Shown: one piece after another, positions 1 through 44,599 of the stretch
Numbering within the stretch: the stretch's first letter is position 1
Layout: every line of letters starts with the position of its first letter
Source: Spirochaetota bacterium
Lineage (GTDB): Bacteria; Spirochaetota; Spirochaetia; B11-G9
Length of the DNA: 44,599 nucleotides
Assembly (NCBI GenBank): GCA_024280415.1
Contig: JAJRQE010000304.1
Coordinates: forward strand, 1-44,599
Direction of reading: 5' to 3'
Translations under genes and position numbers: made by a program
The notes under the pieces: generated by a model
Database searches by the model: none
What the model was told of the DNA's origin: nothing
What the model saw: only the letters and a program-made list of their open reading frames with translations

Positions 1-252
1 GGTCTGGGTCTGGGATATCAATATGTGGTTATTTCTGATGAAGCATGGAATATATCAACATTCAACGAATCTGAGTACGGTTCTTTCGTCTATGGTTTGG
101 AACTAGGTGGAGATCTAAAATTAGGTAATATTGTTATTTCATCAAGATTTCAGTTTGGTATGTCTTCATTTCCTGAATATACTCTCTTCAGTACCTACCA
201 GGATAATTTTGGCTATACAGCATTTATGATTGGTGCAGGATATACTTTCTAA
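1..252 (+). CDS. outer-membrane beta-barrel protein, C-terminal fragment
   Basis: The reading frame is open from the first base of the window to a TAA at 250-252, so the start lies outside. The 83 visible residues alternate polar and hydrophobic positions with many Gly, Tyr and Phe, and the chain ends GAGYTF with a C-terminal phenylalanine. That is the typical last strand of a barrel inserted by the BAM machinery. The internal ATG-like positions are not credible starts because the barrel pattern continues upstream of them. The specific family cannot be told from this fragment; porin or Omp-beta-barrel domain protein is the safest label. Confidence 0.6.
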   Translation, partial: GLGLGYQYVVISDEAWNISTFNESEYGSFVYGLELGGDLKLGNIVISSRFQFGMSSFPEYTLFSTYQDNFGYTAFMIGAGYTF

Positions 253-259
253 AATAATC

Positions 260-280
260 CGGACGTACTTTGTACGCCCG
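260..280 (-). terminator. hairpin between convergent genes
   Basis: An inverted repeat pairs CGTAC (264-268) with GTACG (272-276) around a TTT loop, extended by CGG/CCG after one mismatch. On the minus strand it is followed by a T-rich stretch (GGATTATTTTAG), so it fits best as the terminator of the nqr operon ending at 304. Confidence 0.45.
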
Positions 281-303
281 ACTCAATAGCATGCAGAACA
301 AGT

Positions 304-756
304 TTATGCGAACAGTACCCTTTTTATAATTTCCGGTTCCATGCGGAATCGGGAACCCTCTCCCTCAATAAAATGATGTTGCTTTAAAAGATGTATTGAC
401 AGATCTGTCACAAGAATTTTTTCGCCGCTGGACTTAAGCTCTATCTCTGCAGACAATTTCCGAAAAATCCCATCTTCAAAGGGACATGGCAGCTTCCCCC
501 TGGGATCAATAACTCTTACAAGCCACTTTTTATCAACAGTTACAGGCTCTCCAAGCCCTTTTCGTCCCTCTTCCATAAGGTAGGAAAGTCGCTCTCCTAC
601 CTTGTCAAAGGTAAGCCCGGCCTTGCTCATTTCTGATTCATCCCTGACCATCATATCTTTTATAGATTTATTTTCTTCCCCCAGAAAACCTTCGGCTATA
701 ATTATACCGGGAGCCATATTTTCCTGTGCTTTTTTCATTGCAGGAGTCATTTTCAT
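304..756 (-). CDS. conserved-looking small protein, last gene of the nqr operon
   Basis: This soluble protein of 150 residues has no signal peptide or membrane segment. I do not recognise a named family. The C-terminal half is where conserved-looking residues cluster: an RGKLPCPF segment, a TDLSIHLLKQHHF segment with three His, then EGEGSRFRMEP. Cys plus His residues here could bind metal or be catalytic, but nothing proves that. The start ATG has a strong AGGAGG just upstream. The gene follows nqrF by 18 bases with no terminator between them, so it is probably co-transcribed and may help assemble or serve the membrane complex. This functional link is inference from position only. Confidence 0.7.
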   Translation of the reverse strand: MKMTPAMKKAQENMAPGIIIAEGFLGEENKSIKDMMVRDESEMSKAGLTFDKVGERLSYLMEEGRKGLGEPVTVDKKWLVRVIDPRGKLPCPFEDGIFRKLSAEIELKSSGEKILVTDLSIHLLKQHHFIEGEGSRFRMEPEIIKRVLFA

Positions 757-774
757 TATTCATCCTCCTTTATT

Positions 775-1887
775 TTATGCAAAATTATCATAATAAATTT
801 TATCAAGAGGTATATTATTTGCTGTCATAACTTTGTTACAGGCAGCTATCATCCCCGGACTGCCGCAAAGATATCCCTCTCTTGCTTTATCTGTATCAAT
901 TTTTGTCTTCAGATAATTATCCAAAACATCAGTTATCATTCCCGTTTCACCAGTCCATCCACTCCCCTCTTCGGGTTCAGAAAGGGCAGGTATAAAATGG
1001 AAATTTTCCCATTTTGCATCCAGATCCATCATCTCCTTCAGATAAAGAACATCTTTAGTAGTCCTTGCCCCAAAAAAATACCAGACCTCCCGGTCAATAT
1101 CTCCATTTTCAAACATATCATAAAGAATTGATTTAAAAGGAGCCATTCCGGAACCTCCTGCAACACAAACCATTGCTGCATCTGTCTCGGATCGCTCAAA
1201 ATCACCAAAGGGTCCTATTAACTCAACTTCCATCCCCTCTTTAAGGTGAGTATGTACCCATGTGGTCGCAATTCCTCCAGGGACAAGACGTATTAAAACC
1301 TCTATTACATTCTTATCACCAGGTTTTGAAGACATTGAATAAGCTCTCTGGGTTGTTCCCTTAATTTTGTCATAAGGAGGAACAACCAACTGAACATATC
1401 TGCCTGCCTGAAAAGTGATCTCTTCTCCCTGAAGATCAAATACAAGCTCTTTAATGTCATGAGTAACATCCCGAATAGATATGACCCTGGAATTGAATTT
1501 TTTTACATTAAACAGATCTTCGGGTATTAATATATCAATATCAGACTTTACTTTTACCTGACAGGAAAGCCGAATATTTTTCCCCATCTCTTCTTTGTCC
1601 AGATACGGAATCTCAGTAGGCAGATACGCTCCCACATCACTTATAACCTGACATTTACAGGCGCCGCAGCTTCCCCTGCCTCCACATGCGGAAGGAATAA
1701 AGATCTCCTTCGAAGCAAGGGAAGAGAGGAGGGTATCACCTCCATTAAGAGTTAAAATTTTCTTACCTTTATTTATGCTGATATTGACTTCACCATAATT
1801 ATTAACAATTTTATCAACAATCGAGATAGCTGCAGCCAGGACTCCTGCAATTATAGCAACTACAATTGGTGCTGTTAAATAATCCAT
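775..1887 (-). CDS. nqrF: NqrF-like NADH:acceptor oxidoreductase subunit
   Basis: This is the NADH-oxidising subunit of a sodium-pumping NQR-type complex. It has an N-terminal membrane anchor (residues 5-24), then a plant-type [2Fe-2S] domain with C68, C74, C77 and C109 in the CGGRGSCGAC pattern, then a ferredoxin-reductase module with the FAD motif RAYSMSS (181-187) and the NAD-binding GGSGMAP (244-250), and CGSPGM near the end. At 370 residues it is somewhat shorter than the Vibrio protein of about 408. The combination of 2Fe-2S, FAD and NAD domains on one anchored chain separates NQR from RNF, which uses RnfB and RnfC. The gene lies 12 bases after nqrE in the same operon. Confidence 0.93.
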   Translation of the reverse strand: MDYLTAPIVVAIIAGVLAAAISIVDKIVNNYGEVNISINKGKKILTLNGGDTLLSSLASKEIFIPSACGGRGSCGACKCQVISDVGAYLPTEIPYLDKEEMGKNIRLSCQVKVKSDIDILIPEDLFNVKKFNSRVISIRDVTHDIKELVFDLQGEEITFQAGRYVQLVVPPYDKIKGTTQRAYSMSSKPGDKNVIEVLIRLVPGGIATTWVHTHLKEGMEVELIGPFGDFERSETDAAMVCVAGGSGMAPFKSILYDMFENGDIDREVWYFFGARTTKDVLYLKEMMDLDAKWENFHFIPALSEPEEGSGWTGETGMITDVLDNYLKTKIDTDKAREGYLCGSPGMIAACNKVMTANNIPLDKIYYDNFA

Positions 1888-1899
1888 TACAGAACCTCC

Positions 1900-2493
1900 T
1901 TACTGGACATTAAGCATTCCGGAAAATCCGATAAATGCCATCGCCATAAATCCAATGGTTATCAGTGTAATCCCGGGACCGCTTAATCCTGCAGGAACCG
2001 GGGCTTTGACAAGTTTCTTCTGAATAGCAGCCAAAGCCATTATTGCCAGCCACCACCCCAAACCTGATCCGAATGCAAAAACTACAGTCTGAATAAAGCT
2101 GTAATTTCGTATCTGCATAAATAATGCAACGCCAAGGATAGCACAGTTTACCGTAATCAAAGGAAGAAAAATACCAAGAGAAATATACAGTGCAGGAGAA
2201 ACTCTGTCTATCACCATCTCTAGAATTTGGACAGTCGCAGCTATTACAATTATAAAAATAATATAGCGAAGGTAGAGAAGATCCAGCGGAATTAAAACAT
2301 ACTGAAGAATAACCCAGTTTAACATCGCTGTAAGAGTTAAAACCACAGTAACTGCAAGACCCAGACCATTTGCAGATTTCATATCCTTGGAAATTGAAAT
2401 AAAGGAACACATACCAAGGAAATTGGCAAGAAGTATATTGCTTGTAAAAACAGATGCAAATAGTAATACTACAGGATTTATATCAGGAACCAT
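1900..2493 (-). CDS. nqrE: NqrE/RnfA-family membrane subunit
   Basis: A six-helix membrane subunit of the NQR/RNF superfamily, 197 residues, matching the usual NqrE length. C29 (in NFLGMCS) and C118 (in PLITVNCAILG) are the two half-membrane cysteines that, with the pair in NqrD, hold the intramembrane iron cluster in the characterised Vibrio enzyme. The VSPALYISLGIFLPLITVNC context is closer to NqrE than to RnfA, judged from memory of the families. The start codon overlaps the nqrD stop by one base, so translation is probably coupled. Confidence 0.93.
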   Translation of the reverse strand: MVPDINPVVLLFASVFTSNILLANFLGMCSFISISKDMKSANGLGLAVTVVLTLTAMLNWVILQYVLIPLDLLYLRYIIFIIVIAATVQILEMVIDRVSPALYISLGIFLPLITVNCAILGVALFMQIRNYSFIQTVVFAFGSGLGWWLAIMALAAIQKKLVKAPVPAGLSGPGITLITIGFMAMAFIGFSGMLNVQ

Positions 2494-3125
2494 TATTTTC
2501 CCCCCTTAACTTGCTTAAGACCAGCCTGCTGTTTTAAGATAATTGTCTTGGCAACCCAGATAAATGTTCCCAATAAAAAGAACGCACTGGGTGCCATTAC
2601 CATTATAGTCCAGGGAATAAATCCTGAAGGAAGAATGGTAATTCCAAAAACCGTTCCAAACCCCATAATTTCTCTGACAAGAGCAATTACCATAAGAACC
2701 CACATATACCCAAGTCCGGATGTAATACCATCCCATACGGAAATCAGGGGGTCATGGGACTGAGCAAATGCTTCTGCTCTTCCCATAATAATACAGTTGG
2801 TTATTATCAATCCAACATATGGGCCCAGCGACTTACTGATCTCCGGAAGATAGGCTCTAAGAAGTATATCCACGATAATTACATAGAACGCAATTATTAA
2901 AGTTTGAAGAATCATCCTTACTTTTCTGGGAATCACAGTCTTCAAAAGGGAAACAGTAAGATTAGTAAATGCTGATACGAACATGAGACCAACTGTCATT
3001 ATTAAAGTGTTTGAAAGATTATTTGTAACTGCAAGTGTTGAACAAATTCCCAATATCTGGATAAATATCGGATTACTGGTCCATACATTATTTTTAAGGA
3101 TCTGTCCTGGTGAGTCTTCATTCAT
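2493..3125 (-). CDS. nqrD: NqrD/RnfE-family membrane subunit
   Basis: Membrane partner of NqrE with about six hydrophobic helices in 210 residues. C28 (ILGICST) and C111 (LIITNCIIMGRAEAFA) are the conserved cysteines of this family that face the NqrE pair to hold iron. The MGRAEAFA segment is a family signature. The gene overlaps nqrC and nqrE by one base at each end in stop-start junctions, as expected for stoichiometric complex subunits. Confidence 0.93.
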   Translation of the reverse strand: MNEDSPGQILKNNVWTSNPIFIQILGICSTLAVTNNLSNTLIMTVGLMFVSAFTNLTVSLLKTVIPRKVRMILQTLIIAFYVIIVDILLRAYLPEISKSLGPYVGLIITNCIIMGRAEAFAQSHDPLISVWDGITSGLGYMWVLMVIALVREIMGFGTVFGITILPSGFIPWTIMVMAPSAFFLLGTFIWVAKTIILKQQAGLKQVKGGK

Positions 3126-3730
3126 TAGTTATCACCTCCCAGTTCTGATTTAATTCTTTTAATCTGGTCATTCACAATTACCTGAATAGAATCGCTTGTC
3201 CTGGACGCTCCGGTAATGCCATCCACCTGCCCATTATCCGGGTCTGTATCACCTCCGGATCCTCCTGGTTTGACAACAATTCCACCTGCAGCATATTCAC
3301 CTTTAAACTGCTCTTTAAACCAGGCTTCATCTATTCTCCCCCCCAGACCCGGGGTCTCTACATGAGAAACAATTTCAAATCCTACAATCCTGTCAAGACT
3401 GGAACTCATACCCATTACCCCGGTGATTGTCCCCCAAAGACCATTCCCCTGGAAGGGGCTTACCACCACAGATTGTCCATTGACTATTGTAGTCTGATAG
3501 GGTGAATCAGGATTAAATTCCGGAAAATATTCTTTAAAAACAGCTTCAATATCCATATTTTCTTCAATTGGTATACCGGCTGCAACAAGATAGGCTCTGG
3601 CGACTATCAGCCTTTTATTCTCTTCTACTTTTCCTTTTGTGGCTCCATAGGCAAGAGAGAGAAGAAATACAAAAAGAAAAGCTGAAATAACACTTACAGT
3701 TACTGTATAAATTATCCCATCCTTTTTCAT
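3125..3730 (-). CDS. nqrC: NqrC/RnfG-family flavoprotein subunit
   Basis: This subunit normally carries FMN covalently bound through a phosphoester. It has one N-terminal membrane helix (8-28) followed by an extracytoplasmic FMN-binding domain with GNGLWG (95-100), ETPGLGG (125-131) and the flavinylation motif DGITGASRTS (170-179). The acceptor position after the Ala is Ser176, whereas Thr is usual; ApbE-type transferases are known to accept a [S/T]GA[T/S] context. At 201 residues it is RnfG-sized, shorter than a typical NqrC of about 260. It overlaps nqrB by four bases (ATGA) and nqrD by one. No apbE gene is in the window. Confidence 0.9.
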   Translation of the reverse strand: MKKDGIIYTVTVSVISAFLFVFLLSLAYGATKGKVEENKRLIVARAYLVAAGIPIEENMDIEAVFKEYFPEFNPDSPYQTTIVNGQSVVVSPFQGNGLWGTITGVMGMSSSLDRIVGFEIVSHVETPGLGGRIDEAWFKEQFKGEYAAGGIVVKPGGSGGDTDPDNGQVDGITGASRTSDSIQVIVNDQIKRIKSELGGDN

Positions 3731-4629
3731 TTTTTTACTCCCGTCTTCTTCATCTTTCCCGCAAGTTCATCCAGAAGAGGTGCAAACATATTTCCCATCA
3801 ATATAGCAAAACTTGCACCTTCGGGAAACAGGGAAAAATCCCGGATAAGCGCCAGGGAAACTCCTACAACTGTTCCGTAGAAAATTTGCCCAAAAGGTTT
3901 TTTTGCCGAAGATATAGGATCAGTTACCATAAAAACAGCAATAAAAAGAATACTACCTGCCAAAAGGCTTTCCAATGGAGGAGCTGTTATAATTCCGGAG
4001 TAGAAAAGGATACCCTGTAACACTATGAACGATAACAGAGTCGAGAGAATTGTCCGCCAGCTTGCAGTCTTTGTATAAACGAGATATACAGCAGCAAGTA
4101 CAATAAGAACTACTGCACTTTCACCAATGGATCCCATCCTGATTCCTGTAAGCAAATCCATAAGAGGTGGAAAATCCCCCACCCTTAATATCTCCAGAGG
4201 AGTAGCTCCCGAAACAGAATCGCTTATCAGTGTTCCAAAACGACCAGGAAGCATCCAGCCTCCGGTCATAATTGTTGGAAATGTAATATAGATAAATAAA
4301 CGTCCGGTTATTGCAGGATTAAAAATATTCCGTCCGAACCCCCCATATATACTTTTTCCAAAGAGTACGCCAAAAATAATACCAATAGCAGCTATCCAAA
4401 AAGGAACTAATGGAGGCATGGAAAGAGTGTACAATGCACAGCTGACCAAAACAGCTTCTGAAACCTTCTGATTCCTTTGCTTCATAAAGATGTATTCTGT
4501 AAGGATCCCTGCAGTAAAAACCACAGCAGCTATAGCTACAACTTTCCACCCGTACAGATATATAGAAAACAGAAAGATCGGAATGAGAGAATAAAGAACT
4601 CTTCTCATCATAATCTGTTTTTGAAACAC
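3727..4629 (-). CDS. nqrB: NqrB/RnfD-family membrane flavoprotein subunit
   Basis: Multi-spanning membrane subunit. The covalent-FMN motif is SGATPLE, with Thr143 as acceptor, and the GGFGRNIFNPAITGR block (97-111) is a family hallmark. At 300 residues it is the size of RnfD rather than NqrB (about 410), lacking the extra N-terminal part of true NqrB. The start is GTG at 4629 with AGGAGG five bases upstream; an ATG at residue 7 is the alternative. It is the first gene of the operon: no nqrA or rnfC precedes it, and the next gene upstream (rseC) runs the other way. Confidence 0.9.
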   Translation of the reverse strand: MFQKQIMMRRVLYSLIPIFLFSIYLYGWKVVAIAAVVFTAGILTEYIFMKQRNQKVSEAVLVSCALYTLSMPPLVPFWIAAIGIIFGVLFGKSIYGGFGRNIFNPAITGRLFIYITFPTIMTGGWMLPGRFGTLISDSVSGATPLEILRVGDFPPLMDLLTGIRMGSIGESAVVLIVLAAVYLVYTKTASWRTILSTLLSFIVLQGILFYSGIITAPPLESLLAGSILFIAVFMVTDPISSAKKPFGQIFYGTVVGVSLALIRDFSLFPEGASFAILMGNMFAPLLDELAGKMKKTGVKK

Positions 4630-4893
4630 AACACCCTCCTATATAATTGTAAAAGATTACTGGTTTCCCCTAAAACTATTATTTTAAAGAAACCATGATT
4701 TACTAATGAATATTTTATGTGTATATTCTAAATTGATTATATACTATCATCAGGTCAGAAGCAATTCTAAATTAGATTCAGGCTTTTGAGATGTCCTTGA
4801 AAACGGCTTGTTTTCGTGCTGGCCGTATATGCGGAACAAGATTATTACACCATCTGCAGGGACTTATAACCAAGATTATTAGCAGGAGTAGTT

Positions 4894-5301
4894 ATGATTA
4901 CCAAAGGCATTATAAAAGAGATTAAAGAGTCGGATATATTTGTTGAAATGTTTGAAGCCGGCGGTTCATGCAGTTCCGGGGATTGTGCCAGCTGCAGTTC
5001 CAAGGGGAAAAGCAAGCTGATCCAGGCTATTAATATAAAAAATCTACCTTTAAAACCTGGCTCAGTTATTGAAATGGAACTTCCCACAGGAAAAGCACTC
5101 ATTGCTGCCTTTCGGGTTCTCATTGTACCGCTGCTCCTGTTTATTACTGCTTTTACTATTGTAGGGAATATCCCGGGTACAGGAGAAGGACTGCAGGTAG
5201 CTTCCGGTTTTCTGGGACTCTTCGGCGGTTTTTTTCTTAACTTTCTCTTTTCCAAAAAGTATAAGATGAAAGAGATGCCGGAAATTATCAGAATACTTTA
5301 A
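4894..5301 (+). CDS. rseC: RseC/MucC-family membrane protein
   Basis: This small protein has an N-terminal OB-like half followed by two membrane helices (about residues 68-90 and 97-117), the RseC layout. The Cys cluster of this family is present as CSSGDCASCSS (residues 26-36). In Escherichia coli, RseC works with the RNF-related Rsx complex to keep SoxR reduced, and rseC homologues are often beside rnf genes. Here the gene sits head-to-head with the NQR/RNF-type operon, which supports a role with that complex. AGGAG precedes the ATG by five bases. The chain of 135 residues is close to the family length of about 150. Confidence 0.85.
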   Translation: MITKGIIKEIKESDIFVEMFEAGGSCSSGDCASCSSKGKSKLIQAINIKNLPLKPGSVIEMELPTGKALIAAFRVLIVPLLLFITAFTIVGNIPGTGEGLQVASGFLGLFGGFFLNFLFSKKYKMKEMPEIIRIL

Positions 5302-5327
5302 GTATACCGGGTACTCCCGGCTGTAAT

Positions 5328-5555
5328 TCAGCAGTTCTGGTGAGTACCATCACAAAATGGAGGATTGGATGTCTGTCCGCATGTGCAGATCTTGACCTCT
5401 GTTTCTGATTCAATATTCATCTCAAATGGTCCATCTACATCTGTAGTTTCATGAGATCCGTCACAGTAGGGAGGATTCTTTGTTTTCCCGCATAAACAAT
5501 ACAGCTTCCTTCCAGGTTTTTCATTAATTACCATCGGTTCTTTTTTATTACTCAT
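5328..5555 (-). CDS. dual-CDGSH iron-sulfur protein
   Basis: A 75-residue soluble protein made of two CDGSH-type [2Fe-2S] sites: CLCGKTKNPPYCDGSH and CTCGQTSNPPFCDGTH. Each site has all three Cys and the His ligand, so both clusters should form. Small two-site CDGSH proteins of bacteria are thought to act in electron transfer or redox sensing; the partner is unknown. It follows the M32 peptidase gene by 35 bases on the same strand and ends convergently with rseC. A GGGAG ribosome site lies nine bases upstream of the ATG. Confidence 0.92.
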   Translation of the reverse strand: MSNKKEPMVINEKPGRKLYCLCGKTKNPPYCDGSHETTDVDGPFEMNIESETEVKICTCGQTSNPPFCDGTHQNC

Positions 5556-5590
5556 TCACTATTACTCCCTTTTTATTCAAAACTACTCTT

Positions 5591-7104
5591 CTAAAAATTA
5601 TAGATCTGCTTATATTTATTTTCAAGGTACTTTTGAAAATATGCAGGATTTAATTTTTCTCCTGTAATATCACTAACAAGCTCCTCTGCAGATCTGGAAG
5701 CACCGTAGCTATGTATTTTTTTCTCAGCCAGAAAAGTATTTCTGCAAGCTCTCCTTTTTCCAGTATATAATCCATATTAAGATCTTTTTCCATGGCAGAA
5801 GAAAACTGGGCACCGTATAAATTCCCAAGTGCATAGGTAGGGAAATATCCAAATGCACCCATGGACCAGTGAATATCCTGAAGAACTCCTTCTGAGTCAT
5901 TTTCCGGCAGAATCCCCAAAAAATCTTTAGTTTTTAAATTCCATGCTTCAGGAAGATCTCCTACAGACAGAGAACCGGAAATAAGTTCCTGTTCCAGCTG
6001 AAACCTTAAAATTATATGTAGATTATAGGTTACTTCATCCGCTTCCACCCTTATAAGAGAAGGCTTAACCTTATTAATACCCCTATAGAAACTCTCCATG
6101 CTTACACTCTTAAGGTTTTCCGGAAAATATTCTTTAAGAAAAGGATAATAGTATTTCCAGAATCCCATTGACCTGCCTATTATATTCTCCCAGGTTCTGG
6201 ACTGGGACTCATGAATTCCTAAAGAAGTTCCACTGGCAAGTATATTCCCCTTAATATTCTCCCCGAACCCAAGTTCATAGAGTCCGTGACCGCATTCATG
6301 AATAATACCAAATAGACCTGTTTTAAAAAATTCTTTCTGATACCTCGTTGTAAGTCGGACATCATCTCTCCCCAAAGTTGTCGTAAATGGATGGGCAGAG
6401 ATATCCAGACGACCCCGATCATAGCCATACCCCATGTCCTGAAGCACCCTGCGGCCGAATGCTTCCTGTCTGGAGATATCGTATTCTTTTAGCAAAAAAC
6501 TGTCATCAATTTTACGTAAATTACCAATTTTACCAATAAATTCTGTCAGCCATGGCTGGATGGAATTAAAAATATCTAACACTTCTCTGGTACTGATCCA
6601 GGGTTCAAACTCATCCAGAAGTGCATCGTAAAGAGTTTCAGAATAACCTATGGATTCAGCTTTCTGCCTGGTCAGTTCAAGAATTTTTTCAAGGTGGGGC
6701 TTAAAAAGGGAAAAATTCGATTCTTTTCTCGCTTCAATCCATGCAGCCTGGGAATGGCTTGCAGCAAGGGCAAGTTCTGTGACAAGTTTTTTGGGAAGTC
6801 TTGTCTGGATCTTATACTGTCGGAAAACCTCCCTGACATAGGCACTGTCCACCACATTACCGTCACTGAAAACCCCTTCCGGAGTTTCATCGGATGCACC
6901 GAGATCTTCAAGCAGTTTTCCTATTTCAGATGATGTTATTTTCTCATGCAGTATCCCCTGAAGGAGGGCAAGCTGTTCCCCTTTTTCTCCAATTGCCAGC
7001 CGGGGCATATAGGTCTCCTGATCCCATGAAAGAGTTGCTATTGCATGTTCAAGGAGAACTACATCCTTAGTCAGCCCCTTTAACCTTTCTATTGCTTTTC
7101 CCAT
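5591..7104 (-). CDS. M32 metallocarboxypeptidase (Taq type), -1 frameshift near 3' end
   Basis: Zinc carboxypeptidase of family M32, releasing residues from peptide C-termini in the cytoplasm. HECGH (269-273) is the HExxH zinc site, and GIHESQSR (E299) supplies the third ligand. The plain reading frame stops at 5650 with a foreign-looking tail (YIATVLPDLQ...). If one extra A is read in the seven-A run at 5716-5722, the frame continues as LRKKIHSYGASRSAEELVSD and on to PAYFQKYLENKYKQIYNF, stopping at 5591. That is the normal M32 C-terminus and gives 504 residues, the usual length. The run is an in-phase A AAA AAA slippery site, so either a programmed -1 shift, transcript slippage, a recent mutation or a sequencing error is possible. 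Confidence 0.88.
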
Positions 7105-7130
7105 AACAACCTCCTCCAGCCTAAGTCATC

Positions 7131-7619
7131 CTAAATTTTATACCCAATAGTTCTTAGAAGTTTTTTTCTGTCAATCTTATCATTAGCCCCTTCTACTCCT
7201 TTCGGAGAATATCCATCTACAACACCAATAATACCCCTTCCCTGCTCTGTTTCTGCAACAAGGATCTGCAGGGGGTTTGCTGTGGCAGCAAAAACAGAAA
7301 CAACCTCCTGGCAGTTTTTTATCTGATTAAGTACATTTATGGGATAGGCATTCTTGAGGATAAGAAAAAAAGTATGCCCGGCGGCAACCCGCCCTGCACA
7401 ATCCACAGCTTCGGAAACAAGCTTATCATTATTGCCCTCTGTTCTGATCAGACATGGACCGGAAGCCTCACAAAAGGCAAGCCCGTACTCTATCCCGGGG
7501 ACAGAGGATATGAGAATTTCAGGAATATCCTCCACAGTTTTTATAAAATGGGACTGACCAACAATAATATTGCAATCTTTCTCCCATTCAAGCTGTATTG
7601 CTTCTGATTTAAATTCCAT
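7131..7619 (-). CDS. adenosine-specific kinase family protein (DUF355)
   Basis: This 162-residue protein matches the family named adenosine-specific kinase from a Pyrobaculum structure (PF04008). Recognised blocks are GIEYGLAFCEASGPCLIR, the AAGHTFFLILKNAYP segment, VFAATANPLQIL and the GRGIIGVVDG loop. Biochemical evidence for kinase activity in bacterial members is thin, so the function is a family label. It lies three bases after pheT and 26 before the M32 peptidase, so is very likely in the pheS operon. The nearby nucleoside import and salvage genes make a nucleoside-related role plausible. Confidence 0.85.
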   Translation of the reverse strand: MEFKSEAIQLEWEKDCNIIVGQSHFIKTVEDIPEILISSVPGIEYGLAFCEASGPCLIRTEGNNDKLVSEAVDCAGRVAAGHTFFLILKNAYPINVLNQIKNCQEVVSVFAATANPLQILVAETEQGRGIIGVVDGYSPKGVEGANDKIDRKKLLRTIGYKI

Positions 7620-7622
7620 ACA

Positions 7623-9323
7623 CTATTCCTCCATAAGAAGATCAAGATCAATCTCACAGCATGTAGCAGGCATTTGAATACCCCAGTTCTCAAGAACACC
7701 CGGAGAGACTTCACCAAAAACACCTACTGCCCTGCCCATATAGATAACCCGGGCTGACCGACCTTTAATAAATCTCGGATCGTCCATCTCTTTAAGTTCA
7801 TAATCTCTGTTCAGATAGTAAAAGAGTGCAGAGACACTGCTGCTTACCTGATTATACCCCTCGTTCCTGTCTGCACTCATAAATCCAAGTGAATTCCTTG
7901 TGACTGTACCTGAAATATCATCAGAATCAAGATAGGCAACTTTACCAATTTCGAAAATACTATGAGGATAAACTGCATTTGCAGATATAGCTTCAGAGTT
8001 TAACATTGATGGAATAATGCTCCCCCTGACAAATTCATAATTCTCGGTCATAGGATTTACAATCTGTATCAGTTCATCCCCTGTTATATTCATTTTATCA
8101 ATATAGTCTTTCCTGGAACCAAGATAGTTATAGATCATCTCCTGAAACCCGAGACCTATAAGGATATCCTTTGCCTTCCTGGCAAACTCCTCCTCCGGGC
8201 TTATTCTTCCAACTGTTGAATCAGAGGGCATAACAGGATCAAAGCTGTCCATTCCGCGACCCATCATTATATCTTCGATAATATCAACAGAATGGAGAAA
8301 ATCATTTCGATATTCCGGAACTTCAATACTGATCTCCGACCCCTTCAAAGAGGGTTTTATACCCATTCTTTCAAGGGCTGCAGTCATCTCCTCTGCAGAG
8401 AGATCCGATCCAAGAAGCTTCCGGGCATAATTCACATCAACTGAAATATCCTTCTGAAAATAGAATGGAGTAGTTATACTTCTTCCCAGACTTGTATCAT
8501 AGGAATACTCAACCCTCACTGGAAGAATTGTAAACCCATCGTCCGCAAGATCACAGGCAACTATGGATGCTGTTAAAATAAGAGAGGGAAGATCTGTTCC
8601 TGTAAGTTCGATAAAAAGATTCTCATCTCCGACCTCAACTGCCCCAATTTCAGAGCTATTAATAACAGGAGAAAAACTCAAAACACTTCCTGCAGAATCT
8701 GTAATAAAGGGAAACTTATCATCCTTCGCAACAATATGACCAAACTCCTGTCCTTTGGGATGATCCCTGATTATCTCCCGAAGAGTCATCTCCCTATCCA
8801 TTCCAAGGGGAATAAATTTTGTGGTATCCGGATCTGCAGCACTATATAAAACAGGATATTTTATAAGATCACTGCGGTAAATACCCATCGCTATTGATTT
8901 ACGCTTACGCCCATAGTTCCAGCATAGCTTTTCCTGAGTCTGGATCAGATCCTTCAGGGTCGAATCGTTAATTGCCTTTCCTGTTATGGCAAAAGCGGCC
9001 ATATACGGTCTGGTAGCCTTAATTCCAGGATCTACCTTTACAACCCGTTCCCCTGAATCAAGGGAATTACCGGAATTGGAGAAAAAACTGTACTCAGGCC
9101 GAACCCCGCCTTTATAAACTCTTAATTGTCTTGCAAGACCCGAAGTTGACCATAAATCGGGTCTGTTTGTATCGTTAAGCTCAATTTTCAACAAACCTTC
9201 AGCTTCATCAACCCCATCAAGTTCAGCTTTTGCACAGGGAAGTAGAGCTTCAAGCTGATCATTGGTATAATTTTTCCCTATTAAACCATAAAATTTCTCA
9301 CGGTTAACTTCAATTTTAGGCAT
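7623..9323 (-). CDS. pheT: phenylalanyl-tRNA synthetase beta subunit, archaeal type
   Basis: Beta subunit of the (alpha-beta)2 enzyme that charges tRNA-Phe. The 566-residue chain lacks the N-terminal tRNA-binding EMAP-like domain and C-terminal anticodon-binding domain of ordinary bacterial PheT (about 800 residues). It starts MPKIEVNREKF as in archaeal and eukaryotic cytosolic subunits, contains the ELNDTNRPDLWS block of the B1 region, a B3/B4 region, and the B5 domain with PEYRNDF near residue 330. Spirochaetes are known to carry this archaeal-type enzyme, so it is a taxonomic marker here. It begins two bases after the pheS stop. Confidence 0.95.
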   Translation of the reverse strand: MPKIEVNREKFYGLIGKNYTNDQLEALLPCAKAELDGVDEAEGLLKIELNDTNRPDLWSTSGLARQLRVYKGGVRPEYSFFSNSGNSLDSGERVVKVDPGIKATRPYMAAFAITGKAINDSTLKDLIQTQEKLCWNYGRKRKSIAMGIYRSDLIKYPVLYSAADPDTTKFIPLGMDREMTLREIIRDHPKGQEFGHIVAKDDKFPFITDSAGSVLSFSPVINSSEIGAVEVGDENLFIELTGTDLPSLILTASIVACDLADDGFTILPVRVEYSYDTSLGRSITTPFYFQKDISVDVNYARKLLGSDLSAEEMTAALERMGIKPSLKGSEISIEVPEYRNDFLHSVDIIEDIMMGRGMDSFDPVMPSDSTVGRISPEEEFARKAKDILIGLGFQEMIYNYLGSRKDYIDKMNITGDELIQIVNPMTENYEFVRGSIIPSMLNSEAISANAVYPHSIFEIGKVAYLDSDDISGTVTRNSLGFMSADRNEGYNQVSSSVSALFYYLNRDYELKEMDDPRFIKGRSARVIYMGRAVGVFGEVSPGVLENWGIQMPATCCEIDLDLLMEE

Positions 9324-9325
9324 AG

Positions 9326-10867
9326 TTATTTACTCCTCCTGAGGCGTACATTTTCAATATTAGGTGTAAAGAGTTCCCGAAGATCATTAAGACCCAAATG
9401 CATAAGAGCCATTCTGTCTATACCAAGCCCCCATGCCAGCACAGGAACATCTATCCCCATTGCTTCTGTAACCTCCGGACGGAATATACCGCTTCCTCCA
9501 AGCTCAAACCATCCCAGTACAGGATGTTTAATATGAACCTCTATTGAAGGTTCCGTAAATGGAAAGTAACCTGGAACGTATCTAACCTCTTCAGCACCTG
9601 CAATTTCCTCTGCAAACATCTTTAACAGACCTAGTAAGGTACGTAGATTAACATCCTCTCCGAGGACAATACCTTCTGTCTGATAAAAATCAGCTCCGTG
9701 AGTTGCATCTACCTGATCGTATCTAAAACAACGGGCAACACCAAAATACTTGCCTGGTATTTTTGCCTTATGCAGCTGCTTAGCAGAAAGAACAGTCCCC
9801 TGACTTCGAAGAACCTGCCTTCTGGTGAAATCACGGTCAAATTCATATCCCCAGCCGCGACTTCCGGTTTTCCAGCCGTTTTCATGGGTTTCCGCAACCT
9901 GATCCAGCCATGGCTGCTCAATCTCCTTTGCAGAAGCTGCATTCTTTAAATAGTAAACATCATGAATATCCCTGGCACTGTGAAACTGAGGCATAAAAAG
10001 AGCATCTCCGTTCCAGAATTCGGTTTCGACCAGTGGGCCGTCAAACTCCTCAAAACCCAGAGAAGAGAGCTTATCCTTGACCCACTGAAGATACTGACTG
10101 TAAGGATTCCGTCTTCCAAGAAGAACCCTGTTTGGGGGAGTATTTATATTATACTCGCGAAAATCTTTACCCTTCCAGCTACCAGAGGAAAGCATTTCCG
10201 GTGTAAGAGCACCAACTTCCTCTCCTGTAAGTCCCTGTTCCAGAAGGAGTTTTTTTACTTTTCCACCATTGTCTGTCAGTCTGTAAACAAGGTCTTCCCT
10301 TTCGATAATTTTAAATGGAGAAGTTGAAGCTCCTCTCTTCTTACTGTTGGATTTTATTACAGAAAGTTCTTCTGCACTTAAGCAGGATTCATCAATAAGC
10401 CCCTGTTCCATGCCACGTTTCAGTAATGATCCGAGAATAGATATTCTTTCAGGAAGGTTCCCCTCTATAACTACAACCCTTTTTTCGCTATCCATCTTAA
10501 GGACACCCTCTTTCGATAGTTGACCAAAAGCTGAACCTACATCCTTGTTTTCAAGCCCCAGTGCCCCGGCAATATCCGGCATCTTCAAGGGTCCCCCGCT
10601 CTTCAGCAAGTCGACGATTCTCTGTTCAGGAATTCCGGCAGATATATACTCCTTTCCTGTTCCTGTTATCTCATAGAGGGTACGCAATTCTCTGCTGCTC
10701 TCCTCAATATAGGACTTGGCAGAAAGCCAGCTGAAAGTCTGATTGCACTGTCCGAGGTTATAGGACAAATCCGAACTTATACGTTCAGCTGTAATATCCT
10801 CATTCGTAGCAACATGTCTCAGCAGCCTGATTTCCAGGGGATGGAGACTTTTTAAATCAAAATCCAT
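9326..10867 (-). CDS. pheS: phenylalanyl-tRNA synthetase alpha subunit, archaeal type
   Basis: Catalytic class II subunit. Residues 1-130 hold winged-helix-like DNA-binding-type domains found in archaeal/eukaryotic PheS, absent from the 340-residue bacterial form. The catalytic core follows with motif 2 RCFRYDQVDATHGADF and motif 3 WGLGIDRMALM near the C-terminus; QFHSARDIHDVYY is the conserved block between motifs 1 and 2. Length 513 fits the archaeal type. AGGAG sits six bases upstream of the ATG, and a promoter-like TTGATT-N16-TATAAA lies 40-70 bases upstream. It is the first gene of pheS-pheT-(adenosine-specific kinase)-(M32). Confidence 0.95.
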   Translation of the reverse strand: MDFDLKSLHPLEIRLLRHVATNEDITAERISSDLSYNLGQCNQTFSWLSAKSYIEESSRELRTLYEITGTGKEYISAGIPEQRIVDLLKSGGPLKMPDIAGALGLENKDVGSAFGQLSKEGVLKMDSEKRVVVIEGNLPERISILGSLLKRGMEQGLIDESCLSAEELSVIKSNSKKRGASTSPFKIIEREDLVYRLTDNGGKVKKLLLEQGLTGEEVGALTPEMLSSGSWKGKDFREYNINTPPNRVLLGRRNPYSQYLQWVKDKLSSLGFEEFDGPLVETEFWNGDALFMPQFHSARDIHDVYYLKNAASAKEIEQPWLDQVAETHENGWKTGSRGWGYEFDRDFTRRQVLRSQGTVLSAKQLHKAKIPGKYFGVARCFRYDQVDATHGADFYQTEGIVLGEDVNLRTLLGLLKMFAEEIAGAEEVRYVPGYFPFTEPSIEVHIKHPVLGWFELGGSGIFRPEVTEAMGIDVPVLAWGLGIDRMALMHLGLNDLRELFTPNIENVRLRRSK

Positions 10868-10906
10868 TTACAACTCCTATTATCGCTTTCGAGCACTTTC
10901 CAAAAT

Positions 10907-10934
10907 TTTATACCATAAAATAATTTAGAATCAA
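10907..10934 (-). promoter_or_regulatory. candidate promoter of pheS operon
   Basis: On the minus strand TTGATT (10929-10934) and TATAAA (10907-10912) are separated by 16 bases, a sigma-70-like arrangement giving a leader of about 30-35 bases ending in the AGGAG of pheS. No T-box or leader peptide of the kind controlling other aminoacyl-tRNA synthetase genes fits in this space. Confidence 0.5.
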
Positions 10935-11062
10935 CACTCAGAAAGTCTCCAATATTTTTAACAGTACTGCAGCAAATAGTTACAGTAGATCACTTTTGTA
11001 TTTAGTTTAAATATGTTTAAATATAATTTATAATATTGTAAAGGGTTACAGGAGAAAAGTTA

Positions 11063-12313
11063 ATGCACCTTCTGATAAAAAACTGTATTCTTAACGGTCA
11101 AATGAGAGATATTCTAATTAAAGACGGCCTGATTTCAAAAATTGATAAATCAATTAATACAAATACAGAAAATATACTTGATGCAAAGGGGAATTACATA
11201 ATCCCCTCATTAAAGAACGGACATACACATGCTGCCATGTCACCTCTGAGAGGTTTTGGAGATGATATGAAGCTCCAGCCATGGCTTGAGGAGAAAATAT
11301 GGCCGGCAGAATCAAAAATAACTTCAACTGATGTGTACTGGGGAACAAGGTTTGCAGCTCTTGAGATGATAAAATCCGGAACCACATTCTGCAACGATAT
11401 GTATTTTCATTTTCCGGCAGCTCAAAAAGCTTTTATTGATGCAGGTATTAAATCTGCCGCAGGTCCGGCTCTTTTTGATTTTTTTGATACTGGTAAAGTA
11501 GAAGAGATGAAGAAAAACTGTTTAAATGAGATTGAGAATACTCAAATTTCAGGCACAAACAGTTTAATACTGGCGGCCCATTCCATATATACTCTTTCAT
11601 TTGAGAGTCTTAAATGGATTGCAGAACTTGCAGGAACAAAAAACATTCCAGTGCACATACATCTTTCAGAAACAGAACTGGAAGTTAAGGAATGTATTGC
11701 AAGGTATGGTGTCAGGCCGGCAATGCTTCTGGAGCAAACAGGTTTACTGGAAACAGAGATTGTTACTGCCCATTCTGTCTGGATGGATGACAATGAACTT
11801 GATCTACTTGCCAGATATAATGTAACAGTCACATATAACCCTTCTTCAAACATGAAACTGGCTGTTGGAAAAGTGTTCCCCTATAGAGAGATTAAAGAAC
11901 GGAATATAAAAATATTACTGGGAACCGACAGCTGTGCATCCAATAATAATCTGGATATGTTTGAAGAGATGAAATTTGCTTCTCTCCTGCAGAAACACCA
12001 AAATAATAATCCGGAACTTTTAACTGCCATGGAAATTTTTGATATAGCAGCTGGATCGGAAGCTTCTGTATTTCCTCAAATTTCTTCACAAATCAAGGTC
12101 GGTGCCTATGCTGACTGTCTTCTCCTGAACAAGGAGAATCTGGATCTAATCCCTTCAAACAACCTGGTTTCAAATATTGTCTATTCGGCTAACGGAAACT
12201 GTGTAGATACAGTAATATGCAGGGGAAAACTATTAATGGAGAACAGAGTTGTTAAAGATGAAGAAGAGATATTAAATCAGATAAGATCTATTTCTAAAAG
12301 GGTAACCATGTAG
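11063..12313 (+). CDS. amidohydrolase, MTA/SAH deaminase-like
   Basis: Cytoplasmic zinc hydrolase of the amidohydrolase superfamily in the group of 5'-methylthioadenosine/S-adenosylhomocysteine deaminases. Metal and catalytic residues are in order: H54 and H56 (NGHTHAAM), H200 and E203 (HIHLSETE), H237 (TAHSVW) and D289 (LGTDSCASNNNLDMF). The 416 residues match the family. Related enzymes act on guanine, cytosine or chlorotriazines, so the substrate is not certain, but the surrounding nucleoside transporter and phosphorylases favour an adenosine-type nucleoside. AGGAG precedes the ATG by eight bases. The last codons and stop lie inside the palindromic repeat at 12304-12361. Confidence 0.85.
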   Translation: MHLLIKNCILNGQMRDILIKDGLISKIDKSINTNTENILDAKGNYIIPSLKNGHTHAAMSPLRGFGDDMKLQPWLEEKIWPAESKITSTDVYWGTRFAALEMIKSGTTFCNDMYFHFPAAQKAFIDAGIKSAAGPALFDFFDTGKVEEMKKNCLNEIENTQISGTNSLILAAHSIYTLSFESLKWIAELAGTKNIPVHIHLSETELEVKECIARYGVRPAMLLEQTGLLETEIVTAHSVWMDDNELDLLARYNVTVTYNPSSNMKLAVGKVFPYREIKERNIKILLGTDSCASNNNLDMFEEMKFASLLQKHQNNNPELLTAMEIFDIAAGSEASVFPQISSQIKVGAYADCLLLNKENLDLIPSNNLVSNIVYSANGNCVDTVICRGKLLMENRVVKDEEEILNQIRSISKRVTM

Positions 12314-12361
12314 AGACGCAAAACCATATAGAGACGCAATATATTGCGTCTCTACATGGTT
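12304..12361. repeat. 18-bp tandem plus inverted repeat at convergent gene ends
   Basis: The 18-base unit aaccatgtagagacgcaa occurs at 12304-12321, is repeated in tandem at 12322-12339 with one change (G to A), and appears as an exact inverted copy at 12344-12361. The inner pair forms a near-perfect 19-bp stem with a two-base loop and could terminate transcription from both sides. The repeat supplies the last codon and stop of the deaminase and touches the stop of the SDR gene. The gtagagacgcaa core resembles dispersed palindromes I recall from cyanobacterial and other environmental genomes; that link is from memory. Confidence 0.85.
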
Positions 12362-13119
12362 CAATACCCCTGAACAACCCCCATCCCTGTATCCACCCGG
12401 AGATCTATACCGGTAATTCCCCTGGAATAGGGGGAAGCAAGAAATAGTACTGTATCCCCTACCTCCGAGGGATCAACCAGCCTGGAAAGGGGCGATGAGG
12501 CAATATACCTGGCAACTCCATCCGGCCACTCTGCCTCCAGATTCTTATGCTTAATCAATCCCGGGGAAACACTGTTAACCCTAATTCCGTATCTCCCCAA
12601 TTCCAGAGCAGATGCCCTAGTATATTGAATTAAACCACCTTTCGATGCAGTATAATGGCTGTGTAAAACAGCAGGAACTGACCCTTCAATAGATGCTATA
12701 TTAATTATTGCAGGCGAGATTGAAGAATTTTTTTTATGTAAAGCAAGAAAAGCCTTAGTTGTTAAGTGGGGTATTTTTAAATTCAAATCCAGCATTTTAT
12801 CCCAGTCATCATCTTCCAGACTATCTATGGAACCAAGGGTCTGCAAACCGGCATTGTTTACCAGAAAATCCAGGGAAGACCACTTCTTGTCAATAATCGA
12901 AAACATCTCAGATATATAACCCGGGGTCGAAATATCTCCTGAAAGAACAAACGATTCCCCCTTAAGAGATTTCTGAAGATCGTATAATTTCTCCCTACTA
13001 CGTCCCTGAAGGAAAACCCTGCACCCTGCAGAAGAAAAACAACCTGCAATAACCCTTCCCAAATGTCCAGAGGCTCCTGTTACGAGTACATTTTTCCCAT
13101 CTATCTTCCATGAACCCAT
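12361..13119 (-). CDS. short-chain dehydrogenase/reductase
   Basis: Classical SDR of 252 residues. The NAD(P)-binding TGASGHLG motif lies near residue 14, NNAG near 88, the catalytic Ser in NIASIEGS and the YTASKGG active-site pair follow, then a RVNSVSPGLI segment. The Arg residues after the second beta strand (QGRSREK) suggest NADP use, as inference. Substrate unknown. The start ATG abuts the stop of the cupin gene upstream with no gap, so the two are translated from one message with purine nucleoside phosphorylase further upstream. Confidence 0.9.
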   Translation of the reverse strand: MGSWKIDGKNVLVTGASGHLGRVIAGCFSSAGCRVFLQGRSREKLYDLQKSLKGESFVLSGDISTPGYISEMFSIIDKKWSSLDFLVNNAGLQTLGSIDSLEDDDWDKMLDLNLKIPHLTTKAFLALHKKNSSISPAIINIASIEGSVPAVLHSHYTASKGGLIQYTRASALELGRYGIRVNSVSPGLIKHKNLEAEWPDGVARYIASSPLSRLVDPSEVGDTVLFLASPYSRGITGIDLRVDTGMGVVQGY

Positions 13120-13641
13120 CTAACTACCCCCGTTCTCCCTTGTTAAAGATATTATCAGTTCCCTGTCATCCGGGTAGTTCGTAATCAGCTCATCCCTGAA
13201 AGAGAGAGTAAAATCTTTCTCTGTAAATCCCGGGGACATGGTAGTTCCAAGAAGTGCCCACTCTCCACCAGGGACAATACGAGACCCCTGAATTACAGAG
13301 GCAGGTACAGTAAACTGAGGAATTTCCCCTGCAGGAATATTAGATCCCAGGAGAACCTGTCGTACCTTCCCATTTCCGTAAAAAAGACTGAGTTCCACAG
13401 GATCCCCAAGGTAAAAATGATAAACCTCAGGAGTTGGAAGTGTATGAAGAGCAGAAAAACCTCTGTAACTATTAACAAGCAGGAAATAAATTGCAGTCCC
13501 TGCAGGTTTTACTTCTCCATATTCAGACTGGATATTCGATCCATCAAGAATAAAGTCAGAAACCCAGGACTGCCTGTAATATCCCCCCTCCTCTGCCAGG
13601 GGAACAAGATTCAATTTTTTTATTATATCATTCGGTTCCAT
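13120..13641 (-). CDS. cupin_5 (DUF985) family protein
   Basis: A single-domain cupin of 173 residues, the DUF985 family. Recognisable parts are LAEEGGYYRQSW at the N-terminus, AIYFLL, PEVYHFYLGDPVEL, and VPASVIQGSRIVPGGEWALLGTTMSPGF, which together form the jelly-roll and its pocket. Some relatives bind sugars or ligands without metal, and no enzymatic role is established. It sits between purine nucleoside phosphorylase (27 bases upstream) and the SDR gene (zero bases downstream) on the minus strand. Confidence 0.88.
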   Translation of the reverse strand: MEPNDIIKKLNLVPLAEEGGYYRQSWVSDFILDGSNIQSEYGEVKPAGTAIYFLLVNSYRGFSALHTLPTPEVYHFYLGDPVELSLFYGNGKVRQVLLGSNIPAGEIPQFTVPASVIQGSRIVPGGEWALLGTTMSPGFTEKDFTLSFRDELITNYPDDRELIISLTRENGGS

Positions 13642-13668
13642 ATTATTAGGATTTTATACCCAAATTAA

Positions 13669-14493
13669 CTAATTCCACATGGAAACTATTTTTCTAACCA
13701 GACTTATAAAATTATCGCGTACTTTTGCAGCAGTTTCCATTACTTCGGAATGATCAAGGGGCTGATCCAGAACTCCTGCTGCCATATTTGTAATACATGA
13801 AATTCCCAGGATATCCATACCTGCATGGGCTGCTACCAGAACTTCCGGTGCGGTAGACATTCCTACGGCATCTGCACCTATAATACCCAGCATCCTAATT
13901 TCAGCAGGAGTCTCATAATTCGGCCCTCCCATAAATCCGTAAACACCTTCCTGCAGGGGAATATTCAGAGCCTTACCTGCATCCTTAGCCATAGAACGGA
14001 GAGATTTTTTATAGGCATCCGACATATCAGGAAATCTGGGACCAAAATTATCGAAATTTGAACCCCGCAGTGGTCCGTTTACATCAAACTTAATATGATC
14101 AGAAATTATCATAAGATCGCCTGGATTAAAGTTTTTATTTACACCACCGGAAGCATTGGTAACAAGAAATTTATTTATACCAAGGAGCTTCATAACACGA
14201 ACGGGAAACACAACAGTATCGTAGGAATAACCTTCATAGTAATGGAATCGTCCCTGCATAACCAGAACTTTCTTTCCTTCAAGAGTGCCTATAACCAGGT
14301 GGCCTGCATGCCCCTCTACAGTGGATCTGGGGAAACCGGGAATCTCTTCATACTTTATAATAACAGGTTTCTCAACCTCATCTCCAAGAACCCCTAACCC
14401 GGACCCGAGAACCATCCCAAATTCAGGAACATAGTCCAGTTTACTCTTAATATAATCTGATGCCTTTGTCAGTGCAGCCATTATTTCATCCAT
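13669..14493 (-). CDS. punA: purine nucleoside phosphorylase (trimeric, PNP/MTAP family)
   Basis: Cleaves inosine and guanosine-type nucleosides with phosphate to base and ribose-1-phosphate. The phosphate-binding GSGLG (near residue 33), GHAGHLVIG and GRFHYYEGYS blocks are present. The base and sugar pocket includes TNASGGVN, MGGPNYETPAEIRML and VGMSTAPEV. Length 274 matches the trimeric class. ATG is preceded by AGGAG seven bases upstream. With the BMP importer at 15-20 kb and pyrimidine phosphorylase at 23 kb it forms a nucleoside scavenging set. Confidence 0.95.
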   Translation of the reverse strand: MDEIMAALTKASDYIKSKLDYVPEFGMVLGSGLGVLGDEVEKPVIIKYEEIPGFPRSTVEGHAGHLVIGTLEGKKVLVMQGRFHYYEGYSYDTVVFPVRVMKLLGINKFLVTNASGGVNKNFNPGDLMIISDHIKFDVNGPLRGSNFDNFGPRFPDMSDAYKKSLRSMAKDAGKALNIPLQEGVYGFMGGPNYETPAEIRMLGIIGADAVGMSTAPEVLVAAHAGMDILGISCITNMAAGVLDQPLDHSEVMETAAKVRDNFISLVRKIVSMWN

Positions 14494-14513
14494 ATTATTA
14501 CTCCTACGGTTGC

Positions 14514-14549
14514 ATAGCCTAGCAGCAAACTTGTTTGCGACCAGGCTAT
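14514..14549. terminator. two-tier hairpin upstream of punA
   Basis: Outer arms ATAGCCT (14514-14520) and AGGCTAT (14543-14549) enclose inner arms GCAAAC (14525-14530) and GTTTGC (14533-14538) with a TT loop. On the plus strand it runs into TTTTATTT; on the minus strand it lies between the toxin-antitoxin stop and the punA ribosome site. It may terminate read-through, form a punA leader structure, or be a DNA operator. Confidence 0.45.
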
Positions 14550-14554
14550 TTTAT

Positions 14555-14833
14555 TTATAAAGCTTCTTTCAAAAAACCACTTGCATATTTATGAAGAACA
14601 CTTCCGATTAACGTTTGATATGGGATTCCTTCTCTTGCAGCTCTTCTTTGGAGAGCAGAAAGATCATTCTCTGAAATTCTTATATTGATTTTTCGATTTT
14701 TTTTCATAGTATTACGTGCTATTGTCCTATAATCAATTGAAGATTCAGAGAGAATTAGCTTATCATTTTCATATGCCTCTAAAATTTCACTCTCATATTC
14801 ATTTAAAAGAATATTTTTTTGATTCTTATCCAT
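14555..14833 (-). CDS. CopG-type antitoxin
   Basis: A 92-residue protein with a charged N-terminal half that would wrap the toxin and a C-terminal ribbon-helix-helix segment: KINIRISENDLSALQRRAAREGIPYQTLIGSVLHKYA. That is the DNA-binding form of antitoxins paired with BrnT-like toxins, which usually also repress their own operon. I place the start at 14833 because GGAGG lies five bases upstream of that ATG; the ribosome site is within the last codons of the toxin gene. Only one base separates toxin stop and antitoxin start. Confidence 0.88.
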   Translation of the reverse strand: MDKNQKNILLNEYESEILEAYENDKLILSESSIDYRTIARNTMKKNRKINIRISENDLSALQRRAAREGIPYQTLIGSVLHKYASGFLKEAL

Positions 14834-14834
14834 C

Positions 14835-15107
14835 TTAACCTCCAAGATATTTTTTTGTTGCTTTTCTACTTGGTATAATGGTCTTTAGAAAATATTCATC
14901 TCCATTAATAACAAAAGGGACTAAATATGCATACCCTTCGACATTAATTATCATTATTTTTTGATTAGGATATTTATTCTTATTGGGATGTTCCATTTCA
15001 GATATCTTTGCACCAGATTCAATTTTTTGAACTATTTCTTCAAATGTAATACCTCTTTCTTTTGAAAGTATTTCATTTTTCTCAACATTCCACTTGAATA
15101 AGTTCAT
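14835..15107 (-). CDS. BrnT-like toxin
   Basis: A 90-residue ribonuclease-type toxin of the BrnT/COG2929 group. It opens FKWNVEKNEILSKERGITFEEIV, the family N-terminus, and ends FLKTIIPSRKATKKY, the basic C-terminal strand and helix. The core has a VNVEGYAYLVPFV strand pair. The start is placed at the ATG at 15107, because this gives the family N-terminus and no ribosome site serves the upstream TTG. Toxin first, antitoxin second is the usual order for this family. A promoter-like TTTACA-N17-TACTCT ends six bases before the ATG, suggesting a leaderless message. Confidence 0.87.
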   Translation of the reverse strand: MNLFKWNVEKNEILSKERGITFEEIVQKIESGAKISEMEHPNKNKYPNQKIMIINVEGYAYLVPFVINGDEYFLKTIIPSRKATKKYLGG

Positions 15108-15140
15108 AATAATAGAGTAAGACAAAAGACAGACAATGTA

Positions 15141-15172
15141 AACAAAAACCCGAGCCTTAAGCCCGGTTTTTT
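15141..15172 (-). terminator. rho-independent terminator of nucleoside ABC operon
   Basis: On the minus strand CCGGGC (15161-15166) pairs with GCTCGG (15150-15155), one G-U pair, across a TTAAG loop, and is followed by GGTTTTTGTTT. It lies about 23 bases after the last permease stop and separates that operon from the toxin gene. Confidence 0.75.
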
Positions 15173-15194
15173 AAATTTATCATATAAAATAGAA

Positions 15195-16142
15195 CTACCT
15201 TTTCCCATGTTCAAAAGGTTCACCAATAGCTCTAGGAGCCTGTGAGGATTTTGAAAATATAACTAAAGCAATCAATGTCACGAAATATGGAAATATCTTT
15301 AAAATTATCCCAGGTATAACAGCTAAAGCAGGCACAGCCTGTGAAACATTTGCCAGGGTTGCAGAGAAACCAAAGAAAAAAGTTGCCCCAAGTATTCCCA
15401 AAGGTTTCCACTGCCCAAAAATTAATGCAGCCAGTGAAAGAAAGCCCAATCCAGCGACAGAGCCATTGAACTCACCTGCAATTGTTACAAGCAGCACAGC
15501 TCCACCAAGTCCTGCAAAAGCTCCCGAAATCATTACACTTATATATCGTACAAAGTATACATTAACACCTGCAGCATCTGCCGCGTGAGGATGCTCCCCA
15601 CAGGATCTTAATCGCAAACCAAAAGCAGTTTTATATATAACAAGCCATGAAAGTAGAAGGAGTAATAATACCAGCCATGTTGAAATATATGTCTGGGTAA
15701 AAAATAATTTCCCAATTACAGGTATTTTATCAAGCACAGGAATATTCATTCTTGAAAATCCACTTGTAATACGAATATTTCCGCTTCCAGTCATAGTCCT
15801 TGCAATAAAAACTGTTAATGCACCAGCTATCATATTTATTGCTGTTCCACTAATAACCTGGTCGGCGTTAAGATTAATACTGGCAAAAGCATGTAAAAGT
15901 GAAAACAATGCCCCGAATACCATGGCAGAAAGGAGGCCGATCCATACAGCACCTTCAGGCAGAATTGGTTGCAGTGTCGAAATAGTAACGGCACTTGCAA
16001 ACATCCCTACAACCATAAGCCCTTCGAGTCCTATATTAACAACACCACTCCTCTCACTGAAAAGTCCTCCAAGGGAGGTAATAAGTAATGGAATTGTAAA
16101 AGCAATGGCATATGGAAAAATTTGTGTGAGTAATAACCACAT
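15195..16142 (-). CDS. nucleoside ABC transporter permease 2 (BMP type)
   Basis: Inner-membrane permease of a carbohydrate/nucleoside ABC importer (BPD_transp_2 family, NupQ/YufQ-like), 315 residues with about eight to nine helices. Recognised blocks are FSERSGVVNIGLEGLMVVGMF near the N-terminus, LRSCGEHPHAADAAGVNV and ISGAFAGLGGAVL in the coupling region, typical of this subfamily. It starts one base after the stop of permease 1, which means stoichiometric co-expression. It ends just before the terminator at 15141-15172. Confidence 0.92.
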   Translation of the reverse strand: MWLLLTQIFPYAIAFTIPLLITSLGGLFSERSGVVNIGLEGLMVVGMFASAVTISTLQPILPEGAVWIGLLSAMVFGALFSLLHAFASINLNADQVISGTAINMIAGALTVFIARTMTGSGNIRITSGFSRMNIPVLDKIPVIGKLFFTQTYISTWLVLLLLLLSWLVIYKTAFGLRLRSCGEHPHAADAAGVNVYFVRYISVMISGAFAGLGGAVLLVTIAGEFNGSVAGLGFLSLAALIFGQWKPLGILGATFFFGFSATLANVSQAVPALAVIPGIILKIFPYFVTLIALVIFSKSSQAPRAIGEPFEHGKR

Positions 16143-16143
16143 C

Positions 16144-17202
16144 TTAGTTTCCTCCTTTTACTTTTTTCTGAACAATATTAATAGCTCTCTCTATCAGGAT
16201 ACTGGTTGCCGCAAAATAGATAATAGTTGCAATAATGGTATCTCCAATCTCCGGAGGAATAGAGGTCATGGCATTCATGAATCCTTTTCCAGAATGAAAA
16301 ATTCCAAAGAAAATTGAGGCGGCCAGAACACCATAGGGGTTTAATCCACCCAGCAAGGCTGCTGCAATACCATCGAAACCCAGAGCAGGAAGAACTCCTA
16401 TCTGGATGTTTGAAGCATAACCAACATAATAAGTTGCTCCACCCAGGCCGGCTAAAGCACCTGCAATTACCATGGATAACACAATATTCCTATTAACTTT
16501 CATACCGGCATATTCTGCACCAAATCTATTGTACCCTGCAGCTTTCAGCTCATAACCAAGAACAGTTTTATTGAGTATAATAGCTATAATCACTACTGCT
16601 ATGATTGCAAGAAATAGTCCATAGTTGATAAAAGAACCATTAAACAGATCTGTAAGCCAGGGAGCTTTTAACGAAGCAGCTTCCGGAATTGATCTTGATT
16701 CTGTCTCAAGAAACTCTCCCTTAAAAAAAGCAGGAACCGAATAATAGATGGTCCAGTATGCTATCCAGTTCATCATAATTGTCGAAACAACTTCATGTAC
16801 ATTAAATCTGGCTTTTAATAATCCAGGGACAAATGCCCATAAACCACCGCCAAACATTGCTGCTGCCATCATTATTGGAAGAAGTAGTACTCTGGGAATA
16901 TTAAAAGTAAGGGCTACAGCCGTAGCACAAAGACCACCTATCAACATCTGACCGGAAGCTCCAATATTAAACAAACCGGTTTTAAAAGCAAAAGCCACAG
17001 AAAGACCTGTAAATATCAAAGGTGTTGCAGTAGCCAAAGTATTCCCGATTCTCTCAATATTCATCAGTCCGCCACGGAACAGATATGAATATCCCAGAAA
17101 AGGATTATTTCCAGTAAAGACCATTAGTACAGCACCAGCAATCAATCCAAGTAAGACCGAAATTAATCCTACGTATACTTGTTTATTAATTTTTATTTTC
17201 AA
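16144..17202 (-). CDS. nucleoside ABC transporter permease 1 (BMP type)
   Basis: First permease of the importer, NupP/YufP-like, 352 residues. It carries FAFKTGLFNIGASGQMLIGG, the membrane motif shared by this family, and LKAAGYNRFGAEYAGMKVNRN plus IAGALAGLGGATYYVGY as the cytoplasmic coupling segment. Its ATG overlaps the ATPase stop by four bases, so translation is coupled. Together with permease 2 it forms the heterodimeric channel. Confidence 0.92.
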   Translation of the reverse strand: MKIKINKQVYVGLISVLLGLIAGAVLMVFTGNNPFLGYSYLFRGGLMNIERIGNTLATATPLIFTGLSVAFAFKTGLFNIGASGQMLIGGLCATAVALTFNIPRVLLLPIMMAAAMFGGGLWAFVPGLLKARFNVHEVVSTIMMNWIAYWTIYYSVPAFFKGEFLETESRSIPEAASLKAPWLTDLFNGSFINYGLFLAIIAVVIIAIILNKTVLGYELKAAGYNRFGAEYAGMKVNRNIVLSMVIAGALAGLGGATYYVGYASNIQIGVLPALGFDGIAAALLGGLNPYGVLAASIFFGIFHSGKGFMNAMTSIPPEIGDTIIATIIYFAATSILIERAINIVQKKVKGGN

Positions 17203-18722
17203 GGAGTATCTCCTTTCCCGACACCAGCCATCATTAGGCCAACCTCATTTTCGTTAGTCTCAGAAGCATTAACAACGCCGACTTTTTCTCCACCTGCAAT
17301 AATAACTATTCGATCTGACAGATCAAGGATCTCATCAAGCTCCAAAGAAACAAGTAAAACAGCCTTTCCACTATCTCGCTGCTCGACAAGTCTCTTATGA
17401 ATATATTCAATGGATCCTACATCCAGACCTCTTGTAGGCTGAACAGCAATTAGTAAGTCAGGATCATGATCAACCTCTCTCCCAACAATAGCTTTCTGCT
17501 GGTTTCCACCGGACATTGATCGGGTTATTGTAACCGGACCCTCACCGGATCTGACGTCAAAATCATTGATAATTTTATCAGCATGAGTTCTAATCTCAGC
17601 CTTATTAAGAAATCCATTTAAGGCGTAAGGATTTTTATTATATACTTCAAGAACCATATTCTCTTCCAGAGAATAATCGAGAACAAGACCATGCTTGTGA
17701 CGATCTTCAGGAATATGAGCTATGCCAGCATTTATTCGCTCTCTAATAGAAAAATCGGATATATCTTTTTTATTAAGGAAGATAGAACCATTTTCGATCT
17801 TCGTTAGTCCTGTAATAGCCTCAACAAGTTCTGTCTGACCATTGCCATCAACTCCTGCTATTCCAAGTATTTCACCGGAACGTACTGAAAAAGAGAAGTT
17901 TTTTAGAGTTGGAACACCCTGCGATCCTAAAACAGTAAGAGCCTTAACATCAAGCACTATATCTCCAGCTTCCTGCTCTTTTTTATCAACATTAAAAGAG
18001 ACGACCCTTCCTACCATCATCTCTGCCATATCAGCTGTTGAGGTATCTGCTACATCGACTGTACCTATCATTTTTCCCCGCCTGATAACTGTACATCTGT
18101 CTGCAACAAGTTTTATCTCTTTCAACTTATGTGTAATAAGGAGTATTGATTTTCCCTCTTCAGTCAAATTCCTCATAATTTTTATGAGTTCAATAATCTC
18201 CTGAGGGGTTAGAACCGCAGTAGGTTCATCAAAGATAAGTACTTCCGCATCCCTGTAGAGCATTTTCAATATCTCGGCTCTCTGCTGCATTCCAACAGAA
18301 ACATCTTCTATAAGAGCATCAGGGTCAACATTAAGTTTATACTTTTCAGATAGCTTTCTGATCTTTTCGGAAGCTTCTTTTAGATTTAAAAAAAGTCCCT
18401 GTTTAGGCTCCAGACCTAATATTATATTTTCCGTGATCGTAAAATTGTGCACCAGTTTAAAATGCTGATGAACCATTCCAATACCAAGATCATTCGCCTG
18501 GTTCGGATTATGAATGCTAACCTCCTGACCATTCACTTTGATTTGACCTTTATCAGGTTTGTACAAACCAAAAAGAATACTCATAAGAGTGGACTTCCCT
18601 GCCCCATTTTCACCTAGAAGTGCATGAATTTCCCCTTTTTTAAGATTAATTGATATATCATCGTTGGCTACAATACCGGGAAACTCTTTTCTAATATTCA
18701 GCATTTCCACTACATAATCCAT
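17199..18722 (-). CDS. nucleoside ABC transporter ATPase (two NBDs)
   Basis: Cytoplasmic ATPase with two nucleotide-binding domains, as in NupO/YufO and RbsA. The first has GENGAGKS, a VSVGMQQRAEI signature and VLIFDEPTAVL. The second is degenerate: GVDGNGQTE lacks the Walker A Lys and AVQPTRGLD lacks the catalytic Glu, but its MSGGNQQK signature is intact. This asymmetry is normal in the family, with one working site. I place the start at the ATG at 18722 (MDYVVEMLNIRKEF), which matches the family N-terminus; an upstream GTG at 18779 has no ribosome site. The gene follows the BMP protein after a hairpin. Confidence 0.93.
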   Translation of the reverse strand: MDYVVEMLNIRKEFPGIVANDDISINLKKGEIHALLGENGAGKSTLMSILFGLYKPDKGQIKVNGQEVSIHNPNQANDLGIGMVHQHFKLVHNFTITENIILGLEPKQGLFLNLKEASEKIRKLSEKYKLNVDPDALIEDVSVGMQQRAEILKMLYRDAEVLIFDEPTAVLTPQEIIELIKIMRNLTEEGKSILLITHKLKEIKLVADRCTVIRRGKMIGTVDVADTSTADMAEMMVGRVVSFNVDKKEQEAGDIVLDVKALTVLGSQGVPTLKNFSFSVRSGEILGIAGVDGNGQTELVEAITGLTKIENGSIFLNKKDISDFSIRERINAGIAHIPEDRHKHGLVLDYSLEENMVLEVYNKNPYALNGFLNKAEIRTHADKIINDFDVRSGEGPVTITRSMSGGNQQKAIVGREVDHDPDLLIAVQPTRGLDVGSIEYIHKRLVEQRDSGKAVLLVSLELDEILDLSDRIVIIAGGEKVGVVNASETNENEVGLMMAGVGKGDTP

Positions 18723-18791
18723 ATATAACCCCGTAGAATCCGATTTTTTATACTTTAAAATAGATATTATTTTTATCACAAAAGAATATCA

Positions 18792-18814
18792 GGAGGGGTA
18801 AGGCCTACCCCTCC
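18792..18814 (-). terminator. hairpin between binding-protein and ATPase genes
   Basis: A perfect nine-bp inverted repeat GGAGGGGTA (18792-18800) / TACCCCTCC (18806-18814) with a five-base loop lies 19 bases after the BMP gene stop. The downstream minus-strand sequence TGATATTCTTTTG is only partly T-rich. Such hairpins after a binding-protein gene commonly give partial termination and protect the upstream mRNA, raising binding protein over ATPase. Confidence 0.65.
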
Positions 18815-18832
18815 AATTACCACTAATACTGA

Positions 18833-19912
18833 TTATTTAATTAGACTTCCCTGTTCAGCAGCTACAACTATAGCACCTGATTTAATCATGTCAAAAATAT
18901 CTCCAACTTTTGATTCTACAGAAGAATCAAGGTTCGGATTTTTGGCAGGAATGCTGACACCATCGTTGGCAGCATTAAAAATCAATGTTTCTCCACCTGG
19001 AAAGGTTCCACCGAGTTCTGCCTTAATCATATCATAAGCAGCAATATCAATTCGTTTCATAGCGGAGGTGAGGATAACAGATTTTTTACCATCAAATATA
19101 CCATCAGCATACTGATCCACATCAACACCAACTATCCATACTTCTTCACCTGCTTTAGCACGTGATTTAGCCTCATTAATAGCACCAACTCCAACTCCAC
19201 CAGCAGCAGTAAAGATAACAGAAACACCCTTATCATACATCTGTGCCGCTAACTGCTGACCGGCAGCTACGTCACTAAAAGTACCCTGATAGATGATATT
19301 TTCTGCATTTAGAACAATTTTTGTACCTAAGCTATCGTTTGCATATGCAACACCCTGCTGGAATCCCCAGTTAAATTTTTGTACCGGAGGAATTTCCATA
19401 CCACCAATCAATCCCATTTCTCCTTCTTTTATCTGAAGAGCTGCTGCAACACCAGCTAAAAATCCGGATTCATGCTCTGCAAAGAAAATTGAAACTGTGT
19501 TCGAAGCAGTATTGAATACGCTGTAATCAGCATTATGTGGAGCACCGTCAATAAGAACAAATTTAGCATCCGGATACTTATCCTGAGCTACAAAAATTGT
19601 TGTTTCAAATTTAAATCCCGGAGTAACCATAAATCTGAACCCGGCATCATACAGATTTCCGATCTCTTTCACATAATCCGCTTCTGTTGTTCCCACAGGT
19701 TTAAGATATTTTGTTGTTATATCCATATCCTTTTCTGCTTCAAGGATTCCTTCCCATGTGCCCTGGTTAAAGGATTTATCATCGATTGATCCGGAATCTG
19801 TAACCATACCTACTTTCAGGCTTGTTGAGCTACTTCCTTCCTGATCACCACCAGCAAACGCAAAATTTGCAATAAACATAATTGCCAGTAAAAAAATTAC
19901 TACTCTTTTCAT
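18833..19912 (-). CDS. BMP-family nucleoside-binding protein
   Basis: Periplasmic substrate-binding protein of the BMP/PnrA family; treponemal PnrA binds purine nucleosides. It starts with a signal peptide MKRVVIFLLAIMFIANFAFA, then GGDQEG. The mature part opens KVGMVTDSGSIDDKSFNQG, the family signature, and has FVLIDG and FFAEHESGFLAGVAA. No Cys is present at the cleavage site, so unlike PnrA this is predicted to be a soluble periplasmic protein, not a lipoprotein. AAAGGGAGAA precedes the ATG. Downstream ATPase and two permeases complete the importer. The substrate class is inferred from family and neighbouring phosphorylases. Confidence 0.92.
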   Translation of the reverse strand: MKRVVIFLLAIMFIANFAFAGGDQEGSSSTSLKVGMVTDSGSIDDKSFNQGTWEGILEAEKDMDITTKYLKPVGTTEADYVKEIGNLYDAGFRFMVTPGFKFETTIFVAQDKYPDAKFVLIDGAPHNADYSVFNTASNTVSIFFAEHESGFLAGVAAALQIKEGEMGLIGGMEIPPVQKFNWGFQQGVAYANDSLGTKIVLNAENIIYQGTFSDVAAGQQLAAQMYDKGVSVIFTAAGGVGVGAINEAKSRAKAGEEVWIVGVDVDQYADGIFDGKKSVILTSAMKRIDIAAYDMIKAELGGTFPGGETLIFNAANDGVSIPAKNPNLDSSVESKVGDIFDMIKSGAIVVAAEQGSLIK

Positions 19913-19953
19913 TTTGTTTCTTCTCCCTTTGTTGATTGTCTTAACATTAACTC

Positions 19954-19981
19954 AGTATAATCCACTTGTCAAGAAAGTCAA
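19954..19981 (-). promoter_or_regulatory. candidate promoter of BMP transporter operon
   Basis: On the minus strand TTGACT (19976-19981) and TATACT (19954-19959) are separated by 16 bases. This would start transcription about 35 bases before the ATG at 19912, leaving room for the AAAGGGAG ribosome site. Nothing resembling a riboswitch fits in so short a leader. Confidence 0.6.
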
Positions 19982-20027
19982 TTGTTTTGTTAATTTTTTA
20001 ACAATTAGGATTAAAGGAAGAACAAGT

Positions 20028-20056
20028 AACCACCTCCCCCTTCAGAGGAGATGGTT
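20028..20056 (-). terminator. terminator after OmpA/Ig-repeat gene
   Basis: AACCACCTCC (20028-20037) pairs with GGAGATGGTT (20047-20056), ten positions with one mismatch. On the minus strand it follows the stop at 20086 by about 30 bases and leads into ACTTGTTCTTCCTTT, weakly T-rich. Confidence 0.5.
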
Positions 20057-20085
20057 TGTGAAAAGGGAGATAAAGAAACCCACTA

Positions 20086-22584
20086 TTATTCCGGAGGATC
20101 AGTCATTACAAATTCAACCCGCCGATTTTTCCACCAGACATTTTTATCTGTAACAGAAACTATGGGGTACTGCCCTCCGTAAGCTTCAATACTGATTTTG
20201 GAATCTGACATGCCTCTCCCTATCAGAGCATCCCTGACAGAAGATGCCCTATTGGCAGTTAAGGGGAGGAGGATTTGCTCCTCTTTCTCCTCTCTGGGGC
20301 CATCGAGATAAATATTCAGTGCATGTCCCTCAAGAACAAGACTGTATGCAGGGTATTTTCTGTATATGGAAGCAACCTTATCCAAAGAACGATTATTTTC
20401 TGCAAAACGTTCTGAACCTGCAGAATCCAGAGCAAATTTATAGGCACCGAATATAATATTTGGAACTGAAAGATATTTTTTACCATCCTTCATTACAAGA
20501 AGAATATCCAGAGGTATCTCTTTCTGGAAAACAGACTCATTATTGCCGCTGTCATAAACAGTCAACCGTAAAATAAAGTCAGGGTTTTCCGAAGAAACAG
20601 AACTTCCCTCATTCGAGTCAGAGCTGTTCCATCTGATATTCCCGGAAGGATCACCTGAACCTGAATAAGTTCTAAGCAGATCCCCCTCGCCGTTAAGTAC
20701 ATCCATTGACCAGCGATTTATTTCTGTATTATCCAGAACCTTAAGGGTGACATAAACATCTCCCTCAACTCCCGTTTCTGTAGCAGTAAAAGGGTCTGCT
20801 GCTACATCAATTATAATCTGTGGAGGAGTGATATCGAGAACGAAACTGTCTGAAACAGTTTCCACCCTATCTCCTTTCTGAAAATTTGCTGAAAGGCGAA
20901 CCCTGTAATCTCCTTCCCTTGCCGTACTAATCTCTCCATCTGCATTAACTGATGTACCATCCCAGTAAATTTCCGGGGGAAGAGTATCATCCCCCTGTAT
21001 ATCCCGAATAACATTTCCATCTGCATCCAGAATATCCAGTTTCCAGCTTTCCAGATAATTATACTGGCTGGAATCTACAAGTATTATAAGATCATCCGAA
21101 ACACCGTCACTATCCGGAGAAAACCCCTTCCCTGTCTTAAGGGCTATATCAACCGGAGTACGATCAATAATAAGGGAGGCTGGATCAATGGAACTGCTAT
21201 TCCCTGCAGAATCAGTAAATCTGGCAATAACCGAGTAATTCCCATCCGGGACGTCCTCTCCATCTGCCTTTTTACCATCCCATACAATCAGAGAAGTAGT
21301 CAAATTGGAACTCGTTGAAATAAGTTCCTCACCCAGAGAATCAATAACAGAACCCTTCCAGCTCACCTGTTCATTGGACTTAAACCTTATTTTAACCTGA
21401 TCCTTTAATCCATCTCCGTTTGGTGAAAAAATATTATTGGTAACTGATACTGAAATTTCCGGTGCTGTAACATCAACTGTAAAAGGTTCAAGAGCTGTGG
21501 GTTTGTTACCATTTTCATACTGAACCTTATAAATAAAACTGTAGACACCCTCAGGAACAGGTTTTCCATCTGAATCCGTCCCGTCAAAAACCACCTCCTG
21601 GGGTATATTTGAATCTCCTGTAACCTGCCAGTACACAGTCTCCAGGGAATCACGTATCTGCCACTCCCAGGAAACAATTCCCTCAGTTACTGCCAGATCC
21701 AGATAAACAGTCATGAAATCCTGAATACCATTTCCATCAGGAGATATTACAGGTGTATCAATGAGTACAGCTATCGGAGTAGCCCTTAAATCGAGTATTA
21801 TTTCTTCCAGAATTATTGGATCTGATTCATTTCCTGCTTTATCTGTAGATGATAGGGAATAGGAGTAGGTTCCAGGAGAAGCGGGAGCTCCCTCATCATC
21901 AAGCCCATCCCACACAGCAGTACCAGGTATTCCATTTTGCCAGGAAAAGTTTCTGATGGTCTTTCCTGACTCATCCAAAATTATTCCCTCCCACAGAACC
22001 TCTTCTGTTGAACGGGTATTGGCAATCTCGATACTATCCAGAGAATTATCACCATTGGGTGAAAAAATCAGGGATTCAGGGGCAACAAGAATTGCCTCAG
22101 GTTTTTGGGTATCAACAACAAAGCTATCAACATCAATATCCTTCCTGTTTTTTGAAGAATCCACAACCCAGAGTTTTACCACATACACGCCATCCGGAAC
22201 AACACTCCCGGTTTTATCTGTACCATCCCATGAAATAGTTCGTTCAAGGGTAAATTCACTGTAACCCCTAAAAATTGAAAGAAACCATCCTATATCTGAT
22301 TTTTCAGTTTGCACAATTTCTTTCATTACACTGCCGGCCTGATCCAAAATCTGAATACCGTATTCGGGAACATACCCCTCATCACTTTTAACATAAACCT
22401 TAACAGAGAAGGAGAGTTCGGCATTATCCTGAACCCCGTTTGAATCCGGAGATATATATTGGGTTCCGGAAGTTAAAGGGGGAACCTCCGGTATCTCCTT
22501 ATTTCCACCTGCAAAAACAGGGAATGTGGCGGAAAGCAAGATCAACAGAACCAGCCCAATAAATATTGTCCTGGATAATTTCAT
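20086..22584 (-). CDS. exported Ig-repeat protein with C-terminal OmpA domain
   Basis: An 832-residue secreted protein. A signal peptide (1-25, ending PVFA) is followed by GGNKE. Then come six Ig-like repeats of about 105-130 residues of the FlgD/CHU-C type. Five begin with an acidic loop: SPDSNGVQD (45), SPNGDNSLD (175), SPDGNGIQD (281), SPNGDGLKD (387) and SPDSDGVSD (489); each contains the paired WDGTDxxGxxVPDGxY hairpin motif. The sixth (about 598-690) has lost the acidic loop. Residues 700-830 form an OmpA-like peptidoglycan-binding domain (LVLEGHA...NRRVEFVM). The protein probably links peptidoglycan to the outer membrane or surface. Its partner and ligand are unknown. Confidence 0.85.
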   Translation of the reverse strand: MKLSRTIFIGLVLLILLSATFPVFAGGNKEIPEVPPLTSGTQYISPDSNGVQDNAELSFSVKVYVKSDEGYVPEYGIQILDQAGSVMKEIVQTEKSDIGWFLSIFRGYSEFTLERTISWDGTDKTGSVVPDGVYVVKLWVVDSSKNRKDIDVDSFVVDTQKPEAILVAPESLIFSPNGDNSLDSIEIANTRSTEEVLWEGIILDESGKTIRNFSWQNGIPGTAVWDGLDDEGAPASPGTYSYSLSSTDKAGNESDPIILEEIILDLRATPIAVLIDTPVISPDGNGIQDFMTVYLDLAVTEGIVSWEWQIRDSLETVYWQVTGDSNIPQEVVFDGTDSDGKPVPEGVYSFIYKVQYENGNKPTALEPFTVDVTAPEISVSVTNNIFSPNGDGLKDQVKIRFKSNEQVSWKGSVIDSLGEELISTSSNLTTSLIVWDGKKADGEDVPDGNYSVIARFTDSAGNSSSIDPASLIIDRTPVDIALKTGKGFSPDSDGVSDDLIILVDSSQYNYLESWKLDILDADGNVIRDIQGDDTLPPEIYWDGTSVNADGEISTAREGDYRVRLSANFQKGDRVETVSDSFVLDITPPQIIIDVAADPFTATETGVEGDVYVTLKVLDNTEINRWSMDVLNGEGDLLRTYSGSGDPSGNIRWNSSDSNEGSSVSSENPDFILRLTVYDSGNNESVFQKEIPLDILLVMKDGKKYLSVPNIIFGAYKFALDSAGSERFAENNRSLDKVASIYRKYPAYSLVLEGHALNIYLDGPREEKEEQILLPLTANRASSVRDALIGRGMSDSKISIEAYGGQYPIVSVTDKNVWWKNRRVEFVMTDPPE

Positions 22585-22604
22585 AAGCTCCTCCTAAGTT
22601 TTTT

Positions 22605-23909
22605 TTATTTTACTGTATTATATATTAATTTTATCTTTTTCTCCGAATTATTTCCAATTTCAATTGATTTTTTGAAAAGTTCAACAGATTCATCAAGATT
22701 TTTCCGATCATTGACATAAAAATCAGCCAGAACATCCCCTTTGTTTACAAAATCACCTATTCTCTTTTTCATCCAGTATCCTACAGCAGAATCCACAACA
22801 TCCCTTTTTTTTGTTCGACCGGCACCCAGAAGCAGTGCAACCATGCCCATATTCTCCGTATTCATTGCCTGGATATACCCCTCCCTATCTGACCTGATCT
22901 CTAGTATACTATCGGAAGAGGGGAGAAGGGAAGTGTCGTTTACCACCTCCGGATTACCCCCCTGCATTTCGATCATCTGTCCAAAACGCTTAAGGGCTTC
23001 ACCATTATTAATAACCTCATTTATTCTGGCTTCCGCATCTCTTTCATTGATAAAAATATCACCAAGTACCAGCATTTTAGAAGCCAGAGCAATAGAAACA
23101 CTCTTTAGATCACCATCATGATCTCCTGCAAGAATCTCAATAGCCTCTTTTACTTCAAGAGCATTTCCTACAGCATTTCCCAGAGGCTGATTCATATCCG
23201 TTACAAGCGCAATAGTTTCTTTTCCCGCCAGAGTTCCAATATCAACCATCATCTTTGCAAGTTCGGAGGCAGATTCAACATCCTTCATAAAGGCACCGCT
23301 CCCAGTTTTTACATCAAGAACAATTTTATCACTACCCGAAGCGAGCTTTTTACTCATCACACTTCCTGCTATAAGGGATACATTATCAACTGTTCCGGTT
23401 ACATCCCTAAGAGCATAGAGTTTCTTATCTGCCGGTACAAGGTTACCAGTCTGACCGATAACTGAAACACCGCAGGTATTTACTATCTCTGCAAACCTTT
23501 TCATAGTCTGGGAAATATTCATACCCGGGATTGATTCAAGCTTATCAAGAGTTCCTCCAGTATGCCCCAACCCTCTTCCGGACATTTTGGCAACAAGGCC
23601 GCCGGAAGCAGCAACAAGAGGACCGACAATTAAAGTAGCCGTATCTGCAACTCCTCCAGTTGAATGCTTATCAACTTTTATCCCTTTAATAGAAGAAAGG
23701 TCTACTTTATCCCCGGAGTCGACCATTGCCAGAGTAAGATCCGTAGTTTCCTGTTTATCCATTCCCCTGAAATAGACGGCCATCAATAAAGCACTCACCT
23801 GATAATCAGGGATATCCCCGGAAACATATCCGTCTATAAAAAACTTTATCTCTTCCCGGGAAAGAACTTCTCCCCTTTTTTTCTTCAATATCAGATCAAC
23901 TATACGCAT
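22605..23909 (-). CDS. pdp: pyrimidine-nucleoside phosphorylase
   Basis: Phosphorolyses thymidine, deoxyuridine and possibly uridine to base and (deoxy)ribose-1-phosphate. The phosphate-binding KHSTGGVADT (81-90) and the family signature around SGRGLGHTGGTLDKLESIPG (110-129) are complete. The alpha domain, Gly-rich hinge and C-terminal alpha/beta domain make up the usual 434 residues. An AGGAGG site is seven bases before the ATG. It lies 20 bases upstream of the OmpA/Ig gene on the same strand, possibly in one transcript, although the two have no obvious shared role. It complements punA and the nucleoside importer. Confidence 0.95.
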   Translation of the reverse strand: MRIVDLILKKKRGEVLSREEIKFFIDGYVSGDIPDYQVSALLMAVYFRGMDKQETTDLTLAMVDSGDKVDLSSIKGIKVDKHSTGGVADTATLIVGPLVAASGGLVAKMSGRGLGHTGGTLDKLESIPGMNISQTMKRFAEIVNTCGVSVIGQTGNLVPADKKLYALRDVTGTVDNVSLIAGSVMSKKLASGSDKIVLDVKTGSGAFMKDVESASELAKMMVDIGTLAGKETIALVTDMNQPLGNAVGNALEVKEAIEILAGDHDGDLKSVSIALASKMLVLGDIFINERDAEARINEVINNGEALKRFGQMIEMQGGNPEVVNDTSLLPSSDSILEIRSDREGYIQAMNTENMGMVALLLGAGRTKKRDVVDSAVGYWMKKRIGDFVNKGDVLADFYVNDRKNLDESVELFKKSIEIGNNSEKKIKLIYNTVK

Positions 23910-24078
23910 TCTGATTCCTCCTGTTAAAACAGAAGTGTTATCCTGATAATTTCCAGTAATTACACTCCTGAATATTAATGTTAAAATAGTAACATGGCTT
24001 TGATAAAAATACCAGTTATGAAATTATTTGATTTGCATATATTACAATGATAGAGTATTCTGATTACCGGATTAAGAA

Positions 24079-25038
24079 GTGAAAGGATCTATTTTACTGC
24101 CTGTAGTGCAGATACTATTGATAATTATTATAAGTACTCTGGTCTGTGTGGGTGTATACCTCTATATGTTTACAAACAGCTATAGTCCGGAATATTCCCT
24201 TACTATAGGTCTGTTCATAAGCCGGATTCCCGGAATTATGCTGAATATATTTCCTATCGTAGTCCTTATGAGTATTATACTTTCCCTGGTAAATACCCTT
24301 AAAACACCCGCAAACAGGGGACTTGCTGCTCTTTTCACACTGATTGCCGGGGGACTGTTATACTACACAGGTTACACAGGTTTATATCAACTGGATAAAA
24401 TTTCGGATTCAAGGCCAATTAGTCCTGTTAATCACCTCTACACAGACCGAATAAATCCACTTAAAGATTCAAAGCTATACATAAAAGAGGTCAATGGAAC
24501 TATTTTAGCCATTGAATCAGAAAACAGCAGAGAGAAGCCTGATTTATCCATTTATCAGAGTGCAGAATATAATTCAGATTTTAGGGAATTACATACAAAA
24601 CAGGGATATATAGTTAGCATTATTCCGGAGAATCCAAATTTTTCCGATCATTTTACTCCTCCTAAATTATTAGAAAGACTCCTTGAGGATCTTTTAATTT
24701 TCAATGATTCCATAAAAAATATCTTTGAAAAATCCCGGTGGCTTTTTCTTATAACAGTTCTCAGCCAGATAGCATTTGCTGTCGGATGCTGGACAATTAT
24801 ACGACTTTCCAGATGGCCCTTTCTCAATGGACTTCTGGCAGTAGGGGTTCTAAGACTGTTTCCGGCTTATTACAGGCTGAGCTATAGTGAAATAACACAG
24901 AAGGCAATAAGCTTTCTCCGCTCTTCTTCTGCAGTGGATCTTGCACCCGCAGCATTACTTTTAGCAGCTGCAGTGCTATTGTTTCTGTGGGATATTTTAT
25001 TCGGAACAAAAAGAGCAGTGAGCCGTAAAAATGGATAA
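24079..25038 (+). CDS. membrane protein, possibly a diverged LptF-like permease
   Basis: A 319-residue membrane protein, start GTG. Three hydrophobic segments come first (about 8-30, 45-72, 82-102), then a polar domain of about 110 residues (105-215), then three more (about 222-245, 247-265, 285-310). This 3 + periplasmic + 3 layout is that of LptF/LptG, the membrane partners of the LPS-export ATPase LptB. Sequence similarity is weak, and I rest the call on topology and on its eight-base overlap with the next gene, which resembles LptG more clearly. The periplasmic part is only about half the usual length. Treat as hypothetical membrane protein. Confidence 0.55.
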   Translation: MKGSILLPVVQILLIIIISTLVCVGVYLYMFTNSYSPEYSLTIGLFISRIPGIMLNIFPIVVLMSIILSLVNTLKTPANRGLAALFTLIAGGLLYYTGYTGLYQLDKISDSRPISPVNHLYTDRINPLKDSKLYIKEVNGTILAIESENSREKPDLSIYQSAEYNSDFRELHTKQGYIVSIIPENPNFSDHFTPPKLLERLLEDLLIFNDSIKNIFEKSRWLFLITVLSQIAFAVGCWTIIRLSRWPFLNGLLAVGVLRLFPAYYRLSYSEITQKAISFLRSSSAVDLAPAALLLAAAVLLFLWDILFGTKRAVSRKNG

Positions 25039-26815
25039 AATAGCACGTAAAACAGGTATCATTGTAATCATATTCTACCTATTGGCATTTACCTTCTTTT
25101 TCATCTACTCCATAGTAAATTTTTCGGGACTCACAATTGTGGAAACACCTGTAACAGTCCAGGATTCCGGAGAGTTCAACAAAACACTCTCAGTACTACG
25201 AAGTAATCCTGAATCGGAAATACAGATTCTGTACAGTTTTAAACTGAACTGGATCCTGACAAACTCACTCAGGTTGTTTATTCAAAATATTCTTTCTGTT
25301 CACAGTACTGCATTAATATTTGCCTTCTCTCTCTTTTTCCCCTGGAGAACAGGCAGGCAGAATATGAAAGTCCACTTTGTTAATATAATTGAAAAGAGTA
25401 TATTCATGTTCCTTGTACTGACCCTGCTTTTTACTATTCTGGCAGAGGGATTACTGCCTGGAATACTGAAAAAACAGGCAAACCAGCAATATATGTCAGG
25501 AATGGCCGTAGATTATTTTACTCAGGCCAATAAAGAAATCAACTCCACAGGAAGAGATAGGGATTATAGCAGTATCATACTCATGCTCAAAGCATATCTT
25601 CAGATTGATCCCGGCAATCCCACTGTTAACAGTACACTGGACTGGGCTGTAGGAAATGTTGAAATAAAAAAGATAATAGATCCTCCTGTGTTGAATAATG
25701 ACTCGTCACAAAATAAAGCAGCAGATTATTTTAATAAGGCTAATGAATATTTGGAAGACGAAGACTATTATTCCGCTCTCTACTATGCAGACCTTGCATA
25801 CAAACTGGACAAGACAAGAAAAGATGCACAGAGAGTTGCAGCAAAATCCAGAGAAGGAATAAGATCACTGGAACCCAATCAGAATGATAAAGCAGCAAGG
25901 GAGTACTACGGACTTAAAAAGACAGGTTTTGATAAACTTCAGAATGATGATCCTATTGGAGCCTACTATATTTTCAGATCCCTCTCAAAACAATCTACAG
26001 AAGATGGTGACATTATAGAGTTTCTAAAACGTTCGACTGATGAGATCACAGCTATTGCTTTTTTTACCGATGAAGCAGAAAAATATATGTATCTTCCAGG
26101 ATTTGAGGATATTATTTTTCTTGAAAACAATCAGAGTCTAATACATATAGGTAAAATGATTTTACTGGATAGTGAGGAAGCTTATTTTTACGATATAGAA
26201 GTAGTTGAAATTAACAGCAATGGAATTATTACAAAACATTTCAAGGCTCCCTTTGGAAAGTACCTGTCCAGCTCCAAGTCCATTATCATGCAGGTGATCG
26301 ATAGAGATGATGAAAGGATTAATTTTAAACCTGAATATATTACCGGAACAGCGGATGTTCCTGAAGATATTTTACTTTTAGTTTCCCCGGATCTGAACGA
26401 AATGGCATCTATGGAAAATATTAAGAAAAGCCTTAAATATATGAATATTATTCAGCTGTTTAAGTCTGCATCGATTTTTGACAAATACGGATATTTAAAG
26501 GAACCAGTTGAATTAATTCTCTTAAGCAGAATATTAAAACCTTTTACTTTCTTAATATTATCATTCCTTTCCGTCAGTATTGGATGGTTTCTCAGGTATC
26601 GCAGTTCTTCGCTTCCCTGGATGGCATTATTAATAATGCCGGTTATCCCGGTTGTTATGAAATATATTATATCTGTTTATGAATACTGTATAAACCTACT
26701 TTTTGGATACGCCCTGATGAGAACGAGTTTCACAATTTCTATTATAATTCTTATCGCATCTCAGGGGTTACTGTTATTCATCGCAATGATTTCCATTGCC
26801 GGACAGAAGGAATAG
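25031..26815 (+). CDS. LptF/LptG-like membrane protein with helical-repeat insertion
   Basis: A 594-residue protein. Membrane helices lie at about 8-30, 85-105 and 118-142. A helical, TPR-like region follows at about 150-335 (repeated YFxxANxxL and YYxALYYADLAYKLD patterns), then a beta-rich stretch at about 345-445 and three final helices at about 498-520, 529-550 and 568-590. The segment VSPDLNEMASMENIKKSLKYM...LSRILKPFTFLIL recalls the end of the LptG jelly-roll and entry to TM4. That resemblance is my reading, not a search result. LptF/LptG proteins are near 360 residues, so the helical insert would account for most of the excess length. It ends two bases from the convergent murA stop. 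Confidence 0.6.
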   Translation: MDKIARKTGIIVIIFYLLAFTFFFIYSIVNFSGLTIVETPVTVQDSGEFNKTLSVLRSNPESEIQILYSFKLNWILTNSLRLFIQNILSVHSTALIFAFSLFFPWRTGRQNMKVHFVNIIEKSIFMFLVLTLLFTILAEGLLPGILKKQANQQYMSGMAVDYFTQANKEINSTGRDRDYSSIILMLKAYLQIDPGNPTVNSTLDWAVGNVEIKKIIDPPVLNNDSSQNKAADYFNKANEYLEDEDYYSALYYADLAYKLDKTRKDAQRVAAKSREGIRSLEPNQNDKAAREYYGLKKTGFDKLQNDDPIGAYYIFRSLSKQSTEDGDIIEFLKRSTDEITAIAFFTDEAEKYMYLPGFEDIIFLENNQSLIHIGKMILLDSEEAYFYDIEVVEINSNGIITKHFKAPFGKYLSSSKSIIMQVIDRDDERINFKPEYITGTADVPEDILLLVSPDLNEMASMENIKKSLKYMNIIQLFKSASIFDKYGYLKEPVELILLSRILKPFTFLILSFLSVSIGWFLRYRSSSLPWMALLIMPVIPVVMKYIISVYEYCINLLFGYALMRTSFTISIIILIASQGLLLFIAMISIAGQKE

Positions 26816-26817
26816 TC

Positions 26818-28092
26818 TTAAACTTTTTCTATCCTTGCACCAAGAGATGTAAGCTTTTCCGCTAAACGTTCATAACCACGCTCAATCTGATAAACATTCT
26901 GTATTTCGCTCTTTCCTTCAGCACAGAGAGCCGCAATAACCATGGCCATCCCGGCTCTGACATCCGGAGAAACCAACTCAGCTCCCTTTAATCGGGAGGG
27001 ACCGCTTACAACTGCTCTGTGAGGATCACAAAGAATTATCCTTGCTCCCATTCCAATCAGTTTATCTACAAAAAACATTCGGGATTCAAAAAGCTTCTCA
27101 TGAATAAGTACTGTTCCTTCAACCTGGGTGGCGACAACGGTCATAATACTGGTCAGGTCTGCAGGAAACCCAGGCCAGGGGGCATCATCAATCTTCGGGA
27201 TCATCCCCCCCAGCTCAGGACTTATCCTCATATCCTGCCCTGAGGGTATACGGATAGTTGAACCATCTGTCTCCCAGTGAATCCCAAGTTTACCAAAAGC
27301 AATTCTTGTCATCATCAGATGTTCCGGCGCTGCCTTTTCTATCTCCAGTTCTCCCCGTGTTACTGCTGCAAGACCAATATAGGATCCGACTTCCATAAAA
27401 TCGGAACCTATTACAAACTCGGTTCCTCCCAGTTTTTTTACTCCTTCTATGTAGAGTATATTAGAACCTATTCCTGTTATTTTTGCGCCCATGGAATTCA
27501 GCATATTACAAAGATCCTGAACATGAGGTTCACTGGCAGCGTTCATAATAGTTGTTTTGCCTGAGGCCATTGAAGCGGCCATAACTGCATTCTCGGTTGC
27601 AGTAACAGAAGCTTCATCCATAAAAATATCTGTACCCACAAGCTTATTGGCATTAAGTCTGAACAGACCATCAATATCTATCTGAGCCCCGAGAGCACTG
27701 AAGGCAAGAAAGTGTGAATCCAGACGCCTTCTTCCAATTACATCCCCTCCCGGAGGAGGGAGCATAACCTTCCCGGTTCTGGCAAGAAGGGGACCGGCGA
27801 AAAGTATTGAGGCACGAATGCTTTTTGCATGTTCGGCCTGTATTTCGGAAGATTTAATATTATTTGTTTTTATCTTGTATTCACCCTGCTTCTTTCTTGT
27901 AACAGAGACACCAAGAGATTTAAGCACATCAAACATAACCCTGACATCTTCAATTTCAGGAAGATTTTTTAGAGTAACTTCTTCATCTGTTAAAAGAGTT
28001 GCCGCTATACAGGGAAGAGCCGCATTCTTATTACCACTTGCTGTAATTTTACCTTTCAGAGGGAAATTACCCTCAATTATATACTTACCCAT
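26818..28092 (-). CDS. murA: UDP-N-acetylglucosamine 1-carboxyvinyltransferase, Asp active-site form
   Basis: Transfers enolpyruvate from PEP to UDP-GlcNAc, the first committed step of peptidoglycan synthesis. GNKNAALP near the start contains the catalytic K22 and N23. The catalytic loop reads [11 protein letters not shown]: residue 117 is Asp where the Escherichia coli enzyme has Cys115. Asp at this place is known from Mycobacterium, Chlamydia and Borrelia and makes the enzyme insensitive to fosfomycin. The length of 424 is normal. It is convergent with the LptG-like gene and upstream on its own strand lies the YkgJ gene. Confidence 0.96.
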
Positions 28093-28131
28093 TGGAGTAC
28101 TCTAACTGAAGAACCTCTTTAGGTAAATAGG

Positions 28132-28611
28132 CTAAAGATCTTTTTTAATTCTGTCAAATATCATTACAACAGCCGGACAGATTGTTGAGTTAACAAGGGT
28201 TTTTTCGAAAAGCTGATGAATATTTTTCCTGTCAGTATGGGGATACTCCCTGCAAGCTTTTGGCCGCACAGCATAGATCTGACAGTAATATTCAGTATCA
28301 AGAAAGGGGCATGGCATAGATTTAAAAACCCAGTCATTATCCTCATCCCTGCGGAGATATCTATTAATAAAATCGACCGGCTTCAGTTTTAAGTGTTTTG
28401 AAATTCTGTCAATATCCCGTTCCAGAACGAGGGGACCAGTAGTTATACAGCAGTTTGCACATGCAAGGCAGTCAATTCCTTCAAATACATCATCGTGGTG
28501 TTTTTGAAAAAGGGGATCAGATTGTTTCTTTTTAATATTTTTAAGCATCTTTCTGTTTAGGCTTAATTCTGCTTCTGCTCTTGCCAGTAATTCGGTATAT
28601 TCTTTTTTCAC
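28132..28611 (-). CDS. YkgJ-family cysteine-cluster protein
   Basis: A 159-residue soluble protein of the YkgJ (Fe/Zn-binding cysteine cluster) family. Cysteines are C48, C51, C54, C55 (DCLACANCC), C101 (PCPF), C110 (YYCQIY) and C120 (RPKACREYP), the family pattern with the RPKACREYPH block. The N-terminal 40 residues are a charged helix. Members probably bind a metal cluster; the role is not known. It lies on the minus strand 39 bases upstream of murA. Confidence 0.9.
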   Translation of the reverse strand: MKKEYTELLARAEAELSLNRKMLKNIKKKQSDPLFQKHHDDVFEGIDCLACANCCITTGPLVLERDIDRISKHLKLKPVDFINRYLRRDEDNDWVFKSMPCPFLDTEYYCQIYAVRPKACREYPHTDRKNIHQLFEKTLVNSTICPAVVMIFDRIKKDL

Positions 28612-28657
28612 TCCTCTATTTTCTCCTGATATATGGTAAAAATTATATATTCTTCAA

Positions 28658-30874
28658 TCAACGGGCTATTAATATCTGATAGGTAAAGTATACAGCAGCA
28701 AGAGCATCATCATAAAGGGACTCATTCTCATCTACTGAAGTATTCAATTTACTATTAGCTGAATTAATAACAGCCAATCTTAAATTTTTCATCGATTCGG
28801 AAAGAGAAAACATTTCATCATCCCTTAATAAATCCAGACAAAACCTCCAGATCATATCCCAGTTTGATTTTCTAAACCACTCCTTAAGTTCTTTGTGTCT
28901 GTCGAAGAAATATCCAAGATCTCTGGTCTGTTCCAGGAAACTCCCAAGCCCCCTACCGCTCTTCTGATTCCTTGAGGTATAGATTTCAGACAGGAGGGGT
29001 TTGAAATCCAGAAGATTTGCAGCCAGTGAATAATAGGTCTGTCTGAATATACCATTATCAAAATCTTTCGGATGATTAAAAATATTCTTAAAAACAAGCC
29101 CTCTGGGATCCATATTTTTTAGTGCAATAAGAAAGTTTATCCTGTCCCAGGCCAAAACAGCTCTGGATTCGTACAAATAAATTTTAGAAAGAGAGTCTGT
29201 ACTCCCTATTCTGCTTAAAGACTTGGCTGCATTTGACTGAAGAGAGATGTTACTGCTCTCAAGTAATTCAAGGAGAAGCTTCTCAGTCTCCTCCCCGGGA
29301 TAAGCCCCCAGAGCAAACACAGCCTTCAGCTGATGATATGAACCGCTGTCTCCGGCTTCTTTAAGGAGTTCAGGAAGCAGTACTGGTCTGGGATGGCTAA
29401 AGAGAGATTTTAAAACCTCCCCTTTACCAGGAGATAAGGGGGATGCAATTATATGGCGTATCTCCTCGGTTGCAACACTGGCTTCATTCTGACTGATAGA
29501 GAGAAGAACTGTTCTTTTCTTTACCGGATCCCGGGTAGTATTTAATTTCCCAATATCCATATAAGCCCGCATCCCCTCGAAGGAGAAAAGGATGGAAGCT
29601 GTTTCCTTTGCAGACAGACTTCCCTCATCTTCAAGTCTTAAACTAATAAAGATAAGAAGTACCCCGAGGAGCATTGCAAATAAAAACAGAAAACTGTAGC
29701 TGTTAAAAAAACTTATCTCTGAACTTTGTCCTAAATCGATGAGCAATCCTCCTGCCAGACCGCTTATCAATGAGAAAACCGCCATAACAAAGTTAGTCAT
29801 TACATTATAACCAAAGGATTCATCTTCCGGCATTGTATCAACTAAAACTCTGGAAACGAGAACATTCCCGGACCAAATGAAAAAATTTGTAATAAACCCG
29901 AGAATAAAATAGGAATAAACAGGAAGTTTTACATTTTCTGAAACCGGGAGAAATACCCAGACTATATATACAATTGATAAAAGTGTATTCACCCCTATCA
30001 AAAGGGGTCTGCTTCCCATTCTGTCTGCAAAAGTTCTGGCAAAAAGACCCGATAGAATAACTGCAAAAGCAATTACCATTGAATAAAGAAAAACCATATT
30101 AGGATTAAATCCTGCTTCCTTTCGTATAAAAACTATAGTCAGCCCATTCACAACAATAGCAGCAACTGTTACCCATTTAAGAATCAGAGGATAGCGTCTA
30201 TCCTTCCTCTCTAGAGACTCTTTTAGAATTACTAAAATATTCCTTCCTTTCCTGTATTCCACTGTCTCCCTGCATGGAACTTTCTTTAGCTGAAGAGCTG
30301 CAGCAGTATTAAATAAAACACCAATAATCTGTAGATAAATAATGCCTGTAATTCCTGAAAAATATTTAAAGGAGGTCAGAATAAAACTGATCAGCTTCGA
30401 AACTACCGATGCAGACTGATTTGCAATATTACCCTGAGCAATAACAATTCCCCGGTTACCGGAGGTTGTAACTGTCTTAAGCAGAGGATTCCAGACAGCT
30501 ATTCCAACCATTCTAACAAGGCAGAAAACAGTATAAACTACCGGAATAAGGAGAACAGCACCCCGCCCTTCCATAATAAAAAGAAAGAGGTAGACAAGAA
30601 CTACAAGGCCTCTGATAACCCAGGCAGTAAACTGAACCGAAACCAGATTCTTACCGGAAAGTAAGCGCGGCAGACCTGCAAGAACAAACCCTGTTAAGAA
30701 AATAACCGACGATATGTACCCAAGCTCAATATTTGAAGCTCCAAAATGGATGGCCATTAAATAAACAGGTGTTTCCCCCATAAAATTAAAGCCCATCCCA
30801 TTAAGAGCCTGGAAAAGATAAATTTTTTTCTGTCCCGCCAGGCGTTCATTTTCGGATAAATATTTAGTTAGCAT
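28658..30874 (-). CDS. MFS transporter fused to HEAT-like repeat domain
   Basis: Residues 1-430 hold about 12 membrane helices with a Major Facilitator layout, including a loop with FADRMGSRP after helix 8 that resembles the MFS cytoplasmic motif. A long charged loop with KGRN...KESLERKDRR separates the halves. Residues about 445-738 are soluble and helical: units such as LLPELLKEAGDSGSYHQLKA, TEKLLLELLESSNISLQSNA and AKSLSRIGSTDSLSKIY fit HEAT/PBS-lyase-like repeats. The tail should be cytoplasmic and may bind a partner or gate transport. Substrate is unknown. The gene is divergent from the UPF0316 gene. Confidence 0.8.
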   Translation of the reverse strand: MLTKYLSENERLAGQKKIYLFQALNGMGFNFMGETPVYLMAIHFGASNIELGYISSVIFLTGFVLAGLPRLLSGKNLVSVQFTAWVIRGLVVLVYLFLFIMEGRGAVLLIPVVYTVFCLVRMVGIAVWNPLLKTVTTSGNRGIVIAQGNIANQSASVVSKLISFILTSFKYFSGITGIIYLQIIGVLFNTAAALQLKKVPCRETVEYRKGRNILVILKESLERKDRRYPLILKWVTVAAIVVNGLTIVFIRKEAGFNPNMVFLYSMVIAFAVILSGLFARTFADRMGSRPLLIGVNTLLSIVYIVWVFLPVSENVKLPVYSYFILGFITNFFIWSGNVLVSRVLVDTMPEDESFGYNVMTNFVMAVFSLISGLAGGLLIDLGQSSEISFFNSYSFLFLFAMLLGVLLIFISLRLEDEGSLSAKETASILFSFEGMRAYMDIGKLNTTRDPVKKRTVLLSISQNEASVATEEIRHIIASPLSPGKGEVLKSLFSHPRPVLLPELLKEAGDSGSYHQLKAVFALGAYPGEETEKLLLELLESSNISLQSNAAKSLSRIGSTDSLSKIYLYESRAVLAWDRINFLIALKNMDPRGLVFKNIFNHPKDFDNGIFRQTYYSLAANLLDFKPLLSEIYTSRNQKSGRGLGSFLEQTRDLGYFFDRHKELKEWFRKSNWDMIWRFCLDLLRDDEMFSLSESMKNLRLAVINSANSKLNTSVDENESLYDDALAAVYFTYQILIAR

Positions 30875-30979
30875 TTATCTATACTCAATCCCCAGAACCT
30901 TAATTTGCACAACTTATCCCTTGCTGTACTATTATCACAGTTCTATAAGAAGTATACTTCAATTTGATAAGGATTGAAA

Positions 30980-31510
30980 ATGATTGATATAATATTTACC
31001 GCTCTGCTTATCTTACTCCTCAGAGTAGGTCAGGACACTCTCTTTCTTGCTAAAATTGATGCCTTTAACAGGGGAAATAAGTTCTATTCTATGGCAGTTA
31101 ATTTTTTTGAGGCAATGTACACCATAACTGTTATTAAAATTGTTTTGACGCTTATGCAGAAAAATGTATATTACGTTATCTTTTTTGGCCTGGGATCCCT
31201 TCTGGGTGGACTAATCAGCTCTGTCATAAAGGGAAAACTTGACAATAAACTTCAGGGTCAAAGAAAGTTTTATGCCAGAATATCATTGGATGATGATAAG
31301 GACCGGTCTGAACTTATTAAAATACTTATTGAAAATAAGTATATATTTACCGTTGAAAAGCAGGTATATATCAATGGAGAGACCAGAACTGTAATTCAGG
31401 GATCAATCGAAAACAGACAGCGTATGTATCAGCTGAAAGCGATCCTGAGGGGAAGACCCGGAAAGCATGTAACAATCCTCAGGGCAGAAGATGTTTACCT
31501 TCTTAGATAA
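30980..31510 (+). CDS. UPF0316 / DUF2179 membrane protein
   Basis: A 176-residue membrane protein. About three helices lie in the first 85 residues (DUF5698 part), followed by a cytoplasmic DUF2179 domain (about 95-176) with ENKYIFTVEKQVYINGETRTVI and a C-terminal HVTILRAEDVYLL strand, as in Bacillus YebE. DUF2179 proteins are thought to bind small ligands. I chose ATG at 30980 because AAGGA lies six bases upstream; a TTG two codons earlier would have the ribosome site directly against it. Confidence 0.82.
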   Translation: MIDIIFTALLILLLRVGQDTLFLAKIDAFNRGNKFYSMAVNFFEAMYTITVIKIVLTLMQKNVYYVIFFGLGSLLGGLISSVIKGKLDNKLQGQRKFYARISLDDDKDRSELIKILIENKYIFTVEKQVYINGETRTVIQGSIENRQRMYQLKAILRGRPGKHVTILRAEDVYLLR

Positions 31511-31579
31511 ATCAACTACCACCTCCAAACAGACTGTGTGAAAGATGGTGGCTTTAGCTCTAGTGAATTAGTTTTTTTA

Positions 31580-31608
31580 TTGACCCCTCTTCATTCCTGG
31601 AATATTAT
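31580..31608 (+). promoter_or_regulatory. strong promoter giving a leaderless transcript
   Basis: TTGACC (31580-31585), 17 bases, TATTAT (31603-31608), then six bases and the ATG at 31615. A start site seven bases after the -10 box would fall on the start codon, and no ribosome site precedes the ATG. Confidence 0.7.
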
Positions 31609-31614
31609 ATTTTA

Positions 31615-32346
31615 ATGAAGAAAATAGCAGTCATTCCACCAATCCCCCTCACAGAAACGGAATTTACCAGAAGAAGAATCCAGTATGAGCAATTTGCAGA
31701 CAGAGATTTTAAAATTGAAATTCGAAGTCTAAAAGGAGGACCCCTCCTTACGGACAGTGAATATGAGCTCCTCCAGGCAAAAGGATACATGGTTGCAGAA
31801 GCCGAACTCGCAGAAAAGGAGGGAGCTGATGCAGTAATTATTGACTGTACAACAGATCCGGGAATTGTTGAGATGCAGCAGTCACTCGATATTCCTGTTA
31901 TTGGTTCCCTTAAATCTTCCATAATGCTCTCACTTCAGACAGGGAGAACATTTTCAATTCTTGCTCTGGATGAAATATGGGCAGGAATGATCAAAAGAAA
32001 GATTGAAGAATATAGACTTGATAAACACCTTTCCTCTACTGAAATTATTGGAACTCATGTTTATAATCCGGAAAATGAGAGAGAAATGGATGATTATGAA
32101 TACAACAGGTTCCTCTCTCAACTATTCAAAGCAGGGGAAAAAGCTGTTAATTCCGGAGCAGATACTATAATACTGGGATCTACAACAATTATAAAGGGGT
32201 GGAAAGAACTTGAAAACCATTTATCAGTTCCTGTTATTGCACCTGGAACTGCTGCACTAAAAACAGCAGAGATAATTTTATCCCTGAATCTAAAAACCTC
32301 CAGAAGAGCATATCCTAAAATAAATAAAAAATGGGAAATGTCATAA
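31615..32346 (+). CDS. Asp/Glu/hydantoin racemase family enzyme
   Basis: A 243-residue protein with the two-lobed fold of the Asp/Glu/hydantoin racemase superfamily. The first active-site region VIIDCTTDPG has C78; the second, where racemases have GC, reads IILGSTTI with Ser189. The VPVIAPGTAALKTAEIIL helix near the end is typical of hydantoin racemases. With only one of the two Cys acid/base residues, a two-base racemisation is doubtful; a decarboxylase, isomerase or a one-Cys racemase is possible. No hydantoinase or carbamoylase is nearby, so the substrate is unknown. The transcript seems leaderless. Confidence 0.82.
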   Translation: MKKIAVIPPIPLTETEFTRRRIQYEQFADRDFKIEIRSLKGGPLLTDSEYELLQAKGYMVAEAELAEKEGADAVIIDCTTDPGIVEMQQSLDIPVIGSLKSSIMLSLQTGRTFSILALDEIWAGMIKRKIEEYRLDKHLSSTEIIGTHVYNPENEREMDDYEYNRFLSQLFKAGEKAVNSGADTIILGSTTIIKGWKELENHLSVPVIAPGTAALKTAEIILSLNLKTSRRAYPKINKKWEMS

Positions 32347-32437
32347 AAAATCACTTATAGGAGAAACTACCGAAAAACTGGTAATGGTGGCTCGTAAAAA
32401 TAGAGACTTTAAAATATAAAATAGGTATATTTTATCC

Positions 32438-33832
32438 ATGAAACAATCAATTAAAACTATACTGTTTTTAATACTGACAACTTTAACATTCGCAGAAGAG
32501 ATCAGGATAGATCCGGACCAGTACTGGATCTCCACAAATAGGTGGGAAACTCCTTTTACAGCTGAAATGATAATCAAATCTTCTCTGACGGCTTCAGGTC
32601 TTTCAGGGGACAGACTCATTAACTATATAGGGAAATATAAAGAAGTACTTAAAAAATTCAGACTTGATTTCGAATCTGCCGCTACTGATCAGGAACCCTA
32701 TTTACAGGGGGAGTATATATTAAAATGGATGCATGAGAATCTCCTTAGCTCCTATCTGGAAAATCAAACACTAATGGATAATCTTTTGGATACAGGAAGA
32801 TACAACTGTGTATCCTCAGCACTACTCTATTCAATTCTTACAAGAGATGAAGGTCTTAACTCCGGTATAGTTGAAACAATTGATCATGCTTTTAGTACAG
32901 TCGAAACTAAAAAAGGTGTAATTGATGTTGAGACAACTACTCCATTCGGTTTTAATCCGGGAGTAAAGCAGGAATTTTATGAGGAATTTAAAAAAACAGG
33001 ATTTACCTATGTTCCACCGGGAAACTACCGGGATAGAATACAGATCAATGACAGAGATTCCATAGCATTGATCTTTCAAAACAGAATGTCTATGCTCCAG
33101 AAAAAAAATATGCACAGCCTGGTTGTTGGATTAGCAATCGACAGGTGGGTTCTTTCAGAAAGTCCTGTAACCAGAAAGGATATGAATGATGCATTTAGAA
33201 ACTGGGCCGCTGTCTTAAATAACAGAGGCAGCTATCTGGAAGCTTTCAATTTGATCAATAATTTTTCGGAAAAATACAATTTAACAGATAAGAATAAAGA
33301 TCTTCTTTACAGCCTGGCATATAATGAAATGATAGCACTTATCAACTTAAAAAATTATGGAGAAGCGGAATTATTTCTCCAGAAAACCGAAGGTGTAATT
33401 GAAAAAGGTAATATTACCAATCTTGAGAATATGATAACCCGGGGAAAAATTGAGGATCTTCTGGTAAAAGGGAGCTACACAGAATCCCTTCCTATAGTCA
33501 GGGCAGCCTATATTTCCGGTAATATTTCAGCAAAAGACTGGAAAACATGGATAACACTTATCCACCAGAACAGGGCATTCGAAATATCGGAAACTTCCGG
33601 ATGGTGGGATTCCTGGCAGTATCTGACTAATCTACCGGAAGATGAAAAATCTATACAGGCAATAAAAAGATCACTCAATATGGCTCATGAAAACTGGGGA
33701 ATTGGTATACATAATAAATTTGTTGAACTCTATAATTCCGGGCAGTTTAAGGAAGCAGAACAACTGCTTCTTGACAACCTGAAAAATGACCCGGATAATG
33801 CAATAATAAAAAGAGATCTGTCAAAATTATAA
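32438..33832 (+). CDS. exported transglutaminase-fold protein with TPR-like tail
   Basis: A signal peptide (1-19, LTFA) is followed by a domain (about 25-200) that looks like a transglutaminase-like cysteine-protease fold: RYNCVSSALLYSIL (C124), IDHAFSTV (H150) and VIDVETTTPFGF (D163) give the Cys-His-Asp triad in the right order and spacing. Residues about 230-464 are helical repeats (NNRGSYLEAFNLI, LKNYGEAELFL, YNSGQFKEAEQLLLDNLKNDPDN), TPR-like. Such periplasmic proteins may act on peptides or peptidoglycan stems, but the substrate is unknown. There is no ribosome site; TATATT ends six bases before the ATG, suggesting a leaderless message. Confidence 0.75.
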   Translation: MKQSIKTILFLILTTLTFAEEIRIDPDQYWISTNRWETPFTAEMIIKSSLTASGLSGDRLINYIGKYKEVLKKFRLDFESAATDQEPYLQGEYILKWMHENLLSSYLENQTLMDNLLDTGRYNCVSSALLYSILTRDEGLNSGIVETIDHAFSTVETKKGVIDVETTTPFGFNPGVKQEFYEEFKKTGFTYVPPGNYRDRIQINDRDSIALIFQNRMSMLQKKNMHSLVVGLAIDRWVLSESPVTRKDMNDAFRNWAAVLNNRGSYLEAFNLINNFSEKYNLTDKNKDLLYSLAYNEMIALINLKNYGEAELFLQKTEGVIEKGNITNLENMITRGKIEDLLVKGSYTESLPIVRAAYISGNISAKDWKTWITLIHQNRAFEISETSGWWDSWQYLTNLPEDEKSIQAIKRSLNMAHENWGIGIHNKFVELYNSGQFKEAEQLLLDNLKNDPDNAIIKRDLSKL

Positions 33833-33887
33833 TTTTAGTATTTTTTTAGATCATTTAATATAGTTTTATATTTCAGGGAGAAAACAG

Positions 33888-34088
33888 ATGGATAGTAAGC
33901 GCATAGAAACACTCGAAGTAAGAATGACCCATCTGGAAAACTATCTGGATCAGCTTAATGAAATTATACTGGAAAACAACCGTCTCCTGGAAACAATGAG
34001 AATGGAACAGGAATCCTTCCGGCAGCAGATGAGAGAAGTCGGGGATCACCTTCCGGGACCGGATTCTGCAAAACCTCCCCACTACTAA
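33888..34088 (+). CDS. slyX: SlyX family protein
   Basis: A 66-residue coiled-coil protein: heptad-like IETLEVRMTHLENYLDQLNEIILENNRLLETMRMEQESFRQQM, and a proline-rich end PPHY that is the hallmark of SlyX. The family's role is unknown; the Escherichia coli gene was named for its position by slyD. GGGAG lies seven bases upstream of the ATG. It follows the transglutaminase-fold gene by 55 bases and may share its message. Confidence 0.88.
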   Translation: MDSKRIETLEVRMTHLENYLDQLNEIILENNRLLETMRMEQESFRQQMREVGDHLPGPDSAKPPHY

Positions 34089-34137
34089 TACTGCCGGGAA
34101 TAATTATTATCATGAATAATCCAGTAATTTCTACTTA

Positions 34138-34974
34138 TTACCTGCGAATAGTAATAGTTTTTATAACAACATCTTTTTTAGGTTTATTTCCACTATCTGT
34201 TGCAACATTTCCTATTGCTTCGACTACCTCCATACCTTCTATCACCTTTCCAAAAACAGTATGTTTACCAATTAGCCAGGGTGTGTCAATTAAATTTATA
34301 AAAAACTGGGAACCGTTCGTATTCGGACCGCTGTTTGCCATTGCAAGATAACCTTTAAGAGGCTCATAGGACTTAATTCCAGTTTGGTACTGATAACCCA
34401 TATTTTCAAACACATTTTTTATACTCAAACTAAACAACCTCGATTCAAGCTCTTCCGATCTTTTATCCAGTTCCTCCTGACTGGATATCCCCAGATCGGC
34501 AAATATTGGTCCCAGAATAGAGGAGTTAAACTGATCCTGACTTTGTATTCCAAGTAACGGATTCGGCTGTCCCTGAGGAGAAAGAGCTTTAATATCCCCA
34601 AGCCCAAGGGAATCGGCATTAATTTCGTCCTTAAAGGTATACCCCGGATTACCAGTACCATTTCCCAGAGGATCTCCTCCCTGTATCATGAAATTTTTAA
34701 TAACCCTGTGAAATATTAAGCCATCAAAATATTTACCCTTTGTCTCCATACCGTTTTTTTGATCAATATAGGATTTGGTTCCTTCAGCAAGACCAATAAA
34801 ATTAGGAACTGTCTCCGGTGCAGCATGCTGAAACAGCTCAATTTCTATGGTTCCCATAGTCGTGACCATTACAGCAACAGGGTTACTCTCCTTCTCTTTT
34901 TGTTCGGCAAATCCATTTATCCCGAATAAGAAAAGCAGAGTAATTATAAATATAGTTTTCATTGTAGTTTTCAT
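34138..34974 (-). CDS. periplasmic cyclophilin-type peptidyl-prolyl isomerase with insertion
   Basis: Secreted proline isomerase assisting folding of exported proteins. Signal peptide (1-23, NGFA), then a cyclophilin core: FHRVIKNFMIQGGDP supplies R90, F95 and Q98, and NSGPNTNGSQFFINL and FGKVIEGMEVVEAI complete the active face. An extra stretch of about 85 residues (120-205), rich in charged residues (SSQEELDKRSEELESRLF), interrupts the core between GYTFKDEI and YEPLKGYLAMAN. Without it the protein would have the usual 165 core residues. The insert may form a helical arm for client binding, as inference. Confidence 0.93.
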   Translation of the reverse strand: MKTTMKTIFIITLLFLFGINGFAEQKEKESNPVAVMVTTMGTIEIELFQHAAPETVPNFIGLAEGTKSYIDQKNGMETKGKYFDGLIFHRVIKNFMIQGGDPLGNGTGNPGYTFKDEINADSLGLGDIKALSPQGQPNPLLGIQSQDQFNSSILGPIFADLGISSQEELDKRSEELESRLFSLSIKNVFENMGYQYQTGIKSYEPLKGYLAMANSGPNTNGSQFFINLIDTPWLIGKHTVFGKVIEGMEVVEAIGNVATDSGNKPKKDVVIKTITIRR

Positions 34975-35176
34975 GAATAGAAAGCTATAGGAAAAAACAA
35001 AATATATCCATACCTGAACTTTTCAGAATATAAAAAGTACTCCCTAAAACTTACTAAAAAGAAAAAAAGTCTCGACAATCTGTAGTAATTGTAAAATATA
35101 CTTTTCTTTTTATGCGGTTTTAAGATAATATCTAATTACAGTTAATAGTATTTTTAAATTTGGAGTATATAGAGAG

Positions 35177-36334
35177 ATGAATAACAATCCGAAAGATAAC
35201 GATGAAAATTTTGCAGCTCTTTTTGAAAAGAGTTTTACCGATACAAAAATGCCGGAACCAGGCCAATTAATAGAAACTACCATAGTTTCTATTGCAGGAG
35301 ACTCTATTTTTCTGCAGTTAAGCGGTAAAAGTGAGGGCATTCTCGATATATCAGAAATGACAGATAAAGACGGAAAGCTCTCTGTTAAAGAGGGAGATAA
35401 AATAAAGGCATATTTTCTTTCTTCAAAAAATGGAGAAATGCTCTTTACAACAAGGATAAGCGGGGACAAAGCCGGAAAAGCTATACTGGAGAAAGCCTTC
35501 GGGAGCGGGATTCCTGTTGAAGGTACAGTTGAAAAAGAGATTAAAGGCGGATTTGAAATTAAAATTGGTGAATCCAGAGCCTTCTGTCCATATTCACAAA
35601 TGGGCAGCAAGAGGATAGAAAATCCGGAAGATTATATTGGAAAGCACCTTACTTTCGAGATTACAGAGTATAGTGAAAATGGACGCAATATCCTGGTTTC
35701 AAACCGAGCTATATTAAAAGAGGAACATCAAAAACAGGTTGAAATTCTTAAAAAAGAATTAAAGGAAAATATGATAATAAAAGGCTCAATAAAATCGGTT
35801 CAGGATTTTGGTGCTTTTGTGGACATAAAAGGGATACAGGCACTTCTTCCAATCTCCGAAATCAGCAGAAGCCGTATAGATAATATTAACAAGGTTCTAA
35901 CACCCGGACAGGAAATTGAAGCTTCTATTATTAAACTCGACTGGGAAAAAGAGCGAATAACTCTGAGTATGAAAGCACTACTTGCAGACCCCTGGACTGA
36001 AGCCCAAAAAAAATACCCAAGTGGTTCAAAGCACACAGGGAAGGTTGTCCGAATTACTAATTTCGGAGCTTTTGTTTCCCTGGAATCCGGATTGGACGGA
36101 CTTATTCATATTTCCGATCTTAAAACAGATACCCGGGACATTAACCCAGGAGATATTGTGAAGAAAGGTGAAGTCCTTTCAGTTCAGATTAACAGTATAG
36201 ATACTGAGAAAAAAAGAATATCATTAAAACAAGTTTCATCCATAGAGGAAGATGAAGACAATAAAAAGTATCTGGAACCCGAATCTGATACCTACAATCC
36301 ATTTGCTGCTCTATTTAAGGATAAAAATAAATAA
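35177..36334 (+). CDS. S1 RNA-binding protein with four S1 domains
   Basis: A 385-residue cytoplasmic protein with four S1 (OB-fold) domains at about 28-95, 112-178, 198-267 and 285-355. The third and fourth have the clear consensus QDFGAFVDIKGIQALLPISEIS and TNFGAFVSLESGLDGLIHISDL. It is shorter than ribosomal protein S1 (six domains, about 557). Spirochaetes can have both S1 and shorter S1-like proteins, so this may be a paralogue or the local ribosomal S1 analogue; I cannot tell. The acidic tail (SSIEEDEDNKK) follows domain 4. GGAG lies 11 bases before the ATG. Confidence 0.85.
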   Translation: MNNNPKDNDENFAALFEKSFTDTKMPEPGQLIETTIVSIAGDSIFLQLSGKSEGILDISEMTDKDGKLSVKEGDKIKAYFLSSKNGEMLFTTRISGDKAGKAILEKAFGSGIPVEGTVEKEIKGGFEIKIGESRAFCPYSQMGSKRIENPEDYIGKHLTFEITEYSENGRNILVSNRAILKEEHQKQVEILKKELKENMIIKGSIKSVQDFGAFVDIKGIQALLPISEISRSRIDNINKVLTPGQEIEASIIKLDWEKERITLSMKALLADPWTEAQKKYPSGSKHTGKVVRITNFGAFVSLESGLDGLIHISDLKTDTRDINPGDIVKKGEVLSVQINSIDTEKKRISLKQVSSIEEDEDNKKYLEPESDTYNPFAALFKDKNK

Positions 36335-36417
36335 GCAATTTATTTTTCTGGCAATTTACAAGAAAAAGCAGCTAAAACCGAATTATCAATTTTTCTGCGA
36401 ATTAGTACTAATATAAG

Positions 36418-36447
36418 AATCTGCTGCAGTCCTTACTGCAGCAGATT
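36418..36447. terminator. bidirectional hairpin between S1 gene and katA
   Basis: A perfect 13-bp stem, AATCTGCTGCAGT (36418-36430) and ACTGCAGCAGATT (36435-36447), with a four-base loop CCTT. It lies between two convergent gene ends and should stop transcripts from both sides; flanks are AT-rich though without a long T run. Confidence 0.75.
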
Positions 36448-36465
36448 TACCTGTTTTATAAAATC

Positions 36466-37923
36466 CTATGAAACTTTACTTAGTGAAATTCCGAGTGCAT
36501 CAGCTACACCCTGTCCATACTCCTTATCTGCTTTTAGACAGTTTCCTATGTGGCGGATCTTAATTTCTTCCGGAGCATCTCCCATTGCTCTGGCTGTATT
36601 CTCAAACAGCACTTGCCTCTGTTCTGAACTCATTATTCTGAATAAATCTCCTGGTTGAGAATAGTAATCGTCATCATCCTCTCTAAAATCCCAACTATCA
36701 GCAGAACCATTTAGTTCTAAAGGCGGCTCTTTCAGATGATTCTGATCCTGCCACTCACCATAGCTATTGGGCTCATACCCTAAAGTTGATCCATAATTAC
36801 CATCTACTCTCATCTGTCCATCTCTGTGATAACCAGTCACAGGGCATCTGGCTCTATTTACAGGAATTGAATGATGATTTACACCAAGCCGGTACCTTTG
36901 AGCATCCCCATAGGAAAACAGTCTTCCCTGTAGCATCTTATCCGGAGAAAATCCGATACCCGGTACAATATTTGCAGGGTTAAAAGCAGCTTGCTCAACA
37001 TCGGCAAAGTAGTTTTCCGGATTTTTGTTCAGCTCAAGCACGCCAAGATCCATAAGGGGGAAATCACTATGTGGCCATACTTTTGTCAGATCAAAAGGAT
37101 TAAAACTGGAATTATTTGCCTGTTCTTCGGTCATTACCTGTATTTTCATATTCCATTTTGGAAAATCACCACTATCTATACTTTCAAGCAAATCCCTCTG
37201 ATGGCTTTCTCTGTCCCTTGCAACAATAGCTTCGGCTTCCTGATCAGTTATACACTTAATTCCCTGTTGAGTCTTAAGGTGTATTTTTATCCAAATCCGC
37301 TCATTGTTTTCATTTATAAAACTATAAGTATGACTCCCGTAACCATTCATATGACGATAGGAATATGGTATTCCCCGATCACTCATAGTAATTGTAACCT
37401 GATGGAGCGATTCCGGAAGGTTTGTCCAGAAATCCCAATTATTTTTTGCACTTCTCATGTTAGTTCGGGGATCCCTCTTAACTGCATGATTAAGATCAGG
37501 AAATTTCAGTGGATCTCTAAGAAAAAAAACCGGTGTATTATTTCCAACCAAATCCCAGTTTCCCTCTTCAGTATAAAATTTAATTGCAAATCCCCGGATA
37601 TCTCGCTCAGCATCCGCAGCACCCCGCTCACCTGCAACAGTAGAAAAGCGTACAAAAACCTCTGTTTTCTTTCCTACCGCAGAGAATATCTTTGCTTTGG
37701 TATACCTGGTAATATCATGGGTGACAGTAAAAGTTCCAAATGCCCCTGATCCTTTGGCGTGCATCCGCCTTTCCGGTATTACCTCCCGGTCAAAGTGAGC
37801 CAGTTTCTCAAGATACCATACATCCTGCAACAGCATGGGACCGCGCTTTCCTGCTGTCTGTACATTCTGATTATTCACTACTGGTGCACCGACATTGTTT
37901 GTAAGATTTTTCTTCTTGCTCAT
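36466..37923 (-). CDS. katA: monofunctional haem catalase
   Basis: Decomposes hydrogen peroxide in the cytoplasm. H55 ([12 protein letters not shown]) is the catalytic His and N128 (VGNNTPVFF) its partner. The haem-ligand Tyr is in [14 protein letters not shown]. The blocks [26 protein letters not shown] and [10 protein letters not shown] are typical of small-subunit clade 3 catalases, and the length of 485 fits. AGGAGG lies just upstream of the ATG. A small CGTAG/CTACG hairpin at 37948-37961 is in the leader. The PerR-like gene upstream on the same strand (gap about 90 bases) is the likely regulator. Catalase is not universal in spirochaetes, so this suggests an oxygen-tolerant habit. Confidence 0.96.
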
Positions 37924-38014
37924 AAAAGCCTCCTGATTAATATAAACCGTAGCTACCTACGCTGGTAAACTGATTTTCGGAACAATTATTACTTGTCAAC
38001 AAAGAGAACCAACA

Positions 38015-38413
38015 TCACATTTCCGTACCTGCACACTGATCACAAAAGCCAAAAAATTCAATTTCGTGACTGTGTACTGAATAGGGTGTCGCCTTTCGGA
38101 TACGTTCATTTAAAGATTCATCAACTGGAAAATCAAGATCAATAATAGCACTGCATGATTCACATACAAAATGATAGTGTGGGGTAGTATTTGCCTCAAA
38201 CCGATCGAAAGTACTCCCGAAATCAATTTTTTTAGCTAATCCCTGGTCAATCAGAATATTAAGATTTCGATAGACCGTACCCATACTAAGATTAGGAAAA
38301 TCATCCTTTAATTGATTGTACAGCCAGTCTGCTGCAGGATGTCTACCTGTATTTTGAAGCAACTCCAGGATTCTTTCCCTCTGACGACTGCGTTTGTACT
38401 TTCCTTTTTCCGT
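38015..38413 (-). CDS. PerR/Fur-family peroxide or metal regulator, probable ACG start
   Basis: Winged-helix metalloregulator with HTH (SMGTVYRNLNILIDQGLAKK) and dimerisation domain. Structural zinc cysteines are the CESC and CDQC pairs. Regulatory-site residues by alignment to Bacillus PerR: HYH gives H91/H93, the D104 position is Asp (CSAIID), but the D85 position is Glu (DRFEANTT). The first available start is TTG at 38362 (LLQNTGRHP), which would cut the first helix. Upstream in frame the sequence reads KYKRSRQRERILELL, the normal Fur N-terminus, with no ATG, GTG or TTG. An ACG at 38411-38413 has AGAGGTG four bases upstream and gives 132 residues. It probably controls katA. Confidence 0.85.
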   Translation of the reverse strand, partial: TEKGKYKRSRQRERILELLQNTGRHPAADWLYNQLKDDFPNLSMGTVYRNLNILIDQGLAKKIDFGSTFDRFEANTTPHYHFVCESCSAIIDLDFPVDESLNERIRKATPYSVHSHEIEFFGFCDQCAGTEM

Positions 38414-38444
38414 ATTACACCTCTATTTAAATAATAATCGTTCT

Positions 38445-38458
38445 TATTATTGATAATA
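38445..38458. promoter_or_regulatory. candidate Fur/PerR operator
   Basis: The inverted repeat TATTAT-TG-ATAATA, in the AT-rich context ttattattgataatag, lies about 32 bases upstream of the proposed start of the PerR-like gene. It resembles AT-rich PerR and Fur boxes in composition and symmetry but not base for base. Autoregulation is the likely use. Confidence 0.4.
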
Positions 38459-38496
38459 GAATAAAAAAGTCTCGAAGTCTACCCCCCTGGAGGCTC

Positions 38497-39783
38497 CTAA
38501 TAATATCCCAAAAGATTCGGAATAAATGTAGAAATAATCGGGACATAGGCAATAATAAACAAAGCAACAACTTCCACAGCAATAAATGGAATAATAGCTC
38601 TGCTTATTTGTCCCAGTTTCAGTTTAGTAATACTGCAGACAACAAAAAGACAGGCTCCAACAGGAGGTGTCATTAATGCGATATTAAGGGATAAAACCAT
38701 TACAATACCAAAATGAATGGGGCTCATCCCCATAGAAACTGCTATAGGATGTAAAATAGGACCAAGTATTATTAGAGCGGCTGCAATATCCATGAACATT
38801 CCCACGACAAGCATCAAAATAATAATTAAAAGAAGAACAATTTTCGGATCGCCTGTAGTTGAAAGAAGAAAATCTGCTATCATCTGAGGAACCTGGTTTA
38901 TTGCAAGAACCCAACTAACAATTGAAGCTGTCCCAATAATAAGAAATACTACACCTGTAATCTTGGCTGTATTAACAAACATAGGAGGAAGATCTACAAG
39001 TTTCAAACTTTTGAGAACAAAAAAACCAATTATAAGTGCATAGGCCACTGCTACTGCTGCGGCTTCTGTGGGAGTAAATATTCCTGAAAGTATACCTCCC
39101 AGTATTATTATTGGCATTAGTAATGGAATAATAGCATCCTTTAACCCTATAAGTTTTTCCATAAAAGTAGTTTTCTCACTTCTCGGATAGCCTCTTTTAA
39201 TGGAAATTATTGCAGAAAGAACCATAAGTAATCCACCAAGAACTAACCCAGGAAGAAAACCGGCAGCAAAAAGACCTGCAATGGAAACATTCATTAAAGA
39301 TCCATAGATTACCATCATATTGGACGGTGGTATTGTTGGACCAATTATAGAAGAAGCAGCCGTTACAGCTGCTGAAAAATCAAGATCATAACCGTCCTCT
39401 TCCATAGCAGGAATAAGCATGGTACCAATTGCAGCAGTATCTGAAACAGCCGCACCAGTCATTCCGGCAAAGAAAATACTTGCCATAATATTTGCATGAG
39501 CAAGCCCTCCTCTCCAGTGTCCGACAAGAATATTGGAAAATTTAACAAGCCTGGTAGTAATACCTGTCTTATTCATTATCTCACCCGCAAGAATAAAAAA
39601 AGGCATTGCCATAAGAGTGAACATATCCAGACCTGAAAAAAACTGTAATGGAGCCATTGTAAACATGGCAACATCCATTCCCATTAGATACAGACCTAGT
39701 AAACCTGTTATTCCAATTGTAAAACCAATGGGAACACCCAGAACAAGTGCTCCTGCAAAAATAACTATTAGCGAAATAAACAT
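38497..39783 (-). CDS. dctM: TRAP transporter large permease
   Basis: Ion-driven importer subunit DctM, 428 residues with about 12-13 helices. Family blocks present are GVPIGFTIGITGLLGLYLMG, FFILAGEIMNKTGIT, HANIMASIFFAGMTGAAVSDTAAIGTMLIPAM and GPTIPPSNMMVIYG. It uses a Na+ gradient with DctQ to take up a carboxylate delivered by DctP. It begins 16 bases after the DctQ stop in the operon dctP-dctQ-dctM. Confidence 0.95.
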   Translation of the reverse strand: MFISLIVIFAGALVLGVPIGFTIGITGLLGLYLMGMDVAMFTMAPLQFFSGLDMFTLMAMPFFILAGEIMNKTGITTRLVKFSNILVGHWRGGLAHANIMASIFFAGMTGAAVSDTAAIGTMLIPAMEEDGYDLDFSAAVTAASSIIGPTIPPSNMMVIYGSLMNVSIAGLFAAGFLPGLVLGGLLMVLSAIISIKRGYPRSEKTTFMEKLIGLKDAIIPLLMPIIILGGILSGIFTPTEAAAVAVAYALIIGFFVLKSLKLVDLPPMFVNTAKITGVVFLIIGTASIVSWVLAINQVPQMIADFLLSTTGDPKIVLLLIIILMLVVGMFMDIAAALIILGPILHPIAVSMGMSPIHFGIVMVLSLNIALMTPPVGACLFVVCSITKLKLGQISRAIIPFIAVEVVALFIIAYVPIISTFIPNLLGYY

Positions 39784-39799
39784 AGAATCATCCTATATA

Positions 39800-40336
39800 T
39801 CAGATATCAATAATTTCCCGTTCGAAATTAGCCGGATCAGGGTTTCCCAGATCTAGAATATACCTGAAAACCAGCTGAATCAGTCCAATTATCATTGCTA
39901 CAGGTATTGCGAGTGTTGGCAGCACCATGGTAATACCAAGACCCTGAGAAATCTGCCATTTTGCTTCAACAACCATCTGCACTGAGTAATAGGTCATTAT
40001 TGCAAGAAATATCAATGTAACAAAAAATATTGCAGTTTCCAGAATAATCCTGAGCGCCCTCGATTTTGCACTGTCAATAAGAACAGTTAAACCTACATGT
40101 CCTTTTTCTTTTATTCCAATACTTATAGCCAGAGACGCTGACCAGATCATAAGGTATCTTGATAATTCCTCGGTCCAGCTCAGAGGCATTCTCAAGACAT
40201 ATCGAAATACAACACCAAGCAATACGACAAAAGTCATACCTGACATTGTCACCAGGCAAAGATGTGTTACAATTTTATTCAGTGAATTAGAAAGTTTACT
40301 AATTAAATTAACAAACATATTTTCTTTAGTATCCAT
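39800..40336 (-). CDS. dctQ: TRAP transporter small permease
   Basis: DctQ subunit with four helices in about 178 residues; RYVLRMPLSWTEELSRYLMIWSASLAISIGIKEKGHVGL is the signature stretch. I place the start at the ATG at 40336 (MDTKENMFVN), which has GGAAGG just upstream; the ATG at 40384 has no ribosome site and would add 16 unlikely residues. It forms the membrane complex with DctM. Confidence 0.92.
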   Translation of the reverse strand: MDTKENMFVNLISKLSNSLNKIVTHLCLVTMSGMTFVVLLGVVFRYVLRMPLSWTEELSRYLMIWSASLAISIGIKEKGHVGLTVLIDSAKSRALRIILETAIFFVTLIFLAIMTYYSVQMVVEAKWQISQGLGITMVLPTLAIPVAMIIGLIQLVFRYILDLGNPDPANFEREIIDI

Positions 40337-40356
40337 TATCCTTCCTAAAAAAGACC

Positions 40357-40382
40357 GGAGCAGCCCTGTACGAGTATGCTCC
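40357..40382 (-). terminator. hairpin between dctP and dctQ
   Basis: GGAGCA (40357-40362) and TGCTCC (40377-40382) form a six-bp stem with a 14-base loop in the dctP-dctQ gap. No strong T run follows on the minus strand. It could lower dctQM expression relative to the binding protein, as for the BMP operon. Confidence 0.35.
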
Positions 40383-40407
40383 ATTAAATATTCAGTTATA
40401 CTAAATT

Positions 40408-41451
40408 CTAGTAACCAAGTTCACTCTCAGCTACTTCTATAGCACTAAGGAATTTATCAATCCATACCTTTCCTTCCCGACCATATTTATCTTCAAGAAA
40501 TGCAGAAGCTGCAGGAATTGAAAGATCCCTGAACTGTTTCATCTCTGCAGCATTAGGTACATATACCTGCATCTTTGACATAAGAACAGGAAGCCCTTTT
40601 TCAGTTGAATCAATAATTCTGCTTAATCCACGACCAGCAAGAATAGCTGTTTTTGCAGCATCATCAATTATAACTTTCTGAGCGGAAGTGAGACCATTAT
40701 AAAATCTTGGATTCATTACCCATATATAAGGAGCATAGATATGATTCGTAAGAGTAGCATATTTCTGGACTTCATAGAATTTTGCCATGTTAATAATAGA
40801 AACAGGATTCATCTGTCCATCAATAACACCAGTCTGCAGGGATGTATAAACTTCTGACCATGAAATAGGAGTAGGAGAACCACCCAGAGATTTGATAATC
40901 TCCATATGAAGTGGAACAGTCATGGTTCTTATCTTAACACCTCGCATATCTCTTGGTGATCTAATTTCCCGCTTTGAGTTTGTTATAGCAAAGAATCCAC
41001 CGGATTCACCGAAACCGAGAACATGAAAACCTGCTTTTCTTTCAATATCTGCAGCCAGTTCCTGTCCATAGGAACCATCATAAACTGCATAACCAACATT
41101 GTAGCTGGAAAAGGCAAAGGGCATGTTGGTAATATCTATCATTGGATAATATGTAGACATACCACCAGTAGAAGAGATATAGGACTGAATTACACCACTC
41201 TTAACCTGTACCATAGTTTCTCTTTCTTTCCCGAGAACCCCATTGGCAAAGATTTCTACTTTAATTTCTCCATTTGAATTTGCTTCTACTGCAGATTTAA
41301 AAACTGCAGCCATAGCAGCTGATGGGATATCGAAAGGCTGCTGAGCATTAAGATGAGCAAGTTTAATTGTGACTTCTTTAGCACTGAGGCTAAATGGAAC
41401 GACAGAAATAATCAAAACGATTATCAATGTTATTAGAAAACCCTTTTTCAT
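40408..41451 (-). CDS. dctP: TRAP transporter substrate-binding protein
   Basis: Periplasmic DctP protein. A signal peptide (MKKGFLITLIIVLIISVVPFSLSA) precedes a mature part of about 323 residues. The typical DctP segment RDMRGVKIRTMTVPLHMEIIKSLGG includes the Arg that usually holds the substrate carboxylate, and SWSEVYTSLQTGVIDGQMNPVS follows. The start is ATG 41451, with AAGGAG six bases upstream; further upstream in-frame codons have no ribosome site and would spoil the signal peptide. The substrate is probably an organic acid; which one is not visible. Confidence 0.93.
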   Translation of the reverse strand: MKKGFLITLIIVLIISVVPFSLSAKEVTIKLAHLNAQQPFDIPSAAMAAVFKSAVEANSNGEIKVEIFANGVLGKERETMVQVKSGVIQSYISSTGGMSTYYPMIDITNMPFAFSSYNVGYAVYDGSYGQELAADIERKAGFHVLGFGESGGFFAITNSKREIRSPRDMRGVKIRTMTVPLHMEIIKSLGGSPTPISWSEVYTSLQTGVIDGQMNPVSIINMAKFYEVQKYATLTNHIYAPYIWVMNPRFYNGLTSAQKVIIDDAAKTAILAGRGLSRIIDSTEKGLPVLMSKMQVYVPNAAEMKQFRDLSIPAASAFLEDKYGREGKVWIDKFLSAIEVAESELGY

Positions 41452-41600
41452 ATAGAACTCCTTTAAATTTCCCTCATACCTAAGGGGTAATAAAAAAATG
41501 CTATACTTATATATCCAATATGTCAACTTATTGTTAGTTTTATTAACAGTTATTTTTATATTCTAATGCCTGACAATCGATATGAACATCCTAATTCCCT

Positions 41601-41954
41601 TTAATTCAGTTTATACCTGGCTCTCAGATTTTTAGAATAGAACACAAGAGTCGAGATAAGTGTAAACAGAGATACCGATGCCATGATAATTAAATATCTT
41701 CCCCAGGGTTGTTGATAGTGCTCCCTGAAAATTATTGTTGATACAGTTGTTCTTATCCATTCAACAGTTCCCAAGAGTAATACTATCTGAATTAACCGGA
41801 CTGCTACAGTTTTTTTTAATATCAGTATTATTGGAAATAATAAAAGTATAATCACTAAAGGCAGGATACCGTACCGCAGAAAATGAGCTGCCAAAAGAAA
41901 GAGACTAAATATAGGGGGGAGCAATTGAATGATTGTCAGTATATGTTTCTTCAT
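41601..41954 (-). CDS. small four-helix membrane protein
   Basis: A 117-residue membrane protein with about four helices (8-25, 28-45, 49-66, 92-112). The segment TVEWIRTTVSTIIFREHYQQPWGRYLIIMASVSLF between helices 3 and 4 holds conserved-looking Trp and Arg residues; I recall similar short proteins from other phyla but cannot name a family. Start ATG at 41954 is supported by a promoter TTGATT-N17-TACAAT ending ten bases before it, so translation is probably near-leaderless. The gene is divergent from the flavoprotein gene. Confidence 0.6.
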   Translation of the reverse strand: MKKHILTIIQLLPPIFSLFLLAAHFLRYGILPLVIILLLFPIILILKKTVAVRLIQIVLLLGTVEWIRTTVSTIIFREHYQQPWGRYLIIMASVSLFTLISTLVFYSKNLRARYKLN

Positions 41955-41964
41955 ATCTGGCTTT

Positions 41965-41993
41965 ATTGTATTTATCACATGAAAACTAATCAA
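41965..41993 (-). promoter_or_regulatory. candidate promoter of small membrane protein gene
   Basis: On the minus strand TTGATT (41988-41993), 17 bases, TACAAT (41965-41970), then ten bases to the ATG at 41954. The message would have a leader of only a few bases and lacks a ribosome site. Confidence 0.55.
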
Positions 41994-42031
41994 TCCTATA
42001 GTCCGAATTATAGCTATGGGATAATGTTACC

Positions 42032-42061
42032 TTGATAATATTTTGCTTTTTCTAATATAAT
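42032..42061 (+). promoter_or_regulatory. candidate promoter of flavoprotein gene
   Basis: TTGATA (42032-42037), 18 bases, TATAAT (42056-42061), then eight bases to the ATG at 42070. Transcription would begin within about three bases of the start codon. No Shine-Dalgarno sequence is present. Confidence 0.65.
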
Positions 42062-42069
42062 TCACTGCT

Positions 42070-43278
42070 ATGGAAAAAGTTATTGTTATCGGTGCCGGCC
42101 CTACAGGGCTTTTCGCAACCACCCTTCTTCTTGAAAGGGGATATGCTGTAGATCTATACGACCAAAAAAGCAAAGCAGGGCGTAAGCTGCTTCTCGCTGG
42201 AAAAAGTGGTTTAAATATAACTAATATAAAAGATCCGGAAGATTTCGATGCTGCATATAAATGCCGGCAGGATAAAATGGCACTATCCCTTAACAGTTTT
42301 ACTCCGGCAGATTTGCGCCATTGGCTGAGGCAGTTAGGAGTCGAAACCTATGTAGGGTCAACTGGTCTTGTTTTCCCCCTCTCCCACAGTACAGAGACAA
42401 TACTGTCTATTTGGATGGATTCTCTTGTTTCCAGCAAAAATTTCACTTTTTTTCCTAATCACCGTCTGGTTAGTGTGGGGAGGGGATCGCTTTGTTTCGA
42501 AACGAAAAATAAGATTATTAATTTGAAAGCCCCTCTGGTGGTCATGGGGCTGGGTGGTGCAAGTTATCCTGTTACTGGTTCTGATGGTAAATGGCGTCTG
42601 TTACTGGAAAGTATGGAGCTCGAAACAATTCCGTTTAAACCAGCAAACTGCGGATTTGAATGTACCTGGTCACCTTTCTTTAAAGAAAAAATTAATTATA
42701 CTGCCATTAAAAATATAAAACTTACCTTTCAGAATAAATCTAAAAGAGGGGAAGCTGTACTAACTTCCTATGGTATCGAAGGAGGGCCTATCTACCACTA
42801 CAGCAGGGAAATAAGGGATTCTATTGAACAATACGGGAGGACAACAGTTTTTCTGGATCTTCTACCCGATCTGACAAGTAAGGATATTTTTTGTAAATTA
42901 AACCGCAAACGGGGAAAAACAAGTCTATCCAATCACCTTCGAAAACAATTGAAGCTTTCAGGAATTAAAATTCTGCTCCTTAGAGAATTAACAGAGAAGA
43001 TCATTTTTAATGATTATTCTTTACTAGCAAAGGCAATAAAGGGTATTCCCCTAATTCTGGAACGGCCAAGACCCATTGAGGAAGCTATTTCCAGTTCCGG
43101 AGGAGTCGCTTTTACTGAACTTGATAGTTTCTTTATGCTGAAAAAATATCCGGGATGGTTTACTGCAGGAGAAATGGTTGACTGGGATGCTCCTACAGGA
43201 GGCTACCTGTTACAAGGTTGCTTTTCAACAGCCTATACGGCAGTTGAAGGAATAAATAAGATTACTGCCATATTATAA
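42070..43278 (+). CDS. NAD(P)/FAD-dependent oxidoreductase, HI0933/TIGR03862 type
   Basis: A 402-residue flavoprotein. It starts with the dinucleotide fold VIVIGAGPTGLFAT and the YDQKSKAGRKLLLAGKSGLNITN block that defines HI0933-like (YhiN-like) proteins. TGGYLLQGCFSTAYTAVEGI near the C-terminus is the second FAD-contact segment. The ELDSFFMLKKYPGWFTAGEMVDWDAPTGGY stretch fits the TIGR03862 subgroup. The reaction catalysed by this family is not established. The gene has no ribosome site and appears leaderless. Confidence 0.9.
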   Translation: MEKVIVIGAGPTGLFATTLLLERGYAVDLYDQKSKAGRKLLLAGKSGLNITNIKDPEDFDAAYKCRQDKMALSLNSFTPADLRHWLRQLGVETYVGSTGLVFPLSHSTETILSIWMDSLVSSKNFTFFPNHRLVSVGRGSLCFETKNKIINLKAPLVVMGLGGASYPVTGSDGKWRLLLESMELETIPFKPANCGFECTWSPFFKEKINYTAIKNIKLTFQNKSKRGEAVLTSYGIEGGPIYHYSREIRDSIEQYGRTTVFLDLLPDLTSKDIFCKLNRKRGKTSLSNHLRKQLKLSGIKILLLRELTEKIIFNDYSLLAKAIKGIPLILERPRPIEEAISSSGGVAFTELDSFFMLKKYPGWFTAGEMVDWDAPTGGYLLQGCFSTAYTAVEGINKITAIL

Positions 43279-43281
43279 CTA

Positions 43282-43366
43282 TGGGGACGGGGGTCAAAAT
43301 CTTTAAATTATTGCTACAATTCCGCACTATTTTGCTTCTGCAAAAGTGGGGAATTCCGGGTTGTAA
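43282..43366. repeat. palindromic element remnant upstream of broken antitoxin
   Basis: A G-rich segment ggggacgggggtcaaaat (43284-43301) is followed by a long imperfect palindrome: AATTCCGCACTATTTTGC (43318-43335), loop TTCT, GCAAAAGTGGGGAATT (43340-43355). Nothing here is coding. The composition differs from the flanking genes, and the left part resembles dispersed element ends I recall from other bacterial genomes. It lies exactly where the 5' half of a DUF433 antitoxin gene should be. Confidence 0.5.
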
Positions 43367-43462
43367 CAATACCCGGAACTTGAAGAATTGGACTTAAAAC
43401 AGGCTCTTGAGTATGCAGCTGCCAGTCTGGAAGATAAAATTATTAACTTAAAAACAGCATGA
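43367..43462 (+). pseudogene. DUF433-type antitoxin, C-terminal remnant
   Basis: In the frame ending at TGA 43460-43462 the sequence reads YPELEELDLKQALEYAAASLED..., which is the C-terminal part of DUF433 antitoxins, normal partners of DUF5615 toxins. An in-frame TAA at 43364-43366 lies directly upstream, and there is no start codon, so only about 31 of the usual 75-80 residues remain; the N-terminal DNA-binding half is missing. Its stop overlaps the toxin ATG (ATGA), the intact junction of the original operon. Confidence 0.8.
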
Positions 43463-43824
43463 AGCTTTTACTGGATCAGGGGCTGCCACGTTCCACAGTA
43501 AAGGAATTGCATAAACTCAAAATAGATTCTATTCATGTTGGTGATATTGGAATGTCCGCTTCTACTGATGCAGATATAATTGATAAAGCTCTGGAAGATA
43601 ATATAGTAGTTATAACCCTTGATTTAGATTTCCATACTATACTCGCAGTGAATGGGAATATGAAACCTTCTGTTATCAGGATCAGAATTGAAGGGCTTAA
43701 ATCCAAAGAATTATCCAAGATCATACAAAATGCTTTAATTTTAGCAGAAGAAGAAATAGAAAAAGGTGCTGCAATAAGTGTAGATACTAAAGGTATTCGA
43801 ATCCATAAGTTACCTCTTGCATAA
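43459..43824 (+). CDS. DUF5615 PIN-like toxin, orphaned
   Basis: A 121-residue protein of the DUF5615/Mut7-C PIN-like family, predicted RNA-cleaving toxins. Acidic residues expected at the metal site are D6 (LLLDQGLP), D38 (STDADI) and D55 with D57 (ITLDLDF). The C-terminal strand EKGAAISVDTKGIRIHKLPL is also typical. The gene starts at the ATGA overlap with the broken antitoxin and has no ribosome site of its own, so it may be poorly translated now. Intact sequence suggests recent loss of the antitoxin or tolerance of the toxin. Confidence 0.85.
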   Translation: MKLLLDQGLPRSTVKELHKLKIDSIHVGDIGMSASTDADIIDKALEDNIVVITLDLDFHTILAVNGNMKPSVIRIRIEGLKSKELSKIIQNALILAEEEIEKGAAISVDTKGIRIHKLPLA

Positions 43825-44011
43825 TCCCTCCTGGGAAATTTCATATAACCTCTAAAAAATATCTTGCTTTTCTAAGCTCTATGAGCTGTTGAATATAGAA
43901 ATCTTTCCACATTCTGAACAAACAATTATTAAAACAAAGGGGTCGGTTTTTAAGAGTATTTCCTGCTTTTTTTCTATTCCTTATAATCATGTCATATGGT
44001 ATTATTAACTC

Positions 44012-44269
44012 ATGCCAACAGTATTGATGATTTTGGGTTGGAGATTATTCTTCTATGCCAATGAACGAAATGAACCAGTTCATATTCATTGTAAAAAAGG
44101 TGATTCTGAATGTAAGTACTGGCTTGATATTGAAAATTTTAATATTCAGGAAGCTTATATTTATAATTGCTCACCAAGAGATAAAAGGGAATTGAAAAAA
44201 ATAATATATCAGCATTTTGATTATATTGTATCTGAATGGAATAATTTCAAGGAGGCTGGAAATGGATAG
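44012..44269 (+). CDS. DUF4160 protein
   Basis: An 85-residue protein of the DUF4160 family: PTVLMILGWRLFFYANERNEPVHIHCKKG at the N-terminus contains the family's FYANERNEPVHIHV-like core, followed by a C-terminal helical half. DUF4160 genes are usually next to DUF2442 genes, as here, and the pair is suspected to be a toxin-antitoxin system, without firm experimental proof that I know of. TATTAT ends six bases before the ATG and no ribosome site is seen. The stop overlaps the next start by eight bases. Confidence 0.85.
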   Translation: MPTVLMILGWRLFFYANERNEPVHIHCKKGDSECKYWLDIENFNIQEAYIYNCSPRDKRELKKIIYQHFDYIVSEWNNFKEAGNG

Positions 44270-44519
44270 GTTCCATAATATCGAAAGTGTAGAGTTTAAA
44301 GAGAATACTATGATTCTTAAGATTGATAACAAAAGCCATAAATTTGATTTAGATAAATACTCTTCTAAGCTGCTCAAAGCCTCTAAAATTCAAAGAGATA
44401 ATTATGAAGTTTCTCCCTCGGGATATGGAATCCACTGGCCTATGATAGATGAAGACTTATCAATAGACGGGTTACTGGGGATTAAGCACTCTATTCCTTC
44501 AGATAAGAAAGCAAGTTAA
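44262..44519 (+). CDS. DUF2442 protein
   Basis: An 85-residue protein of the DUF2442 family. The C-terminal SPSGYGIHWPMIDEDLSIDGLLG segment is the family signature (W-P-x-[IL]-DEDLSIDGLL); the N-terminal half is beta-rich. I chose the ATG at 44262 because an excellent AGGAGG lies just upstream, inside the DUF4160 gene. It overlaps the DUF4160 gene by eight bases, so the two are translated together. Proposed antitoxin partner of DUF4160. Confidence 0.85.
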   Translation: MDRFHNIESVEFKENTMILKIDNKSHKFDLDKYSSKLLKASKIQRDNYEVSPSGYGIHWPMIDEDLSIDGLLGIKHSIPSDKKAS

Positions 44520-44599
44520 TTATCCTGTGTGTTATTTTTTTATCAAAAAAACTTCTAATAATGAATGTATGCCTGAGTTAATGGGGAACAATAACTCTA

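Follow-up and report, generated by a model that had tools for sequence, protein, structure and literature searches.

The window analysed here, a stretch of 44,599 nucleotides, comes from a draft Spirochaetota genome (338 contigs, 97.7% complete) and contains two genes, ORF1 and ORF2, whose reading frames share 8 bp (Table 1). Hydropathy profiles place three plus three helices in most members of both protein families, with a periplasmic segment of about 105 residues between the helix triplets of ORF1 and about 350 residues between the two hydrophobic triplets of ORF2. The positive charges, as read from the sequence, lie at the N-terminus and in the TM2-TM3 and TM4-TM5 loops, so that the large middle region is periplasmic. 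A preliminary description of this DNA had proposed two overlapping genes, each encoding three helices, a periplasmic part and three helices, with a shortened periplasmic domain in the first protein; both features are confirmed at the coordinates given in Table 1. The pair is flanked by a divergent gene for pyrimidine-nucleoside phosphorylase and by a convergent murA, and promoter and terminator scans at the locus returned nothing better than shuffled sequences. Elsewhere in the window, BmpA-like nucleoside ABC importer genes and genes for purine and pyrimidine nucleoside phosphorylases (15195-19912 on the minus strand, with 13669-14493 and 22605-23909) make up a nucleoside salvage cluster, in which Bmp and the pyrimidine phosphorylase were assigned by Pfam and the rest by eye.

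Table 1. Coordinates of the ORF1-ORF2 pair, its segments and its convergent neighbour in the window
Feature	Position	Strand	Remarks
ORF1	24079..25038	+	319 aa, GTG start; three TM helices, short periplasmic segment, three TM helices; LptF-position partner with marginal LptF/G similarity in the C-terminal half
ORF1 TM2-TM3	24226..24411	+	short cytoplasmic turn NTLKTPANRG only; no room for a coupling helix
ORF2	25031..26815	+	594 aa; derived from LptF/LptG, with an inserted TPR domain
ORF2 TM1-TM3	25052..25468	+	residues about 8-146; matches the N-terminal half of canonical LptF/G weakly, though better than the controls
ORF2 cytoplasmic loop where LptF/G have the coupling helix	25340..25396	+	lacks the coupling Glu; conservation is lowest here within the family
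ORF2 periplasmic TPR domain	25493..26086	+	residues about 155-352
ORF2 reduced beta-jellyroll-like domain	26096..26350	+	residues about 356-440
ORF2 TM4-TM6	26501..26800	+	residues about 491-590; LptG-like
murA	26818..28092	-	convergent neighbour of ORF2

Single-sequence scans of ORF1 and ORF2 against Pfam and NCBIfam gave nothing convincing, and the evidence for the ancestry of ORF2 comes from profile-profile comparisons with 47 canonical spirochaetal LptF/LptG proteins (31 plus 16). Residues of about 355-594, which span the beta domain and TM4-TM6, match canonical LptF and LptG with E-values of 1e-9 to 1e-12, as compared with 0.02-0.15 for reversed sequences and 0.099-0.94 for 11 unrelated membrane families, and the LptG-like transition to TM4 suspected earlier is thus real. 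For the three N-terminal helices, only the LptF-type profile gave a signal (E 1e-3 to 1e-4). The Pfam model PF03739 matches three of the 19 ORF2 family members alone (best E 1.2e-7), and when the genome was searched with it the ORF2 of the window stayed below threshold (22.6 bits versus the curated cut-off of 27.9). The AlphaFold model of ORF2, based on a shallow alignment of eight sequences, has a mean pLDDT of 62. In a Foldseek search with this model the seven best PDB matches were all LptG chains (E 6e-6 to 1e-3), at TM-scores that are low (0.19-0.25 by query length), as is to be expected for a protein with an inserted domain and an uncertain placement of the domains. A maximum likelihood tree built from the C-terminal part separates ORF2, LptF and LptG, each of which falls on one side of a branch; the support of 100/98 for the ORF2 branch has to be read with caution in view of several long branches and an identity of about 11%. 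ORF2 is a true LptF/LptG homologue that forms a lineage of its own, the third next to LptF and LptG, and it shows the arrangement of three TM helices, a periplasmic beta-jellyroll and three TM helices that is typical of this family.

Like the LptF and LptG of the LptB2FG permease (PF03739; TIGR04407, TIGR04408), ORF1 and ORF2 are encoded by adjacent genes and have two helix triplets, and the homology of the beta domain and TM4-TM6 of ORF2 is evident in both profile and fold searches. Unlike LptF and LptG, ORF1 has a short periplasmic domain, and ORF2 carries an insertion of about 195 residues (about 155-350) in front of its beta-rich part. The preliminary description had estimated a helical repeat domain of about 185 residues at this place, which proved to consist of TPRs: in the PDB, the profile of the ORF2 family retrieved designed TPR proteins over profile positions of about 117-240 (E 2e-19) and LptG over about 367-501 (E 0.003). 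Tandem helix-turn-helix repeats that fit TPR profiles are found in the insertion, TPR_14 matches five of the 19 family members, and the ORF2 model has paired helices from residue 227 to 342 (pLDDT about 72-85), with strands from 358 onward. In scoring as TPR the insertion resembles TPR scaffold proteins (TPR_14, TPR_2); unlike in those proteins, the repeats are placed within an LptG-type protein, after TM3 and before the jellyroll, an architecture that was not found in the open-licence papers searched. Conservation within the ORF2 family peaks in TPR residues 286-352 (K296, A311, Y312, F315, F344, and E348), and of the nine region columns with a conservation of at least 80%, six fall in the final TPR stretch, just ahead of the beta domain.

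The kinship of ORF1 is less secure. No Pfam match was obtained for the ORF1 of the window, and its N-terminal half gave no signal against the canonical LptF/G profiles; the C-terminal half matches canonical LptF/G weakly (E 1e-3 to 1e-4, controls at 0.018 or above). The three plus three helices come without a confident beta domain. Structure prediction, which had been proposed as a check, retrieved LptG for ORF2 and yielded an unusable model for ORF1 (pLDDT 45, seven-sequence alignment). ORF1 is probably derived from LptF/G, mostly on the grounds of its topology and gene pairing, and its status as a paralogue within the LptF/LptG family is marginally supported. Of the diverged and asymmetric LptF/LptG-like pair that had been postulated, the ORF2 half is therefore secure and the ORF1 half only probable.

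The canonical Lpt genes of this genome lie elsewhere. Two strong PF03739 matches on contig 128 represent a complete-looking, overlapping lptF-lptG pair, and a single LptB-class ATPase exceeds the curated cut-off of 240 bits (360 bits, next best 181); its gene is unlinked to the ORF1-ORF2 locus and far from it. The regions concerned (L113, 2-1064, minus strand; L110, 6830-7588, minus strand) hold lptC, an lptA truncated at the contig end beside pyrG, and, on a different contig, a terminal lptB. The lptC product has a lipobox-like N-terminus, as in Borrelia BB0464. No match in the genome was found for LptD with PF19838 or for LptA/LptD with PF03968. However, PF03968 also misses the clear, truncated LptA-like ORF that adjoins LptC, and these Pfam models hence overlook spirochaetal forms. 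The genome-wide search suggested in the preliminary description thus recovered LptB, LptC, a truncated LptA and the canonical lptF-lptG pair, and the two models gave no match for LptD. Canonical spirochaetal Lpt systems comprise BB0807/BB0808 with BB0464-0466 and BB0838 in B. burgdorferi and TP0883/TP0884 in T. pallidum. They share phylum and superfamily with ORF1-ORF2 but occupy a different locus.

A contig scan with the single window protein revealed no relatives, and one with a three-sequence alignment found seven loci, all in Spirochaetota. With the ORF2 profile, the family was detected in 82 of 198 sampled Spirochaetota genomes (E<1e-20), and none of these carriers is among the 20 listed genomes that lack a PF03739 match. 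Outside one family, nearly every locus has ORF1 just before ORF2, and an independent six-frame search with the ORF1 profile likewise landed at this position, also in many genomes outside the training set of that profile. The two genes are conserved as a pair across Spirochaetota, alongside canonical LptFG, and show the adjacency typical of the LptF/LptG family save in family f18, which we infer to be Brachyspira-like. These genomes keep ORF2 and lack ORF1, so the pair is not obligatory. In four f18 loci (L053, L056, L057, and L058) a gene for a TPR lipoprotein-like product of 145-148 aa overlaps ORF2 in the place of ORF1. ORF2 was not detected, even at E 10, in a Spirochaetota genome of 1,139,633 bases with canonical LptFG, and the four sampled genomes of family f14, which keep canonical LptFG, gave no or weak ORF2 matches, nearly all of them in the TPR part. 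Among the carriers are Borrelia-like genomes as well as T. socranskii and other named Treponema species. On the Borrelia-like chromosome of about 0.91 Mb the pair is located at about 358-368 kb beside CarD, WecG, and RsmE, some 500 kb from the canonical pair at about 867 kb, and we take it to be BB_0353/BB_0354 from gene order counted from uvrD. These two appear as hypothetical proteins only (PMC6711536), and no name or study of the ORF1-ORF2 pair was found in the open-licence papers.

The genomic neighbourhoods do not point to one coherent pathway; the neighbours across loci (MurA, a STAS protein, PspA, WecG, and CarD) are mixed housekeeping genes. At 10 of the 37 compared loci the murA cluster is beside or near the pair. 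No lptB, lptC or lptA was recognised next to the pair in the loci examined. A gene of the PspA/IM30 family is found close upstream (L035, L037, L040, and L059), a gene for a STAS plus zinc-ribbon protein lies nearby in 11 loci, and at some loci the gene after ORF2 encodes a J-domain membrane protein. In the window itself, a protein of 738 aa (28658-30874, minus strand) combines an MFS-like transporter part with subsequent HEAT repeats in an unusual fusion, and a secreted protein of 832 aa (20086-22584, minus strand) contains FlgD-Ig/CHU_C-like repeats together with an OmpA domain at its C-terminus.

The TM2-TM3 coupling helices of LptB2FG occupy a groove of LptB and form the contact between the transmembrane and nucleotide-binding domains, and a conserved glutamate in each helix (E84, E88) works together with R91 of LptB (PMC10094684). 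This glutamate is present in all canonical spirochaetal LptF/G proteins (31/31 and 16/16), as is an invariant glycine (47/47), and in both sets the coupling segment is more conserved than the remaining sequence (entropy 1.60 versus 2.04 and 1.21 versus 1.68, lower values denoting stronger conservation). The corresponding segment of ORF2 is the most variable region of the family: its length varies, its entropy is 2.96, none of its 19 columns reaches 60%, and neither the glutamate nor the glycine is conserved. The median spacing of the TM2 and TM3 centres is 29 residues in ORF1, 37 in ORF2, and 45-46 in canonical LptF/G. ORF1 thus falls about 16 residues short of the canonical proteins, and its turn is too short to hold a coupling helix. 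The ORF1-ORF2 pair lacks the LptB-docking signature and also differs from LptF/LptG in forming a separate clade and in coexisting with canonical LptFG.

The loss of this signature, together with the conservation peak in the TPR region of ORF2, favours an adaptor uncoupled from an ATPase, with the TPR domain as its working part. Our best explanation, in which we place about even confidence, is that ORF1 and ORF2 constitute an LptFG-derived inner-membrane complex that is probably no longer coupled directly to an ATPase of the LptB type and serves as an adaptor in the envelope. The complex would keep the membrane scaffold and the short jellyroll, while the periplasmic TPR domain of ORF2 might bind a protein or lipoprotein partner and deliver it either to the jellyroll bridge or to a different machine of the envelope. 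Energy, if needed, would come from another source, for example the canonical LptB2FG. Several points speak against an adaptor pair, among them the unusable ORF1 model, the lack of a coherent pathway among the neighbours and the Brachyspira-like genomes that keep ORF2 without ORF1. The TM2-TM3 spacing of ORF2 (median 37) could fit a short cytoplasmic helix, and a non-canonical contact with an ATPase is possible; moreover, the ORF2 family is fast-evolving, so that one lost residue is weaker evidence here than it would be in a slowly evolving family.

The preliminary description had suggested that the pair exports a lipid other than LPS. In this scenario, which we regard as doubtful, ORF1 and ORF2 would replace LptF and LptG in a second LptB2-type ABC exporter that shares the one LptB and extracts a different lipid, such as a glycolipid, and the TPR domain would be a dock for cargo or a partner. 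Descent from LptF/G and the paired genes are compatible with such a pump, as is the fact that several Lpt-bearing spirochaetes have no LPS and that the Lpt cargo is disputed (PMC10353723, PMC8407342). However, the unconserved coupling segment of ORF2 with its lost glutamate and glycine, the short turn of ORF1, the lack of an additional LptB above the cut-off in the genome and of lptB, lptC or lptA beside the pair weaken this proposal, and a repurposed envelope adaptor is more likely than a second lipid pump. Alternatively, ORF2, with or without ORF1, might serve the canonical Lpt system as an accessory or regulatory subunit, pairing through its jellyroll with LptF, LptG or LptC and controlling bridge assembly or the choice of cargo. 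The retained jellyroll-like domain, the occurrence of ORF2 only alongside canonical LptFG among the listed genomes, and the TPR lipoprotein that replaces ORF1 in Brachyspira-like genomes would agree with this role, but the 1,139,633-base genome and the sampled f14 members keep canonical LptFG without ORF2, and the loci examined contain no recognised lpt genes next to the pair; we consider it unlikely. That ORF2 is a TPR membrane protein with a merely convergent resemblance to LptG is highly improbable, since the sub-threshold Pfam score of the window protein and the low-confidence model are outweighed by the profile-profile matches with their clean reversed and unrelated-family controls, by the three members that PF03739 does recognise, and by the seven top PDB folds, all of LptG.

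The preferred reading, an LptFG-derived adaptor, bears on the debate about what spirochaetal Lpt systems transport. The Lpt apparatus of T. pallidum is said to serve a non-LPS substrate (PMC8407342). For B. burgdorferi, glycolipids are advocated as the cargo by one group (PMC10353723) and surface lipoproteins by He et al. (reviewed in PMC13317210). Additional, uncharacterised Lpt homologues have also been postulated (PMC13317210), and ORF1-ORF2 is a concrete candidate for such a component. A far-reaching and improbable extension would be that the pair is an ATPase-free, LptFG-derived machine specific to spirochaetes, whose TPR domain captures lipoproteins or other clients and hands them over to an Lpt-like jellyroll bridge and an LptD homologue; in that case it would fill the inner-membrane gap in the export of surface lipoproteins by Borrelia and its relatives. 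Judged from its sequence, ORF2 would be an ABC-permease fold that has apparently parted from its ATPase and acquired a domain for protein binding.
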